Below, piece after piece: positions 1 to 64,000 of a stretch of 64,000 nucleotides of DNA. Both the position numbers and the translations under genes were made by a program. This DNA is from Janibacter alkaliphilus (GTDB lineage: Bacteria > Actinomycetota > Actinomycetes > Actinomycetales > Dermatophilaceae), in the NCBI RefSeq assembly GCF_013408565.1, contig NZ_JACBZX010000001.1, positions 2,976,001-3,040,000 of the forward strand. Direction: 5' to 3'. Within the stretch, counting starts at the first letter, position 1; the number at the start of each line of letters is the position of its first letter. The notes below the pieces were generated by a model. The model did no database searches. It worked only from the letters and a program-made list of their open reading frames with translations, and was not told the DNA's origin.

Positions 1-187
1 GGTCTAGCCGCCCGTGGCGCTCCCCGACCTCCCCGACCCAGGCCTCGACCGCGGCCCGGTCGGTGGTGTCGGCGACCGCCGACGAGCCCCGCTCGACGAC
101 CCAGCCATCGGCCTCCAGGGCGTCCGCGACGAAGGCGCCGATCCCCCGGTTCGCGCCGGTGACCAGGGCCACCCGAGGGCCGGTCAC
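1..187 (-). CDS. Short-chain dehydrogenase/reductase, N-terminal part (runs off window)
   Basis: Only about 62 residues are in the window. They form the start of a Rossmann NAD(P)-binding fold: VALVTGANRGIG near residues 6-17 is the TGxxxGxG cofactor loop of the SDR family, and the part ending in GRLD matches the region before the NNAG motif. The GTG start at 187 overlaps the pheT stop in a GTGA, so it is probably translationally coupled to pheST. The substrate cannot be told, because the catalytic Tyr-Lys region lies outside the window. Confidence 0.75.
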   Translation of the reverse strand, partial: MTGPRVALVTGANRGIGAFVADALEADGWVVERGSSAVADTTDRAAVEAWVGEVGERHGRLD

Positions 188-2703
188 CGCTGCACCGCCC
201 CGGTGGCGGCGGCCGCCTCGGCGACCGCCTGGTCGCGCAGGGCGCTGACCTCGTCGGTGGTCAGCGTGCGATCCTCCGCGCGGAAGCCCAGCCGGTAGGC
301 CAGCGACCTGCTGCCCTGACCGGTCTGGTCGCCGCGGTAGACGTCGAAGAGCTCCAGCGACTCCAGCGAGCCCCCCGCCCCGCGGCGCAGGGCCGCGGTG
401 ACGTCGGCGGCCGGGACCCCGTCGTCGACCACGAGGGCCACGTCGCTGCGGGCCACCGGGTAGGTCGACAGGGTCTGCGCCTGCACCGGCTCGCCGGAGG
501 CGACGACCAGCACGTCGAGATCGAGCTCGGCGGCGACGGTGCGCTCCGGCAGACCGAGCCGGGAGACGGCCTTCGGGTGCAGCTCGCCGACGTGCCCGAC
601 GAGGGTGCCGTCGGTCAGGCTCACCCGGGCGCACCGGCCGGGGTGGAAGGGAGGCTCCGCGTCGGCGGCCAGGACGAGCTCGACGGCGAGGCTCTCCCCC
701 ACCGCCCGGACGATCTCGATCGCGTCGCCGAGGTCGGCCGGTCGACCGGTGCCCCACCAGCCGGCCCGGTCCCGGTCGCCGGCCAGGACGAGACCGAGGT
801 GGCGCGGCTGGTCCGGCACCGCGGCCCGGATCCGCTCCATCGTGCTGTCGTCCGGCTGGATGCCGACGTCCACCGTCGGTGCGCTGCGCTGCTCGCCCTC
901 CCGCGCGACGACCAGCCCGATCTCGAAGAGCCCGAGATCGCGGCCGCCGCGGGAGACGTTGCGGCGCAGCGTCTCCACCAGGCTGGTCAGCAGCCGGGTG
1001 CGCAGCAGCGGCTGCTCCTCGGACAGCGGGTTGGCCACGGTGACGGTGCGGGACCGCTCGGCCGCGACGTCCAGCCCGAGGGCGGCGTGCTGCTCGTCCC
1101 CGACGAAGGGGGCGGCCCACACCTCGTGCAGCCCCTGGGCGGCGACCACCTCGGCGACGAGGCGACGGACCCGCTGCGCGTGGGTCAGCCCGCTGCCGCC
1201 GGTGGGCACCGGCAGCACCGACGGGATCTGGTCGTAGCCCACGAGCCGGGCGACCTCCTCGACGAGGTCCTCGCCGGTGCGCAGGTCGCCGCGCCAGGTC
1301 GGCGGGGTGACGGTCATCGGGTCGCTCCCGGAGACCTCGCAGCCGACCCGGACCAGCGCGTCGGTGACCTGCTCCGGGGTGTAGTCGACGCCGACGATCC
1401 GGCCGGGCATCCCGGCGGGCAGGGTGACCGGCTGCGGCAGCAGCGGCTCCCCGACATCGGTCACGCCTGCGTCGACGTGGCCACCACCGTGCTCGACGAG
1501 CAGGTCGACGGCCAGCTGGGCGGCGGCCGGCGCCAGTGCCGGGTCGACGCCGCGCTCGAAGCGGCGGGAGGCCTCCGACGGCAGCTTGTGCCGTCGCGCC
1601 GAGCGGGCCACGGTGACCGGGTCGAAGTGCGCCGCCTCGATGAGCACGTCGGTGGTGCTCTCGCCGACCTCGCTGTCCTCGCCGCCCATCACCCCGGCGA
1701 TGGCCAGCGGCCGCTCGCCGTCCTCGGTGATGAGCAGGTCCTCCTCGGACAGCGCCCGGTCGACGTCGTCGAGGGTGGTCAGCCGCTCGCCGGGTCGTGC
1801 CCGGCGGACGACGATCGGGCCCTGCAGGGTGGCCGCGTCGAAGGCGTGCAGCGGCTGCCCGAGGTCGAGCATGACGTAGTTCGTGATGTCCACCGGCAGC
1901 GAGATCGGGCGCATCCCGGCCTCGGTGAGGCGGGTGGCCATCCAGCCCGGGGTGGGCGCGGCGACGTCGACGCCGCGCACGACCCGCGCCACGTAGCGGT
2001 CGCAGCCCTGGCGGCCACGGATCGGCGCGGCGTCCTCCAGGCGGACCGGGTGACCGCTCTCGTCCCCCTTCGGTGCCCGCTGGCCGAGCCCGGTGGCCGG
2101 GTCGGTGAAGGCGGCACCGGTGGAGGCGGCGTACTCACGGGCGACGCCACGGATCGCGAAGCAGTAGCCGCGGTCCGGGGTGACGTTGATCTCGACGGTC
2201 TCCCGGTCGAGGCCGAGGAGACCGATGGCGTCCTGGCCGGGCACCAGGCCGTCCGCGTCGGGGCGGTCGGTGATGACGAGGATGCCGTCGTGGTCCTCGC
2301 CGATACCGAGCTCGGCGACCGAGCAGATCATCCCGGCGCTGACGTGCCCGTAGGTCTTGCGGGCGGTGATCTCGAAGCCGCCCGGGAGCACGCCGCCGGG
2401 GAGGATGACGACGACGAGGTCGCCGGGCGCGAAGTTGTGCGCGCCGCAGACGATGCCCTGGGGCTCGCCGGTGCCGTTCGCGTCACCGACGTCGACGGTG
2501 CACCAGTTGATCGTCTTGCCGTTCTTCTGCTCCTCGGGCTGCATGGTGAGCACCCGGCCGACGACGAGCGGGCCGGTGACGTCGCCGGTGTGCAGCCCCT
2601 CCTCCTCGAGGCCGACCCGGACGAGGTCGGCGGCGACCTGGGCGCCGGTGACCCCGTCGGGGAGGCTGACGTGCTCGCCGAGCCAGTCGAGCGGTACCCG
2701 CAT
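184..2703 (-). CDS. pheT: Phenylalanine--tRNA ligase beta subunit
   Basis: The 839-residue protein is the beta chain of the (alpha-beta)2 phenylalanyl-tRNA synthetase, which charges tRNA-Phe in the cytoplasm. It starts [12 protein letters not shown], followed by an OB-fold tRNA-binding domain at about 40-155, the B3/B4 editing domain, the B5 domain (around LPAGMPGRIVGVDYTPEQV), the class-II-like core, and a C-terminal FDX-ACB anticodon-binding domain ending near LSTYPVARSDVALVVDDGV. The length is normal for the family. The ATG overlaps the pheS stop (ATGA), so the two subunits are coupled and made in equal amounts. Confidence 0.97.
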   Translation of the reverse strand: MRVPLDWLGEHVSLPDGVTGAQVAADLVRVGLEEEGLHTGDVTGPLVVGRVLTMQPEEQKNGKTINWCTVDVGDANGTGEPQGIVCGAHNFAPGDLVVVILPGGVLPGGFEITARKTYGHVSAGMICSVAELGIGEDHDGILVITDRPDADGLVPGQDAIGLLGLDRETVEINVTPDRGYCFAIRGVAREYAASTGAAFTDPATGLGQRAPKGDESGHPVRLEDAAPIRGRQGCDRYVARVVRGVDVAAPTPGWMATRLTEAGMRPISLPVDITNYVMLDLGQPLHAFDAATLQGPIVVRRARPGERLTTLDDVDRALSEEDLLITEDGERPLAIAGVMGGEDSEVGESTTDVLIEAAHFDPVTVARSARRHKLPSEASRRFERGVDPALAPAAAQLAVDLLVEHGGGHVDAGVTDVGEPLLPQPVTLPAGMPGRIVGVDYTPEQVTDALVRVGCEVSGSDPMTVTPPTWRGDLRTGEDLVEEVARLVGYDQIPSVLPVPTGGSGLTHAQRVRRLVAEVVAAQGLHEVWAAPFVGDEQHAALGLDVAAERSRTVTVANPLSEEQPLLRTRLLTSLVETLRRNVSRGGRDLGLFEIGLVVAREGEQRSAPTVDVGIQPDDSTMERIRAAVPDQPRHLGLVLAGDRDRAGWWGTGRPADLGDAIEIVRAVGESLAVELVLAADAEPPFHPGRCARVSLTDGTLVGHVGELHPKAVSRLGLPERTVAAELDLDVLVVASGEPVQAQTLSTYPVARSDVALVVDDGVPAADVTAALRRGAGGSLESLELFDVYRGDQTGQGSRSLAYRLGFRAEDRTLTTDEVSALRDQAVAEAAAATGAVQR

Positions 2704-3797
2704 CAGATCTCCATCCCGAACTGCGCGTCGAAGCGCACGTCTCCCTCGATCATGTCGCGCATGTCGGACACCCCGGTCCGGAACATCAGCGCCCGGTCGA
2801 TGCCCATCCCGAAGGCGAAGCCGGTGTAGCGCTCCGGGTCGACCCCGCAGGCGGTGAGCACGTTGCGGTTGACCATCCCGCAGCCGCCCCACTCGATCCA
2901 GCCGGTGCCCTTGCAGGTGCGGCAGTCAGGGTCCTGGCCGAGGCAGACGAAGCAGCGCAGGTCCATCTCGGCGCTGGGCTCGGTGAAGGGGAAGTAGGAG
3001 GGGCGCAGCCGGGTGGTGATGCCGTCGCCGAAGAGCTCGCCGGCGAGCCGGTCGAGGGTGCCCTTGAGGTGGGCCATGGTGATGCCCTCGTCGACGGCGA
3101 TCCCCTCGACCTGGTGGAAGGCGGGCATGTGCGTGGCGTCGAGCTCGTCGGTGCGGAAGACCCGGCCGATGGCCGCGACGTAGAGCGGCACGCCGCGCTC
3201 GAGCAGCGCCCGGGCCTGCACCGGGGAGGTGTGGGTGCGCAGCACGAGGCCCCCCTCGGGCGGCTCGACGTAGAAGGTGTCCTGCATCTGCCGGGCGGGG
3301 TGGTCGGCGTCGAAGTTCAGCGCGTCGAAGTTGAACCACTCGGCCTCGACCTCGGGCCCCTCGGCGACCTCCCAGCCCATGCCGACGAAGAGGTCGGCGA
3401 TCCGGTCGGACATCAGCGGGATCGGGTGCCGCCGGCCCATCGGTCGCCGGCCGGTGGGCTGGGTGACGTCGATGGTCTCCTCGCGCAGGATCTGCTCGTC
3501 CCGCTCCGCCTCCAGCGCGGCCTCACGCTCGGCGAAGGCCTGCTTGACCCGACCTCGGGCGGCGCCGACCCGCTTGCCGGCCTCGGCCTTCGCGCTCGGG
3601 GGCAGGGCGCCGATCTCGCGGTTGGCCAGGGCCAGCGGGCTCTTGTCGCCCTGGTGGGCCGGCCGGGCGGCCTTGAGCTCGGCGAGCGAGCCGGCCGCGG
3701 CAGCCGCGGCGAGCGCGGCCTCGACGGCGGCCTCGACCGCCTCCGGGTCCAGCGCCGCCACCTCGACGGGGTCGTAGTTCGTGTTCGGTCCAGACAT
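2703..3797 (-). CDS. pheS: Phenylalanine--tRNA ligase alpha subunit
   Basis: The 364-residue catalytic subunit of phenylalanyl-tRNA synthetase makes Phe-AMP and transfers Phe to tRNA. It has an N-terminal coiled coil (about 20-100) that binds the tRNA, then the class II catalytic core with [31 protein letters not shown] and the C-terminal motif 3 [10 protein letters not shown]. The cysteine-containing stretch before the WGGCGMV segment is usual for the family. It is the first gene of pheS-pheT. A TAGACT -10 box (3806-3811, read on the minus strand) lies 8 bases before the ATG and there is no ribosome binding site, so the mRNA is probably leaderless. Confidence 0.97.
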
Positions 3798-3805
3798 CGC
3801 AGGTG

Positions 3806-3811
3806 AGTCTA
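3806..3811 (-). promoter_or_regulatory. pheST -10 box, leaderless type
   Basis: TAGACT on the minus strand ends 8 bases before the pheS ATG. That puts the expected transcription start at or next to the start codon. No clear -35 box was seen. Confidence 0.5.
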
Positions 3812-3845
3812 TGGCGCGCGGCCCTCACCGGTCGCACCGGTTTCG

Positions 3846-5081
3846 TCAGCGCCGGAGGTCGTGGACCGTCACCCGGTCCCGCGGGTCCAGCTCACCCGCG
3901 AACTCCTCGACGATGCCGTCCGGCCCTGTGTAGTCGTCGTACTTGTCTGCCCCCGACTCGTACAGCTGGTAGAGCTGCCCGTCGATGATGACGTTGCCCT
4001 CCGCCATGTTCGGGATGGTCTGGCTGGTGCCCGCGCCCTCGTGCCATCCACCATCCTGCAGCTCGGAGGGGCTGAGCTGGGTCAGGGTGGAGGTGTTGCC
4101 TCGGCCATAGCTCTGGGCGAAGTAGGCGTTGCCGGCCTCGTCGAAGCTGACGCCCTGGGTCTGCGGGGGCACCGCGTACTCGCCGACGGGGTCGCCGACC
4201 GGGGACCCGTCCGCGCCGATCTCGTACCGGTACATCGTCCCTGGGGTGTTCTCGTCCTCGGTGAACTGCGTGACGTACAGCTCGTCGTTGTGCACCGTGA
4301 CCGTCGAGTGCGCCGCGGTGTCGACGGTGTCGATGGGCTCGGCAGGCACCGTCACCGGATAGCTGCCCAGACCAGGCAGCTCCACCGACGTCTGCTCCGG
4401 GTCGCGCAGGTCCTCCGTCCGGTAGACCTGCACGTCTCCCCCGCCCGAGACGTACGTGTACTCGCCGTGCACCGCGACGCCACCGTAGTGGTCCTGGCCC
4501 CGCAGCGGCACCCGTGAGGTCACCTCACCGGTCTCGCGGTCGACGAAGACGATCTCGCCGTCGGTGTCGTCGTCCTCGTCGTAGAAGGTGTAGACGAGCT
4601 CGTCGTTGACCGGGTCATAGCTCATCCCCTGGGGGACCTGCCCCTTGTCGCTGAACGGGATCTCCGGGCCGTCCTCGTAGTCCTCGGGGAGGCCGAAGTC
4701 CTCCGGGTCGGCTCCCAGAACACCACCGGTCGCCCCGGCGAGCGCACCGGTCGCTGCAGTTACGGCGCGTGCCCCGCCCCGCGGTGCTCCCGCACCTCCG
4801 GTGGCGGCGCCCTCGCTGGCCGAACGCTGATCGGCCGCCTGGGTCCGGGCGATCCTCCCCGTCTCCCGCAGCACCTGCGCCGCCGAGGCGAGCGCGCTCT
4901 CCGCGCCGCTCCACTCCCCCGCGAAGCGCTCCGCGTCCGGACCGCCCCACGCGTCGGCGAGCACCACCACACCGGCCCGACCGGTCTGACTCACCCCGTC
5001 CACCCGCTCCGCGAGCACACCAAGCGCCTCACCGACCGCATCGACCCGCTCCGGGTCCTGCCCATGACTGACCGTCGTCAT
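3846..5081 (-). CDS. WXG100-like N-terminus plus beta-propeller-like C-terminal domain, unknown function
   Basis: I do not recognise this 411-residue protein as a named family. The first 90 residues look like an ESAT-6/WXG100-type helical hairpin: a heptad-rich helix (RVDAVGEALGVLAERVDGV), a WGGPDAERF turn, and a second helix. An Ala/Gly linker follows (about 90-130). The rest (about 140-411) has repeating short strands such as GGVAVHGEYTYVSGG, VTVHNDELYVTQF and GNAYFAQSYG, which resembles a beta-propeller. It has no signal peptide. The architecture suggests a substrate of a type VII secretion system, but no ESX genes are nearby. The start is supported by GGGGAGG upstream of the ATG. Roles in adhesion, toxicity or cell-envelope binding are open. 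Confidence 0.6.
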   Translation of the reverse strand: MTTVSHGQDPERVDAVGEALGVLAERVDGVSQTGRAGVVVLADAWGGPDAERFAGEWSGAESALASAAQVLRETGRIARTQAADQRSASEGAATGGAGAPRGGARAVTAATGALAGATGGVLGADPEDFGLPEDYEDGPEIPFSDKGQVPQGMSYDPVNDELVYTFYDEDDDTDGEIVFVDRETGEVTSRVPLRGQDHYGGVAVHGEYTYVSGGGDVQVYRTEDLRDPEQTSVELPGLGSYPVTVPAEPIDTVDTAAHSTVTVHNDELYVTQFTEDENTPGTMYRYEIGADGSPVGDPVGEYAVPPQTQGVSFDEAGNAYFAQSYGRGNTSTLTQLSPSELQDGGWHEGAGTSQTIPNMAEGNVIIDGQLYQLYESGADKYDDYTGPDGIVEEFAGELDPRDRVTVHDLRR

Positions 5082-5206
5082 CCTCGACCTCCCCTGCCTG
5101 GCCGGTCAGCGTAGGCGGCCCGGGCCTCGTTGGCCAGGATCGAGACGACGCTCACCTGCAACGACACCCCCTGCCCCCGAGCTCGGCGAGGGACCTCCCG
5201 GGAGGG

Positions 5207-5998
5207 TCAGCCGCGCTGCGCCCGGGCCGAGGCGTAGACGCACAGCGTCGTGGCCATGGCGAGGTTGAGCGACTCGGCCTGCCCGTGGATCGGCACACGG
5301 AGCACGTCGTCGCAGGCGTGCGCGACCTCCGGCGGCAGGCCGCGAGCCTCGTTGCCCATCACCCAGGCGTGCGCCGGGCCGAGGTCGGCCTCGTCGACCG
5401 TCCGCTCACCGGCGCCGTCGGCGGCGTGGCAGACGATCCCGGACGCCTGCAGGCGGGCGATCGTCTCGGTCACGTCGAGGCCGGTGACCACCGGCAGGTG
5501 GAAGAGCGAGCCCGCGGTGGAGCGGACCACCTTCGGGGAGGTGACGTCGACGGACGCGGCGCTGACCAGCACCGCGGCAGCGCCGGCGGCGTCGGCGCCA
5601 CGGATCACCGTGCCCAGGTTGCCCGGGTCGCGCACCTCGGCGAGCAGCACCAGGCAGGCGGGGTCGCTGGCCAGCACGTCCGCCAGCTCGCCCGGCGACC
5701 ACTCGCAGACCGCGACCATGCCCTGGGGGCTGTCGGCGTCGCACATCGCGGCGAGCACGTCCTCGCTGACCTCGTGCACCCAGCGGCCGGCCGCCCGAGC
5801 GGCGTCGGCGATCTCCGGGTAGCGCGCGGCCGTCTCCGCCGTGAGGTAGAGGTCGACGACCTGGTCGGGGGCGTGCCGCACCGCCTCGCGGACGCCCTGC
5901 GGGCCCTCGAGGAGGATCCGGCCGCTGCGCGCACGCACCGAGCGCCGGGAGAGCGCGCGCACCGACCGGACCCGATCAGACCTCGGGTTGGTCAGCAC
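5207..5998 (-). CDS. TrmH/SpoU-family rRNA 2'-O-methyltransferase (TsnR-like)
   Basis: The 263-residue SPOUT methyltransferase transfers a methyl group from SAM to a ribose 2'-OH, most likely in 23S rRNA. It has an N-terminal substrate-binding domain (about 1-95), then the trefoil-knot domain with all three SpoU motifs: NLGTVIRGADAAG, VMGNEARGLPPEV and IHGQAESLNLAMA. The start is the GTG at 5998 because GGGAGAG lies five bases upstream; longer in-frame readings run into noise. It follows rplT, its usual place in actinobacteria (infC-rpmI-rplT-tsnR). A 12-bp palindrome CCTCCCGGGAGG (5194-5205) lies just after the stop and may terminate the operon. Confidence 0.88.
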   Translation of the reverse strand: MLTNPRSDRVRSVRALSRRSVRARSGRILLEGPQGVREAVRHAPDQVVDLYLTAETAARYPEIADAARAAGRWVHEVSEDVLAAMCDADSPQGMVAVCEWSPGELADVLASDPACLVLLAEVRDPGNLGTVIRGADAAGAAAVLVSAASVDVTSPKVVRSTAGSLFHLPVVTGLDVTETIARLQASGIVCHAADGAGERTVDEADLGPAHAWVMGNEARGLPPEVAHACDDVLRVPIHGQAESLNLAMATTLCVYASARAQRG

Positions 5999-6033
5999 GC
6001 GGCTCTCCCGGCGCTCGGGGTGGGGCTGCTGGC

Positions 6034-6408
6034 TCAGGCCTTGGCCGGCTGGGCCGGCACGTTCGCCCGAGCGATCTCGACCAGGGCGGCGAAGGCGGCC
6101 TCGTCGTTGACCGCGAGCTCGGCGAGCATCCGACGGTCGACCTCGACGTCGGCGGCGCGAAGGCCCTGGATGAACCGGTTGTAGGTCATACCGTTGGCGC
6201 GGGCGCCGGCGTTGATCCGCTGGATCCACAGGCGACGGAAGTCGCCCTTCTTCTGCCGGCGGTCGCGGTAGCTGTAGCCGAGGCTGTGGGTGACCTGCTC
6301 CTTGGCCTTCCGGTACAGCCGCGAGCGCTGCCCGCGGTAGCCGGAGGCGCGCTCGAGGACGACCCGGCGCTTCTTCTGGGCGTTGACCGCCCGCTTCACG
6401 CGTGCCAC
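6034..6408 (-). CDS. rplT: 50S ribosomal protein L20
   Basis: The 124-residue basic protein carries the full L20 signature, with an RNA-binding N-terminus ([36 protein letters not shown]) and a globular C-terminus. L20 binds 23S rRNA early in 50S assembly. It is the third gene of infC-rpmI-rplT. In many bacteria L20 represses this operon by binding its leader or intergenic RNA; no specific L20 site could be assigned here. Confidence 0.98.
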
Positions 6409-6446
6409 GTGAGTACTCCTTCTTCTGGTGCGTCAGGGGGCGTCGG

Positions 6447-6641
6447 TCAGCGACCGAGCAGCTTCTTGATCTTCTTCTCGTCGGCCTTGGCGACGACGAC
6501 GTCGTTCGCCAGGCGACGGGCGTGCTGCGGGGTCTTCTCGTGGAACTTGTGCACGTGGTTGGCCCGCTCGCGCATGATCTTCCCCGACCCGGTCACCCGG
6601 AAGCGCTTCTTGGCGCCGCTGTGCGTCTTGTTCTTCGGCAT
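6447..6641 (-). CDS. rpmI: 50S ribosomal protein L35
   Basis: The 64-residue, Lys/Arg-rich protein starts MPKNKTHSGAKKRFRVTGSGK, the L35 signature. It is a structural component of the large ribosomal subunit. It sits between infC and rplT with short gaps (69 and 38 bases), as in nearly all bacteria. Confidence 0.98.
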   Translation of the reverse strand: MPKNKTHSGAKKRFRVTGSGKIMRERANHVHKFHEKTPQHARRLANDVVVAKADEKKIKKLLGR

Positions 6642-6710
6642 GGTGCCGATCTCCTTCGTCGTGCTGCGGTGGTCTTCTCCCGCCGGGCGAGCTCGCCCGG
6701 CGGCGCGGGG

Positions 6711-7337
6711 TCAGGCCTGGACGCCCTCGTCGGCGACGTCCTCGGTGGTGACGTCCTCACTCGGCTCCTGCCGGGCGGCCGCCTTGGCCTCGTCCCGCTT
6801 CCGGCGCTGCTGCGCCTTGGCCTCGGACTTCTTCTTGGTCGGCGCCAGGACCATGACCATGTTGCGGCCGTCCTGCTTCGGCGCCGACTCGACGGTGCCG
6901 AGCTCGACGACGTCCTCGGCGAGGCGCTGCAGCAGCCGGAAGCCCAGCTCGGGGCGGGACTGCTCGCGGCCGCGGAACATGATGGTCACCTTGACCTTGT
7001 CACCGCCGCCCAGGAAGCGCTCGACGTGGCCCTTCTTCGTGCCGTAGTCGTGGCCGTCGATCTTCGGTCGGAGCTTGATCTCCTTGATGACCGTGTTGAC
7101 CTGGTTCTTGCGGGCCTCCCGGGCCTTCATGGCGGCTTCGTACTTGTACTTGCCGAAGTCCATGAGCTTGGCGACGGGCGGCTTGGCCTGAGGGGCGACC
7201 TCCACGAGGTCGAGGTCCGCCTCCGCGGCCAGGCGCAGGGCATCCTCCACGCGGACGATGCCGACCTGCTCGCCGTTCGGGCCGACCAACCGCACCTCGG
7301 GGACGCGGATCCGGTCGTTGATACGGGGCTCGCTGAT
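6711..7337 (-). CDS. infC: Translation initiation factor IF-3, rare AUC start
   Basis: IF-3 binds the 30S subunit, keeps it apart from 50S and checks start codon-anticodon pairing. The 208-residue product has the N-domain ([19 protein letters not shown]), the linker with DFGKYKYE, and the C-domain with [11 protein letters not shown]. The family's conserved first residues lie upstream of any ATG, GTG or TTG in frame. The only start that includes them is ATC at 7337, with AAGGAG six bases upstream. Rare AUU/AUC starts of infC are known to let IF-3 regulate its own translation. An Ala/Lys-rich tail of about 35 residues extends the C-terminus. Confidence 0.93.
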
Positions 7338-7694
7338 GTGGTGCTCCTTCTATCGGGTCGTGCTGGTAGGCCGTGAGAACGACGAAGAGGCCCCTCGTCG
7401 TCCACGAGAAGCCTCACCTGAAGAGCACGTCACGCCGGTGCACCACGGCCGGGACGGCCGGGCGACGTCGTGTCGCAACCTGGGACCCGGCCGCGGTGGC
7501 GACCCGGGTGGAAGCGGTGGAGCCTCTCTTGCGCTGCCCCCGTGATCGTCGTCAGCCCGTGCCTGGAGGGCACCGGGACGACCTGGAGGTAGCCGGTCGG
7601 CCTCAAGGGTAGCAGCGCTGGTCGGCCCGCGGAAATTCCCGCAGACCGCCCGCCTCGGCGCCCCCGCACAGGTGCCCGCAGCGGCGCGCCTGCC
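7338..7694 (-). promoter_or_regulatory. infC operon leader and promoter region
   Basis: This 357-base stretch has no convincing gene. A TACCCT -10-like box is at 7606-7611 (minus strand), which would give a leader of about 260 bases. The leader can form a hairpin in which GAGGC (7387-7391) pairs with GCCTC (7411-7415), enclosing CTCGT/ACGAG (7394-7398/7404-7408). Long structured leaders in front of infC-rpmI-rplT are common sites of autoregulation; assigning that role here is an inference. AAGGAG for infC lies at its 3' end. Confidence 0.45.
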
Positions 7695-8453
7695 TCAGCG
7701 CACCCGGAAGGCGAGGCCGTCCACCCGGGCCCGCAGCTCGCCGTCGGCGGCCAGCCGCTCCCCCAGCGCGGTGACCAGCTGCTGCACCTGCGGCCCGCTG
7801 AGCCCAGGTACCAGGGTGAGCTCGACCTGCAGCACGCCGGTGCCCGCGGGCTCGCCCTCGGCGAGCTCGTGGTCGCGGATCTCGGGCACCTCCGCGACCG
7901 CTCGCTCCAGCGACCCGGCGACGAAGGGGTCGGCGTGCGCCGGCAGCCAGCCTCGGCGCTGCGCCAGCGCCCAGACCATGCTCGCCCGGACCTCCCGGGC
8001 CTGCGCGTCGGCGCAGTCCAGCACGATGAGGTCGGCCCGCTCGCTGATCGCCGCCTCTGCCGCCCGCTCGGCGACGACCGGCACCGGCCGGGCCTGCGGG
8101 TCGAAGGCGGCCAGCGCCGCCTGGGAGGTGAAGGCCGGCAGCGCGGTCCGGCCGTCCGGGTGCTCCAGCAGCATGACCGCCATGTCGCTCTGCGCGTCGG
8201 CGGTCTGCCCGTGCGCACCCGTGGTGGTCTCGGCCGCCACCGCGGTCACCGGGACGAGCAGGCGGACCCCGGGCAGCCGGGCCATCACCGCGGCGTCGTC
8301 CCCGCTGGTCAGCGCGTCCAGCAGGGCCGGGTCGGCGTTGCCGTCGTCCCCGGCGAAGCCGGCGTCGGGGAGGTTGCGTCCCTTCCACGGGACCCCGCCG
8401 GAGTCCGCCCCGCCGATCGAGCCGGGGTAGCCGCCGTCGCCGGCGGAGGTCAC
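7695..8453 (-). CDS. SseB-family protein at the end of the his operon
   Basis: The 252-residue protein matches the SseB domain family by its central region (LMPVTAV-type strands, [21 protein letters not shown], and a conserved Leu-Asp-Cys-Ala segment). It starts at GTG 8453, overlapping the priA stop as GTGA, so it is coupled to histidine genes. SseB-like proteins are widespread in actinobacterial his operons and have no established enzymatic role. A Gly/Ser/Asp-rich N-terminal 40 residues look unstructured. No catalytic motif was seen. Confidence 0.8.
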
Positions 8454-9208
8454 GGCCGCCCCGCGGCGTCGAGCGCCTCGCCCAGGGTGACAGTGCCCTT
8501 GTAGAGCGCGGAGCCGATGATCGCGCCCTCGACCCCTTCGGGCACGAGGCCGCGCAGCGCGGTGACGTCGTCGACGGTGGTCACCCCGCCGGAGGCGACG
8601 ACCGGTGCCGCGGTCGCCGCGCACACCTGGCTGAGCAGCTCGAGGTTGGGCCCGGCGAGCATGCCGTCCTTGGCGACGTCGGTGACGACGTAGCGGGCGC
8701 AGCCCTCGCGGTCGAGGCGGGCGAGGGTCTCCCAGAGGTCGCCCCCTTCGCTGGTCCAGCCGCGGGCGGCGAGGGTGGTGCCGCGCACGTCGAGGCCGAT
8801 GGCCACCCGGTCGCCGTGCTCGGCGATGGCCCGGGCGGTCCACTCCGGGTCCTCCAGCGCGGCGGTGCCGATGTTCACCCGGCGGCAGCCGGTGGCCAGC
8901 GCCCGCTCCAGACTCTCCTGGTCGCGGATGCCGCCGCTCATCTCGACCTTCAGGTCGAGGCGTCCGACGATCTCGGCGAGCAGCTCGGCGTTCGAGCCGC
9001 GCCCGAAGGCGGCGTCCAGGTCCACCAGGTGCAACCACTCGGCGCCCTGGTCCTGCCACTCCTGGGCCGCCCGCAGCGGGTCGCCGAACTGGCCGCCGCT
9101 GCCGGCGACGCCCTGGACCAGCTGGACGGCCTGGCCCTCGGTGACGTCGACGGCGGGCAGCAGCTCCAGCCGCGGCGCGGCCGGCTCGGTCGTGGTCGGA
9201 CGGGTCAC
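8450..9208 (-). CDS. priA: Phosphoribosyl isomerase A (HisA, probably bifunctional HisA/TrpF)
   Basis: The 252-residue (beta-alpha)8 barrel isomerizes ProFAR to PRFAR in histidine synthesis. In actinobacteria lacking trpF the same enzyme (PriA) also does the PRA isomerase step of tryptophan synthesis. Diagnostic elements are [18 protein letters not shown] with the first catalytic Asp, [18 protein letters not shown], the second catalytic Asp in [11 protein letters not shown], and the phosphate-binding VVASGGV near the C-terminus. It starts at GTG 9208, overlapping the hisH stop. Dual activity is inferred from the lineage; no trpF is visible in the window. Confidence 0.95.
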
Positions 9209-9837
9209 AGCGACATCACCCAGTTCTTCAGCAGGTGCAGCCCGGCGTCCCCGGACTTCTCCGGGTGGAACTGCGTGGCGGACAACGGGCCGTCCTCGAC
9301 GGCCGCGACGAAGGGGGAGCCGTGCTGGCCCCACGAGGGCCGGGCGCTGCCGCCCGCGGCGGCGTCGTCCGGCCAGGAGGCGGCGGCGTAGGAGTGCACG
9401 AAGTAGAACCGCTCCCCCGCCAGGCCGGCGAAGAGCGTGCTGCCCTCGGCCGGGGTGACCGGTGACCAGCCCATGTGCGGGACGACCTCGGCCTCCAGCC
9501 GGACCACCTGGCCGGGCCACCGGGCCAGGCCAGGCTGCGGGTCGCCGCTGGGCTCGGTGGAGCCCTCGAAGAGCACCTGCATGCCGACGCAGACGCCGAG
9601 CACGGGACGCTCGTCGGCCAGGCGCTGATCGATGATCTCGCCACCGCCGACGCCGCGCAGCCCGGCGATGCAGGCGTGGAAGTTGCCGACGCCGGGGACG
9701 AGCAGACCGTCGGCGGCCAGTGCCGCCTCCCGGTCGGCGGTGAGCGTCACCGCGGCCCCCACGTGCTCCAGCGCCCGGACCGCGGAGCGGACGTTGCCAC
9801 TGCCGTGGTCGAGGACGACGACCTGCTGCTGACTCAT
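9205..9837 (-). CDS. hisH: Imidazole glycerol phosphate synthase, glutaminase subunit
   Basis: The 210-residue class I glutamine amidotransferase supplies ammonia to HisF, which makes imidazole glycerol phosphate and AICAR. It has the oxyanion-strand PGVGNFHA, the nucleophile in [10 protein letters not shown] (Cys83), and the His-Glu pair in QFHPEKS near the C-terminus, so the triad is complete. The ATG overlaps the stop of the upstream orf (ATGA). The hisF partner is not in this cluster. Confidence 0.96.
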
Positions 9838-10439
9838 GGCTGCACATCCTTCACCACGGTCTCGAAGGCCCCGACGGCGCGGGGGTCCGGGTCGATCCGC
9901 GGGCCTGGTGCGGGGTCCTGGCCGGAGAGCACCCGGGCCCCGGGCAGACCGAGCACCTGGGCGGCCTCGACCAGCCACTCGCGCTGGGTGAGGTCGGTGC
10001 GTCGCCACAGGTCGGTGATCTCGGCCAGCCGGATCCGGCGCTGCGGCGCCGCCGAGGCGAGCACCCGGTGCAGGTCCTGCGGGCGCAGCGCCGGCAGCTC
10101 GGGCCCGGGCCGGACCTCGCGCTCGACGCCGCGCAGCGCCCAGCGCCGGACGGTCCGCCAGCCGGCGGCCTGCGCGGTGATCACCGCGGCATCGTCGATG
10201 ACGAAGAGCCCGATCGTCGGCGACTGCCGCGGGCCGACGTGCCGGGACGCCAGCAGGGTGAGCGCGTCGTCGTAGGGCGCCGCGGCGGCGGTGACCGCGC
10301 TCGCCGGGGTGACCATCGTCCAGGCCGGGTGCTCCCCGACGTGGCAGGGGACGACCCCGCGGCGGACCCACTCCGCCGCGCGGGCGGCCCCGCCGGAGAG
10401 CAGCACGAGACCGACTCCGCGGGCGGCGGGGTCGGCCAC
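9834..10439 (-). CDS. Conserved hypothetical protein between hisB and hisH
   Basis: I do not recognise this 201-residue protein. It has no signal peptide, membrane segment or known catalytic motif. It is rich in Arg and Trp and has an alpha/beta pattern: [18 protein letters not shown] at the start and [20 protein letters not shown] in the middle. It starts at GTG 10439, two bases after the hisB stop, and its stop overlaps the hisH start, so it is a fully embedded part of the his operon. That placement suggests a role tied to histidine synthesis or to the glutaminase step, but nothing in the sequence shows it. Confidence 0.6.
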
Positions 10440-10441
10440 GC

Positions 10442-11050
10442 TCAGAGCGCGCCCTTGGCGCTGGGGATGCCGCTGACCCGGGGGTCGAGCGCGACCGCGG
10501 TGCGCAGCGCCCGGGCCAGCGCCTTGAACTGGGCCTCGACGATGTGGTGCGGGTCGCGGCCGCCGAGGACCCGGACGTGCAGCGCGATCTGCGCGTTCAT
10601 CGCGAAGGACTCCAGCACGTGCCGGGTCAGCGAGCCGACGTAGTGCCCGCCGATGAGCACGTACTGCTGCCCCTCGGGCTCGCCGGTGTGCACCACGTAG
10701 GGGCGCCCGGCGACGTCCACGACCGCCTGGACCAGGGCCTCGTCCAGCGGCACGGTGGCGTCGCCGAAGCGGGCGATGCCGCGCTTGTCGCCGAGGGCCT
10801 CGCGCACAGCCTGCCCGAGCACGATCGCCACGTCCTCGACGGTGTGGTGGGCGTCCACCTCGATGTCGCCGTCGGCGACGACGGTGAGGTCGATGAGGCT
10901 GTGCTTGGCCAGCGAGAGGAGCATGTGGTCGTAGAAGGGGACGCCGGTGCGCACCTCGCCACGGCCGGAGCCGTCGAGGTCGACGCTCACCTCGACCCGG
11001 CTCTCCGAGGTGCCTCGGCTGACGGTGGCGGTGCGGGCGGCGCTGCTCAC
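10442..11050 (-). CDS. hisB: Imidazoleglycerol-phosphate dehydratase
   Basis: The 202-residue enzyme removes water from imidazole glycerol phosphate to give imidazole acetol phosphate. The manganese-binding signatures are present as two halves: DAHHTVED near residue 75 and [17 protein letters not shown] near residue 170, plus GVPFYDHML and HVLESFA. It is the monofunctional actinobacterial form, without a phosphatase domain. GTG 11050 overlaps the hisC stop. Confidence 0.97.
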
Positions 11051-12237
11051 GGCTGCTCCTGGGTGGTCGGTGCGTGCGGGCTCGGGGGTGCGGCGGCCGC
11101 GGGCACGGCCTCCGGCGAGGCGGGCGGGTCCGCGACCTCGCGGTGGGTCGGCGCCAGTGCGGCGACCGCCTCGAGGAAGCGGTCGGTCTCCTCGGGGGTG
11201 CCGGCGGTGACCCGCAGGTGGTGCGGGATGCCGACGTCGCGGACCAGCACCCCGTCGTCCAGCAGCGCCTGCCAGGTCGCCGGGGCGTCGGCCAGCCCGC
11301 CGAAGAGGACGAAGTTGGCGTCGCTGGGCACGGGCGGCAGCCCGAGGGCCGCCAGCTCGGCGACCAGCCGGTCGCGCTGCTCCTTGATCGCCTCGACCGT
11401 GCCGAGCAGCGCCGGGGCGTGCTCGAGCGCGACCCGGGCGATCGTCTGGGTGGGCGTGGACAGGTGGTAGGGCAGCCGCACCAGCCGCAGCGCGTCGACG
11501 AGGTCGGGGTGGCCGACCAGGTAGCCGAGCCGGCCACCGGCGAGGGTGAAGGCCTTGCTCATCGTGCGGGTGACGACGAGCCGCTCGTGCTCCTCGACGA
11601 GCTCGAGGGCGCTGCGGGTGCCCGGCCGGGCGAACTCGGCGTAGGCCTCGTCGACGATGACCACCGCCCGGGGGGCGGCCTGCAGCATCGCCTCGATGAC
11701 CTCGAAGGGCAGCGCGCTGCCGGTGGGGTTGTTCGGCGAGCAGAGGAAGACCAGGTCCGGGTCGACCTCGGCCGCCTGGGCCACCGCCGACTCCGGGGTC
11801 AGGTCGAAGCTGCCCGGCTCGCGGCGCCCGTCCACCCAGGTCGTGCCGAGGGTCTCGGTGATGATCGGGTGCATCGAGTAGGCGGGGGTGAAGCCGAGCG
11901 CGGTGCGACCGGGCCCGCCGAAGGCCAGGACGAGGTGCTGCAGCACCTCGTTGCTGCCGTTGCCGGCCCACAGCCGCTCGGGCGTCAGGCGCACCCCGGC
12001 CTGCAGCTGCAGGTAGTCGATGAGCGCGGCGCGCAGCGCGGTGAACTCCCGGTCGGGGTAGCGGTTCAGCCCGCGCAGCTCGCCCTCCAGCGCGGCCAGC
12101 ACGGCGGCGACGACCGGCTCCGGCACCGGGTAGGAGCTCTCGTTGGTGTTCAGCTGCACCGGCACGTCGAGCTGGGGGGCGCCGTAGGCGGTGCGCCCGC
12201 GCAGCTCCTCGCGCAGCAGCCCGGTGATCGCGCTCAT
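11047..12237 (-). CDS. hisC: Histidinol-phosphate aminotransferase
   Basis: The 396-residue fold-type I PLP enzyme converts imidazole acetol phosphate and glutamate to histidinol phosphate. It shows [11 protein letters not shown] at the substrate lid, the nucleotide-site GNGSNEVL, the CSPNNPTG motif, VDEAYAEF, and the PLP lysine in [12 protein letters not shown]. The C-terminal 35 residues are a Pro/Ala-rich tail ([19 protein letters not shown]) beyond the usual fold. The ATG overlaps the hisD stop. Confidence 0.96.
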
Positions 12238-13574
12238 CGGCCCGACCCCGGGTCGGTGCGGGCGGTGACGGCCTCGCCGTGCGCCGGCAGGTCCTCGGCC
12301 TGGGCCAGGGTGACCACCGCGGGCCCGACCTCGGTCAGAGCCGCCTCGTCGTAGGTGACGACGTGGATCCCGCGCAGGAAGGACTGCACCGACAGGCCGC
12401 TGGAGTGGCAGGCGCAGCCGCCGGTGGGCAGCACGTGGTTGGACCCGGCGGCGTAGTCGCCGAGGCTGACCGGGCTGTACGGGCCGACGAAGACAGCCCC
12501 GGCGTTGCGGACCCGTGCGGCGACCGCGGGCGCGTCCTCGGTGAGGATCTCCAGGTGCTCGGCGCCGTAGGCGTTGACCACGTCCAGGCCGGCGTCGAGG
12601 TCGTCGACGAGGACGACCGCGGACTGGCGGCCGGTGAGGGCGGTGCTCACCCGCTCGCTGTGCTTGGTGGCCGCGGCGCGCCGGGCCACCGCGGCGTCGA
12701 CCGCCTCGGCCAGGGCCGGGTCGTCGGTCACCAGGACCGACGCGGCCAGCGGGTCGTGCTCGGCCTGGCTGACCAGGTCGGCGGCCACCAGCTCGGGGTC
12801 GGCCGAGGCGTCGGCGAGCACGGCGATCTCGGTGGGACCGGCCTCCGAGTCGATGCCGATGAGCCCCTTGAGCAGCCGCTTGGCCGCGGCGACGTAGATG
12901 TTGCCCGGGCCGGTGACCAGGCTGACCGGCTCGCAGGTGGCCCCGTCGGTGCCGACGACGCCGTGGGCGAAGGCGGCGACCGCCTGGGCGCCACCCATCG
13001 TCCAGACCTCCTCGACCCCGAGCAGCGCGCAGGCGGCGAGGATCGTCGGGTGCGGGTAGCCGGCCAGCTCGCCGACGTTGTCCCGCTGCGGCGGGCTGGC
13101 CACGGCGAGCGAACCGACCTCGGCGATCTGCGCGGGCACGACGTTCATGACGACCGAGGAGGGGTAGACCGCCCGGCCGCCGGGCACGTAGAGCCCGACC
13201 CGGTCGACCGGCACCCAGCGCTCGGTGACGGTGCCGCCCGGGGCGACCTCGGTGGTGGTGTCGGTGCGCACCTGGTCGGCGTGCACGCGCCGGGCCCGCT
13301 CGATGGAGACCTCGAGGGCGGCCCGCACGTCCGGGTCCAGCCGCTCCAGGGCGAGGGCCAGGATCTCGGCGGGCACCCGCAGGTGGGTCGGGCGCACCCC
13401 GTCGAACCGCTCGGCGAGGTCGTAGAGGGCCTCGGCGCCGCGGTCCCGGACGTCGTCGCAGATCGGCCGCACGGTCTCCAGCGCGGCCTCGACGTCGTAC
13501 TCGGCCCGGGGCATGACCTCGCGCAGCCGGCGGGGTCCGAGCGTGGCGGACCGCAGGTCGATCGTTGCGAGCAT
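12234..13574 (-). CDS. hisD: Histidinol dehydrogenase
   Basis: The 446-residue zinc enzyme oxidizes histidinol to histidine in two NAD-dependent steps. Conserved parts include [28 protein letters not shown], the metal-ligand region [11 protein letters not shown], and [18 protein letters not shown]. The start is ATG 13574, which gives the family's usual MLATIDLR beginning; a GTG six bases upstream is an alternative. TAGACT (13581-13586, minus) ends six bases before this ATG and no ribosome binding site is present, so the operon mRNA is likely leaderless. Confidence 0.96.
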
Positions 13575-13580
13575 GGGCAC

Positions 13581-13586
13581 AGTCTA
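13581..13586 (-). promoter_or_regulatory. his operon -10 box, leaderless type
   Basis: TAGACT on the minus strand is followed by six bases and then the hisD ATG. It is the only promoter-like element seen before the hisD-hisC-hisB-orf-hisH-priA-sseB run, in which neighbouring genes overlap or lie two bases apart. Confidence 0.55.
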
Positions 13587-13626
13587 GGTCGCCCGCGCCG
13601 ACGCCCTTCCGGTCACCTCGCCGCGG

Positions 13627-16605
13627 TCACTGCTCACCGTAGAAGAGCCGGTCGGTGACGCTGCGCGCCTGCCGCGCGGTGCGCCGGTAGGCGTCGGCCA
13701 GGTCGGAGCCGGAGAGCGGGGCCAGGCCGACGATCCGGCCCATCCCGTCGGCGTCGCGCAGGTCGGAGGGCACCGAGTCGACCGGTCGTCCGCGGAAGAG
13801 CATGCCGGCGTTGCGCAGCCGGCTGGCCGTGGACCAGGCGGCGCGCAGCACGGCCGCGTCCTCGGTGCTCATCAGCCCCTCCTCGGCGGCCGCGGCGATC
13901 GCCGGCAGGGTCTGCGTGGTCCGCAGGCTCGGCAGGGCGTGCGCGTGCTGCAGCTGCAGCAGCTGCACGCTCCACTCGACGTCGCTGATCCCGCCCATGC
14001 CGAGCTTGAAGTGGGTGCGCCGGTCAGCCCCCCGCGGCAGCCGCTCCCCCTCCATCCGGGCCTTGAGCCGGCGCACCTGGCGGACCTGCTCGCCGGTGAG
14101 CCCGTCGGCGGGCCACCGGATCGGGTCGACCAGCTCGAGGTAGCGCCGGGCCAGGTCGTCGTCGCCGGCGACCGGGCGGGCGCGCAGCAGCGCCTGCGCC
14201 TCCCAGGTCTCCGACCAGCGCTCGTAGTAGGTGGCGTAGGAGGCGAGGCTGCGGATCATCGGCCCGGCCTTGCCCTCCGGGCGCAGGTCCGCGTCCAGCC
14301 CGAGCGGCGGGTCCGAGCCGGGCGCGCCCATCAGCTGGCGCAGCTCGGTGACCACCTCGGCGGCCATCTCCTGGGCGAGCTGCTCGTCGGCGCCCTCGTG
14401 CGGGTCGTGCACGTAGAGCACGTCGGCGTCCGAGGAGTAGCCCATCTCGCGGCCGCCGAGACGGCCCATCCCGACGATGAGCAGGTCGGTGGGCAGCGGC
14501 TGGCCGCGGCGCCGCTCCACCGCCCGGGTGACCGCCTCGAGGCTGGCGACGATGGTGGCGTCGGCCAGGTCGGCGAGCGCCTCGCCGACCTGCTCCAGGT
14601 CGAGCTCGTCCGCCAGGTCGGCGACCGCGATCCGGAAGATCTCCGCCCGCCGGATGGCCCGGATCGAGGCCACGGCCGCCTCGGGGTCCTCGCGACGCCC
14701 GGCCGCGGCGCGCATCCGGCGCCGCAGGTCCTCCTGGCCGCGCGGACGTCGTCCGTCGGCGTCGCCGAGCATCTGCACCGCCTCCGGGCTGACCAGCAGC
14801 AGCTGGCCGGCGAAGCGGCTGGCGCCGAGGGTGTGCGCCAGGGTCTCCGCGGCGCTGCCCTCGTCGCGCAGCAGCCGCAGGTACCACTGCGAGTCGCTCA
14901 GCTCCTCGCTGACCTTGCGGAAGGCGAGCAGCCCGCTGTCCGGGTCGGCCTCCTCGGCGAACCAGGAGAGCATCACCGGCAGCAGCTGCTTCTGGATCGA
15001 GGCGCTGCGGCTCACCCCGCCGGTGAGCGCCTCGATGTGCCGCAGCGCGCCGGAGGGGTCGCGGTAGCCGAGCGCGGCCAGCCGCTCGCGGGCCGCCTCG
15101 GGGGTCAGCCGGGCCTCGTCCGGGCTGAGCCGGGCCACCGCGCTCAGCAGCGGCCGGTAGAAGATCCGTTCGTGCAGCCGGCGCACCTCGCGGGAGCGCT
15201 CGGCGCGCAGCGCGACCACCTCCTCGGCGGGGCGCTCCCACAGGTGCAGCGCCCGGCCCAGCCGCCGCAGGTCGCTCTCGCCGGTGGGCATGAGGTGGGT
15301 GCGCCGCATCCGGTAGAGCTGCACCCGGTGCTCCAGGGTGCGCAGCACCCGGTAGGACTCGCCGAGCACCTGCTGGTCGCCGCGGCCGATGTAGCCGCCG
15401 TCGCCGAGCGCGGCCAGCGCCCGCAGGGTGTTGCGCGAGCGCAGGGTCTCGTCGGTGCGCCCGTGCACCAGCTGCAGCAGCTGCACCGAGAACTCGACGT
15501 CGCGCAGCCCGCCCGGTCCGAGCTTGAGCTGGCGATCCACCTCGGCGTTGGGGATGTGCTGCTCGACCCGGCGGCGCATCGACTGGACGTCGTCGACGAA
15601 GTCGTCCCGGGAGGCGGCCTCCCAGACCATCGGCTGCACCACGTCGAGGTAGGCCTGGCCGACCTCGCGGTCCCCGGCCATGGTGCGGGCCTTGAGCAGC
15701 GCCTGGAACTCCCACGTCTTGGCCCACCGCTGGTAGTAGCTGCGGTGGCTGGCCACGGTGCGCACCAGCTGTCCGTTCTTGCCCTCCGGCCGCAGCGCCG
15801 CGTCCACCTGCCACAGCGAGCCGTGCGCGGTGGAGGCGCTGCAGGCGCTCATCAGCCGGGTCGCCATGCGGGTGGCCACGTCCACCGCGGCCGCCTCGTC
15901 GGCGCCGTCAGCGGGCTCGGCGACGAAGATGACGTCGACGTCGGAGATGTAGTTCAGCTCGCGGCCACCGGCCTTGCCCATGCCGATCACCGACAGCCGG
16001 CACCGCGCCGCGTCCTCGCCCTGCTCGTCGGCGGCGATCACCAGCGCCGCCTCCAGCGCGGCGGAGGCCAGGTCGGCCAGCGCGGCCGACACCTCGGGCA
16101 GCACCTCGGTGGGGTCGTCGGCGACGACGTCCAGAGCGGCGATGCCCAGCAGCTGGCGGCGGTAGCCGACCCGCAGCGCGTCCTGCGGCTCCAGCTCGCC
16201 GGGGTCGCGCACCTCGGCGACGAGCGCCGCGACCCGCTCGTCGAGCTCCAGCCAGCGGGCGTCGATCACCTCGTCCCAGTGCTCGGGGTGGGCGACCAGG
16301 TGGTCGACGAGGGCCGCCGAGGAGCCGAGCACGCCGAGCACCCGCCGGCGCGACGCGTCCTGCGTGAGGGTGCCGCGCAGCCGCTCGGCGTCCCCGCCGG
16401 CCGACTCCAGCACCCGGACGAGGCCGAGCAGCGCGGCGTCCGGGTCGGGCACCCGGCCCAGCGTGGCGAGCAGCTCGTCGAGATGCTCCCCCAGCGGCGC
16501 CAGGGTGGCGTCCTGCAGCAGCCCCTCGGCCTTGGTGGGCTCGGCGAAGCCGCGCCGGGCGAGGGTCCGCGCCGGCCGGCCGGTCTCCGCGCTGCCCGGG
16601 TTCAC
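13627..16605 (-). CDS. glnE: Glutamine synthetase adenylyltransferase/deadenylase
   Basis: The 992-residue enzyme attaches AMP to, and removes it from, glutamine synthetase according to nitrogen status. It has the duplicated nucleotidyltransferase layout. The N-terminal deadenylylase half has GGRELNYISDVDVIFV near residue 220, and the C-terminal adenylyltransferase half has GGREMGYSSDADVLYV near residue 726; each is followed by a helical GlnD-like domain, and both Asp pairs are intact. It starts at GTG 16605, overlapping the glnA2 stop. Its true target is probably a beta-type glnA elsewhere. Confidence 0.95.
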   Translation of the reverse strand: MNPGSAETGRPARTLARRGFAEPTKAEGLLQDATLAPLGEHLDELLATLGRVPDPDAALLGLVRVLESAGGDAERLRGTLTQDASRRRVLGVLGSSAALVDHLVAHPEHWDEVIDARWLELDERVAALVAEVRDPGELEPQDALRVGYRRQLLGIAALDVVADDPTEVLPEVSAALADLASAALEAALVIAADEQGEDAARCRLSVIGMGKAGGRELNYISDVDVIFVAEPADGADEAAAVDVATRMATRLMSACSASTAHGSLWQVDAALRPEGKNGQLVRTVASHRSYYQRWAKTWEFQALLKARTMAGDREVGQAYLDVVQPMVWEAASRDDFVDDVQSMRRRVEQHIPNAEVDRQLKLGPGGLRDVEFSVQLLQLVHGRTDETLRSRNTLRALAALGDGGYIGRGDQQVLGESYRVLRTLEHRVQLYRMRRTHLMPTGESDLRRLGRALHLWERPAEEVVALRAERSREVRRLHERIFYRPLLSAVARLSPDEARLTPEAARERLAALGYRDPSGALRHIEALTGGVSRSASIQKQLLPVMLSWFAEEADPDSGLLAFRKVSEELSDSQWYLRLLRDEGSAAETLAHTLGASRFAGQLLLVSPEAVQMLGDADGRRPRGQEDLRRRMRAAAGRREDPEAAVASIRAIRRAEIFRIAVADLADELDLEQVGEALADLADATIVASLEAVTRAVERRRGQPLPTDLLIVGMGRLGGREMGYSSDADVLYVHDPHEGADEQLAQEMAAEVVTELRQLMGAPGSDPPLGLDADLRPEGKAGPMIRSLASYATYYERWSETWEAQALLRARPVAGDDDLARRYLELVDPIRWPADGLTGEQVRQVRRLKARMEGERLPRGADRRTHFKLGMGGISDVEWSVQLLQLQHAHALPSLRTTQTLPAIAAAAEEGLMSTEDAAVLRAAWSTASRLRNAGMLFRGRPVDSVPSDLRDADGMGRIVGLAPLSGSDLADAYRRTARQARSVTDRLFYGEQ

Positions 16606-17939
16606 AACCGCGGCAGCAGGCGCTCGAGCTCGAAGGGGGTGACCTGGTGCCGGTAGTCCACCCACTCCTGCTGCTTGTTGCGCAGGAAGAAGTCGAAGAC
16701 GTGCTCGCCGAGGGTCTCGGCGACGAGCTCGCTGCTCTCCATCGCGTCGATCGCCTCGGACAGCGACGCCGGCAGCGGGCGGATGCCCATCGCCCGGCGC
16801 TCCCGGTCGGTCAGGCCCCAGACGTCGTCCTCGGTCTCGACGGGCAGCTCGTAGCCCTCCTCGATCCCCTTCAGCCCCGCCGCCAGCATCACCGCGAAGG
16901 CGAGGTAGGGGTTGCAGGCTGCGTCCACGCTGCGCAGCTCGACCCGCGAGGAGTTGCTCTTGTTGGGCTTGTACATCGGCACCCGGACCATGGCCGAGCG
17001 GTTGTTGTGCCCCCAGGTGAGGTGGGCCGGGGCCTCGCCGCCTCCCCAGAGCCGCTTGTAGCTGTTGACCCACTGGTTGGTCACCGCGGTGAACTCGCCG
17101 CCGTGGCGCAGCAGCCCGGCGATGAACTGCCGCCCGACGGTGGAGAGCCGGTAGGGCGCGCCCGCCTCGTAGAAGGCGTTGGTGTCACCCTCGAAGAGCG
17201 ACATGTGGGTGTGCATCCCGCTGCCGGGGTGCTCGGCGAAGACCTTCGGCATGAAGGTCGCGTAGATGCCCTGCTCCATGGCGACCTCCTTCACCACGGT
17301 GCGGAAGGTCATGATGTTGTCCGCGGTGGTCAGCGCGTCGGCGTAGCGCAGGTCGATCTCGTTCTGCCCCGGGGCCCCCTCGTGGTGGCTGAACTCCACC
17401 GAGATGCCCACCGACTCGAGCATGGTGATGGCCGCCCGGCGGAAGTCGTGGGCGGTCCCCTTCGGCACATGGTCGAAGTAGCCGCCGGAGTCCACCGGGA
17501 CCGGGGTCTGGCCCGGCGGGGTGCCGGTCTCCAGCAGGAAGAACTCGATCTCCGGGTGGGTGTAGAAGGAGAAGCCCATGTCCGCGGCCTTGTCCAGAGT
17601 GCGGCGCAGCACGTAGCGGGCGTCGGCCCGGGCCGGCGAGCCGTCCGGGAGGGAGATGTCGCAGAACATCCGGGCGGTGCCCGGGTTCTCCCCGCGCCAG
17701 GGCAGCACCTGGAAGGTGGCCGGGTCGGGGTGGGCCAGCATGTCGGCCTCGTACACCCGGGTGAAGCCCTCGATGGCCGAGCCGTCGAAGCCGATGCCCT
17801 CGGCGAAGGCCCCCTCGAGCTCGGCAGGAGCGATGGCCACCGACTTCAGCGTGCCCAGCACGTCGGTGAACCACAGCCGGACGAAGCGGATGTCCCGCTC
17901 CTCGATGGTGCGGAGGACGAACTCCTGCTGGCGATCCAT
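16602..17939 (-). CDS. glnA2: Glutamine synthetase, type I (GlnA2-like)
   Basis: The 445-residue class I glutamine synthetase makes glutamine from glutamate, ammonia and ATP. Family blocks include DVLGTLKSVAI, GFDGSAIEGFTR, the metal-binding EIEFFLLE, GQNEIDLRYADAL, MPKVFAEHPGSGMHTHMSL and RVELRSVDAACNPYLAFA. At about 445 residues it fits the shorter alpha subtype that lacks the adenylylation loop of the beta type, and its position next to glnE is typical of actinobacterial glnA2. The start ATG gives MDRQQEFVLRTIEERD, the usual beginning. Confidence 0.95.
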   Translation of the reverse strand: MDRQQEFVLRTIEERDIRFVRLWFTDVLGTLKSVAIAPAELEGAFAEGIGFDGSAIEGFTRVYEADMLAHPDPATFQVLPWRGENPGTARMFCDISLPDGSPARADARYVLRRTLDKAADMGFSFYTHPEIEFFLLETGTPPGQTPVPVDSGGYFDHVPKGTAHDFRRAAITMLESVGISVEFSHHEGAPGQNEIDLRYADALTTADNIMTFRTVVKEVAMEQGIYATFMPKVFAEHPGSGMHTHMSLFEGDTNAFYEAGAPYRLSTVGRQFIAGLLRHGGEFTAVTNQWVNSYKRLWGGGEAPAHLTWGHNNRSAMVRVPMYKPNKSNSSRVELRSVDAACNPYLAFAVMLAAGLKGIEEGYELPVETEDDVWGLTDRERRAMGIRPLPASLSEAIDAMESSELVAETLGEHVFDFFLRNKQQEWVDYRHQVTPFELERLLPRL

Positions 17940-18024
17940 GCGCCCATCCTGCCTCAGCCGCCGGCACCACGGACGGACGGGCACGCGCACGGGTGCGCGT
18001 GCCCGTCCGGGCGTGGGCTGTCGG

Positions 18025-20385
18025 CTACCGCTTGTCGATGTCCACGACCATCGCGTCCTCGACGGTGGCGACCACCTTGATCCGGGTGCCGGTGCCGGCC
18101 ACCTTCGTCGAGCCCCACGGGTTGTCGGCGTCCCAGTAGCCGTTGACGTCCTTGTCGTCGAACATCGGGATGCCGCGCGAGGAGCGCACCCGCTCGGGCT
18201 GGCCGTTGCGGTGGAAGGTCACCGCGTCGGTGCGCTGCCGGCCGAAGGTGGCGTCGAAGGGCTGGCGCCGGTTGCCCAGCAGGCTGCCGTCACGGAAGGT
18301 GATCGGCTCCGGTCGCGCGTCCACCGGCAGCGCCAGGCCGTGCCCGGGGTGCTGCGAGGTGTTGTTGTTGTCCCACTGGTTGTCGACGTACCAGACGAGC
18401 ATCCCCTCCTGGTAGGGGAAGCGCTCGACCCAGTCCGGCCGGGTGCTGGACCAGCCGAAGTTGTACGGGCCGGTCTCCAGGTAGCGGTCGTAGCCGTCGT
18501 AGGTCCGGTTCTCGGCGAGGTAGTAGTGCGTCTTGACCTCGGTGGTGGTCCCGCTGGTGCGGGTGAAGCCGTCCGCGCTCCAGCCGTTGTCGCCGCTCTC
18601 GACGTCGTCGGACAGGACGGTGGACCCGTCGACCGTGACGGCGATGTCGTCGATGAAGGCGCCGTTCTCGGTGACCGCCCCGTCGGTCTGGTAGCGGAAG
18701 CGCACCTGCACCTCGCCGCCGACGTGCTCGGAGAGGTCGAAGCTGTGCTCGCGCCAGCTCATGTCGCCGCCGTCGACGAGCTCGCCGACCTGCTCCCAGG
18801 TCTGCCCGTCGGTGCTGACCTCGGCGACGAGGAAGTCGTAGCCCGCCTCGATCTCGTGGCTGATCCAGGCCGAGAGCTCGGCGTCCTGCGCGCCGGTGAG
18901 GTCCACCGTGCGGGTCAGGGTCGTGCTGAGGTTGTCCCCGGACCCGCTCCACCACTCGCTCTCCCCGGAGTGCGGGGTGTTGTAGTCGGTGGTGATCGTC
19001 TTGTCCGGCAGGGTCACCGCGACCGCCTGCGGCAGATCCCGGTGGTCCTTGGCCGCCGGGCCGAGGTCGACCCGCTGCTTGCGGCGCTGCGCCTGGACGG
19101 TCTCGAAGTCCAGCCAGCCGAGCTGCAGCTTGCTCCAGGCGCCCATGTAGCCGGGGCTGGAGCCGATGTCGACGGTGCCCCGGTTGAGCCAGCTGCCGCC
19201 GGACATCAGCGCCCAGAAGCCGGTGCCGTTGTCGCCGCCCTGGGTGTCGTAGAGGTCCGGCAGGCCGAGGTCGTGACCGAACTCGTGGGCGAAGACGCCG
19301 AGGCCGCCGTTCTCCGGCTCGGTGGTGTAGTCGCCGACCCAGATGCCGGAGCGGCCGATCTGCACGCCGCCGTTGAGGTTGCCCTGCGGCCCGGTGCGGC
19401 CGATGTCGTTGTCGAAGGCGTAGTAGCGGTGCGACCAGATGGCGTCCTCGCCCTGGGCGCCGCCACCGGCCTCCTCGCCCTCGCCGGCGTGGATCGCCTG
19501 GAAGTGGTCGATGTAGCCGTCCGGCTCGTCGAAGTCGCCGTCGTCGTCGTGGTCGTAGCGGTCCCACACGTCGAACTGCGCGAGGTACTGCTTGATCTGC
19601 CGGTTGGTCCTGCCCTGGGCGCGCTGGTCGGCGTACCAGGCCTCGACCGTGTCCTGGACGTAGGCCCAGTAGCCCTCGGCCTCGCTGGTGCCGTCGCCCT
19701 CCACCGGGTTGTGACCGTAGCGGGCCTCGTTGTACGGCACGGTGACCCAGTCGGAGACGTCGCCGGTGGCCTCGAAGCGGCCGTTGGACTGCTTGTCGTA
19801 GAAGTGCTTCAGCGACTGCTTGTCGTCGGCGAACATCAGGTCCAGGTAGTGCTGCCGGTCGAAGGTGCGCCGCCAGATCGTCGAGTTGTCGTCGGTCTCG
19901 CCGCCGTCCCAGATCCGGTCCGGCTTCTCGATCTGGTCGTGCACCGGGCCGGCCTCGCCGCCCTGGGGCTGCATCGTCCGGTCGCCGAAGTCGGTGAGGA
20001 TCGTGAAGATGTTCGCCGTGCGCTCGACGTCGTACTGCACGTAGCGCGGTCCGCGCTGGCGGGCGGCGGCGCCGCGTACGTCGTCGGGCGCGTCCGCCGC
20101 CTCGACCTCGATGACCTTCTTGCCCGCCTTCGTCTCGACCTCGGCCTCGCCGGTGACCAGCTGCTCCACCGCGGCCTCGCGCAGCGCCCGCTGACGCTCG
20201 CCGAGCGGGTGCGGGATGTCGTCGACCTGCTCGGGCTCGGTGCTCGGGTCCGGCGGCGAGGGGGTGGGAGCGGTGACGCGCTGGTCGGCGGCCTGGGCGG
20301 TGGTGGCCGCCATGGACAGGGGTGCCGCGCTCAGGGCGAGCGCCGCGACGGCGCCCGTCAGCAGGGTGCTGCGTGATCTCTTCAC
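18025..20385 (-). CDS. Secreted M6-family zinc metalloprotease (immune inhibitor A-like)
   Basis: The 786-residue protein has a Sec signal peptide (VKRSRSTLLTGAVAALALS, cleavage after AQA) and a long propeptide. The M6 catalytic domain has the zinc motif HEFGH at residues 367-371 followed by DLGLPDLYD, and then beta-rich modules with acidic residues likely to bind calcium. It would be exported and degrade extracellular proteins. The GTG start at 20385 follows GAGAG. It is transcribed away from panB across a 146-base gap. The target protein is not evident. Confidence 0.92.
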   Translation of the reverse strand: MKRSRSTLLTGAVAALALSAAPLSMAATTAQAADQRVTAPTPSPPDPSTEPEQVDDIPHPLGERQRALREAAVEQLVTGEAEVETKAGKKVIEVEAADAPDDVRGAAARQRGPRYVQYDVERTANIFTILTDFGDRTMQPQGGEAGPVHDQIEKPDRIWDGGETDDNSTIWRRTFDRQHYLDLMFADDKQSLKHFYDKQSNGRFEATGDVSDWVTVPYNEARYGHNPVEGDGTSEAEGYWAYVQDTVEAWYADQRAQGRTNRQIKQYLAQFDVWDRYDHDDDGDFDEPDGYIDHFQAIHAGEGEEAGGGAQGEDAIWSHRYYAFDNDIGRTGPQGNLNGGVQIGRSGIWVGDYTTEPENGGLGVFAHEFGHDLGLPDLYDTQGGDNGTGFWALMSGGSWLNRGTVDIGSSPGYMGAWSKLQLGWLDFETVQAQRRKQRVDLGPAAKDHRDLPQAVAVTLPDKTITTDYNTPHSGESEWWSGSGDNLSTTLTRTVDLTGAQDAELSAWISHEIEAGYDFLVAEVSTDGQTWEQVGELVDGGDMSWREHSFDLSEHVGGEVQVRFRYQTDGAVTENGAFIDDIAVTVDGSTVLSDDVESGDNGWSADGFTRTSGTTTEVKTHYYLAENRTYDGYDRYLETGPYNFGWSSTRPDWVERFPYQEGMLVWYVDNQWDNNNTSQHPGHGLALPVDARPEPITFRDGSLLGNRRQPFDATFGRQRTDAVTFHRNGQPERVRSSRGIPMFDDKDVNGYWDADNPWGSTKVAGTGTRIKVVATVEDAMVVDIDKR

Positions 20386-20519
20386 GGGGGACTCTCTCTC
20401 GTGCGTGTGGCGTGGCCCACAAGGGGTAAGCGCATGCAACCAAGAGTCACCGGCGTGATGGGCCGTCGGCCGGACGTCTTTAAGAAGTTCTGACGATTCG
20501 CAGGAAGAATCCTGACGCC

Positions 20520-20525
20520 TAGGCT
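20520..20525 (+). promoter_or_regulatory. panB -10 box, leaderless type
   Basis: TAGGCT ends six bases before the panB ATG, without a ribosome binding site between. The AT-richer stretch at 20480-20515 would be the upstream promoter region. Confidence 0.5.
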
Positions 20526-20531
20526 GGGGCC

Positions 20532-21419
20532 ATGAGCGAGCAGACGCCCCCGCAGACCTCCGCCGAGACGGCCGCTCCGTACGGCAGCGGCGCCACCCCG
20601 GCCGCCGCGCCCAACGCCCTGCGCCGGGTCCGCATCCCGCACCTGCACGAGATGAAGCAGCGCGGCGAGCGCTGGGCCATGCTCACCGCCTACGACATGT
20701 ACTCCGCCCAGGTCTTCGACGAGGCCGGGATCCCGGCGCTGCTCGTCGGTGACTCCGCCGGCAACAACGTCCTGGGATACGCCACCACGCTCCCGGTGAC
20801 CGTCGAGGAGATGCTGCCGCTGACCCGTGCGGTGGCCACCGCGGCCCGGCGGGCGCTGGTCGTCGCCGACCTCCCCTTCGGCAGCTATCAGGGCTCCCCC
20901 GAGCAGGCCTACGCCACCGGGGTGCGCTTCATGAAGGAGGGCCTGGCGCACGCGGTCAAGCTCGAGGGCGGCGCCGAGATGGCCCCGCAGATCGAGCGGC
21001 TGGTCACCGGCGGGGTGCCCGTCTGCGCGCACATCGGTTTCACCCCGCAGAGCGAGCACGCCCTCGGCGGCTACAAGGTCCAGGGACGCGGCGAGCAGGC
21101 CGACGCGCTCGTCGCCGACGCCCTCGCGGTGCAGCAGGCCGGGGCCTTCGCCGTGGTCATGGAGATGGTCCCGGCGCCGATCGCGGCCCGGATCACCCAG
21201 GAGCTGAGCATCCCGACGATCGGCATCGGCGCCGGACCGGACTGCGACGCGCAGGTGCTGGTGTGGCAGGACATGGCCGGGCTGCGCGGCGGCAAGGGTG
21301 CCCGCTTCGTCAAGCAGTACGCCGACCTGCGCTCCACCCTCGCCCAGGCGGCCCGGACCTACGCCGAGGACGTCTCGGCCGGCACCTTCCCCGGGCCCGA
21401 GCACTCCTTCGACTCCTGA
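20532..21419 (+). CDS. panB: 3-methyl-2-oxobutanoate hydroxymethyltransferase
   Basis: The 295-residue decameric barrel enzyme adds a hydroxymethyl group from methylene-tetrahydrofolate to ketoisovalerate, the first step to pantoate. It has [17 protein letters not shown], the magnesium ligand in [51 protein letters not shown] and [22 protein letters not shown]. The first 35 residues are a Pro/Ala-rich extension. panC and panD are not adjacent. Confidence 0.97.
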
Positions 21420-21432
21420 GGACGGCCCCACC

Positions 21433-22074
21433 GTGCCCGAGCAGCCCAGCGGCGACGACCTGCCCGAGATCCGCACCCGCTGGTCGGAGGTCAGCGGCGG
21501 CATCGAGGCCGCCTACGCCTACCGGCAGCGCTTCGACGACCTCGTCGAGCAGGGCGTCGACGTGCACGGCGAGGCCCGCCTGGTCACCGCCCTGCGCCCA
21601 CCGCCGTCACGGGTGCTGGACGCCGGCTGCGGCGAGGGGCGGATCGCCTCCCGGCTGACCTGGCTGGGTCACGACGTCGTCGGTGTCGACGCCGACCGGC
21701 ACCTGCTCGAGCTCGCCGAGGAGCGGGACACCCAGACCCGCTTCGTCGTCGCCGACCTGGCGACGCTGTCGCTGCGCTCGCAGTCCTTCGACCTCATCCT
21801 GCTGGCCGGCAACGTCGTGCCCTACCTCGCCGACGGCACCCTGGTGGACGTGCTGCGTCGGCTGCGCCAGCACCTCGACGCCGGCGGTCTGCTGGTCACC
21901 GGATACTCGCTGCCGGGATCGCAGCCGCGCGGCGCCGCCGAGGTGAGCGTGCGCGACTTCGAGCGGGCCGCCTTCGCCGCCGGGCTGGCCCTGGTGCAGC
22001 AGTACGCCTCGTGGGACCGGGCGCCCTGGCCCGGCGACGGGACCTACCGGCTGAGCCTGCACCGCCCGGCCTGA
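21433..22074 (+). CDS. Class I SAM-dependent methyltransferase
   Basis: The 213-residue protein has the seven-stranded methyltransferase fold. Motif I is VLDAGCGEGRIASRL near residue 58, the SAM-ribose acidic residue is in VVGVDADRHLLELA, and the later strand FDLILLAGNVVPYL follows. The GTG start is 13 bases after panB, so the two are probably cotranscribed. The substrate cannot be predicted from the sequence. Confidence 0.85.
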   Translation: MPEQPSGDDLPEIRTRWSEVSGGIEAAYAYRQRFDDLVEQGVDVHGEARLVTALRPPPSRVLDAGCGEGRIASRLTWLGHDVVGVDADRHLLELAEERDTQTRFVVADLATLSLRSQSFDLILLAGNVVPYLADGTLVDVLRRLRQHLDAGGLLVTGYSLPGSQPRGAAEVSVRDFERAAFAAGLALVQQYASWDRAPWPGDGTYRLSLHRPA

Positions 22075-22134
22075 GCCGGTCGCGCGGGGTGGCCCGGGGC
22101 GGCCGAGCGGGGGTGGCCCCGGGGGGACCAGCGC

Positions 22135-22317
22135 TCAGGCCTCGCCCTCCTCCCAGCGGCGGTCCTCCTCGTCCCAGGCCTCGGTGCGCGCGGCGGCCGT
22201 CTCCAGGGCGCGGCCGGCCTCCTCGCGGGTGGCGTAGGGGCCCATGACCTCGGCGCCGGGCGACTTCTCGTCGTCGCTCTCCACCTGGCGGGTCTGGATG
22301 TTGAACCAGTACTGCAC
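22135..22317 (-). CDS. Small SPOR-like conserved protein
   Basis: The 60-residue protein (VQYWFNIQTRQVES start) resembles the short actinobacterial proteins annotated as SPOR-domain-like: a WFN strand, then GPYATREEAGRALETAAARTEAWDEED, a helix typical of that fold. GAGGAGC lies a few bases before the GTG. SPOR domains bind peptidoglycan, but this protein has no membrane anchor, so the function is unknown. It is divergent from map. Confidence 0.75.
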   Translation of the reverse strand: MQYWFNIQTRQVESDDEKSPGAEVMGPYATREEAGRALETAAARTEAWDEEDRRWEEGEA

Positions 22318-22379
22318 GGGCTGCTCCTCGCTCGTCGGCTGCGATGACGGTACCCGCGCCGCGGCGCACCGTCGTTGCC

Positions 22380-22385
22380 TAGACT
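22380..22385 (+). promoter_or_regulatory. map -10 box, leaderless type
   Basis: TAGACT is followed by seven bases and the map ATG at 22393, with no ribosome binding site. This spacing picks the ATG over the in-frame TTG at 22375. Confidence 0.5.
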
Positions 22386-22392
22386 CCACCTC

Positions 22393-23256
22393 ATGTCCGC
22401 CTCGCTCGCAAGCGTCCACCCCGGCACCGTGTCCGGGCGTCGGCCGGTGCCCGCCGGCATCGTCCGACCCGAGTACGTCGACAAGCCCGCGCCGGCCCCC
22501 TTCACCGGCAGCGAGGTCAAGGACGAGGAGACCATCGCCAGGATGCGCGTGGCCGGACGGGTCGCCGCCCAGGCGATGGCCACCGCCGCCGAGGCGATCG
22601 CGCCGGGGGTGACCACCGACGAGATCGACGCGATCGCCCACGAGTTCCTCCTCGACCACCACGCCTACCCCTCGACGCTGGGCTACCGGGGCTTCCCGAA
22701 GTCGGTGTGCACCTCGGTCAACGAGGTGGTCTGCCACGGCATCCCGGACGACCGCCGGCTCGAGGACGGCGACATCGTCAACATCGACATCACCGCCTAC
22801 CTCGACGGGGTGCACGGAGACACCGACGCCACCTACCTCTGCGGCGACGTCGACGAGGAGTCCCGGCTGCTCGTCGAGCGCACCCACGAGGCGATGATGC
22901 GCGGGATCAAGGCGGCCGTCCCGGGCCGCCAGCTGAACATCGTCGGCCGGGTCATCGAGAAGTACGCCGCCCGCTTCGGCTACGGCGTGGTCCGCGACTT
23001 CACCGGCCACGGGATCGGCAGCGCCTTCCACTCCGGCCTGATCGTGCCGCACTACGACGCCGCTCCCGGCTACGACACCGTCATCGAGCCGGGCATGACC
23101 TTCACCGTCGAGCCGATGCTCAACCTGGGCACGCACGAGTGGACGATGTGGGACGACGGGTGGACCGTGGTCACCAAGGACCTGCGCCGCTCGGCGCAGT
23201 TCGAGCACACCATCCTCATCACCGACAGCGGCAACGAGATCCTCACCCTCGGGTGA
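22393..23256 (+). CDS. map: Methionine aminopeptidase, type I
   Basis: The 287-residue metalloenzyme removes the initiator methionine from new proteins. The two-metal ligands are all visible: Asp in [12 protein letters not shown], Asp in GDTDATY, His in GHGIGSAFH, Glu in VEPML and Glu in QFEHT. The N-terminal 40 residues with [15 protein letters not shown] form the SH3-binding-like extension found in actinobacterial MetAP1c. Confidence 0.96.
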
Positions 23257-23273
23257 GCCGGGCAGGAGCGATC

Positions 23274-24035
23274 ATGGCCAAGAAGGCGCACGCGCTGGGT
23301 ATCGACATCGGCGGCTCGGGGATCAAGGGTGCCCCCGTCGACCTGGACAAGGGGGCCTTCGCCGACGACCGGCTGCGGATCGCCACCCCGGACGGCGCCG
23401 GGCCGGACGACGTCGCCGACGTCGTCGCCCAGATCGTCGAGCACTTCGACCTCGGCACGGTGCCGGTCGGGATCACCGTGCCGGCCGTGGTCACCCACGG
23501 GGTGGTGCGCAGCGCCGCCAACATCGACCGGTCCTGGATCGACCTCGATGCCGAGAAGCTCTTCAGCAAGCGCCTGGGGCTGGAGGTGCACGTGGTCAAC
23601 GACGCCGACGCCGCCGGTGTCGCGGAGCGCCACTTCGGGGCGGCCCAGGGGCACGACGGGCTGGTCGTGCTCACCACCCTCGGCACCGGGATCGGCACCG
23701 CGGTCATCAACGACGGCGACCTCGTGCCCAACGCCGAGCTCGGGCACCTGGAGATCGACGGTCACGACGCCGAGACCCGGGCCGCGGAGAGCGTGCGCGA
23801 CCGGGAGGACCTCAGCATGCCGGAGTGGGCCGAGCGGCTGCAGCGCTACTACCGCCACCTCGAGGACCTCATCTGGCCCGACCTCTTCGTCGTCGGTGGC
23901 GGGATCAGCAAGAAGGCCGACGAGTTCCTGCCGCTGCTGGACATCCGCACCGAGATCGTGCCGGCCCAGCTGAAGAACAAGGCCGGCATCATCGGCGCCG
24001 CCCGGCTGGCGAAGAAGGCCGCCAAGCACTCCTGA
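23274..24035 (+). CDS. ppgK: Polyphosphate glucokinase
   Basis: The 253-residue ROK-family kinase phosphorylates glucose using polyphosphate or ATP and is characteristic of actinobacteria. It has the phosphate loop LGIDIGGSGIKG, the catalytic Asp region VVNDADAAG, and LTTLGTGIGTAVINDG. ATG 23274 is preceded by CAGGAG. It lies 17 bases after map and is probably cotranscribed with it. Confidence 0.93.
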   Translation: MAKKAHALGIDIGGSGIKGAPVDLDKGAFADDRLRIATPDGAGPDDVADVVAQIVEHFDLGTVPVGITVPAVVTHGVVRSAANIDRSWIDLDAEKLFSKRLGLEVHVVNDADAAGVAERHFGAAQGHDGLVVLTTLGTGIGTAVINDGDLVPNAELGHLEIDGHDAETRAAESVRDREDLSMPEWAERLQRYYRHLEDLIWPDLFVVGGGISKKADEFLPLLDIRTEIVPAQLKNKAGIIGAARLAKKAAKHS

Positions 24036-24057
24036 CGCTGCGGCTCCCGGCAGGGGG

Positions 24058-24708
24058 TCAGCGGGTGAAGGACACCGGCCCGGCGTCGCGCAGGTCCCGC
24101 ACGTCGGTCTCCGGGTGACCCAGGTCTCGGGCCTGGCCGAGGTAGAGGGCCCGCCCGGTCTCGTTGAGCAGGCCGTCGTGCACCGGCACGGCGACCGGTG
24201 CCGCGATCCGCCGCAGGAAGGCGGTCATCTCCCGGCTGCGCTGCCACGGTGCGTTCAGCGGGAAGGCGAGCACGTCCACCTCGCCCGGCTCGCCGTCCAG
24301 GGCGTCACCGGGATGGAAGACCGTCGGCTCGCCTTCGGCGCTGATCCGCACCCCGCGGTTGCCGATCCGGGGCAGGTCGTCGTGGATCAGCGCGTGCTGC
24401 CGACCCACCGCCTCCAGCCGGGCCCCGGCCACGTCGGTGGTCCCGTCGAGGTCGGCGCAGCTCAGGCCGAGCCCGCGGGCGATCTCGGCGGCCTGCGGCT
24501 CGGCCAGCAGCCGGGCCTGCGGGTTGGCCGCCATCAGGCCGGGGACGTGCTCGCAGTCGAGATGGTCCGGGTGCTGGTGGGTGACCACCACCGCGGAGAG
24601 GTCCCGCAGCCCGTGCCAGCCGTCGCTGAAGGCGCCGGGGTCGATGAGCACCCGCGCCTCGGCGGTCTCGACGAGGAGGCAGGCGTGTCCGAGGTGGGTC
24701 AGGCGCAT
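24058..24708 (-). CDS. MBL-fold metal-dependent hydrolase (UlaG-like)
   Basis: The 216-residue protein has the metallo-beta-lactamase fold: LTHLGHACLLVET, DPGAFS, then the metal motif THQHPDHLD (HxHxDH), FHPGDAL (Asp ligand) and VPVHDGLLN near the end. This type is often described as UlaG-like or YfiH-like zinc-dependent phosphohydrolase, but the substrate is not clear. TACGGT (24715-24720, minus) ends six bases before the ATG, so it is probably leaderless. It is convergent with ppgK. Confidence 0.85.
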   Translation of the reverse strand: MRLTHLGHACLLVETAEARVLIDPGAFSDGWHGLRDLSAVVVTHQHPDHLDCEHVPGLMAANPQARLLAEPQAAEIARGLGLSCADLDGTTDVAGARLEAVGRQHALIHDDLPRIGNRGVRISAEGEPTVFHPGDALDGEPGEVDVLAFPLNAPWQRSREMTAFLRRIAAPVAVPVHDGLLNETGRALYLGQARDLGHPETDVRDLRDAGPVSFTR

Positions 24709-24791
24709 GCTCCCACCGTAGGGGTCGGTCCGCCGGGACGGGTTCTCACCACCTGTCCCACCCGCACCGCGCCATGCGGCATGGTGGAGTC

Positions 24792-26321
24792 ATGCACGCC
24801 ACCGACGACCCCGTGGGGAGCGCTCTGCCGCGCCGCCTCGGGCTCGGTGGTGCCACCGTCGTCGGGCTGGCCGCGATGCTCGGCGCCGGGGTCTTCGTCG
24901 CCTTCGCGCCGGCGGCCGCGGTGGCCGGCGAGCTGCTCCTGCTGAGCCTGCTCGTGGCAGCCCTCCTGGCCGCGGCGAACGCTCACTCCTCGGCGCGGCT
25001 GGCGGTGCGCTACCCGACCTCCGGCGGCACCTACGTCTACGCCCGGGAGCGGCTCGGCCTGCCGTGGGGGCACCTGGCGGGCTGGGCCTTCATGGTCGGC
25101 AAGACCGCCTCCTGCGCCGTGATGGCGCTGACCGTCGGCGCCTACCTGTGGCCGGAGAACGAGACCATCCTGGGGCTGCTCGTGGTCCTCGGGGCGCTCG
25201 TGCTCAACCTGCAGGGGATCACCCGGTCGGCGCAGGCCGCCGCCGTCATCGTCGGCCTGGTGCTGCTCGTGCTCGGCTGCTTCGTCGTGGCGATGTTCCT
25301 GGCTCCCCCGGACGTGGTCGCCGAGGCCGAGCCGGAGACCGCGCGGTCGAGCGTGTGGGGCGTGCTGCAGGGCGCCGGCTTCCTCTTCTTCGCCTTCGCC
25401 GGCTTCGCCCGGGTCGCCACGCTCGGTGAGGAGGTGCGCTCCCCCGGCCGGACCATCCCCCGGGCGATCGGCCTGTCGCTGGCCGTCGTGCTGGCCGTCT
25501 ACGCCACGGTGGCGCTGGCCTTCACCACCAGCGTCGGGGTGGGCTGGCTGGCGGCGCGGGTGGCCCCGCTGGCCGAGGCCGCCGAGATCTCCGGCTGGAG
25601 CTGGCTGGGATCGGTGCTGCGCTTCACGGCCGGGGTCGCGGCGGCCGGCGCGCTGCTGGCCCTGACGCTCGGGGTGACCCGGACGGTCGTCGCGATGGCC
25701 CGGGACCACCACCTGCCCCGGCAGCTGGCCCGGGTCGAGGGCACCCACGCCGTCCCCCGTGCGGCGGTGCTCGCGGTGTGCATCGCGGTGGCGGTGCTGG
25801 TGCTGCTGGCCGACGTGCGGGCCTCGATCGGGGTCTCCTCCTTCTGCGTGCTCGTCTACTACGCCCTCGCCAACGCCAGCGCCTGGACGCTGGCGCCCGG
25901 TGCCACGCGCGTGGTGCCCGCCGTGGGGCTTCTCGGCTGCCTGGCCGTCGCCGTCGTGCTGCCCTGGGAGTCGGTGCTCTTCGGGGTGCTCGTGCTCGGG
26001 ATCGGCGCCTTCGTCGGCTGGTTCCGGCACACCACCCGGGACGCCTCCCCGGCCGAGCTGGGCGATCCCGCCACGGACGACGGGGAGCTGAGCAGCACCC
26101 CGGCCAGCACCCCGCCGCCGCTGGCCCCGGCGGACGCCGACGAGGTCGACCCCGACCTGCTCGACGCCAGCGGGACCACCCCGCTGCGCGAGACCGGCGC
26201 GGGTGGTGTCCGGGGAGACGACGTGAGCGGTGCCCACGGAGACGACGCGGGCGGCGCCCCCGGAGACGACGCGGGCGGCACCGGGGGCGACGGCACCGGC
26301 CCGGAGGCCCTCGACCGCTGA
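24792..26321 (+). CDS. APC-family amino acid/polyamine permease with acidic Gly-rich tail
   Basis: The 509-residue inner-membrane transporter has about 12 hydrophobic helices and the family's helix-I motif GLAAMLGAGVFVAF, plus YPTSGGTYVYARERLG and a helix-6 region FFAFAGFARVATLGEEV. It probably imports amino acids or amines by proton symport; the substrate is not clear. After the last helix there is a soluble tail of roughly 95 residues with repeated GDD-(x)n-GG units at the end. GGTGGAG precedes the ATG. Confidence 0.88.
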   Translation: MHATDDPVGSALPRRLGLGGATVVGLAAMLGAGVFVAFAPAAAVAGELLLLSLLVAALLAAANAHSSARLAVRYPTSGGTYVYARERLGLPWGHLAGWAFMVGKTASCAVMALTVGAYLWPENETILGLLVVLGALVLNLQGITRSAQAAAVIVGLVLLVLGCFVVAMFLAPPDVVAEAEPETARSSVWGVLQGAGFLFFAFAGFARVATLGEEVRSPGRTIPRAIGLSLAVVLAVYATVALAFTTSVGVGWLAARVAPLAEAAEISGWSWLGSVLRFTAGVAAAGALLALTLGVTRTVVAMARDHHLPRQLARVEGTHAVPRAAVLAVCIAVAVLVLLADVRASIGVSSFCVLVYYALANASAWTLAPGATRVVPAVGLLGCLAVAVVLPWESVLFGVLVLGIGAFVGWFRHTTRDASPAELGDPATDDGELSSTPASTPPPLAPADADEVDPDLLDASGTTPLRETGAGGVRGDDVSGAHGDDAGGAPGDDAGGTGGDGTGPEALDR

Positions 26322-26350
26322 GCCGGTGGGTGGGCGGCCGTCGGCACCGG

Positions 26351-26356
26351 TAGGGT
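26351..26356 (+). promoter_or_regulatory. rnpB -10 box
   Basis: TAGGGT lies seven bases before the inferred 5' end of the RNase P RNA. Confidence 0.5.
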
Positions 26357-26363
26357 GATCCGT

Positions 26364-26748
26364 GGATGAGTCGGTCGGACGGTCGCGTCGGTGCTCCGGC
26401 ACCGCCGAGGAAAGTCCGGGCTCCGCAGGGCAGGGTGGTGGCTAACAGCCACCCGGGGTGACCCGCGGGACAGTGCCACAGAGAACAGACCGCCACGACC
26501 CCACGGTGTGGGGCGCGGCAAGGGTGAAACGGTGGTGCAAGAGACCACCAGCGGCCCGGGTGACCGGGCCGGCTCGGTAAACCCCACCCGGAGCAAGTCC
26601 AGACAGTGCGTGATCGAGGGCGGCCCGCCCGAGCGCACGGGTAGGACGCTGGAGGCCGTCGGCGACGGCGGCCCGAGATGGATGACCGTCACCCGGTCGC
26701 CGGCGACGGCGGCCGGGGACAGGACCCGGCTTACAGACCGACTCATCC
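26364..26748 (+). ncRNA. rnpB: RNase P RNA component (bacterial class A)
   Basis: RNase P RNA is the ribozyme that trims the 5' ends of tRNA precursors. All the landmark segments are in order: GAGGAAAGTCCGGGCTCC near 26407, ACAGTGCCACAGAGAACAGA near 26471, GCAAGGGTGAAACGGTG near 26518, GGTAAACCCCA near 26576, AGATGGATGACCG near 26675, and GGACAGGACCCGGCTTACAG near 26715. The 5' end GGATGAGTCGGTC pairs with GACCGACTCATCC at the 3' end (helix P1), which sets the borders. A weak CCCC/GGGG hairpin follows at 26752-26766. Confidence 0.97.
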
Positions 26749-26767
26749 CCACCCCCTTCGGCGGGGC

Positions 26768-26835
26768 GCGGTGCGGTCTTCGCGCGCGGCGCCCGGTCGC
26801 CCGCGGTGCGGTCGTCGCTCGCGGCGCCCGGTCGC
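26768..26835. repeat. 33-bp imperfect direct repeat, two copies
   Basis: Copies at 26768-26800 and 26803-26835 differ at about two positions. Each begins GCGGTGCGGTC and ends GGCGCCCGGTCGC. The pair fills the gap between rnpB and the stop of the RNB exonuclease gene. Confidence 0.8.
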
Positions 26836-26837
26836 GG

Positions 26838-28298
26838 TCAGAGCACCCGCAGCTCGAGCTCGCCCGCGGCGACGTCGGCGCGCTCGACACGCACCCGCAC
26901 CCGCTGCCCGAGCTCCCCGCTCCCCTCGGCGCGGGCGATCACCGGCTTGTCGGTCAGGGCCACCTCGAGCCGGCCGCGGCCACCTTCGGGCACGTCGACG
27001 ACCACCGCGTCGTGCTCGCTGCCGACCTCGTCGGCCAGGGCCGCGCACTCCACCGCCTCGGTGCAGCCGCGCTCGACGGCGCCGGCCCGGCGGTCGCTGG
27101 CCGACATCGCCTCGGCCAGCCGCGGCAGCGCCTCCCGCACCCAGGCGGGGATCTCCTCGCCGGCGGAGACGGCCGCGCACAGCGCCAGGCCGTAGCGGTC
27201 CACCAGCCGGCGCAGCGGCGCCGTGACGTGGGCGTAGGGCGCCGCGATCGCGGACTGCTCGACGAGCTCGGGCAGCTCCCCGTCGAAGGCGGTGTACCCG
27301 GCTCCGCGGAAGAGCCCGGTGGCCTCGTGGATGATCGCCAGGTGCACCGGGTCCTCGCGGTCCAGGCCGCGCAGGAAGTCGCCGTAGGTCTGCTCGGCGG
27401 GCCAGTCCACGTCGAGGCCGCGCACCACCCGGCGCAGCCGCCGCAGCACCTCCTCCTCGGGCTCCGGCATCGTCCGCAGCACCCCGACCCGGGCGTGCAG
27501 CATGAGCTCGGCGGCGGCCATCCCGGTCATCAGGGAGATCTGCGCGTTCCAGTCCTCGGCGGCCAGCAGCGGGCGCAGCCGCAGCTCGTAGTGGCCGTCC
27601 TCGCGGACGATCACCTCCTGCTCCGGCATCGGCAGGGTGGCTCCGCCCCGGGCCAGCTCGAGCCGGATCCGGGCCTCACCGATCTCGCGCAGCAGCGTCA
27701 GCCGCTCGTCGGCGGTGGCCTCGTCGATCGCCCGCTGCACCTGCGCGTAGTCCAGCCGGTCCTGGCTGCGCACCATCGCCGGGGCAAGGGCGATGTCGAC
27801 GACCTCGCCCTCGGCGTCCAGGCGCAGGTCCCAGACGTAGGCGGGGGTGGGCTGCCCCGGCAGCAGGCTGGCCGGTCCCTCGCTGACCTGCGGCGGGTGC
27901 AGCGGCGTCCGCTGGTCGGGAGCGTAGATGGTCTGCCCGCGCTCCCAGGACTCGGTGTCGATCGCCCCGCCCGGGGCCACGAAGGCCGGCAGGTAGGCGA
28001 TGGCATAGCGCACCCGGAAGCCGGTGCCGTCACGCTCCAGCAGCATGGCCTGGTCCAGGTCCATCGCGCCGGGCGGGTCGATGGTGAGGAAGGGGAGGTC
28101 GGTCAGGTCGGTCTCCGGCAGATGCCGCGGGTCGGCGGCGACCGCCTCCGCCTCGGCGAGGACCGCGTCCGAGAAACGCTTCGGCACATCCTGCTCGGCG
28201 CGGACGGCGTCGAAGCGCTCGGCGAGACCGGTGGCGCGCACGATCTCGCCGTCGGCGGACTCGGGTGGGCTGAAGCGGGTCGCTCGCTGGGCGGACAT
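26838..28298 (-). CDS. RNB-domain exoribonuclease (RNase II/R family)
   Basis: The 486-residue protein carries a full RNB catalytic domain. LTIDPPGAMDLDQAM near residue 73 holds the Asp cluster that binds magnesium, and YAHVTAPLRRLVDRYGLALC is the conserved 3' part. It degrades RNA from the 3' end. It is shorter than RNase R, lacks N-terminal cold-shock domains, and ends with a small S1-like region. ATG 28298 has TAGGGT (28306-28311, minus) seven bases upstream and no ribosome binding site, so it is probably leaderless. Confidence 0.92.
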   Translation of the reverse strand: MSAQRATRFSPPESADGEIVRATGLAERFDAVRAEQDVPKRFSDAVLAEAEAVAADPRHLPETDLTDLPFLTIDPPGAMDLDQAMLLERDGTGFRVRYAIAYLPAFVAPGGAIDTESWERGQTIYAPDQRTPLHPPQVSEGPASLLPGQPTPAYVWDLRLDAEGEVVDIALAPAMVRSQDRLDYAQVQRAIDEATADERLTLLREIGEARIRLELARGGATLPMPEQEVIVREDGHYELRLRPLLAAEDWNAQISLMTGMAAAELMLHARVGVLRTMPEPEEEVLRRLRRVVRGLDVDWPAEQTYGDFLRGLDREDPVHLAIIHEATGLFRGAGYTAFDGELPELVEQSAIAAPYAHVTAPLRRLVDRYGLALCAAVSAGEEIPAWVREALPRLAEAMSASDRRAGAVERGCTEAVECAALADEVGSEHDAVVVDVPEGGRGRLEVALTDKPVIARAEGSGELGQRVRVRVERADVAAGELELRVL

Positions 28299-28377
28299 GC
28301 GGCTCACCCTAGCCACGCGGCAGGCCCGTCCGGTCCCCGACAGCGAGGCCGTGCGTGGTGCTCGCCCGCCCGGTGGC

Positions 28378-28383
28378 TACCCT
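28378..28383 (+). promoter_or_regulatory. yaaA -10 box, leaderless type
   Basis: TACCCT is followed by six bases and the yaaA GTG start, with no ribosome binding site. Confidence 0.5.
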
Positions 28384-28389
28384 GAGCCG

Positions 28390-29148
28390 GTGCTCGTGCT
28401 GCTACCCCCGTCGGAGTCCAAGGCGGAGCGGCGGCGTGGACGTCCGCTCGACCTCGACCGGCTCTCCTTCGCCGACCTGACCCCCACCCGACGACGGGTC
28501 GCCGAGGCGCTGGCGGAGGTGTCGGCGCGGCCGGACGCCGCCGAGGTGCTCGGGGTCTCCCCCACGCTGGACGAGGAGATCGCCCGCAACACCCGGCTGG
28601 GCAGCGCACCGTCGCTGCCGGCTGGCGAATGCTACACCGGGGTGCTCTACGACGCGCTCGACCTGGCCAGCCTGGATACCGCCTCCCGGCGCCGGGCGCA
28701 GCGTCGGCTGGTCGTCGTCTCGGCGCTGTACGGCGCGGTGCGGCTGGGCGACCGGATCGCCCCCTACCGCCTGTCGATGGCGGTCTCCCTGCCCGGCGTG
28801 GGTCCGGTGGCCGGGGCCTGGCGGGAGGTGCTCGACCCCGAGCTGAGCGCCGCCGCCGGGCGCGGTCTGGTGCTCGACTGCCGGTCCTCGACCTATGTCG
28901 CCGCGTGGCGTCCGAGCGGTGAGCTGGCCCGGCGGTGGGTGGCCGTGCGGGTGCCCGGGGCGACCCACATGGCCAAGCACACCCGGGGGCTCGTGGCCCG
29001 CGCGGTGAGCCAGAGCTCGGCCGACCCGCGCTCCCCCGAGGCGCTGGCGGCGCTGCTGCGCGAGGACCACGGCTTCACGGTGGCGCTGCACCCGCCGAGC
29101 AGCGCCCGGGCCCCGCACGTCCTGGACGTCACCGCCCCGACGGGCTGA
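28390..29148 (+). CDS. yaaA: YaaA/DUF328 family peroxide-stress protein
   Basis: The 252-residue protein matches YaaA by VLVLLPPSESKAE at the start, CYTGVLYDALDLASLD, VVSALYGAVRLGDRIAPYRLSM, and the late KHTRGLVAR. In E. coli YaaA lowers free iron during hydrogen peroxide stress and binds DNA. The GTG start is set by the adjacent -10 box and by the conserved first residues. Confidence 0.9.
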   Translation: MLVLLPPSESKAERRRGRPLDLDRLSFADLTPTRRRVAEALAEVSARPDAAEVLGVSPTLDEEIARNTRLGSAPSLPAGECYTGVLYDALDLASLDTASRRRAQRRLVVVSALYGAVRLGDRIAPYRLSMAVSLPGVGPVAGAWREVLDPELSAAAGRGLVLDCRSSTYVAAWRPSGELARRWVAVRVPGATHMAKHTRGLVARAVSQSSADPRSPEALAALLREDHGFTVALHPPSSARAPHVLDVTAPTG

Positions 29149-29179
29149 ACCACCGGCCCCACGGGCTGAACCACCGGCC
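29140..29179. repeat. 19-bp tandem duplication at the yaaA stop
   Basis: ACGGGCTGAACCACCGGCC occurs at 29140-29158 and 29161-29179 with a 21-base period. The first copy contains the yaaA stop codon (TGA), so the duplication adds a second in-frame stop downstream and does not change the protein. Confidence 0.85.
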
Positions 29180-29235
29180 GCGACCCTCACCCGGCCGACC
29201 TCCCCTTCCGCGCGCTGGGTCTCCCGTCCCCCATC

Positions 29236-29415
29236 CGCAACTGCCCGGGCAATTCGCATCTAGACCGTGAACTGCCCGGGCAGTTGCGTGGGAGGCGTGA
29301 TTTGCCCGGGCAGTTGCGCATAAGGGTTGTGAATTGCCCGGGCAGTTGCGCACCAGGGATGTGATTTGCCCGGGCAGTTGCGCATGAGGGTTGTGATTTA
29401 CCCGGGCAGTTGCGA
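29236..29415. repeat. Array of six CCCGGG-centred palindromes
   Basis: Six copies of a unit with core AACTGCCCGGGCAGTT (variable outer bases) have their CCCGGG centres at 29244, 29275, 29305, 29337, 29369 and 29401, giving steps of 31, 30, 32, 32 and 32 bases. Copies 2-6 share one orientation (GTGA before the core, GTTGCG after). Copy 1 is inverted, with CGCAA before and AATTCGC after. The array fills the gap between the convergent genes yaaA and metZ. Each unit could form a hairpin or bind a dimeric protein. No promoter or ORF explains it. Confidence 0.9.
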
Positions 29416-29429
29416 GAAGGGGGGTCGGG

Positions 29430-30662
29430 TCAGCCCAGGGCCTGGCGGATGTCGGCGACGAGGTCGTCGGGCGACTCCAGGCCGACGGAGATCCGCACGG
29501 TGGCGTCGGTGATCCCGATCGCCGCACGAGCCTCCTCCCCCATCCGACGGTGCGTGGTCGTCGCCGGGTGGGTCACCAGCGACTTGCTGTCGCCGAGGTT
29601 GTTGGAGATGTCCACCAGGCGCAGCCGGTTCATCAGCGCGAAGGCCTCGGCCTTGCCACCGACGATGTCGAAGGTGACCACGGTGCCTCCCCCGGTCATC
29701 TGCCTCCGCGCCAGCTCGTGCTGCGGGTGCTCGGGCAGCCACGGGTGGATCACCCGACCGACCCGGTCGTCGGCCTGCAGCGCCCGCGCCACCGCGAGCG
29801 TGGACTCGTGCATCCGCTCCACCCGCAGCTGCATCGTCTCCAGCCCCTTGACCAGCACCCAGGCGTTGAAGGGCGACAGGCTCGGGCCGGTGTGCCGCAT
29901 GAGGTTGCGCACCGGTCCCTGGACGAACTCCTCGGGCCCGAGGATGGCCCCACCGAGCACCCGCCCCTGGCCGTCGATGTGCTTGGTCGCCGAGTACACG
30001 ACGATGTCCGCGCCGTGCTCCAGCGGCCGGGAGAAGACCGGGGTGCCGAAGACGTTGTCGACGACGACCTGCGCCCCGGCCGCATGGGCCAGCTCGCTGA
30101 CCGCGGCGATGTCGACGAGCTCCTGCATGGGGTTGCTCGGGGTCTCGAAGAAGACCGCCGTCGTCGGCTGGGACAGCGCCTCGCGCCACTGGTCCAGGTC
30201 GGGACCGTCGACGAAGACCGTCTCGACGCCCCACCGGGGCAGGATCTCGTCGAGGATGACGAAGCAGGAGCCGAAGAGCCCCCGCGCCGCGACCACCCGG
30301 TCCCCGGCGCCGAGCAGCGCGCCCAGGGCGGTGAAGACCGCGCCCATCCCGGAGGCGGTCGCGTAGGCGGCCTCGGCGCCCTCGAGCAGCCGCATCCGCT
30401 CCTCGAGCATGGCCACGGTCGGGTTGCCGTAGCGGGAGTAGACGAACTTCGTGATGTCCTCGGTGAAGGCCGCCTCGGCCTCCTCGGCGCTGCCGTAGAC
30501 GAAGCCGGAGGTCAGGTACATCGCCTCGGCGGTCTCGTCGAAGGCCGAGCGGGCCTGGCCGCCGCGGATCGCCAGGGTGGCCGGGTCGAGACCGGTCGGA
30601 TCGAGGTAGGGGCGCGGGTTGCCCGGCCCGAAGGGGGACCCGTCGCCGGTGCCGGCCGCCAT
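29430..30662 (-). CDS. metZ: O-succinylhomoserine sulfhydrylase (Cys/Met metabolism PLP enzyme)
   Basis: The 410-residue fold-type I PLP enzyme most likely adds sulfide to O-succinyl- or O-acetylhomoserine to make homocysteine. Signatures are AMYLTSGFVYGSAEEAEAAF, YSRYGNPTVAMLEERM, ASGMGAVFTAL, VVDNVFGTPVFSRPLEHGADIVVYSATKHIDGQGRVLGG with the PLP lysine, and SLGDxxSLVTHPATTTH-like NLGDSKSLVTHPATTTHRRM. The ATG overlaps the stop of the rhodanese gene by one base, which ties it to sulfur transfer. Cystathionine gamma-synthase is the main alternative. Confidence 0.9.
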   Translation of the reverse strand: MAAGTGDGSPFGPGNPRPYLDPTGLDPATLAIRGGQARSAFDETAEAMYLTSGFVYGSAEEAEAAFTEDITKFVYSRYGNPTVAMLEERMRLLEGAEAAYATASGMGAVFTALGALLGAGDRVVAARGLFGSCFVILDEILPRWGVETVFVDGPDLDQWREALSQPTTAVFFETPSNPMQELVDIAAVSELAHAAGAQVVVDNVFGTPVFSRPLEHGADIVVYSATKHIDGQGRVLGGAILGPEEFVQGPVRNLMRHTGPSLSPFNAWVLVKGLETMQLRVERMHESTLAVARALQADDRVGRVIHPWLPEHPQHELARRQMTGGGTVVTFDIVGGKAEAFALMNRLRLVDISNNLGDSKSLVTHPATTTHRRMGEEARAAIGITDATVRISVGLESPDDLVADIRQALG

Positions 30663-31075
30663 CAGCCCTGCACCCACGGCAGACCGGCGACCTGCCAGCC
30701 GTTGACGTCGCGGTGACCACCCTCGCCGAGGTCGCCCTCGAAGCCCTCGGCGACGTTGTGCGCGGCCGACCAGCCCGCCTCGGTGGCCGCGCTCGCCGCC
30801 GCGGCCGAGCGGGCCCCGGAGCGGCACAGGAAGTACGCGGGCGTACCGGCGTCGACCCCGGCCGCGACGAGCTCGTCCAGGAAGTTCGGGTTGAGCGCCC
30901 CGTCGGGGTAGCCGAGCCACTCGACGGAGACCGGGCGCGCCCCGAGACCGGAGAGGTCGGGCACGCCGACGTAGGTGCGCTCGGCGTGGGTGCGCACGTC
31001 GACGAGCACGGCGTCGGGGTCGCCGCTCAGGGCGTCCCAGGCCTGCTGCGGGGAGACATCTCCGGCATGACTCAT
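30662..31075 (-). CDS. Rhodanese-like sulfurtransferase domain protein
   Basis: The 137-residue single rhodanese domain has VLVDVRTHAERTYVGVP at the start and an active-site loop CRSGARS with the catalytic Cys. It could carry a persulfide for the adjacent metZ, an arrangement that occurs in other bacteria; this link is inferred from coupling. TACCCT (31082-31087, minus) lies six bases before the ATG, so the two-gene operon is probably leaderless. Confidence 0.9.
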   Translation of the reverse strand: MSHAGDVSPQQAWDALSGDPDAVLVDVRTHAERTYVGVPDLSGLGARPVSVEWLGYPDGALNPNFLDELVAAGVDAGTPAYFLCRSGARSAAAASAATEAGWSAAHNVAEGFEGDLGEGGHRDVNGWQVAGLPWVQG

Positions 31076-31177
31076 GGCGTCAGGGTAGACACCGGCACGG
31101 GCGCTCCCGGCGGCGGACCACGATGAGGACCGGACGCTCCGGCTGCCTGCCGCCACGCCCGTGCCCGAGGCGTGCGG

Positions 31178-31702
31178 TCAGCCGATGCCGTAGGCGACGA
31201 CGAGACCGGTGACGAGGAAGCGGCCCAGGCAGCCGACCGTCGTGATGACGACGAAGGCGACCAGCGAGACCCGCTTCACCCCGGCCGCCACGGTGACCAC
31301 GGCCAGCGGCGGGAAGCCGATCGCCGAGCTGGCGAACATCACCAGCGGACCCAGCCGCGGCCGGTCGAGGACGTCGATCATCGCCTTCGACCACCGGGCC
31401 AGGGTGGCCCCCACCCGGCCCCACGAGCGGCGCGGTCTCTCCACGTCGTCGAGTTGCTTCTCGGCCCGTCGGCGAGAGACCGCGTCGGCCCCCTTCGCCG
31501 CGGCCACGAAGTGGGTGATCTTGCCGACCACCAGCCCGAAGGTCATGAGGGCGATGTGCAGCGCCCACTGCTCCGGGAAGATGACCGGCGCGGCCAGGGC
31601 GTAGACCTCGGCGTTCAGCGGCGGGAAGAAGGCCGAGAGCAGCCCGAAGGCGAGCGCACCGATGAGCCCGGACGCGGTGAGCCAGGAGGGGACGTCGGTC
31701 AC
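31178..31702 (-). CDS. Small DedA/VTT-like membrane protein
   Basis: The 174-residue protein has a hydrophobic N-terminus with ALAFGLLSAFFPPLNAEVYALAAP, a polar basic middle (about 70-115), and a C-terminal membrane part with SSAIGFPPLAVVTVAAG. The PPLNAE and GFPPL segments resemble the re-entrant loops of DedA/VTT-domain proteins, though it is shorter than DedA. Substrate and role are unknown. It starts at GTG 31702, nine bases beyond the end of the RNase H gene. Confidence 0.65.
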   Translation of the reverse strand: MTDVPSWLTASGLIGALAFGLLSAFFPPLNAEVYALAAPVIFPEQWALHIALMTFGLVVGKITHFVAAAKGADAVSRRRAEKQLDDVERPRRSWGRVGATLARWSKAMIDVLDRPRLGPLVMFASSAIGFPPLAVVTVAAGVKRVSLVAFVVITTVGCLGRFLVTGLVVAYGIG

Positions 31703-31711
31703 GCGCCGACC

Positions 31712-32611
31712 TCAGGTCCGGTTGGTGAAGGCGACGACGGCGGCCTCGCCCGGCCAGGACTGCACCGCGCTCACCGATCCGGCGGCCAGCGCCAGCCGGT
31801 CGCGGCGGGCGGCCGGGACGTCGAGGACGTCCGCGAGCACGGCGCGCACGGCCTCGGCGCCGGCCACGACGACGACCAGCCCGCCGGTGCCCTGCAGGTC
31901 GTGCCAGCGGTCGAGCACCGGGCCGTCCTGGGGATCGGCCACGAGGTCGAGCGCGTCGGCCAGCGGCTGGGTGTCGTCAGCGGTGGGCCCGCCCCAGGTC
32001 AGCAGCTGCGGCCGCTCGTCGGCGAGCAGCCCGCGCAGCTGCCGCACGGTGGCGGTCGGGTCGCCGCCGGGGACCACGAGCAGCAGCCGGGTGGCCTCGG
32101 CGGTGCCATCTGCAGCCTCGGTCTCGACAGCATCGGCGCTGGGTCCCTCGTCGCGGGTCTGCTCGTCGTCGGTGTGCCAGCGGGCCACGCTGGTGCCGTC
32201 CATGCCGTCGTTGGACAGCGCGTCGGCGTCGCCGTTCTCGCCGCGCGGGATCCAGGTGAAGGACACGGTGCCGCCGGCCTCGCGGATCTCGCCGACGAGG
32301 TCGCGCCCCTGCAGGGCGAGCCGGCGCATGTCCTCGTGCTTGATCTTCCACCGGCCGGACATCTGCTCGACGACGAGCTTGGAGTCCATGGCGACCTCGA
32401 CCTCGGCCGCGGGGTCGATCGCGACCACCGCGGTCAGCCCGGCGAGCATGCCGCGGTACTCGGCGACGTTGTTCGAGGCCGTGCCCAGCGGCTCGGCGAG
32501 CTCGACGAGCAGGTCCCCCGTGGCCACGTCGCGCACCAGGGCGCCGTAGCCGGCCACACCGGGATTGCCGCGAGAGCCGCCGTCGGCCTCGACGCGCAGG
32601 CGGCGGGCCAT
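31712..32611 (-). CDS. RNase H type I fused to a degraded histidine-phosphatase domain
   Basis: The N-terminal about 135 residues are RNase H, which cuts RNA in RNA-DNA hybrids. The catalytic acidic residues are visible in EADGGSRGNPG, NNVAEYRGM, VAMDSKL and NGDADALSN. Related actinobacterial proteins (such as M. tuberculosis Rv2228c) carry a C-terminal acid phosphatase domain starting with an RHG motif. Here residues about 165-299 keep the strand and helix pattern, but the expected RHG position reads LLLVVPGGDP and no second catalytic His is evident, so the phosphatase is probably inactive. The ATG overlaps the upstream stop. Confidence 0.87.
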   Translation of the reverse strand: MARRLRVEADGGSRGNPGVAGYGALVRDVATGDLLVELAEPLGTASNNVAEYRGMLAGLTAVVAIDPAAEVEVAMDSKLVVEQMSGRWKIKHEDMRRLALQGRDLVGEIREAGGTVSFTWIPRGENGDADALSNDGMDGTSVARWHTDDEQTRDEGPSADAVETEAADGTAEATRLLLVVPGGDPTATVRQLRGLLADERPQLLTWGGPTADDTQPLADALDLVADPQDGPVLDRWHDLQGTGGLVVVVAGAEAVRAVLADVLDVPAARRDRLALAAGSVSAVQSWPGEAAVVAFTNRT

Positions 32612-33360
32612 CAGGCGGCGGGCAGACCGGACTCGTCGGTGCGCACGAGGATGCGGTTGCACTCCTCGCAGCGCACCACCTCGTCGGCGGGCGCCTTGGC
32701 GATCGCCCCGAGGTCGACCGGGTTGAGCTCGAGCTGGCAGCCGCCGCAGCGGCGCTGCACCAGCGGTGCCGCGCCCAGGCCGCCGGAGGCGTCCCGGACC
32801 CGGTCGTAGAGGGCCACCAGGGCGGGGTCGATCGTCGAGACGAGGTCGGCCCGCGGGGCGGCCACCTCGGCCCGCTCACGGTCCAGCTCGGCCAGCGCAG
32901 CGTCGCGCTCCCGGGTGAGCTCCTCGACCTGGGCGGTGGCCCGGTCGCGGTCGGCGGTCAGGGTGCTGACCCGCTCCTCGCCCGCCTCGGCGCGCTCCAT
33001 CACCTCGATCTCGACGTCCTCGAGGTCGGACTGGCGCCGGGCCAGGCTCTCCAGCTCGTGCTGCAGGGCGGTGAGGTCCTTGGCGCTGCCCTGGCCGGAG
33101 TCCAGGCGCTGCTGGTCGCGGGCCGCCCGGTCGCGGACCTGGGCGACGTCGCTCTCGGCGCGGTCCAGCTCGCGGCGCACGTCGCTGAGCGAGGTCTCGG
33201 CGCGCACCAGGTCGTCGGCGACGGCGGCGCGGGCGGTGGTCGCCTCCTGCAGCTGCGCCAGCTGGGGCAGCCGGGCGCGGGCGTGGTCGATCTGCTGCAG
33301 CCGGGTGTCGATCTGCTGCAGGTGCAGCAGACGCTGCTGGTGCTCGGGGTCGGCCTTCAC
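32611..33360 (-). CDS. DUF164-type coiled-coil protein with C-terminal zinc ribbon
   Basis: The 249-residue protein is mostly a long antiparallel coiled coil (about 5-180), followed by a C4 zinc ribbon: CGGCQLEL and later CEECNRIL. This family is found next to nif3 and RNase H in most actinobacteria, and its function is not established. GTG 33360 overlaps the nif3 stop, and its own stop overlaps the RNase H start, so the three genes form one coupled unit. Confidence 0.9.
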   Translation of the reverse strand: MKADPEHQQRLLHLQQIDTRLQQIDHARARLPQLAQLQEATTARAAVADDLVRAETSLSDVRRELDRAESDVAQVRDRAARDQQRLDSGQGSAKDLTALQHELESLARRQSDLEDVEIEVMERAEAGEERVSTLTADRDRATAQVEELTRERDAALAELDRERAEVAAPRADLVSTIDPALVALYDRVRDASGGLGAAPLVQRRCGGCQLELNPVDLGAIAKAPADEVVRCEECNRILVRTDESGLPAA

Positions 33361-34223
33361 GCCGTGCCTCCTTCGGCGGTGCGCGCCCCGACGGTGAAGG
33401 TCCACGGGTCGGTGCGGATGGTGCTCACGTGGGTCTCCAACGTAGCGGTGTCGTGGCCGGCGGCCGCGAGCGCCCCGACCAGGTCGTCGAGCGCGCCGCG
33501 CAGCCACAGCGACTCGGTGGCCCAGTGCCCGGCGTCGACGAGGTAGGGGGTGCCGTCGGCGACCACGGCCTCCTCACGCGCCTCCAGCACCGGGTGGTGG
33601 CGCAGGTCGGCGGTGACGTAGACGTCGGCTCCGGCGGCCCGGGCGGCGTCGAAGAGCCCGTCGCCGGCGCCACCGAGCAGCGCCACCCGGCGCACCCGTC
33701 CCTCCGGCGGGCCGGCCACCCGGATACCACCGGGAGCGGCCGGCAGCGCCTCAGCGAGACGACCGGCGAAGGTGGCCAGGTCGGTCTCGGCGGGCAGCTC
33801 GCCGACGAGCCCGAGCCCGTGCTCCTCCTCGACGCTCAGCGGGTGCGCCGAGGCCGGGTCGAGGCCGCAGGCCGCCGCCAGGGCGGTGTTGACGCCGGGG
33901 TCGGCGACGTCGGCGTTGGTGTGCGCCACGTAGAGGGCGACGTCGCCGACGACGAGGGCGGTGACGCTGGCCCCCTTCGCGCTCGTGGTGGCCACGGAGT
34001 GGATCCCGCGCAGCAGCAACGGGTGGTGGGTGAGCAGCAGGTCGGCGCCGGAGTCCCGGGCCTCGGCGATGACGGCCAGGGTCGGGTCCACCGCGGCGTG
34101 GATGCGCCGCACCGGCTGCTCGTGGTCGCCGCTGACCAGGCCGACCTGGTCCCAGGACTGGGCGCTGGCCGGCGGGTAGGTGGCGTCGAGGACGGCGACG
34201 ACGTCGCCGAGGGTGAGGCTCAT
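33357..34223 (-). CDS. Nif3-like dinuclear metal center hexameric protein
   Basis: The 288-residue protein belongs to the Nif3/YbgI (DUF34) family: SWDQVGLVSGD, DLLLTHHPLLLRGI with metal-binding histidines, YVAHTNADVADPGVN, and DLRHHPVLEA and DAGHWATESL near the C-terminus. Family members form toroidal hexamers with two metal ions; their reaction is debated. The ATG lies one base after the 3' end of the tRNA-Val gene, with no room for a ribosome binding site. Confidence 0.93.
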   Translation of the reverse strand: MSLTLGDVVAVLDATYPPASAQSWDQVGLVSGDHEQPVRRIHAAVDPTLAVIAEARDSGADLLLTHHPLLLRGIHSVATTSAKGASVTALVVGDVALYVAHTNADVADPGVNTALAAACGLDPASAHPLSVEEEHGLGLVGELPAETDLATFAGRLAEALPAAPGGIRVAGPPEGRVRRVALLGGAGDGLFDAARAAGADVYVTADLRHHPVLEAREEAVVADGTPYLVDAGHWATESLWLRGALDDLVGALAAAGHDTATLETHVSTIRTDPWTFTVGARTAEGGTA

Positions 34224-34224
34224 G

Positions 34225-34297
34225 TGGGCCCGGCCGGGCTCGAACCGACGACCTACGCGGTGTAAACGCGGCGCTCTACCAGCTGAGCTACAGGCCC
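34225..34297 (-). tRNA. tRNA-Val, anticodon TAC
   Basis: The 73-base minus-strand gene folds as a cloverleaf. The acceptor GGGCCTG pairs with CGGGCCC, there is a D-arm AGCTCAGCTGGTAGAGC, the anticodon loop TTTACAC gives TAC (Val), and the T-arm is GTCGG-TTCGAGC-CCGGC. The 27-43 pair is mismatched (C-U). CCA is not encoded. The gene directly abuts nif3. Confidence 0.95.
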
Positions 34298-34366
34298 CTG
34301 GCGCCGGTCGGTCCCCGACGTCCGGCGCCATTGTGCCAGGGCGGTACCGGGCCGCCGCGGACCCGC

Positions 34367-34696
34367 TCAGCCCGGGCGCGGGGCGTACATGATGAGGGCC
34401 ACCCCGGCCAGGCAGACCAGGGCGCCGAGCACGTCGTAGCGGTCCGGGCGGAAGCCGTCGACGACGACGCCCCACAGCAGCGAGCCGGCGACGAAGACGC
34501 CGCCGTAGGCGGCCAGGACCCGGCCGAAGTGCGCCTCCGGCTGCCACGTGGCGACGAAGCCGTAGGCGCCCAGCGCCATGACGCCCAGGCCGGCCCACCA
34601 CCAGGCGCGCCCCTCGCGCACCGCCTGCCAGACCAGCCAGGCGCCGCCGATCTCGGCGAGCGCGGCCAGCGCGAAGAGCAGGACCGAGCGCAGCAC
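34367..34696 (-). CDS. YnfA/UPF0060 family membrane protein
   Basis: The 109-residue protein has four predicted membrane helices and the UPF0060 pattern: [66 protein letters not shown], and [19 protein letters not shown]. The family resembles small multidrug-resistance transporters, and its substrate is unknown. It starts at GTG 34696. Confidence 0.9.
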
Positions 34697-34729
34697 GTCA
34701 GGCGGTCAGCACGTCGGCGGCGGCCTGGA

Positions 34730-35194
34730 TCAGTCCAGGGCCGCGAGGGCCTCGTGGTACCCGGCGAAGTCGCGGGCCTCCCCCGGTCCGTTGACCAGGC
34801 TCCACGCGACCTTCCCGGTGGTGTCGACGAGGAAGGTGCCGCGGATCGCGAAACCGCCCTCGTCGTTGAAGACGCCGTAGCGCGAGGCGACGTCGCCGTG
34901 CGGCCAGAAGTCGGCCAGCAGCGGGAAGAAGTACCCCTGCTGGTCGGCCCACGCCCGCAGGCTGAACATCGGGTCGCAGGAGACCGCCAGGACCTGCACC
35001 TTCTCCGACTCGAAGCCGGAGAGGTTGTCCCGGATCTCGCACAGCTCGCCGGTGCAGATCCCGGAGAAGGCGAAGGGGTAGAAGACGATGACGACCGCCT
35101 TCTTCCCAGCGAAGTCGGACAGGGAGACGTCCTGCCCGTTCTGGTCCTTGAGGGTGAAGTCGGGGGCGACGTCGCCGACGCTGATCTCGCTCAT
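34730..35194 (-). CDS. Peroxiredoxin (AhpE/BCP-like)
   Basis: The 154-residue thioredoxin-fold peroxidase reduces peroxides. It has DFTLKDQNGQDVSLSDFAGK, then FYPFAFSGICTGELCEIRD, with the peroxidatic Cys47 in the PxxxxxC site. A second Cys52, five residues on, is the BCP resolving position; M. tuberculosis AhpE lacks it. The Arg of the active site is in RGTFLVD. It sits beside DUF3052 near aceE, a common actinobacterial arrangement. Confidence 0.92.
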   Translation of the reverse strand: MSEISVGDVAPDFTLKDQNGQDVSLSDFAGKKAVVIVFYPFAFSGICTGELCEIRDNLSGFESEKVQVLAVSCDPMFSLRAWADQQGYFFPLLADFWPHGDVASRYGVFNDEGGFAIRGTFLVDTTGKVAWSLVNGPGEARDFAGYHEALAALD

Positions 35195-35223
35195 GCGAGG
35201 CAGTCTGCCACTGATCGGCGCGC

Positions 35224-35655
35224 TCAGCGGCCGGTCTTGCGGGCCGCCAGCCGGGTGCCGACCCACGCGTCGGAGCACATCGCCGACCCGGAGGTGTGCA
35301 GGCCGGCCGTGCGGGCGGCCTCGTCGACCTCGCTGGGGTCGACCTCCTCGGGCTGCCCGGGGCGGGGGGTGACCAGGACGATGTCGCCGCCGTCCTCGAG
35401 GGTGCCGAGGGTGTCGACGAGCGCGTCGGTCAGGTCGCCGTCGCCGTCGCGCCACCACAGCAGGGCCACGTCGACGACCCCGGTGTAGTCCTCGTCCTCG
35501 AGCTCGCTGCCGACCAGCGCCTCGACCGAGCGACGGAAGTCCTCGTCGACGTCCTCGTCCCAGCCGTACTCCTGGACGATCTGCTCGGCGGCCAGCCCGA
35601 GCTTGCTCGCGGCCTCCTCGGTGGCCACGTTCTCGGTGGCCGAGTCCCCGGTCAC
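35224..35655 (-). CDS. DUF3052 family protein
   Basis: The 143-residue acidic protein matches DUF3052 (KLGLAAEQIVQEYGWDEDVDEDFR at the start, VDVALLWWRDGDGDLTDALVD in the middle, IVLVTPRPG). It is an actinobacterial family normally encoded near aceE. No function is established. The likely start is GTG 35655, which overlaps the upstream PH-domain gene stop; GGAAGGAC lies upstream of it. Confidence 0.88.
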   Translation of the reverse strand: MTGDSATENVATEEAASKLGLAAEQIVQEYGWDEDVDEDFRRSVEALVGSELEDEDYTGVVDVALLWWRDGDGDLTDALVDTLGTLEDGGDIVLVTPRPGQPEEVDPSEVDEAARTAGLHTSGSAMCSDAWVGTRLAARKTGR

Positions 35656-37313
35656 GACGTGCGTCCTTCCGCTCGATGTACCTCCATGCCCGACAAGTGA
35701 AGGCCAGCAGCGCCGGATTCGCAACCGCCGTCCGGGCCGCGGGCCCCGCGGGCCGCGCTGGCGGCGGCCCCCTGCTGCGCGTACAGCCGCTCGGCGTCGG
35801 CCACCCGCAGGTGCGGCGTGACGGGCAGCACAGCGCCCGGCGTCGAGACCAGGTGCACCTGGGCCAGTCCGAGCCGGCGCTGCACGGGCCCCTGGTGCAG
35901 GCCCATCGACTGGATCCGGCCGTGCGGCACGATCTGCACGATGCGACCCGGCCAGCCGCGACGCAGCAGGGCCACCTCGGGGTCGACCACGGCGCCGTTG
36001 CGCCGCCAGGTCACCGGGTCCAGCAGCCGGGCCGCCGGCGGGCTGGCGTAGCGGTGCGCCGGCAGCGTGCCGTGCATCGCCCCGTCCAGGCCCTCCACCT
36101 CGATCCCGGGGGTCAGCGCGTCCAGCGTGGCCCGCACCTCGGCGTCGGTGCCGACCGGGACCAGCACCCCGGCGTCGGTGATCTCGTCGCCGCCGAGCTC
36201 CACCCCGGCCACGTTCACGCTGAGCCGCCACCAGCCGGACCAGCGCCACAGCCACGGCTGGGTGAGCTGGATCGCCTGCACCCGCTCGACCGGGATGGTC
36301 GAGGTGGAGATGTCGGTGAGCCCGTGCGCCACCCGCAACGTCTCGCCCTGCCGGACGAGGGTGAGGTTGGACCAGGTGAGCACGTGCTTGATCCGGTTGA
36401 AGGCGGCGAAGAGGATCGGCACGAAGAAGCCGCCGACCACGCCGAGCACGCCGAGCCCGGCGAAGAGCGCGGCCAGGGGCACGGCCACGACGACGATCAG
36501 CGTCGCCGGGGAGAGGAAGGTCGAGGCGAGCAGCCGCCCGAAGGGCATCTCCACCAGCGGCGGCCCGCTGGTCGGCGGCGGCAGTCCCGGGGTGCCCGAG
36601 GGCCGCTCCGGGGTGCCGCCGGGCGTGCCGGTCGCGCCAGCCGTACCCGTGCTCGGTGGCCGCGAGCGCTGCTCGGCGTCGGCGGCCAGCCCGAGCAGCC
36701 GGTCCTGCAGGGCCAGCGCGTCGGAGTGGGTGAGGAAGGCGAGGCGGACGTTGGAGTCGGCGCCGCCGGCCGACTCCACCTTCACCTCGGCCAGGCCGGA
36801 GAGGCGGGCGAGGATCGGCCGGCTGATCGAGACCGCCTGGATCCGGTCGTAGCGGATCTGCCGGTGCTGGCGGAAGATCGCCCCCCGGCGCAGCTCGATC
36901 GTGCTGGCCCCCAGGCGGTAGCGGGTGAACCACCAGGCCGCGACGCCCAGCGCGGCGACCAGCAGGATCGCCAGGACCAGCCCAAGGACGAGCAGCGCCG
37001 GGTGGTCCAGCGCCCATGCCTCGACGTCCGGCCCGCTGCCGTCGTGCTCCTGGTCCGGGCCTCCCGGCCGGTCCGAGGTGCCGGTGGCGGCCGAGAGGAT
37101 GTCGTCCATCACCTGGCTGAGCAGGTAGCCCAGCACCGCGACCATGAAGAGCCCGCCGCGCAGCAGCGGCGAGAGCGGATGGAAGCGGCGCCAGTCCTCG
37201 CCGCGCGGACCGGGGGCCGGCACCTCGTCCGTGCCCTGCTCCGCGGCTGGTTGGTCCGCCGGTCGCTCGTCGGCCGGCGGCGGCGGTCCGGCTCCCGGGT
37301 GTGCCGAGCTCAC
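35652..37313 (-). CDS. PH-domain (bPH2/YdbT-like) membrane protein
   Basis: The 553-residue protein has several membrane helices and two or three copies of the bacterial PH-like DUF304 domain, each introduced by a helix pair and carrying a signature such as [31 protein letters not shown] or [31 protein letters not shown]. This is the YdbT layout, in which the partner is YdbS. The N-terminal 45 residues are Pro-rich and soluble. Function is unknown; a role in envelope stress or membrane assembly is possible. GTG 37313 overlaps the stop of the gene upstream. Confidence 0.87.
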
Positions 37314-37840
37314 AGCCCGGCCCGTCGGCTCTCGCCGAGCTCGGTGAGCCGCTCGCGCAGCTCCTCCGCGGTCTCGGACGGCAGCCCCGGCAGGTCGCCC
37401 GAGCTGGCCGGGCTGGCGGTGTGCACCTCGATGCCGGCCAGGCCGTAGCGCCGCATCAGCGGCCCGGCGGCGACGTCGACGTACTGGATCCGGCCGTAGG
37501 GGATGGTCACCATGCGGCGGAACATCCGCCCCTTGCGGATCGCCAGCTCGTCCTCGAGCTCGGCGTAGCTGATCGCCGGCACCTGCCGCACGATCAGCCA
37601 CTGGCACCACAGCCAGCCGACGACCAGCACGCCGGCGAGCACCCAGAGCCACGGCCACAGCAGCACGGCGGCGACGACCGCGCCGACGAGCAGCGGGGCG
37701 AGGCAGAGCGCGGCGGTGATGCTGCGCACCGCGACGAGCGAGGTGGAGACCGGCCGCCAGGGCGCGCCGTCCTGCGCGCGCAGGCCGAGCTGCAGGGTGG
37801 CCCGCGGTCCGGTCTGCGGCGGGTCTGGCTGCTGCGACAT
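37310..37840 (-). CDS. PH-domain (bPH2/YdbS-like) membrane protein
   Basis: The 176-residue protein has two hydrophobic helices (about 38-80), then one DUF304 PH-like domain with [40 protein letters not shown]. It is the YdbS-like partner of the next gene, which it overlaps by GTGA. ATG 37840 is used; a GTG nine bases upstream is an alternative. Confidence 0.87.
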
Positions 37841-37978
37841 GTCGCTCACGCTCTCATCCAAGCAGCCGTCCTTTCTCGAGGCAGGCCCGAGTGGGCACGA
37901 CCGGGGGTCCGGGTGGAAGGATGGGTGTGCTGCACACCACACCGGGCAGCAGGGCCGACCCCCGAAAGGACGTTGGAC

Positions 37979-40759
37979 GTGACCGTCAACGACGACCGCC
38001 CGAACGATGGACCGATCCTCAACGGCATCCCGACCCATCTGCCGGACATCGACGCCGAGGAGACCCAGGAGTGGCTGGACAGCCTGGACGGGCTGATCGA
38101 CGAGTCCGGGCGGTCCCGGGCCCGCTACGTCATGCTGCGCCTGCTCGAGCGCGCCCGGGCCATGAACGTCGGCGTCCCGTCGCTGACCACCACCGACTAC
38201 GTCAACACCATCCCGCCGGAGCACGAGCCCTGGTACCCCGGTGACGAGGAGATCGAGCGGCGCTACCGCGCCTGGATCCGGTGGAACGCGGCGGTCCAGG
38301 TGCACCGCGCCCAGCGGCCCGACGTGGCCGTCGGCGGGCACATCTCCACCTACGCCTCCGCGGCCACCCTCTACGAGGTCGGCTTCAACCACTTCTGGCG
38401 AGGCAAGGACCACAAGGGCGGCGGCGACCAGATCTTCTTCCAGGGGCACGCCTCCCCCGGCATGTACGCCCGGGCCTTCCTCGAGGGACGCCTGACCGAG
38501 GAGCAGATGGACGGCTTCCGGCAGGAGAAGAGCCACGTCGTCGACGGCGAGGTCGAGGGGCTGCCCAGCTACCCGCACCCGCGACTGATGAGCACCTTCT
38601 GGGAGTTCCCGACGGTCTCGATGGGGATCGGCCCGATGAACGCGATCTACCAGGCGCAGTTCAACAAGTACCTGCACAACCGGGGCATCAAGGACACCAG
38701 CGAGCAGCACGTCTGGGCCTTCCTCGGCGACGGCGAGATGGACGAGCCGGAGAGCCGGGGGCTGCTGCAGACGGCCGCCTTCGAGGAGCTGGACAACCTC
38801 ACCTTCGTCATCAACTGCAACCTGCAGCGGCTGGACGGCCCGGTGCGCGGCAACGGCAAGATCGTCCAGGAGCTCGAGGCCTTCTTCCGCGGCGCCGGGT
38901 GGAACGTCATCAAGGTCGTCTGGGGCCGCGGCTGGGACCCGCTGCTGGCCGCCGACCGCGACGGCGCGCTGGTCAACCTCATGAACCAGACGCCGGACGG
39001 CGACTACCAGACCTTCCGGGCCAACGACGGCGCCTACGTCCGGGAGAACTTCTTCGACCGCGACCCGCGCACCCGCAAGCTCGTCGAGGACTGGAGCGAC
39101 GCGGACATCTGGTGGCGGCTCAAGCGCGGCGGGCACGACTACAACAAGGTCTACGCCGCCTACAAGGCCGCGATGGAGCACAGCGGGCAGCCGACGGTCA
39201 TCCTCGTCAAGACGATCAAGGGCTACGGCCTGGGCACCCACTTCGCCGGCCGCAACGCCACCCACCAGATGAAGAAGCTCACCCTGGAGGACCTCAAGGG
39301 GCTGCGCGACGGGCTGAAGATCCCGATCAGCGACGAGGAGCTGGAGAAGGACCCCTACCTGCCGCCCTACTACCACCCGGGCGAGGAGGACGAGGCGATC
39401 CGCTACATGCTCGAGCGTCGCCGCAAGCTCGGTGGCGGGCTGCCGGAGCGGCGGGTGGACTACCCGCAGCTGTCGCTGCCGCCGAGCAAGGCCTACGAGA
39501 TCGTCAAGAAGGGCTCCGGCAAGCAGGAGGTCGCCACGACCATGGCGTGGGTGCGCCTGCTCAAGGACCTCATGCGGGACAAGGAGTTCGGCAAGCGGAT
39601 CGTGCCGATCATCCCGGACGAGGCGCGCACCTTCGGGATGGACAGCTTCTTCCCCACCGCGAAGATCTACAACCCGCACGGGCAGACCTACACCTCGGTG
39701 GACGCCGAGCTCATGCTCGCCTACAAGGAGTCCACCGCCGGGCAGCTGATCCACACCGGGATCAACGAAGGGGGCTCCGTCGCCGCCTTCACCGCGGCCG
39801 GCACCTCCTACGCCACCCACGGCGAGCCGATGATCCCGGTCTACATCTTCTACTCGATGTTCGGCTTCCAGCGCACCGGCGACGGGATCTGGGCGGCCGC
39901 CGACCAGATGAGCCGCGGCTTCCTGCTCGGCGCCACCGCCGGGCGGACCACGCTGACCGGCGAGGGGCTGCAGCACGCCGACGGGCACAGCCTGCTGCTC
40001 GCGGCGACCAACCCCGCGGTGGAGGCCTGGGACCCCGCCTTCGGCTTCGAGATCGGGCACATCATGCGCCACGGTCTGGAGACGATGTACGGCGGCGACG
40101 CCCCGGCCAACGACCCCTCGCGCAACGTCATCTACTACCTCACGCTCTACAACGAGCCGATGGTCATGCCGCCTGAGCCGGACGGTCTGGACGTCGAGGC
40201 GCTGCTGAAGGGCATGTACCTCTACGCCGAGGGCGAGGGCGACGACGCGCCGCGGGCGCAGGTGCTGGCCAGCGGCGTCGGCATGCCGTGGGCGCTGGAG
40301 GCCCAGCAGCTGCTGCGCGACGACTGGGGCGTGGCCGCCGACGTGTGGTCGGTGACCAGCTGGTCGCGGCTGCGCCGGGAGGCGATGGACTGCGACGAGC
40401 AGGCCTTCCTGCACCCCGAGGACGGGCGGCGCACGCCGTGGGTCACCGAGGCGCTGGCCGACCGGAAGGGCCCGGTCGTCGCGGTCTCGGACTACATGAA
40501 GCAGGTGCAGGACCAGATCGGTCCGTGGGTGCCGGGCGACTACGCGGCGCTGGGCACCGACGGATTCGGCTTCTCCGACACCCGGGCCGCGGCCCGCCGC
40601 TTCTTCCACGTCGACGGCCCGTCGGTCGCGGTGCGCACCCTGCAGATGCTCGCCGAGCGTGGCGAGGTGGCGCAGGACGTCCCGGCGAAGGCGGCCGAGA
40701 AGTACCGGCTGCTCGACGTCACCGCCGGCGAGTCCGGCAACGCCGGCGGCGACGCCTGA
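37979..40759 (+). CDS. aceE: Pyruvate dehydrogenase E1 component, homodimeric type
   Basis: The 926-residue TPP enzyme decarboxylates pyruvate and acetylates the lipoyl group of E2. The family blocks are complete: [21 protein letters not shown] segments, [15 protein letters not shown], the TPP/Mg motif [10 protein letters not shown] followed by [44 protein letters not shown], and [22 protein letters not shown] in the pyrimidine domain. It starts at GTG 37979 with GAAAGGA upstream. It is divergent from the PH-domain genes; E2 and E3 lie elsewhere. Confidence 0.97.
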
Positions 40760-40809
40760 CGGGCCGCGGACGCTGACGGGGCGATGACACCGACGCGTCG
40801 TTGACGCAG

Positions 40810-41355
40810 ATGACCGGGACCAGGTGGCGGGCGGCGCTCGCTGCCGTGGTCCCGGTCGTCACCGCGTCGTGCCTCGTCGGGCCGGCCGCCCCGTGGGGAT
40901 CGCCGCACGTCGAGGTCTCGCTCGCCGGGTGGAGCCAGGGAAGTGTCTACACCGAGGCCGATCGCCTCTTCACAGTCGTGTCGTTCGACGGCTTCTGCGC
41001 GCGCGCCGACGACGTCGTCACCCTCGATGGAGTCGAGTTCATCACGTCCTCCGGGATGGAGGTCGTTCGGGCTGGCTACACCGACCGGCGTCCCACCTCC
41101 GGTCTCCAGGAGGGTGGGTGGGCCGAGCACGACATCAGCACCACCGATCGGATGCGGAGGTGCTCCGACACGGAGCAGACCCTCGTCATGGAGGTGCGAC
41201 GCACCGGGACGGGCAACGTCTGGAGCTCCGGCCTACGAGTGCATACCGTCGAGGCCGGCACCTATGAGGGACAAGCCCGCTCGATGTTCTGCCCGCGCAC
41301 CGACGGCTGCACCCAGCAGGAGTTCGAGTCGGTCCCGGAGGTCGACGTCGACTGA
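40810..41355 (+). CDS. Putative secreted or lipid-anchored hypothetical protein
   Basis: I do not recognise this 181-residue protein. The N-terminus RWRAALAAVVPVVTASC looks like a signal sequence, and the Cys at about residue 21 could be a lipid-attachment site, although TASC is a weak lipobox. The rest is soluble with four further cysteines that could form disulfides. It is followed by a strong hairpin at 41391-41422. Confidence 0.55.
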   Translation: MTGTRWRAALAAVVPVVTASCLVGPAAPWGSPHVEVSLAGWSQGSVYTEADRLFTVVSFDGFCARADDVVTLDGVEFITSSGMEVVRAGYTDRRPTSGLQEGGWAEHDISTTDRMRRCSDTEQTLVMEVRRTGTGNVWSSGLRVHTVEAGTYEGQARSMFCPRTDGCTQQEFESVPEVDVD

Positions 41356-41390
41356 GGCCGAGCAGCGCCTGTCCATCACAGCCTGATCAC

Positions 41391-41422
41391 GGTGCCCCGA
41401 GGGTGACAACCCTCGGGGCACC
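41391..41422 (+). terminator. Hairpin terminator-like structure
   Basis: GGTGCCCCGAGGGT (41391-41404) and ACCCTCGGGGCACC (41409-41422) form a perfect 14-bp stem around a GACA loop. There is no U-run, which is usual in this GC range. It separates two secreted-protein genes. Confidence 0.7.
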
Positions 41423-41495
41423 GGTGGCGTCGGAGGGGGTGCAGGTGCGGCACGGAGGCCGCACCCTCGCCCACATCGACCAGGAGGAACCACCC

Positions 41496-42055
41496 ATGTC
41501 CGTCCGACGTCTCGCCGCCACCGCCCCGCTCGGTGTCGCCCTAGCCGCGCTGCTCGTGCCGCAGACCGCGACCGCCGAGCCGGGCCCCCCGAACGAGCCC
41601 GAGCTGACCCCTTCGTACCTGACCTCCACGGTCGTCGAGGGCTCGCTGGAGGGCACCCCGGGCAACCGGCACCAGATCGTCGTCGACCGCAGCCAGCGCG
41701 ACACCGTCGACGGCTGGGTCCGCTCCTGGAGCTGCCCCGAGGGCGCCACCGTCACGATGACCTGGGCCTCGTCGAGCTGCACGTACCGGCTGACCCAGGA
41801 CCTGCGCAGCCAGTACGGCACCAGCGCGGACGAGTGGCTCAGCTCCACCGGCCGCTCGGCCACCGTCTCCGCGCCGAACCTCGTCGGGGTCAACCGCGAC
41901 ACCGGCTACGTGCGCCGGCTGCCGCTGGAGCTGACCTTCGTCGCCGGCCAGGACGCCACCCTCACCCAGGAGGTCAGCTCGTACACCTACTCGCCGGCGC
42001 GGGTCCGGGGCGAGATCGGCGGCGCCCGCTACGCCGACAGCGACGGCTACGTCGG

Positions 42056-42077
<22 letters not shown>
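41496..42077 (+). CDS. Secreted hypothetical protein
   Basis: The 193-residue protein has a clear Sec signal peptide (MSVRRLAATAPLGVALAALL, likely cleaved after ATA) and no membrane segment after it. The mature part contains two cysteines in WSCPEGATVTMTWASSSCTYRL, which could form a disulfide. I do not recognise the family. AGGAGG lies just upstream of the ATG. The 3' end overlaps the convergent phosphodiesterase gene by 22 bases. Confidence 0.65.
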
Positions 42078-44904
<2,827 letters not shown>

Positions 44905-44941
44905 CGCGGGTCCGGCACCGACCGACACCCGCCCGGACCAC

Positions 44942-44958
44942 TTGTCCGGTCCGGACAA
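44942..44958. promoter_or_regulatory. 17-bp palindromic operator candidate upstream of fasR
   Basis: TTGTCCGGTCCGGACAA is a perfect palindrome (8-bp arms) directly before the TAGACT -10 box at 44960-44965, where a -35 box would be. That box is seven bases before the fasR ATG. The site could bind FasR or another dimeric regulator to control fasR; this is an inference. Confidence 0.55.
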
Positions 44959-44972
44959 ATAGACTGCGGCGC

Positions 44973-46169
44973 ATGGCTCCTCGCTCCCGCCACGGCTCGT
45001 CGCTCTCGGCGACCACCCGGCTGCAGGTGCGGCGGGCCGGCGGCGAGCTGGCCACCACCGCCACCCGGCGGATCGAGGAGCGCTACGGGTGGTACGCCGA
45101 CCTCACCGCGCGGCAGCGCTCCTGGGTCGCCCAGGTCGCCCAGGCGGGCATCTCCGGCTTCATCGAGTGGGTCGACGGGCACGGCCGCCAGGACCCCCGG
45201 ACCACCTTCGCCGCCGCCCCGCGCGAGCTGACCCGGGCGATCACCCTGGCCCAGACCCTCGAGCTCTCCCGGACCGTCATCGAAGTGGTCGACGCGGCCG
45301 TCGAGGACCTCGCCACCGCCGGCGACGTCCCCGCGCTGCGCGAGGCGGTGCTGCGCTACTCCACCGAGGTCGCCTTCGGCGCCGCCCAGGTCTACGCCAC
45401 CGCCGCCGAGCAGCGCGGCGCCTGGGACGCCCGCCTGGAGTCGCTGGTCATCGACGCGGTGATGCGCGGCGAGATGGACGACTCGCTGCTCACCCGCGCC
45501 GCCGCGCTCGGCTGGGACGACGTGCACGACGTCGTCGTCATCGTCGGCGAGTCGCCGCACGTCGGGGACCCCACCACCGAGCCGGCCGAGGCCGCGGCCG
45601 CGCTGCACCGGGCCGCGGCCCGTCTCGACCACCCGGCCCTGGCCGGGGTGCAGGGCGGGCGGCTGGTAGCGGTGCTCGGCGGGGTCGCCGACCCGGCCCG
45701 GCGCACCGCCACCCTGGCCGGCCTCTTCGGTCCCGGCCCGCTGGTCCACGGCACCCTGGTCGAGGATCTCGTCGAGGGGGCGATCTCGGCGGCCGCGGCG
45801 GTGGCCGGGCACGATGCGGCGCACGGCTGGGCCGGCTGCCCGCGCCCGGTGGCCGCCGACGACCTGCTGGCCGAGCGCACCCTCGTCGGCGACGAGCTGG
45901 CCCGGGCCAGCCTGGTCGCCCGCATCCACCAGCCGCTGCTGGCGCACCCGGCGCTGCTGCAGACCGCGCGCACCTACCTCGACAGCAGCGCCGGCCTGGA
46001 GGGCACCGCACGCGAGCTCATCGTGCACGTCAACACCGTGCGCTACCGGCTGCGCCGGATCGCCGAGATCACCGGCTACGAGATCACCGACCCGCACGAC
46101 GCCTTCACCGTGCGGGTCGCGCTGACCCTCGGCACCATCTTGGAGGGTTCCTCCAAAGACCCGGCGTGA
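44973..46169 (+). CDS. fasR: PucR/CdaR-type regulator, FasR homologue
   Basis: The 398-residue protein has the usual FasR layout: a long N-terminal domain (GWYADLTARQRSWVAQVAQAG near residue 40), a GGDEF-like middle region, and a C-terminal PucR-type helix-turn-helix with LVHVNTVRYRLRRIAEITGYEI-like residues near 350. In Streptomyces FasR binds upstream of fabD and activates fabD-fabH-acpP-fabF. The same gene order follows here, so that function is likely. The mRNA appears leaderless. Confidence 0.9.
   Translation: MAPRSRHGSSLSATTRLQVRRAGGELATTATRRIEERYGWYADLTARQRSWVAQVAQAGISGFIEWVDGHGRQDPRTTFAAAPRELTRAITLAQTLELSRTVIEVVDAAVEDLATAGDVPALREAVLRYSTEVAFGAAQVYATAAEQRGAWDARLESLVIDAVMRGEMDDSLLTRAAALGWDDVHDVVVIVGESPHVGDPTTEPAEAAAALHRAAARLDHPALAGVQGGRLVAVLGGVADPARRTATLAGLFGPGPLVHGTLVEDLVEGAISAAAAVAGHDAAHGWAGCPRPVAADDLLAERTLVGDELARASLVARIHQPLLAHPALLQTARTYLDSSAGLEGTARELIVHVNTVRYRLRRIAEITGYEITDPHDAFTVRVALTLGTILEGSSKDPA
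46140..46156. promoter_or_regulatory. Palindromic site before the fab operon
   Basis: TTGGAGG and CCTCCAA are 7-bp arms around GTT, inside the last codons of fasR and about 70 bases before the fabD start. It is a candidate FasR operator for the fatty-acid synthesis genes. No other palindrome of similar quality lies in the 55-base intergenic gap. Confidence 0.45.
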
Positions 46170-46224
46170 TTGTCTGTCGGCGCCGCCGTCGCCGTGACCT
46201 CCCCGAGACCGGGACGCTGGATAC

Positions 46225-47409
46225 GTGCTTGCGATCACGTGCCCCGGACAGGGCTCCCAGACCCCCGGCTTCCTCGCTCCCTGGCTGGAGCTCCCCGGAA
46301 CCGGCGAACGCCTCGACTGGCTGGGCACCGTGGCCGGCATCGACCTGCGCACCCACGGCACCACCAGCGACGAGGCCACGATCAAGGACACCGCGGTCGC
46401 CCAGCCGCTGATCGTCGGCGCCGGGCTGGTCACCCTGCTCTCCCTCTTCTCCCACCCGGCCGACGGCTTCCGCGTGGTCGGCGTCGGCGCCGGCCACAGC
46501 GTCGGCGAGATCACCGCGGCCAGCGCCGCCGGGGTCATCTCCGCCGAGCAGGCGATGGTCCTGGTCCGCGAGCGCGGCAACGCGATGGCGACCGCGAGCG
46601 CGGTCACCCCGACCGGCATGAGCGCCGTCGTCGGCGGCGACGAGGACGAGGTGATCGCGGCCATCGAGCGCCACGGACTGACCCCGGCCAACCGCAACGG
46701 CTCCGGCCAGGTGGTCGCCGCCGGCACGATGGAGGACCTCGCCGCGCTCGCCGAGGACCCGCCGGCCAAGGCCCGGGTGATGCCGCTGAAGGTGGCTGGC
46801 GCCTTCCACACCGAGCACATGGCCCCGGCCGTGGACGTCCTCGCCCGGCACGCCCGGGCGATCTCCACCCATGACGCCCGGGTGCCGATCCTCTCCAACG
46901 CCGACGGCAGCGTCGTGCACTCCGGCACCGAGGTGCTGCGCCGGATCGTCTCCCAGGTCAGCCGCCCGGTCCGCTGGGACCTGACCATGGAGGCGATGAA
47001 GAGCCTGGGCGTTACCGGCCTCATCGAGATCCCGCCGTCGGGCACCCTCACCGGTCTCGCCAAGCGCGGCCTGAAGGGGGTCGAGACCCTGGCGCTGAAG
47101 ACCCCCGACGACCTCGAGGCCGCCCACCGGATGGTCCGCGAGCACGGCGAGTCGCGCACCGCCTCGGCCCCCGCCTGGCGGATCGTCGTCGCCCCGGTCA
47201 AGGGCACGGTCTCGATCCCCGAGCACGCCGTCTCCGGGAGCCTGCCGAGCAACACCGTCGTCGCCCAGGTCTCCTCGCTGCGCGACACGCACGACGTGCT
47301 CGCCCCGCACGGCGGTCAGGTCGTCGAGTGGCTCGTCGAGGACGGCGACCCGGTCAGCCCCGGCCAGCCGCTGGTGCGGCTGCACCCCGAGGGCGAGGTC
47401 TCGGCGTGA
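46225..47409 (+). CDS. fabD: Malonyl-CoA:ACP transacylase with C-terminal biotinyl/lipoyl-like domain
   Basis: The 394-residue protein starts with a standard FabD of about 300 residues: CPGQGSQTPGF, the nucleophile Ser92 in GHSVGE and His195 in AFHTEHM. It loads malonyl groups onto ACP. After a linker, residues about 317-391 read like a biotinyl/lipoyl-attachment fold (WRIVVAPVKGTVS ... VVAQVSSLRDTHDVLAPHGG ... VEWLVEDGDPVSPGQPLV). The family's modified Lys (usually AMKM) is missing: the turn reads LRDTHD. The domain may act in protein contacts. It overlaps fabH by GTGA. Confidence 0.92.
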   Translation: MLAITCPGQGSQTPGFLAPWLELPGTGERLDWLGTVAGIDLRTHGTTSDEATIKDTAVAQPLIVGAGLVTLLSLFSHPADGFRVVGVGAGHSVGEITAASAAGVISAEQAMVLVRERGNAMATASAVTPTGMSAVVGGDEDEVIAAIERHGLTPANRNGSGQVVAAGTMEDLAALAEDPPAKARVMPLKVAGAFHTEHMAPAVDVLARHARAISTHDARVPILSNADGSVVHSGTEVLRRIVSQVSRPVRWDLTMEAMKSLGVTGLIEIPPSGTLTGLAKRGLKGVETLALKTPDDLEAAHRMVREHGESRTASAPAWRIVVAPVKGTVSIPEHAVSGSLPSNTVVAQVSSLRDTHDVLAPHGGQVVEWLVEDGDPVSPGQPLVRLHPEGEVSA

Positions 47410-48515
47410 GCGCCCGCACCCTCGGCGCGCCGACCGAGCTGCGGCACGCCCGGATCAGCGGGATCGGCGGCTACCGGCCCGAGCGGGTCGTGCCCAACGC
47501 CGAGATCGTCGACGCCATCGACTCCTCCGATGAGTGGATCCGGGAGCGCTCGGGCATCCGCACCCGGCACCGCGCCGCGCCCGACGAGACCGTCGTCGAC
47601 ATGTCCGTGGCCGCTTCGACCGGCGCCATCGCCCAGGCCGGGATCACCCCCGAGCAGATCGACGCGGTGCTCGTCGCCACCGTCACCCACCCGTACCAGA
47701 CGCCGGCCGCCGCCCCCGAGGTCGCCGCCCGCTTCGGGATCGCCGCGCCCGCGATGGACCTCTCCGCCGCCTGCGCCGGCTACTGCCACGCGGTGTCCGT
47801 CGCCAACGACATGGTCCGGGCCGGCACCGCCGACCACGTCCTCGTCGTCGGCGTCGAGAAGCTCTCCGACTTCACCGACCCGCACGACCGCGGCTCCGCC
47901 TTCATCTTCGGCGACGGCGCCGGAGCCGCCGTGGTCTCGGTCTCCGACCGGCCCGGCATCGGCCCGACCATCTGGGGCAGCGACGGCGACCGCAAGGGGC
48001 TGATCACCCAGCGTGACAGCTGGATGGAGCTGCACGCCCCCGAGGGCACCGTCGGCGGCCGGCAGTGGCCGGCGATCGTCATGGAGGGCCCGAGCGTCTT
48101 CCGCTGGGCGGTGTGGTCGATGACCGAGCACGCCCAGGCCGCGATGGACGCCGCCGGGGTCGCCCCCGAGGAGCTGTCCGCCTTCATCCCGCACCAGGCG
48201 AACGTGCGGATCATCGACAACCTCGCCAAGACCCTGCACCTGCCGGCCGACCTGCCGATCGCCCGGGACATCGAGACCACCGCGAACACCTCGGCCGCCT
48301 CGGTCCCGCTGGCGATGGAGCGGATGCTGCGCGAAGGGGAGATCGCCCCCGGCGGCCTCGCCCTGCAGATCGGCTTCGGCGCCGGCCTCGTCTGGGCCGC
48401 CCAGGTCGTCGAGATCCCCACCCCGGCTCCCGGCACCCAGGCGGCCAGCGCGGAGGCCGCCACCAGCCCGCAGAGCACGCCCGCACCGGGCGAGCCCACG
48501 CCCGCCGGCACCTAG
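47406..48515 (+). CDS. fabH: Beta-ketoacyl-ACP synthase III
   Basis: The 369-residue thiolase-fold enzyme condenses an acyl-CoA primer with malonyl-ACP to start fatty-acid synthesis. The catalytic triad is complete: Cys123 in DLSAACAGYCHA, His263 in IPHQANVRI and Asn294 in TANTSAAS. Residues after about 338 form a Pro/Ala/Thr-rich tail not usual for the family. It is coupled to fabD upstream and followed by acpP after 68 bases. Confidence 0.95.
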   Translation: MSARTLGAPTELRHARISGIGGYRPERVVPNAEIVDAIDSSDEWIRERSGIRTRHRAAPDETVVDMSVAASTGAIAQAGITPEQIDAVLVATVTHPYQTPAAAPEVAARFGIAAPAMDLSAACAGYCHAVSVANDMVRAGTADHVLVVGVEKLSDFTDPHDRGSAFIFGDGAGAAVVSVSDRPGIGPTIWGSDGDRKGLITQRDSWMELHAPEGTVGGRQWPAIVMEGPSVFRWAVWSMTEHAQAAMDAAGVAPEELSAFIPHQANVRIIDNLAKTLHLPADLPIARDIETTANTSAASVPLAMERMLREGEIAPGGLALQIGFGAGLVWAAQVVEIPTPAPGTQAASAEAATSPQSTPAPGEPTPAGT

Positions 48516-48583
48516 TCCCCCGACGGCCCGGCGGGTACCCCGGGCCACGACAGTCACGACACGCACCACCGAAGGAGCAGCAC

Positions 48584-48835
48584 ATGGCGCACAGCGACCA
48601 GGAGATCCTCGAGGGCCTCGCCGAGATCGTCTCGGAGGAGACCGGCATCGACACCGCCGAGGTCACCGCGGAGAAGAGCTTCACCGACGACCTCGACGTC
48701 GACTCGCTCTCGATGATGACGATCGCCGTCACCGCCGAGGAGAAGTTCGGGGCCAAGATCCCGGACGAGGAGGTCAAGAACCTCAAGACCGTCGGCGACG
48801 CCGTCGCCTACATCAAGGCCAACCAGCCCGCGTGA
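48584..48835 (+). CDS. acpP: Acyl carrier protein
   Basis: The 83-residue acidic protein carries the growing fatty acid on a phosphopantetheine attached to Ser41 in DLDVDSLSM. The four-helix ACP pattern and the usual length are present. AAGGAG precedes the ATG, making it one of the few genes in this operon with a strong ribosome binding site, as expected for an abundant product. It overlaps fabF by four bases. Confidence 0.96.
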   Translation: MAHSDQEILEGLAEIVSEETGIDTAEVTAEKSFTDDLDVDSLSMMTIAVTAEEKFGAKIPDEEVKNLKTVGDAVAYIKANQPA

Positions 48836-50097
48836 CCTCCTCGCCGCCCATGACCTCAGACCAGCCCACCATCGTCGTCACCGGCGTCGGCGCCACCACC
48901 CCGCTCGGCGGTACCGCCGAGGAGACCTGGAGCGCCATCCTCGCCGGCCAGTCGGGAGCCGCGACCCTCGAGGAGGACTGGGTCGCCGAGCACGAGCTGC
49001 CGGTGACCTTCGCCGCCCCGCTCAAGGTGCCCGCCCGGGACGTGCTGGCGCGGGTGGAGACCAAGCGTCTCGACCCCTTCGCCCAGTACGCGCTGGTCGC
49101 GGCGCGCGAGGCATGGGCGGCGGCGGGGGCCCCCGACGTCGAGCCCGAGCGGCTCGCCGTGAGCATCGGCAGCGGCATCGGCGGGGTGCAGACCCTGCTG
49201 ACCGCCTGGGACACCCTCAACGAGAAGGGCCCACGGCGGGTCTACCCGCTGTCCATCCCGATGCTCATGCCGAACTCCGCCTCCGGCACCGTCTCCCTCG
49301 ACCTGGGTGCACGGGCCGGGGCGCACACCCTCGTCTCGGCCTGCTCCTCCGGCGCGGAGTCCATCGGTCACGCGCTGCGCCTGATCCACGACGGCGTCGC
49401 CGACGTCGTCGTGGCCGGCGGCAGCGAGGGAGCGATCCACCCGCTGCCGATCGCCGGCTTCGCCGCGATGCAGGCGCTGTCCACCCGCAACGACGACCCG
49501 CAGGCGGCCTCGCGCCCCTACGACACCGGTCGTGACGGCTTCGTCCTCGGAGAGGGCGCGGCGATCATGGTGCTGGAGACGGAGGAGCACGCGAAGGCCC
49601 GCGGCGCGACCATCATCTGCACCCTCGCCGGTCAGGGGATCAGCGCCGACGCCCACCACATGGCCGCCCCCGAGCCCGAGGGCGCCGGGGCCAGCCGGGC
49701 GATGGTCGCCGCCGTGCAGGACGCCGGGGCCCAGCCCACCGACGTCGTGCACATCAACGCGCACGCCACCTCGACCCCGGTCGGGGACGTCGCCGAGATC
49801 GCCGCGATGCGGCGGGCCTTCGGCGCCGACGTCGACCAGATGCCGGTCAGCGCCACGAAGTCGATGACCGGTCACCTGCTCGGCGCGGCCGGGTCGCTGG
49901 AGGCCGTGCTCACCGCCTTCGCCGTCCGTGACCGGGTGGCACCGCCGTCGATCAACATCGACGAGCTGGACCCGGTGGTGGACATCGACGTCGTCCGTGA
50001 CGAGCCGCGGCGGCTGCCGGACGGGCAGATCCTCGCGCTGAACAACTCCTTCGGCTTCGGCGGGCACAACGTCGCCCTGGCCTTCGGGAGCATCTGA
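48832..50097 (+). CDS. fabF: Beta-ketoacyl-ACP synthase II
   Basis: The 421-residue elongating condensing enzyme has Cys171 in VSACSSGAESIG, His311 in NAHATSTPVGD and His348 in KSMTGHLLGAAG, the complete KAS II triad. GTG 48832 overlaps the acpP stop (GTGA); an ATG at 48850 is also possible and would remove six residues. Confidence 0.96.
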   Translation: MTSSPPMTSDQPTIVVTGVGATTPLGGTAEETWSAILAGQSGAATLEEDWVAEHELPVTFAAPLKVPARDVLARVETKRLDPFAQYALVAAREAWAAAGAPDVEPERLAVSIGSGIGGVQTLLTAWDTLNEKGPRRVYPLSIPMLMPNSASGTVSLDLGARAGAHTLVSACSSGAESIGHALRLIHDGVADVVVAGGSEGAIHPLPIAGFAAMQALSTRNDDPQAASRPYDTGRDGFVLGEGAAIMVLETEEHAKARGATIICTLAGQGISADAHHMAAPEPEGAGASRAMVAAVQDAGAQPTDVVHINAHATSTPVGDVAEIAAMRRAFGADVDQMPVSATKSMTGHLLGAAGSLEAVLTAFAVRDRVAPPSINIDELDPVVDIDVVRDEPRRLPDGQILALNNSFGFGGHNVALAFGSI

Positions 50098-51542
50098 TGG
50101 CCCGCCAGCCGAGCGCCGCGTCCACCGCGGCCGGGGCCGCCGGCAAGCCGAAGAAGGACCGGGAGAACGACCCGCGGAACCCGCGCAAGCGGCTCGAGGC
50201 GTTCTTCGACGAGGGCAGCCTGGAGCTGATCAGCCCGGAGGACGACTCCGGCTTCCTCGCGGCGACCGGTCGCGTGGACGGGGTGCGGGCGGTCGCCTTC
50301 GCCTCGGACGCGACGATCATGGGCGGCGCGATGGGTGTCGCCGGGTGCCGCGTCGTCGTCGACGCCTACGAGCGGGCGCTCATCGACGGGATGCCGATCG
50401 TCGGCCTCTGGCACAGCGGCGGCGCCCGCCTGCCCGAGGGCGTCGTCTCGCTGCACGCCGTCGGCGAGATCTTCGCGATCATGACCCGGGCCTCGGGCAA
50501 GATCCCGCAGATCTCGGTGGTCATCGGGGCCGCTGCCGGTGGCGCCGCCTACGGGCCGGCGCTGACCGACATCGTCATCCTCGCCCCCGAGGGGCGGATC
50601 TTCGTCACCGGGCCCGACGTGGTCCGCTCGGTCACCGGCGAGGACGTCGACGCGCTGCGCCTCGGCGGCCCCGAGCCGCACGGTCGGCGCTCCGGCGTGG
50701 TGCACGTGCTCGCCGAGTCCATCGACGACGCCTTCGCCCGGGCTGGCACGCTGTGCCAGCTCTTCGAGGACCAGGGCTCCTTCGACGTCGACGGGGTGGT
50801 CGACCGTGACCTGGCGGCGCAGCTGCCGGAGTCGGCCAGCCGCGCCTACGACGTGCACCCGCTGGTGGAGGACCTGCTCGACGACGGCCCGGTGCAGGAG
50901 CTGCACGGGCGCTGGGCGCCGAACATCACCACGACCCTCGGTCGGCTCGGCGGGCGCACCGTCGGGGTCATCGCCAACAACCCGATGCGCCTGGGCGGCT
51001 GCCTGGACTCCGCGTCGGCGGAGAAGGCGGCCCGGTTCGTGCGGATGTGCGACGCCTTCGGGGTGCCGCTGGTCGTGCTCGTCGACGTGCCCGGCTACCT
51101 GCCCGGTGTCGGCCAGGAGTGGGACGGCGTGGTGCGCCGCGGCGCGAAGCTGCTGCACGCCTTCGCCGAGGCGGTCGTCCCCCGGGTCACCGTGGTCACC
51201 CGCAAGACCTACGGCGGGGCCTACATCGCGATGAACTCGCGCTCGCTCGGTGCGACGAAGGTCTTCGCCTGGCCGGACGCGCACGTCGCCGTCATGGGCT
51301 CGGTCGCGGCCATCCGGATCCTGCACCGGCGTCGGCTGGCCGAGGTCGACGACAGCGAGCGGGCCGCCGTCGAGCAGGAGCTCGCCGACGAGCACGACCG
51401 GCTCTCCGGTGGCCTGCAGCGGGCCGAGGAGATCGGCGTCGTCGACGAGATCGTCTCGCCGACGGTCACCCGCTCGGCAGTGGTCGGGGCGCTCGCCGCG
51501 GCCCCGCAGTCGCGCGGGCGGCACGGCAACATCCCGCTCTGA
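50097..51542 (+). CDS. accD: Acyl-CoA carboxylase carboxyltransferase (beta) subunit
   Basis: The 481-residue crotonase-fold carboxyltransferase moves CO2 from biotin to acetyl-CoA or propionyl-CoA, giving malonyl-CoA or methylmalonyl-CoA. It has DDSGFLAATGRVDGVRAVAFASDATIMGGAMG, the oxyanion Gly-rich GAAAGGAAYGPALTD, and VDVPGYLPGVGQEWDGVVRRGAKLLHAFAEA with TRKTYGGAYIAMNSRSLGA in the second half. The ATG shares its A with the fabF stop. The biotin-carrying alpha subunit is elsewhere. Its place at the end of the fab operon suggests it supplies malonyl-CoA. Confidence 0.94.
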   Translation: MARQPSAASTAAGAAGKPKKDRENDPRNPRKRLEAFFDEGSLELISPEDDSGFLAATGRVDGVRAVAFASDATIMGGAMGVAGCRVVVDAYERALIDGMPIVGLWHSGGARLPEGVVSLHAVGEIFAIMTRASGKIPQISVVIGAAAGGAAYGPALTDIVILAPEGRIFVTGPDVVRSVTGEDVDALRLGGPEPHGRRSGVVHVLAESIDDAFARAGTLCQLFEDQGSFDVDGVVDRDLAAQLPESASRAYDVHPLVEDLLDDGPVQELHGRWAPNITTTLGRLGGRTVGVIANNPMRLGGCLDSASAEKAARFVRMCDAFGVPLVVLVDVPGYLPGVGQEWDGVVRRGAKLLHAFAEAVVPRVTVVTRKTYGGAYIAMNSRSLGATKVFAWPDAHVAVMGSVAAIRILHRRRLAEVDDSERAAVEQELADEHDRLSGGLQRAEEIGVVDEIVSPTVTRSAVVGALAAAPQSRGRHGNIPL

Positions 51543-51617
51543 CGAGCCCGCTCGGCCGCGGTCCACGACCGGAGCACGCGCGGGTGGACGCACCGAGCAC
51601 GGGGGCGCCGAGACACC

Positions 51618-51658
51618 GAGACGCCCCGGACCACGCACTCAGTGGTCCGGGGCGTCTC
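51618..51658. terminator. Strong hairpin after the fab operon
   Basis: A perfect 17-bp stem, with GAGACGCCCCGGACCAC (51618-51634) and GTGGTCCGGGGCGTCTC (51642-51658), encloses a seven-base loop GCACTCA. It lies 75 bases after accD and most likely ends the operon. Confidence 0.8.
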
Positions 51659-51732
51659 GTCGTGCGCTCGTCGCGGAGGCAGGACCGGGACAGGGGCGAT
51701 CCGGGCCGGGCTGGCCGGGTCACCGGGGACAT

Positions 51733-51816
51733 CGGAACTGCTGCTGGCAGCAGTTCCGGGAGTCAGCAGCAGCTCGTAGTGGTGCTGGCTCGCCAAACTG
51801 CTGCCAGCAGCAGTTT
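51733..51816. repeat. Two AACTGC-type palindromes
   Basis: The first (51733-51758) has arms CGGAACTGCTGC and GCAGCAGTTCCG around TG. The second (51795-51816) has arms AAACTGCTGC and GCAGCAGTTT around CA. Both share the AACTGC/GCAGTT outer sequence with the array at 29236-29415 but have a different centre. They lie in the 370-base gap between accD and DUF3145. Confidence 0.85.
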
Positions 51817-51923
51817 CGGGTCCTCGCGCTGTCGTCAGCCGACCTGCTCGTGTGCCGGCTTCCTCGGCGCTCCGGGCCTCGCTCGTTCCTCGCTCGGGTC
51901 CTCGCGCTGTCGTCAGCCGACCT
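51817..51923. repeat. 29-bp exact direct repeat at the DUF3145 3' end
   Basis: The same 29 bases (beginning CGGGTCCTCGCGC, ending CAGCCGACCT) occur at 51817-51845 and 51895-51923. The second copy contains the last codons and stop of the DUF3145 gene (51913-52425), so the first looks like a duplicated gene end. No gene was found between them. Confidence 0.85.
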
Positions 51924-52425
51924 TGTGCAGCCAGCGGACGGGGGCTCCCTCGCCGGCGTGGCGGAAGGGCTCGAGCTCGGTGTCCCAGTCGGCGCCGAGC
52001 AGCTCGCCGACCATGTCCTCGACGGCTTCGCCCGCGCCCTGGGCGAGGGTGAGCACCTCGCGCAGGCGGTTCTCGGTGACGACGACGTCGCCCGAGGCGG
52101 AGATCGTCGCGTGGTGGATGCCGAGGTCCGGGGTGTGGCTCCAGCGCGAGCCGTCGAGACCGGCGCTGGGCTCCTCGGTCACCTCGTAGCGCACGCCGTC
52201 CCAGCCGCGCAGGGCGGAGGCGAGACGGGCGCCGGTGCCGGGCTCCCCCGTCCAGGAGAACTCGGCACGCTTGAGCGACCGGCCGAGCGGCTGCTCGGTC
52301 CAGTCGAGTGAGACACCCTGGTCGAGGACGCTCTCCAGCGCCCACGTGATGTGGGGGCAGAGCGCCGTCGGGGTGCTGTGGATGAACACCACCCCGCGGG
52401 TCGTGGTGCGCGTCTGGGCCGACAT
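51913..52425 (-). CDS. DUF3145 family protein
   Basis: The 170-residue protein matches the actinobacterial family DUF3145 (TRGVVFIHSTPTALCPHITWALE at the start, WTGEPGTGARLASALRGWDGVRYEVTEE, MVGELLGADWDTELEPFRHAGEGAPVRWLHKV at the end). The function is unknown. GAGGAGG lies upstream of the ATG. It is divergent from the small membrane-protein gene at 52703. Confidence 0.9.
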   Translation of the reverse strand: MSAQTRTTTRGVVFIHSTPTALCPHITWALESVLDQGVSLDWTEQPLGRSLKRAEFSWTGEPGTGARLASALRGWDGVRYEVTEEPSAGLDGSRWSHTPDLGIHHATISASGDVVVTENRLREVLTLAQGAGEAVEDMVGELLGADWDTELEPFRHAGEGAPVRWLHKVG

Positions 52426-52689
52426 CCTGATCCTCCTCGAGTGCGATGGACGTCTTCCCCAACGCCATCTCCTCGCGGACCCGGGCCGGCGGTGCGCTGT
52501 GAACGACCGCGGTCTGGTGCTTCGTCGCTGTGGTCACTCGGGTGCGCAGGCGCACCACGAGGTCATGTGCGACTCATTCTGCCCCATCAGCCACAGCAGC
52601 ACCAGCCCTCGCCGGGTCGGCGAGACAGTTGCGCCGCACACTGTGCCCGCGACCCGGTGCCGCGCACGAGGCGACGCGCCGACGGGCGG

Positions 52690-52695
52690 CATACT
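52690..52695 (+). promoter_or_regulatory. -10 box, leaderless type
   Basis: CATACT ends seven bases before the GTG start of the membrane protein at 52703. Upstream, 52426-52689 has no ORF that looks real; it probably holds the divergent promoters. Confidence 0.4.
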
Positions 52696-52702
52696 CCCCT
52701 GG

Positions 52703-53392
52703 GTGAGCACCGACGACCCCCGGCCCGCAGGCTGGGCGCGCACCGCCTTCGCCGTCGACGCCGTGGTGGCCTGGACCGGGGTGGTGCTGGTGCTCGTCGT
52801 CTCGGGGCTGGGGTGGTTCGCCGAGGGGCCCAGCGAGCCCGGCCTCTACGGGAGCACGACGAAGGGGGCGGCCGGTCGGGTGGTCGACAGCCTCAGCTAC
52901 TTCACCATCTGGTCCAACATCGTCGTGGCGCTCTCGGTGACCCTGCTGGCGCTCGCCCCGGCCCGTGACTCGGTGCTGCGACGGGTGCTGCGCCTGGACG
53001 GGCTGCTCATGATCACCGTCACCGCGGTCGTCTACCAGCTGCTGCTGGCGCCGAGCATGGACATCGTCGGCTGGTCACGGCTGACCGACCCGATCGTGCA
53101 CGTGATCACCCCGGTACTCACCCTGCTCGTCTGGCTGGCCGTCGGGCCGCGGGGCTGGATCACGTGGCGGCTGCTGCCGCTGGCGCTGCTGATCCCCCTC
53201 GCCTGGATCGTCTGGATGCTCGGCAGGGGTGCGGTGATCGACGCCTATCCCTACGGCTTCACCAACGTCACCGAGCTCGGGTACGGGTCGGTGCTCGTCA
53301 CGCTCGCGCTGGTGCTGGTCTTCGCCCTCGTGGTGACGGTGCTGCTGTGGGGGCTGGACCTGGCGCTGCGGCGGCGCGGCCGGGCTCAGTAG
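52703..53392 (+). CDS. Pr6Pr-family integral membrane protein
   Basis: The 229-residue protein has six hydrophobic segments and resembles the Pr6Pr (DUF1600-like) family: an SYFTIWSNIVVALSVTLLALAP helix, VYQLLLAPSMDIVGWSRLTDPIVHVITPV, and a PYGFTNVTELGYGSVLV loop before the last helix. The function is unknown. The 3' end overlaps the next gene on the other strand by seven bases. Confidence 0.8.
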   Translation: MSTDDPRPAGWARTAFAVDAVVAWTGVVLVLVVSGLGWFAEGPSEPGLYGSTTKGAAGRVVDSLSYFTIWSNIVVALSVTLLALAPARDSVLRRVLRLDGLLMITVTAVVYQLLLAPSMDIVGWSRLTDPIVHVITPVLTLLVWLAVGPRGWITWRLLPLALLIPLAWIVWMLGRGAVIDAYPYGFTNVTELGYGSVLVTLALVLVFALVVTVLLWGLDLALRRRGRAQ

Positions 53393-53652
53393 TACGGGAC
53401 GGACTGGATCGCCCAGCCCACGCAGCACAGCAGCGCGACGAGACCCACCACCCCGACGGCGATCCACAGGTAGGTCGGCGAGCTGCCGCCGTAGTAGCCG
53501 GACGGTCCGGGGACCTCGTGCCCCTGGGAGTCCACCCACAGCGCCCAGCCGCGCGGCGGCTCCGGGAGCTCCGGTCCGGGTTGCCAGCCTCGGGGCGGAC
53601 GCCACCCGGGCGGTGGCTCCGGCCAGTTCGGTGGCGGGTTGAAGTCGGGCAC
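53386..53652 (-). CDS. Small single-pass membrane protein with Pro/Trp-rich N-terminus
   Basis: The 88-residue protein starts VPDFNPPPNWPEPPPGWRPP, a set of PPPGW/PPRGW motifs like those in DUF2510-type tails, and then has one membrane helix (LWIAVGVVGLVALLCCVGWAI). GTG 53652 is supported by GGGGAG seven bases upstream. Proteins of this kind are common in actinobacteria and uncharacterised. Confidence 0.65.
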   Translation of the reverse strand: MPDFNPPPNWPEPPPGWRPPRGWQPGPELPEPPRGWALWVDSQGHEVPGPSGYYGGSSPTYLWIAVGVVGLVALLCCVGWAIQSVPYY

Positions 53653-53827
53653 CCTCGGCTCCCCCTGTCGCGCGGCGTCGTCGTGCCGGTGCCGCCCCCG
53701 CGGACGGCACCGACCCTCGACCGTAGGCGGCTTCCCGGTGCGACGCACCGTGAGCGCACGAACGTTCAGCACGTGAGATCCGTTGCCGCGCAGATCAGGT
53801 CGCGCGGAGAGGACGTCACGCTGGTCG

Positions 53828-53901
53828 TGGGGCGGCTGGGGCTTGAACCCAGGACCGACGGATTATGAGTCCGCTGCTCTGACCGACTGAGCTACCGCCC
53901 C
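53828..53901 (-). tRNA. tRNA with CAT anticodon (elongator Met or Ile2)
   Basis: The 74-base minus-strand cloverleaf has a GGGGCGG/CCGCCCC acceptor stem, discriminator A, an AGCTCAG D-stem, and the anticodon loop CTCATAA. The paired first base excludes initiator tRNA. CAT can be elongator Met, or Ile2 if the C is converted to lysidine; the sequence alone does not settle it. CCA is not encoded. It lies about 300 bases left of the integrated element and is not its attachment site. Confidence 0.93.
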
Positions 53902-53984
53902 TCGACCGGCGAGGGTACCTGTGCCGCCAGGCACCAGCGAGGGGCGATCGCCCGGTAGGCGACCGCCCCTCACCCCGGCGCTGC

Positions 53985-54206
53985 TCAGAACCGACGCAGG
54001 TAGGGGATCACCCAGCCGCCACCCGCGTGGGCCGTCGCGGACGAGGTCGTCGTGTAGCGCTGGGTGGTGGTGCGGTCCCAGCGACCCCAGCGCCAGACCG
54101 CGCCACGGTCGAGCACCTCGTAGCTCTCTCCCCCGTCGTCGCTGAGGGCCTGGTGCGCGACGAGCTTCACCGTGCCGGCCGGGGTGACCGTGCGCACGTA
54201 CCGCAT
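53985..54206 (-). CDS. Small conserved host protein at the left junction of the element
   Basis: The 73-residue protein (MRYVRTVTPAGTVKLVAHQ start, YEVLDRGAVWRWGRWDRTTTQRY middle) is basic and Trp/Arg-rich, and the family was not recognised. Its ATG lies inside the attL crossover, so the codons upstream now come from the element. In the rebuilt pre-insertion sequence an in-frame GTG would add VERVRLAH before this Met. Either start is possible. The insertion therefore changed the 5' end or the promoter region of the gene. Confidence 0.6.
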   Translation of the reverse strand: MRYVRTVTPAGTVKLVAHQALSDDGGESYEVLDRGAVWRWGRWDRTTTQRYTTTSSATAHAGGGWVIPYLRRF

Positions 54207-54220
54207 ATCGTGGTTGCAAC
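54195..54220. other. attL, left junction of the integrated element
   Basis: The host half ends ACGTACCGC, then ATAT (54205-54208), then the element half CGTGGTTGCAAC. Paired with attR, the outer halves rebuild CGCATATGCG (attB) and the inner halves rebuild an attP with CAACC and GGTTG arms around CGATATCG. The serine integrase gene starts within 80 bases, as is usual for attP-proximal integrases. Confidence 0.82.
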
Positions 54221-54280
54221 GCCCGTTCACGTAAGCTTGGTTGCATGGTCGAACTGGTAGCGCTGAGGAAGACGAACGAG

Positions 54281-55681
54281 GTGGCGGCGTACGTCCGCGC
54301 CTCGATGGATCGCAAGGGTGATCGGTGGACCGTCGAGACCCAGTTGCGCAAGATCAGGGCGCTCGCTGAGGCCAAGGACTGGGAGGTCGTCGAGGTCTAC
54401 GACGATAACGCCGTGTCGGCGACCAAGAAGCGCCGCGCTGGCACACGGTGGGCCGAGATGCTGGACGATGCCCGCGCGGGCCGGTTCTCGATGGTGGTCG
54501 CCGTGGACATGGACCGGCTCCTGCGCAGCACGAAAGACCTCAACACGCTGATCGACCTCGGTCTGCGCGTCGTCACCGTGGACGGCGAGATCGACCTCTC
54601 GACGGCGGACGGCGAGTTCCGCGCGACGATGCTCGCGGCTCTCGCCCGCTTCGAGGCCCGACGCAAGGCTGAGCGTCAGATCAGGTCGAACGAGCGCCGT
54701 CGTGCCGAGGGCATACCCACGTCCGCCTGGAAGGCGTTCGGCTGGACGCGTGAGGGCGAGCTGATCGAGGAGGAGGCAGAGGCCGTCCGGCGAGCCTTCG
54801 ATGCGTTCCTCGGCGAGCCATCGCTGTCGATCCGGCGCATCCGCGAGGACCTGAACAGCGCTGGTCACCTCACCGCCCGCGGCTCGGAATTCTCCGTCGA
54901 TGCCGTGCGCTACCTGCTCGCGAACCCGCTTTACTGTGGCTACATCAAGCACTACGCATCCGGCGAGCTGTACCCGGTGCAGGGCGAGGCGTTCCCGCCC
55001 ATCGTCAGCGAGCAGACGTGGCGGACCGCGGTGGCGAAGCTGGAGGACAACGTGCGGAGGTCGGCCAGGCAGGGCAACCAGCCGAAATACCTCCTGTCGA
55101 CGATCGGGCTGTGCGGGAAGTGCGGTGCGACGCTCGTCTCGGGGACGAACAGCCGCAAGCAGCCGACGTATCGCTGCGGCGAGCAGTTCCACCTCACCCG
55201 CCAACGCGAGCCCGTCGATGCGATGGTCACCGAGGCAGTGCTCACCCGCCTGTCGTCGGTGGACGTGCACGACCTCGTGATGCCGCAGGAGGACGACGGG
55301 CCGGACCGCGAGGAGCTGCTGACCGAGCGGAACGCCCTGGTCGAGCGCGTCAAGGAGCTGAGCCCGCTGCTGCGCGACATCCATCAGCCGGTCCTGGAGA
55401 TCACCGCGGCGATCAACGACGTGAAGGTCCGCATCGACGAGATCGACGCGGAGCTGCTCGACCGCTCGGTATCCGTGGCGGCGAAGCTGCTGGCAGACGT
55501 GGAGGAGGCGGTCGGCACCGCGGAGCGTCGCGAGGTTGTCGAGTCGAAGTGGAAGGCGTTGGACATAGACCGCCGCCGGATGCTCGTGGACGAGCTGGTG
55601 ACTGTGACCATCGAGCCCATCGCGCCCGGTCACGTGAAGTTCGACCCCGACCTCATTCGCATAGAGCCGCGTCGCGACTGA
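54281..55681 (+). CDS. int: Large serine recombinase (integrase)
   Basis: The protein of about 466 residues catalyses site-specific integration through a Ser-DNA intermediate. It has the N-terminal resolvase domain AYVRASMDR with nucleophile Ser8 from this start, YDDNAVSATKKRRAG, and DMDRLLRSTKDLNTLIDLGLRV. A recombinase domain follows (WKAFGWTREGELIEEEAEAVRRAFDAFL), then a zinc ribbon with CGKC and YRC, and a C-terminal coiled coil. GTG 54281 has GAGGAAG nine bases upstream and is preferred; ATG 54245 would add 12 residues but lacks a binding site. Confidence 0.95.
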   Translation: MAAYVRASMDRKGDRWTVETQLRKIRALAEAKDWEVVEVYDDNAVSATKKRRAGTRWAEMLDDARAGRFSMVVAVDMDRLLRSTKDLNTLIDLGLRVVTVDGEIDLSTADGEFRATMLAALARFEARRKAERQIRSNERRRAEGIPTSAWKAFGWTREGELIEEEAEAVRRAFDAFLGEPSLSIRRIREDLNSAGHLTARGSEFSVDAVRYLLANPLYCGYIKHYASGELYPVQGEAFPPIVSEQTWRTAVAKLEDNVRRSARQGNQPKYLLSTIGLCGKCGATLVSGTNSRKQPTYRCGEQFHLTRQREPVDAMVTEAVLTRLSSVDVHDLVMPQEDDGPDREELLTERNALVERVKELSPLLRDIHQPVLEITAAINDVKVRIDEIDAELLDRSVSVAAKLLADVEEAVGTAERREVVESKWKALDIDRRRMLVDELVTVTIEPIAPGHVKFDPDLIRIEPRRD

Positions 55682-55722
55682 CTCATGAGTCAACTCGTCA
55701 TTGCAATGGTGAGTCGACTCGT
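55679..55722. promoter_or_regulatory. Palindromes and direct repeats after int (operator candidate)
   Basis: TGACTCATGAGTCA (55679-55692) is a 14-bp palindrome covering the int stop, and GAGTCGACTC (55711-55720) is a 10-bp palindrome. A 13-base motif TGAGTC(A/G)ACTCGT repeats at 55686 and 55710, 24 bases apart. The stretch lies in the 181-base gap before the small regulator genes, so it may bind the HTH protein at 56075. This is an inference. Confidence 0.5.
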
Positions 55723-55862
55723 GGGAGAGTGGTTGCAGACAAGAAGATCCCACCGGGGCCGCGACTTAGAAGCGCGGGGTTCTGCTCCCGGATGAGTAGC
55801 CGGTCAAACAGCCCAACTACCGTGGCGGGGAACCGGAAGATACTCATATCTGAGGACTTCCG

Positions 55863-56075
55863 ATGTCTGTCGTTATCGACGTTCCCCGCGCATCCGCGCT
55901 TGACTGCCCTGCTCTCGATCAGGACTCGTCTCCCGTTCCGCATGCTGATGGGCTCGATCCCGTCATCGCCGCCGCCCGCGCCGCCGGTCGCCGAGCCGGT
56001 GAGCGCCTGGCACTCACTCCGCTGACGCCGCGACAGCGCGCCGCCGTCGCCGCCGTGATGGGCGGTGGTCGCTGA
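55863..56075 (+). CDS. Small element protein, unknown function
   Basis: The 70-residue protein (MSVVIDVPRASALDCP start) has an Ala/Arg-rich helix (VIAAARAAGRRAGERLALTPLTPRQRAAVAAVMG) and no known motif. GAGGA lies seven bases before the ATG, and the stop overlaps the next ATG (TGATG). It may be a plasmid copy-control or accessory protein, but nothing proves that. Confidence 0.55.
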   Translation: MSVVIDVPRASALDCPALDQDSSPVPHADGLDPVIAAARAAGRRAGERLALTPLTPRQRAAVAAVMGGGR

Positions 56076-56323
56076 TGAGCGCGAACTCCGCCGCCTTCGA
56101 TCACCTGACCAGCTTCCGCTGGCGACAGGGCGACCCGTCCCTCGCCGATGGCGAGGCCCAGCTCTACGACCTCGGCGTGCTCCGCTCCGTGCTGGAGGAG
56201 GCCGTCGAGATCGCCGTCGCCGACGCCCGCGCCGACGGGGTGACCTGGGCCAGGATCGGCGACGCCCTCGGCGTCACGCATCAGGCTGTCATCAAGCGCT
56301 ACGGCCGGGGCGGTGGTCGCTGA
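56075..56323 (+). CDS. Small helix-turn-helix protein
   Basis: The 82-residue protein has a C-terminal helix-turn-helix: WARIGDALGVTHQAVIKRYG. The N-terminal part is acidic. It overlaps the previous gene by one base and lies upstream of rep, so it may control rep or the element's promoters. The spacing repeats at 55679-55722 could be its binding sites. Confidence 0.7.
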   Translation: MSANSAAFDHLTSFRWRQGDPSLADGEAQLYDLGVLRSVLEEAVEIAVADARADGVTWARIGDALGVTHQAVIKRYGRGGGR

Positions 56324-56682
56324 TGCACGCCGACGCACGCAACCTCAGCACCGCACCCGCCGACCTGACCCCGCCCGGAGGGCCTGGCCTGGCACCCGCC
56401 GAAGGCGGGCTGCCCATCGCCGTGATGACGGTCCGCAGCCGTGCTTCGCACTCCAAGAGTTTCGGGGGCCTCATTCGTTCCTACGGGCGCGGCAAGGGCT
56501 TGTCGATTGCCGCGCCTTGCAACAACGCGCCTGGTCAGAAGCCGATTCCGTCTTCGCTGCGTCGCGTCGCCTCGCGGGTTCATTTGAGGTCTCATTTGGG
56601 GGTCAATACGGGGTCATTTAGGCGCCGCACCCCCTCTGCGGCCCTCCACGCCGCCTGCGACGGGGGTGGTCGCCGTGGCTAA
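56323..56682 (+). CDS. Doubtful ORF overlapping the putative origin
   Basis: A 119-codon frame begins at ATG 56323, overlapping the previous stop (TGATG). It is Arg/Ser/Ala-rich without a motif, spans the iteron-like repeats and overlaps the rep start by 17 bases. It may be a shadow frame over an untranslated origin region. I list it because no other gene fills 56324-56665. Confidence 0.25.
   Translation: MHADARNLSTAPADLTPPGGPGLAPAEGGLPIAVMTVRSRASHSKSFGGLIRSYGRGKGLSIAAPCNNAPGQKPIPSSLRRVASRVHLRSHLGVNTGSFRRRTPSAALHAACDGGGRRG
56580..56624. other. Iteron-like repeats, candidate replication origin
   Basis: TCATTT-type units begin at 56580, 56592, 56603 (variant TCAATA) and 56614, with steps of 12, 11 and 11 bases and a G-rich tail (GAGG, GGGG, GGGG, GGCG) in each. 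The phase is about one helical turn. The site lies 42 bases before the rep start and is lower in GC than its surroundings, as in initiator-binding regions. Confidence 0.55.
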
Positions 56683-58087
56683 GCAGGAGAACAACCCGAC
56701 GAGCATCGGGCTCACGCAGTACCTCGATCCGTCGTACTGGACCTGGGCTGCCGAGGACCCGAACGGGGCCGCGCTGCTCGAGCAGGGAGCCGGGGCGATC
56801 CTCGCCTACGTCGCGCAGCGGCTCGAGGCCATCGGCTGCGAGGTCATCGAGGCCTACGGAATCGTGCACGACAAGGATGAGCGCGAGGTCTGGAGCGACA
56901 CGGAGAAGGCTCTGGTGGTCGAGCCGAAGCCCGATCACCTGCACGCGGTCATCAAGTTCGCCAGCCGTGCGAAGAGCGCGCCGCTGGCTCGGCTCGCGTT
57001 CGGCATCGGCGTCGAGCCCCAGTACGTCGAGAAGCCGGGCCGCGGTCGGTACGCCTTCGACAACATGCTGTCGTACCTGACTCACGTGAAGTATGCGGAC
57101 AAGCATCAGTACGCGCCGTCGGAGGTCGCCACGGTGCGCGGGCCGGACTACCTCGGGATCGACGCCCAGCGCCGGGAGACCTGGCTCAAGGGGCGCGCCC
57201 ACGTGAAGAAGAAGGTCGTCGCGGAGAACTTCGAGGACATGCGGGAGCGGGTGCTGCAGGGCGAAATCACGCGGGATCAGATCATGCTCACGGACGAACT
57301 GTTCGACATCTACTCGCGGCATCAGCGGGAGATCGACGACGCGCTGTCGGCCTACGGCCAGCGCCGCGCGTACCGGGCGGCCGCGAAGCTGCGCGCCGGT
57401 GCCTTCTCGACGCACGTGGTGTTCGTCCACGGGGATGCCGGGATCGGCAAGACTCGGTTCGCAACGGATTTCTTCACCGAGGCGATTAGCGCGGCCAATG
57501 CACATGGCGAGCGGTGGCAGGTCTACCGTGCCGCGACGGGGAACCCATTGGATGACTGGCGGGGCGAGGAGGTGCTGCTGCTGGACGATCTGCGGGCCTC
57601 GGCGATGGACGCGAACGATTGGCTGCTGCTGCTCGATCCGTATAACGCCTCGCCTGCGAAGGCTCGGTACAAGAACAAGGGCGAGGTGGCTCCGCGCCTC
57701 ATCGTGATTACGGCGACGATCGAGCCGGTCGAGTTCTTCTACTACGCCCGCCAGAAGGGCAACGTGGACGAGGCGCTGGACCAGTTCATCCGCCGCCTGG
57801 CGTCGGTCGTGAAGGTCTACCGCGCCGACGACATCAACCGCTACCTCGTGCAGCACATCGGGAAGATCGAGCCCTACGAGTGGCACCAGTGCAGCATCCC
57901 GACCGCCGCGCACACGCCCGGCATGTACGGCAACGCGTACCACCAGAACGCCGGGTCGCGGGAACTGACGTACGGTCCGGAGACCTCGGCGGAACACGAC
58001 GCGGACGGTGCGGTCGCGGAGCTGCTCAGCGGGCTCGCGGTGCGAAGTCCGGACGTGCCGCTGGCGCTGATCGAAGGTGCCGCATGA
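56666..58087 (+). CDS. rep: Replication initiator: HUH endonuclease plus P-loop helicase (CRESS-like Rep)
   Basis: The 473-residue protein starts replication by nicking the origin. The N-terminal domain has Rep_2-type motifs: GIVHDKDE (65-72), the metal HUH site HLH at 91-93 in PKPDHLHAVIKF, and the nucleophile Tyr137 in MLSYLTH followed by KYADKHQY. The C-terminal half is a P-loop ATPase with Walker A GDAGIGKT (256-263), Walker B EVLLLDD (302-308) and a motif-C-like LIVITAT. This pairing is the layout of CRESS-DNA virus Reps and bacterial pCRESS plasmids. It overlaps mobC by ATGA. Confidence 0.87.
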   Translation: MVAVAKQENNPTSIGLTQYLDPSYWTWAAEDPNGAALLEQGAGAILAYVAQRLEAIGCEVIEAYGIVHDKDEREVWSDTEKALVVEPKPDHLHAVIKFASRAKSAPLARLAFGIGVEPQYVEKPGRGRYAFDNMLSYLTHVKYADKHQYAPSEVATVRGPDYLGIDAQRRETWLKGRAHVKKKVVAENFEDMRERVLQGEITRDQIMLTDELFDIYSRHQREIDDALSAYGQRRAYRAAAKLRAGAFSTHVVFVHGDAGIGKTRFATDFFTEAISAANAHGERWQVYRAATGNPLDDWRGEEVLLLDDLRASAMDANDWLLLLDPYNASPAKARYKNKGEVAPRLIVITATIEPVEFFYYARQKGNVDEALDQFIRRLASVVKVYRADDINRYLVQHIGKIEPYEWHQCSIPTAAHTPGMYGNAYHQNAGSRELTYGPETSAEHDADGAVAELLSGLAVRSPDVPLALIEGAA

Positions 58088-58674
58088 GCACCGATCAGCA
58101 TTCGCTCTTCCAGGGGGTCGAGGGGGCCGGAGGCCCCTCGCAAGCAGGGCTGGAGGACACGAGCGTCAGCGATGTGTCCGACAGGCCTACTGCTTGCCAC
58201 TCTGGCGTACAGGTGGAGCAGCAGACCGACTCCCAGGTGAACACCGGTCGGGCTGATGCGGAGGCTGTGCGTCAGAGTCACGGCGGCGCGAAGCGTCGTC
58301 GTGGGGGCCGCGCGAAGCTCGATACCGACTTCGGGGAGGAGACGCTCGCGGCGCTTCGCACTCGTGCGAAGCGGCTCGGGCTGGCTCCGAGCACGTGGGT
58401 ACGGACCGTCGTACGCGATGCCCTCCACGCCTCCCGCTCGGAGGAGTTGGACGCCGCCGTGGCGGCGCACCTGCTCGGGGTCGAGGCGCGTGTGCAGGCG
58501 TCGGCGGACGCTCGTGAGCTGGCTGCCCAGGTGCGCCCGCTGGCGATCAACGTCAACGACTTGGATCGCCGCGCGCGCGCCGGTGAGGCGGTGGCGCTGT
58601 CGTCGGAGGTGCCCGAGCTGATCGAGCTGCTGCGCGAGGTCCGCGCCTTGCTCGGGGATCGGACGGCCGCATGA
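58084..58674 (+). CDS. mobC: MobC-type mobilization accessory protein
   Basis: The 196-residue protein has a disordered first 70 residues, then a ribbon-helix-helix-like DNA-binding segment (RAKLDTDFGEETLAALRTRAKRLGLAPSTWVRTVVRDAL) and a C-terminal helical region, as in MobC. MobC helps the relaxase find and open oriT. The ATG overlaps the rep stop (ATGA), and the stop overlaps the relaxase start, so rep-mobC-mobA form one coupled unit. Confidence 0.8.
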   Translation: MSTDQHSLFQGVEGAGGPSQAGLEDTSVSDVSDRPTACHSGVQVEQQTDSQVNTGRADAEAVRQSHGGAKRRRGGRAKLDTDFGEETLAALRTRAKRLGLAPSTWVRTVVRDALHASRSEELDAAVAAHLLGVEARVQASADARELAAQVRPLAINVNDLDRRARAGEAVALSSEVPELIELLREVRALLGDRTAA

Positions 58675-59956
58675 GCACCACCCACTACAGCCGAGCACCA
58701 GCGCCGCCGACACCGAGCGCTATATCCGCGGGAAGGAGGACGAGCGGGGCGTCGCGATCACGTGCGAAGTGCCGGGAGGCCCTGGCGCATTCTCGGCGCG
58801 CGCACGGGCGCTCACGCAGAACACCACGCGCGAGGTCGAGGCGCTGCATTACCGGCAGTCTTTCAGCGACGAGGAGTTCGACCCGAAGAACCCGGAGCAC
58901 GTGCAGCGGGTGAACGATCTCGGCTATCAGCTCGCGAAGAAGATGCATCCGGATTCCGACTGCCTCGTGGTCAGTCATGTGGATGGGCGGGGAAAGAAGC
59001 CGCACAATCATATTTTGGTTCTCAATCACAACAACCGTACGGGTAAGGCGCTCTCGGACTATCGCACGTTCCACGACCGCAAGGCCGGGAATCAGAAAGG
59101 CGTGCAGTCGGCGAACGACGAGCTGATGCGCGAGCACGGGCTCTCGGTCGTGAAGCGGCTGGAGCGCGTGCCGAAGGACTGGGAGCTGCGCCGCGAGGAC
59201 TTCGCCGAGGGGTCGCTCGACCGCGAGATGGGCGACCGGATGAGCGCGGCGCTGGCAGATCCCCGCGCGGTGGACAAGGCCGGTCTCGAAGCGGTGATCG
59301 AGGAGCAGAACCAGCAGCTCGTCGATGACGGGGAGCGGGTGCCGCGGATGCGGCTGCACAGCCCCGTCAGCAAGAAGGGCAAGCGCGCCGGTCAGGAGAC
59401 CTGGACGCTCTAGATCGAGGACCGCCGCGGCGAGTCCGGGCGTGCCGAGCGCCGCAAACGCACGAGCGCACTCTCGGCGGACTTCACCCCGGAGGGCGCG
59501 CAGGCGTTCTTCGACTACCACCAGCAGCAGAAGGAGCAGGAACATGAGCGCAGCACTCGACAGGCTGAAGCAGCAGAACGGGCCCGTGCAGTCGCCGCAG
59601 CCGCTCGGCAGTCCGGAGACGATGGAGGCGTTGACCTCGATCCTCACCGCCGTCGAGGCGCAGAACGCGAGGCTCGACCGGCTGGCCGAGCAGCAGAAGA
59701 AGCTCGCGGGGTTCGTGAAGGTCATGGACGAGGAGACGACGAGGCGGCTGGAGCGGATCACGACCCCGGCGTCGACCTCCTCGCCCTCCAGCGACGTGTC
59801 CGCGAGGATCGCGAGTATCGAGAGCAGGCAGAACGAGATCGCGAGCACGCTCGGCGAGTTCGCGCAGAGTCTCAACGGCGAGAGCTTGAACGCCGCGTCG
59901 CGAACCTTGGTCGCGGAGGCGCAGAAGAATCGCGCGGCTACGGCCTCGGCGATTGA
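58671..59956 (+). pseudogene. mobA: Relaxase MobA, broken by a frameshift and an amber codon
   Basis: The frame starts MSTTHYS at 58671, but the conserved next part (AADTERYIRGKEDERGVAITCEVPGGP) lies in a different frame, so one base is missing near 58690. The main frame keeps the relaxase HUH site SHVDGRGKKPHNHILVLNH. A TAG at 59411-59413 interrupts it; the same frame then runs on with ordinary coding-like residues (EDRRGESGRAERRKRTSAL) to a TGA at 59954-59956, overlapping mobB as mobA genes often do. CAG to TAG would explain the amber. The intact protein would have about 428 residues. Nicking is probably lost. Confidence 0.8.
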
Positions 59957-60443
59957 GGGTCTGAAGGTGCAGGCCACAACGAACCAGAAGCTTGTGAGCC
60001 AGGTCGGCGGCGCGGTGCAGCGGATCGAGAAGCGGACTGAGGAACGGGTCGAGAAGGCCGTCGAGCAGGTCGCCGGGGAGGCCTCGGCCACGATGACCGC
60101 GAACCTCGACGCCTCGAACGAGCGCGCCGAGCGGATGATGGCGGCGACGGCGAAGCTCGAAGCGCGTCAGCTCTGGTCGGCCGCCGCTGCGATGTGCCTC
60201 GCCCTGCTGCCGGTGGTCGTGGTCGTCGCCGGGCTCTGGATGGGCATCGCCGGTCTCATCACGGGCGCTCAGTGGGCGCTCGACGTGGACGGGCGCATCT
60301 GGCTCGGCATCGGGCGCTGGCTCGTGGTCTCCGTGGGTCTCGCCGGGGCCGGATACGGGCTCTTCGCGTCCGTCCGCTCGGCAGCCGGTCTCGTGGAGAC
60401 GTGGAAGGGTCGCGGGGTGCCGAAGTGGCCGAGGTGGCGATGA
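59544..60443 (+). CDS. mobB: MobB-like membrane-anchored mobilization protein
   Basis: The 299-residue protein has a long coiled-coil region (about 30-210) and two hydrophobic segments near the C-terminus (CLALLPVVVVVAGLWMGIAGLI and WLVVSVGLAGAGYGLFASV). MobB proteins stabilise the relaxosome and link it to the transfer machinery at the membrane. AAGGAG lies seven bases before the ATG. It overlaps the decayed relaxase frame, as in other plasmids. Confidence 0.7.
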   Translation: MSAALDRLKQQNGPVQSPQPLGSPETMEALTSILTAVEAQNARLDRLAEQQKKLAGFVKVMDEETTRRLERITTPASTSSPSSDVSARIASIESRQNEIASTLGEFAQSLNGESLNAASRTLVAEAQKNRAATASAIEGLKVQATTNQKLVSQVGGAVQRIEKRTEERVEKAVEQVAGEASATMTANLDASNERAERMMAATAKLEARQLWSAAAAMCLALLPVVVVVAGLWMGIAGLITGAQWALDVDGRIWLGIGRWLVVSVGLAGAGYGLFASVRSAAGLVETWKGRGVPKWPRWR

Positions 60444-60461
60444 TGGCTGGATCCGCTCGAG

Positions 60462-60773
60462 CTACCGGTTCCGATCAGCGGTCGAAGGATTCTCGCAGCA
60501 GCCGGTCCTGCGGCCTCGGTGCCGCCGCCCTAACCTGACGAGCATCCCCGCCGTGACGGCCATCACGACGGCGATCCCGGCACCGATGATCCAGGGGTTA
60601 CCGAGGAGCCCACCGACGCCCGCGAGTGCTCCGCCCGCCGCGATGAGCGGCAGGCCGCAACAGAGCAGCAACGGAAGCGCGCAGCATGCCAGCAAGAGCA
60701 GTCCGGTCCCTGCAGCGACGACGGGACCGGCGCGCCGTTCGTCGCGGTCCTGATCGGCGCTCGTCGTCTGCAC
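60462..60773 (-). CDS. MerT-like small mercury transport protein
   Basis: The 103-residue protein has two or three membrane segments and three vicinal Cys pairs: C30-C31 and C38-C39 in ACCALPLLLCCGLP, and C92-C93 after the last helix. Paired cysteines in the first helix and cytoplasmic side are the hallmark of MerT/MerF-type Hg(II) importers, though this sequence differs from the classic forms. It follows merA by 40 bases on the same strand. The GTG start is chosen; no strong binding site was seen. Confidence 0.65.
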   Translation of the reverse strand: MQTTSADQDRDERRAGPVVAAGTGLLLLACCALPLLLCCGLPLIAAGGALAGVGGLLGNPWIIGAGIAVVMAVTAGMLVRLGRRHRGRRTGCCENPSTADRNR

Positions 60774-60813
60774 CTCTTCAGGATGAGATCTCCCCGATTG
60801 CCTGCGCTGCCGG

Positions 60814-62235
60814 TCATGCGCAGCACGACAGCAGCGACGGGTCGGTGGTGAAGGCCTTCGCGGCGATCCGGATGCCCTCGGCCATCGTCAGGTAGGGAGC
60901 CCAGGCGTCGGCGATCTCGGCGACGGTCTTGCCGAGCACGTGGACACCGGCGGCGGCGAGCTCTCCGGCGTCCTTGGCGACGGCGGTCAGGCCGAGGATC
61001 TCGTTCGTGTCGGCGTTCACGACGATCTTGATGAACCCGCGGGTGTCGCGGTTGACCAGCGCGCGGGGCACGTGGTGCAGCGGCAGGACGCGGCAATCGC
61101 AGCGGATCCCCGCAGCAAGCACTTCCTTCTCGGTCATCCCGACCGCTCCGATCGCGGGCCCGGTGAACGTCACCCGCGGCAGGCGGGAATAGTCGACGGC
61201 ACGATCGGCGTCGGCGAACGCGTTCTCGGCGACGAGGGTGCCGTGGTGGGCGGCGACGTAGACGAACTCGGGGTGCCCGGTCACGTCGCCCGCGGCCCAG
61301 ATCCGCGGGTTCGAGGACCGCAGCCGGTCGGAGACGACCACCTCGCCGGAGTCCCCGGTCTTCACCCCGACCGCATCGAGGTTCAGGCCATCGGTGACGG
61401 GACGGCGTCCGAGGGCGACGAGCACCTGCTCGGCGCGGAACTCCTGCGAGTCGCCGGACACGTCGGCGGTCACGACGGCCTCGCCTCCCGTGCCGCGGGA
61501 GACCCGGGTGGGCACCACGCGGCGGACGACGCGGATGCCTTCGTCGGCGAACGCCTCCTGAAGCGCCTTGGACACCTCCGGCTCCTCCTTCGAGGCGAGC
61601 CGGGACCGCACCAGCAGCGTGACCTGCGAGCCGAGGCGAGCGAACAGCTGCGCCTGCTCCAGGGCGACGTAGCCGCCGCCGAGCACCAGCAACGACTCAG
61701 GAACCTCAGCGAGTTCCATTGCCGTGGTCGAGGTCAGGTACCCGGTCTCCTCCAGGCCGTCGATCGGCGGAGCCCACGGGCGAGAACCAGTCGCGACCAG
61801 GAAGTGGTCGGCCTCGATGGTCTCGACCGTCCCGTCGCCGGCGATGATCTCCAGTACCGGGGCGTCTGGGCCGCCGGCGAACGATGCATCGCCGCGGCGG
61901 ACCTGCCAGCCGTAGGAGTCGGCGACGTCGGCGTACTTCTCGCCGCGCAGCGACTCGACCAGCGCCTGCTTCCCGGCGATCAGCGCAGGCATGTCCACTG
62001 TCTCAGCCGTCGCCGCGATCCCCGGGAACCGGCCTGAAGCGTCGGCGGCGACGTGACGGGTGTCGGCAGCGGCGATGAGGGCCTTCGACGGCACGCAGCC
62101 GGTGTTCACGCAGGTGCCGCCGAGCGTCCCGCGCTCGATCATCACCACCGACTTGCCGAGCGTGGTCGCACGGATGGCGGCGGCGAATGCTCCGCCTCCG
62201 GATCCGATGATGGCGAGGTCGTACTTGGTAGGCAT
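60814..62235 (-). CDS. merA: Mercuric reductase
   Basis: The 473-residue FAD enzyme reduces Hg(II) to volatile Hg(0) with NADPH. The FAD loop is IIGSGGGAFAAAIRA, the redox pair is Cys42 and Cys47 in GGTCVNTGCVPSK, and the C-terminal metal-binding pair Cys471-Cys472 (SCCA) is present; these define MerA among the disulfide reductases. The N-terminal HMA metal domain is absent, as in many actinobacterial MerA. AGGAG precedes the ATG. It is divergent from merR across 105 bases. Confidence 0.93.
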   Translation of the reverse strand: MPTKYDLAIIGSGGGAFAAAIRATTLGKSVVMIERGTLGGTCVNTGCVPSKALIAAADTRHVAADASGRFPGIAATAETVDMPALIAGKQALVESLRGEKYADVADSYGWQVRRGDASFAGGPDAPVLEIIAGDGTVETIEADHFLVATGSRPWAPPIDGLEETGYLTSTTAMELAEVPESLLVLGGGYVALEQAQLFARLGSQVTLLVRSRLASKEEPEVSKALQEAFADEGIRVVRRVVPTRVSRGTGGEAVVTADVSGDSQEFRAEQVLVALGRRPVTDGLNLDAVGVKTGDSGEVVVSDRLRSSNPRIWAAGDVTGHPEFVYVAAHHGTLVAENAFADADRAVDYSRLPRVTFTGPAIGAVGMTEKEVLAAGIRCDCRVLPLHHVPRALVNRDTRGFIKIVVNADTNEILGLTAVAKDAGELAAAGVHVLGKTVAEIADAWAPYLTMAEGIRIAAKAFTTDPSLLSCCA

Positions 62236-62277
62236 CGCTGCTCCTGTCAGTCCTTGGCTTTCTGCTCTGTCTCAGCC

Positions 62278-62309
62278 ATACTGGACCTTCCAGTGCAGGG
62301 GAAGGTCAA
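62278..62309 (-). promoter_or_regulatory. merA promoter with MerR operator in a 20-bp spacer
   Basis: On the minus strand, -35 TTGACC (62304-62309) and -10 CAGTAT (62278-62283) are 20 bases apart, longer than the ideal 17 and typical of MerR-activated promoters. The operator is a perfect 8-bp inverted repeat, GACCTTCC at 62284-62291 and GGAAGGTC at 62300-62307, filling the spacer. MerR would twist this DNA to allow transcription when Hg(II) binds. Confidence 0.8.
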
Positions 62310-62340
62310 GCCTGCTCCTGCCGAACGATCGGAGGCCGCG

Positions 62341-62730
62341 ATGCGCATCGGAGAACTCGCCGAACGCGCGGGCACCACGGCGAAGACGCTCCGCTTCTAC
62401 GAGGGGCAGGGGCTGCTTCCGCCGGCCGAGCGCACGCAGTCCGGCTATCGCGACTACGCACCCGAGACGGTCGCCCGGATCGACTTCGTCCACCGCGGCC
62501 AGGCCGCGGGCCTCACCCTCGCCCAGATCCGCCAGATCCTCGACATCCGCGACGGCGGCCATGCGCCCTGCGAGCACGTGCGCGACCTGCTTGACGTGCG
62601 CCTCGCTGAGATCGAGCAGCAGATCGCGCAGCTCTCCGTGCTGCGCGACACTATCGCGGACCTCAGACAGGACGCCGCGCACCCGGACCCTGAAACGTGC
62701 AGCACCGATCAAGTGTGTAGGTACTTGTAG
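62341..62730 (+). CDS. merR: MerR family mercury-responsive regulator
   Basis: The 129-residue protein has the MerR winged HTH (MRIGELAERAGTTAKTLRFYEGQGLLPP), a dimer helix, and a C-terminal metal-binding set: Cys77 in PCEHVRDLLD, and Cys120 and Cys126 in TCSTDQVCRYL. These match the three ligands of Hg-binding MerR proteins. GGAGG is five bases before the ATG. It reads toward attR, away from merA. Confidence 0.9.
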   Translation: MRIGELAERAGTTAKTLRFYEGQGLLPPAERTQSGYRDYAPETVARIDFVHRGQAAGLTLAQIRQILDIRDGGHAPCEHVRDLLDVRLAEIEQQIAQLSVLRDTIADLRQDAAHPDPETCSTDQVCRYL

Positions 62731-62756
62731 ACGACGGTAGCCAATGACTCCAACGC

Positions 62757-62785
62757 TACAACCCCGATATGCGCTAGCCGTACCC
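62757..62785. other. attR, right junction of the integrated element
   Basis: The element half ends CTACAACCCCG, then ATAT (62767-62770), then the host half GCGCTAGCCGTACCC. The TAG stop of the host secreted-protein gene (62774-62776, read on the minus strand) lies in the host half, so that gene keeps its own end. Confidence 0.82.
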
Positions 62786-63250
62786 GCTCCACACCGAGCT
62801 GTCGGTCACCCAGCGGTACCGGTTCACCGGGTCCTTCAGGGTCGTCAGCTCGCCGCCGCGCACGGTGATCACCCGGTGCTCGAAGGTGTGCGCCCCGGCG
62901 CTGGTCATGAGCACCAGCTCGTAGCCGGCGACCCCGTCGATCCGGGCCGCCCCGTAGAAGGGGTTCTCCGTCGCGATGTGCGCCGAGATCGGCGTGCGGG
63001 TGGACATGACCTCGCCGGTGGCGGTGACCACCCGCAGACCCACCGAGCTGGACCAGCGGCCGTGCACGGCGACGGAGTCGCGCTGGCCGTCGCCGTCGAC
63101 GTCGGCGCGGGAGACGATCTCGCAGCCGCTGATCCCGCTGCACGCGTCGTCGCTGGTCGTGGTGCTCGCCTGGGCGCTCGGCATCCCGGCGAGCAGGGTG
63201 GCGGCCGCCCCGATGGTGGCCAGTGCGGTGGTGCGGCGTGCTGCGGACAT
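62774..63250 (-). CDS. Secreted protein with FG-GAP-like calcium-binding repeat
   Basis: The 158-residue protein has a signal peptide (TTALATIGAAATLLAGMPSAQA) and then DVDGDGQRDSVAVHG, a calcium-binding loop as in FG-GAP/VCBS repeats; GYELVLMTSAGAHTF may be a further repeat. It would be exported. The 3' end is at the right junction of the element, but the stop codon belongs to the host side, so it does not appear truncated by the insertion. A frameshift before insertion cannot be excluded. Confidence 0.75.
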   Translation of the reverse strand: MSAARRTTALATIGAAATLLAGMPSAQASTTTSDDACSGISGCEIVSRADVDGDGQRDSVAVHGRWSSSVGLRVVTATGEVMSTRTPISAHIATENPFYGAARIDGVAGYELVLMTSAGAHTFEHRVITVRGGELTTLKDPVNRYRWVTDSSVWSGYG

Positions 63251-63463
63251 CTCGATCCCCTGTCTCCTCGCGACTCCCCTGCGGCGTCGCACACCCGAGG
63301 ACGCCGTACCCCAGGACCTGGTTCGGACACGGTTCGGTCTCGCCCCTTCGTGCCGGTCCGTGCGCCGGCTTCTTCGCAGGTCACGACCACGCCACACCCG
63401 CCGGAACCCGCCCCTCCCACCAGGCCGGGATGCGAGGATGACCCGGACGAAGGGGGTGTTGCC

Positions 63464-64000
63464 GTGCACCGTGCACGGACGGCGGGCATGGTGCTCGCCC
63501 TGACCGCGACCCTCGTCGCCGCATGCTCGCGCGACGTCGCGGTGGAGCCGACGACACCGACCGGCAGCACCGCCGGGGCGACCTCGACGGCCACGCCGAC
63601 CGGCTCGGGCAGCAACGCCGGGAGCGGATCCAGCACCGCCGACGGAACCTCGAGCACCGTCGGCCCCGCGGACGTCCCGGACACCCTCCGGGTCGGCATC
63701 TCCTTCTCATCCCCCGGCATCGGCGAGCGCAGCAACGGCCGCACCACCGGCCTCGACGCCGATGTGGCCCGCTACGTCGCCCAGGCCATCGGCGCCGACC
63801 AGGTCTCCTTCGTCAACGCGCTGCCGAACCAACGCGAGACGCTGCTGGAGACCGACCAGGTCGACATGGTCGTCTCGTCCTACTCGATGACGCCGGAGCG
63901 GGCGCAGCGGGTGACCTTCGCCGGGCCCTACCTCAACACCGGGCAGGACCTGCTGGTCTCCGAGCGCAGCGCCGTCCGCGGCCCCGAGGACCTGCTCGGC
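63464..64000 (+). CDS. Solute-binding lipoprotein of an ABC transporter (partial)
   Basis: The start of an amino-acid-type substrate-binding protein (SBP_bac_3). The lipobox LVAAC near residue 21 anchors it outside the membrane. A Ser/Thr/Gly-rich linker follows (about 25-62), and then VPDTLRVGISFSSPGIGERSNGRTTGLDADVARYVAQAIGA and MVVSSYSMTPERAQRVTFAGPYLNTGQDLLV, typical of the family's first lobe. GTG 63464 is chosen because AGGGGG lies upstream and it gives a basic n-region. The rest lies past the window. Confidence 0.87.
   Translation, partial: MHRARTAGMVLALTATLVAACSRDVAVEPTTPTGSTAGATSTATPTGSGSNAGSGSSTADGTSSTVGPADVPDTLRVGISFSSPGIGERSNGRTTGLDADVARYVAQAIGADQVSFVNALPNQRETLLETDQVDMVVSSYSMTPERAQRVTFAGPYLNTGQDLLVSERSAVRGPEDLLG

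Follow-up and report, generated by a model that had tools for sequence, protein, structure and literature searches.

A predicted mobilizable element family of Actinomycetota with a large serine integrase, a TA crossover core and two orientations at one target gene

Gene content of the element and its host setting

In the window, the whole 64,000-nucleotide stretch of Janibacter alkaliphilus DNA analysed here, we delimited an element of 8,576 bp running from a TA dinucleotide at positions 54199-54200 to another at 62775-62776, which is a predicted integrative and mobilizable element (IME) of an actinobacterial family with a large serine integrase. The host genome measures 3.32 Mb and is assembled in a single contig. 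An initial annotation had recognised at this place an element of about 8.56 kb with a serine integrase and with symmetrical sites next to the integrase gene (int), and that description holds; it did not notice that the core is a self-complementary TA, nor that two orientations go with it, as described below. From left to right, the element carries int, two small conserved open reading frames (ORFs), Rep, a 196-aa protein, an interrupted relaxase, a 299-aa protein and a swappable cargo slot, occupied in the window by merA. Unless stated otherwise, frequencies of these genes refer to 38 other delimited elements of the family.

The element splits a host gene for a putative exported DVDGDG protein (export predicted), whose N-terminal part lies at 62777..63250 and C-terminal part at 53985..54198, both on the minus strand; the latter forms one half of a secondary attB. 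Just inside, the TA of attL (54199..54200) is followed by the P′ arm of attP (CCGCATATCGTGGTTG, 54201..54216, plus strand), and the P arm (CAACCCCGATATGCGC, 62759..62774, plus strand) precedes the TA of attR (62775..62776). Each arm contains one ATAT and is identical in eight elements, which for the P′ arm have different flanks.

The integrase (478 aa, 54245..55681, plus strand) begins 45 bases beyond the attL core, in keeping with the earlier remark that int begins near attL. Its Resolvase catalytic (PF00239, E 1.6e-23) and Recombinase (PF07508, E 5.7e-14) domains both scored above their cut-offs, the combination that identifies a large serine integrase, while the zinc-ribbon match (PF13408) reached 18.2 bits against a cut-off of 25.3. 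It matched the integrase family phrog_95 (E 1.6e-90), and its solved-structure matches include the TP901-1 and A118 integrases. Excision-type reactions of serine integrases normally require a directionality factor, and a 70-aa ORF (55863..56075, plus strand), conserved over more than 70% of its length without internal stop in 37 of the 38 other elements and without a match in a PHROG search, is a candidate for one. The adjoining 82-aa ORF (56075..56323, plus strand; in 36 of 38), which resembles helix-turn-helix proteins (phrog_686, E 4.7e-7), may be a regulator or, again, a directionality factor.

Rep (56666..58087, plus strand) combines an origin-binding domain (PF01719) with an RNA_helicase domain (PF00910) and is covered over more than 70% in 31 of the 38. 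Its nearest solved chains, 9pqj (E 7.9e-7) and 9pqq (E 1.6e-6), are named replication-associated protein; Rep may be CRESS-like, the CRESS type of those chains being likewise our reading. The 196-aa protein directly before the relaxase (58084..58674, plus strand; in 33 of 38) matched no family, and its position allows a guess at an accessory role in mobilization. The relaxase gene (58769..59413, plus strand), recognised by a MobA/VirD2-like nuclease domain (PF03432, E 1.7e-13), was detected in 35 of the 38 other elements and not found in three (L047, L049 and L050); its frame is interrupted in the window, spanning 263 aa from stop to stop vs 411-539 aa in 34 of the 38, and is also short in L074. 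Together with an integration module of its own and defined att sites, this relaxase gene places the element among IMEs, and no conjugation-pore domain was found in a scan of its nine larger ORFs.

Downstream, a 299-aa protein (59544..60443, plus strand) is conserved in all 38 others, with an internal stop in two, and scored above the cut-off of no family. The cargo slot extends from about 60440 to attR and holds in the window a 103-aa small hydrophobic protein with no family above cut-off (60462..60773, minus strand), a mercury(II) reductase, MerA (60814..62235, minus strand; TIGR02053, 559 bits against a cut-off of 454), and a MerR-type metal regulator (62341..62730, plus strand; PF13411 and PF09278), for which all 18 NCBIfam models listed scored below their cut-offs. 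Cargo is exchanged between elements: merA occurs in 14 of the 38, and eight other elements sampled carried a P-type ATPase (L039, L056, L064), a cation-efflux protein (L048), an MFS transporter (L046, L068), a chorismate-mutase protein (L054) or an HXXEE protein (L063).

Position of the crossover

Judged from the sequences at both ends, the crossover is the TA at 54199-54200 and 62775-62776. The attL and attR of the window have exactly TA in common, with mismatches on both sides, as do 22 of the 39 delimited elements (window included), the other 17 sharing TA plus neighbouring bases. Joining the host DNA at TA restores the frame of the host gene and yields a 229-aa protein, whose alignment scores of 496, 441, 416 and 274 were the best against four of four homologues, these being drawn from three congeneric genomes and one of them cut by a contig end. 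Around the joint, the peptide SVWSGYGYVRT corresponds to SVWSDFGYQRT in a congener, with no gap there in the two alignments printed. Seven other elements with identical attP, in other hosts, terminate at the same TA, and the symmetry of attP is centred on it, with 14 of 16 arm positions matching vs a maximum of 10 among the 508 TA-centred sites of the window; in other elements the value ranges from 8 to 15 of 16, so near-perfect arms are not general. All 38 other delimited elements fit the TA boundary, which our end-search scripts demanded at both ends, so that the TA of these copies rests on gene continuity and on empty sites. Those empty sites, described below, are gap-free across the joint, which supports a 2-bp core without duplication; a 2-bp crossover common to attP and attB would be the arrangement expected of a large serine integrase. 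The comparison with empty sites in relatives that the initial annotation had suggested could be made at the usual target of the family; for the window's own target gene, the flanking DNA matched, besides its own genome, 3 of 15 genomes of the genus over 30-38 bases each, giving no empty site, and the boundary in the window accordingly rests on the homologues and on other copies.

Three other accounts of these ends were weighed. That annotation had put the crossover at 54205-54208 and 62767-62770, on the strength of an ATAT at both ends, and the junction strings it quoted are present, with ATAT at 54205 and 62767. Both ATATs, however, sit inside the two mirrored arms of attP; a join there stops the host protein at residue 158 (scores against the same homologues 383, 334, 325 and 172), and the stretch separating ATAT from TA is present again in the seven same-attP elements of other hosts. 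We reject an ATAT core because of this truncation and this recurrence, and give almost no credence to a crossover there with palindromic attB and attP. Of the two palindromes rebuilt with it, that of attP stands, as a strong symmetry, but the palindromic attB, CGCATATGCG, consists of two attP pieces joined and not of host DNA: it breaks the host gene, where the TA version agrees with homologues, and the family's usual attB is asymmetric. A crossover within CGTACC, a 6-base repeat at the junctions (54197 and 62779), does leave an in-frame host protein, of 227 aa, but this scored below the TA join against four of four homologues (482, 430, 402 and 266), for which reason we rejected it; the same-attP elements, moreover, stop at TA and then continue as monooxygenase sequence, making such a core extremely improbable. 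A mariner-like transposon with terminal inverted repeats and TA target duplication would explain imperfect inverted ends of about 16 bp flanked by TA on both sides, and would also insert both ways. Against it stand the large serine recombinase, the lack of any DDE transposase or other transposase domain among the nine ORFs of the element that were scanned, on which we rejected it, and the 43 of 46 copies found at the same codon; TA-targeting transposases are not known to concentrate on one codon like this, and we consider a TA-duplicating DNA transposon highly improbable.

Distribution, target gene and orientation

Scanning one genome per species, we obtained 70 pattern-matching stretches, of which 54 were relatives, at 52 distinct loci. 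The integrases at these loci were 91-99% identical over the best segment, and the named hosts cover 29 genera in 15 families of Actinomycetota. Along its entire length, the window element shows 98.6% identity with copies from Gulosibacter, Tessaracoccus and Gordonia. The integrase genes are identical in five genera, a sign of recent exchange among distant Actinomycetota. Searching phages with the integrase gave 624 matching records, all below 60% identity (30.7-33.3% among the 20 matches listed), and an attP-like pattern matched five times in viral contigs; in none of these five cases did tblastn (E 1e-5) find similarity to the eight element proteins used as queries.

The left end was visible in 47 of the 52 loci, the other five (L077, L078, L081, L083 and L084) being without the 5′ part of int, and since L053 begins at a contig end, 46 loci have a left host flank. 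No usable right end was available in nine of the 47 (L044, L051, L053, L060, L061, L066, L073, L075 and L082). Where there were two candidates for the right end, we kept the one with fewer mismatches in L054, L067 and L080 and the one continuing into the monooxygenase gene in L050 and L063, although the alternative had fewer mismatches there. One metagenome-assembled genome is the source of both L053 and L061.

In 43 of the 46 copies whose left host flank is available, insertion is at one particular TA within a single luciferase-like monooxygenase (LLM, PF00296) gene, in the tyrosine codon of the peptide IEVGTGVIDMRYENPLYLAEE; 36 of these insertions were confirmed by the peptide across both ends and seven by left-flank DNA only. 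The usual attB is therefore a codon of the LLM gene, ATGCGC-TA-CGAGAACCC, and is asymmetric. The exceptions are L036, L076 and L082. In the L076 host no LLM orthologue was found at E 1e-20, whereas the L082 host has an intact LLM gene though its copy sits elsewhere, and so is a counter-example. The left flank of L036, from Kocuria, lies in a repeat-containing gene and its right flank in the monooxygenase gene, two genes being joined.

Within the genus, we rebuilt the attB of J. corallicola (copy on contig NZ_BCSR01000039, 25,835 bp, int at 15215-16648) and searched its 400 bases in 16 Janibacter genomes. The site is empty in nine of them, where the alignment covers 395-400 of the 400 bases (82-87% identity) and runs without a gap across the joint, and in J. 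corallicola itself the two halves of attB lie about 9 kb apart. A protein search of the same 16 genomes returned nine intact LLM orthologues and the split one; the other six, including the window's host, gave distant LLM relatives only (best match in the host, E 7.1e-9). Because the LLM orthologue is absent there, the element in the window's host uses a secondary site: by comparison of the sequences, the copy is in a secondary TA site of the gene for the putative exported protein, which it splits. When 408 TA sites of host DNA were scored with a matrix built from 36 monooxygenase sites, the window site gave a mixed result, ranking first for the CGAGAACCCGCT half, 127th for the other half and seventh overall. 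This weakly suggests recognition of the secondary site through one half, weakly because the matrix carries codon and coding conservation too.

At the LLM target, int runs against the gene (A) in 26 copies and with it (S) in 17 (n=43; binomial p 0.22, hosts counted as independent); among copies with both ends delimited, L036 being excluded from this count and from the tree below, the numbers are 23 A and 13 S (n=36; p 0.13, hosts again counted as independent). Our script had assigned 24 A, 18 S and 5 unclear, which we corrected by hand by moving L038 and L067 to A, confirmed by a peptide check, and removing L082 from S, its flank being another gene. Nine attP sequences are present in two or more elements each, and seven of these occur in both orientations; one of the seven, for example, is S in L033 and A in L034, L035, L037, L038 and L069. 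Even the five identical int genes include both, four against and one with the target gene. Mapping orientation onto an int gene tree takes 11 changes, of which well-supported branches make at least 8 unavoidable. In 414 of 500 shuffles the number was no higher than the observed 11, which indicates that orientation does not pass down lineages as a clade trait. The asymmetric core and single orientation typical of large serine integrases, though not strictly defining them, are not seen here.

Proposed integration and relation to known systems

What the enzyme does, and whether flips accompany integration or follow it, we infer from these sites. A large serine integrase would recombine a near-symmetric attP (CAACCCCGATATGCGC-TA-CCGCATATCGTGGTTG) with attB, usually the one codon of the LLM gene, at a 2-bp TA core. 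With a self-complementary dinucleotide between nearly mirrored arms, either alignment of the sites would be ligatable, and the element could enter, or flip in place, in either orientation. We regard it as very probable that the element belongs to a TA-core family with an LLM target and non-polar entry or flipping, and occupies a secondary site in the window's host. The broader reading, that a family-wide TA core makes this a naturally non-polar integrase, entering either way, flipping and occasionally rearranging its neighbourhood, as in the Kocuria copy L036, with orientation as a free or selectable switch, is possible but tentative.

Control of site orientation by the core bases was reportedly worked on with Bxb1 by Ghosh in 2003. 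Serine integrases are described, in excerpts of PMC3556126 and PMC3783163, as setting site orientation only by the asymmetry of the two core bases, and A118 integrase with symmetric-core mutants gave both products, in ratios of 64.5/35.5 and 52.5/47.5 (PMC3556126, same excerpts). Since TA is self-complementary, the natural mixture of about 60/40 fits this rule. Integration could instead be polar, the second orientation arising only by later inversion in place between antiparallel attL and attR. Integration and such an inversion give identical sequences, so the timing of flips is not readable from the junctions, and inversion too needs a palindromic core; it would, however, have to occur often enough to account for the 8 to 11 switches that the tree requires, excision-type reactions normally call for a directionality factor (PMC4111918, in part), and a palindromic core should be non-polar at integration also. 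We consider exclusively later inversion unlikely, and prefer non-polar entry or flipping.

Large serine integrases, IMEs and mer modules are already known. The new part would be a natural large serine integrase that combines a palindromic core with two orientations at a single site, of which, as of this family, we found no description among the matches listed in a literature search that had subscription journals and preprints outside its scope. Mutants had served to establish how the central dinucleotide controls orientation; nature appears to have repeated the experiment in dozens of hosts, with the mixed outcome predicted from the core mutants. The family also adds, beyond the classic phage set, an integrase whose target is defined and conserved, and it shows the recent exchange, among distant Actinomycetota, of a swappable slot for metal resistance or efflux.

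The integrase resembles those of the phage type (A118, TP901-1, Bxb1, phiC31) in its Resolvase and Recombinase domains, in the position of int beside attP, in a symmetric attP unlike attB and in a 2-bp crossover. IMEs with serine integrases in Firmicutes are likewise small and carry an integrase, a relaxase and cargo; the present element differs from them in its Rep, actinobacterial hosts, LLM target and two orientations. Such Firmicutes IMEs are the subject of PMC5704250. Unlike the self-complementary TA found here, the core of A118 is an asymmetric GG (PMC3556126, in the excerpts cited) and that of phiJoe is predicted as 5′-GG (PMC5311408). IME2287 of Rhodococcus equi, as portrayed in part of PMC10669575, is another putative IME of an actinobacterium with a serine recombinase; it has both inverted and direct repeats and was found repeated, at times in inverted orientation. 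That account gives it 14.3 kb, ParA/RepA replication, no relaxase and a TTAC direct repeat, unlike our element. In a megablast search of plasmids, all 16 matching records matched the element inside its cargo part only, and the mer modules on actinobacterial plasmids, such as NZ_CP043850 of Micrococcus luteus, were 92-93% identical to it in merA and regulator DNA in the best four records.

Backbone genes and the attR-adjacent cargo slot

In the window's element, the Rep protein (56666-58087) carries a helicase domain as well as one for origin binding, an arrangement resembling that of the Rep proteins of CRESS DNA viruses. The relaxase reading frame (58769-59413) is interrupted in this copy, while a longer open frame was found in 34 of the 38 related elements. 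Cargo occupies a single slot adjoining attR (60440-62774 in the window), and different cargo genes were found at this one position, beside a common backbone, in the window's element and in eight related loci (L039, L046, L048, L054, L056, L063, L064 and L068).

A nested right end in a longer relative

At L050, a related locus with a longer element, the right end of the mer element is duplicated internally, approximately 8727 bases past the left core. This arrangement suggests that cargo accreted at the right end of the element.

Flanking genes

The left flank of the Kocuria carniphila element (L036, with ends at 9955 and 18499) falls within a repeat-containing gene, and its right flank falls within the monooxygenase gene. 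Since a search of this genome at E 1e-20 recovered no more of the monooxygenase than its C-terminal portion, a deletion or rearrangement adjoining the element is possible, as is an assembly join. In the window, a tRNA-Met gene (53827-53901) is located some 300 bases to the left of the element, which does not use it as a target.
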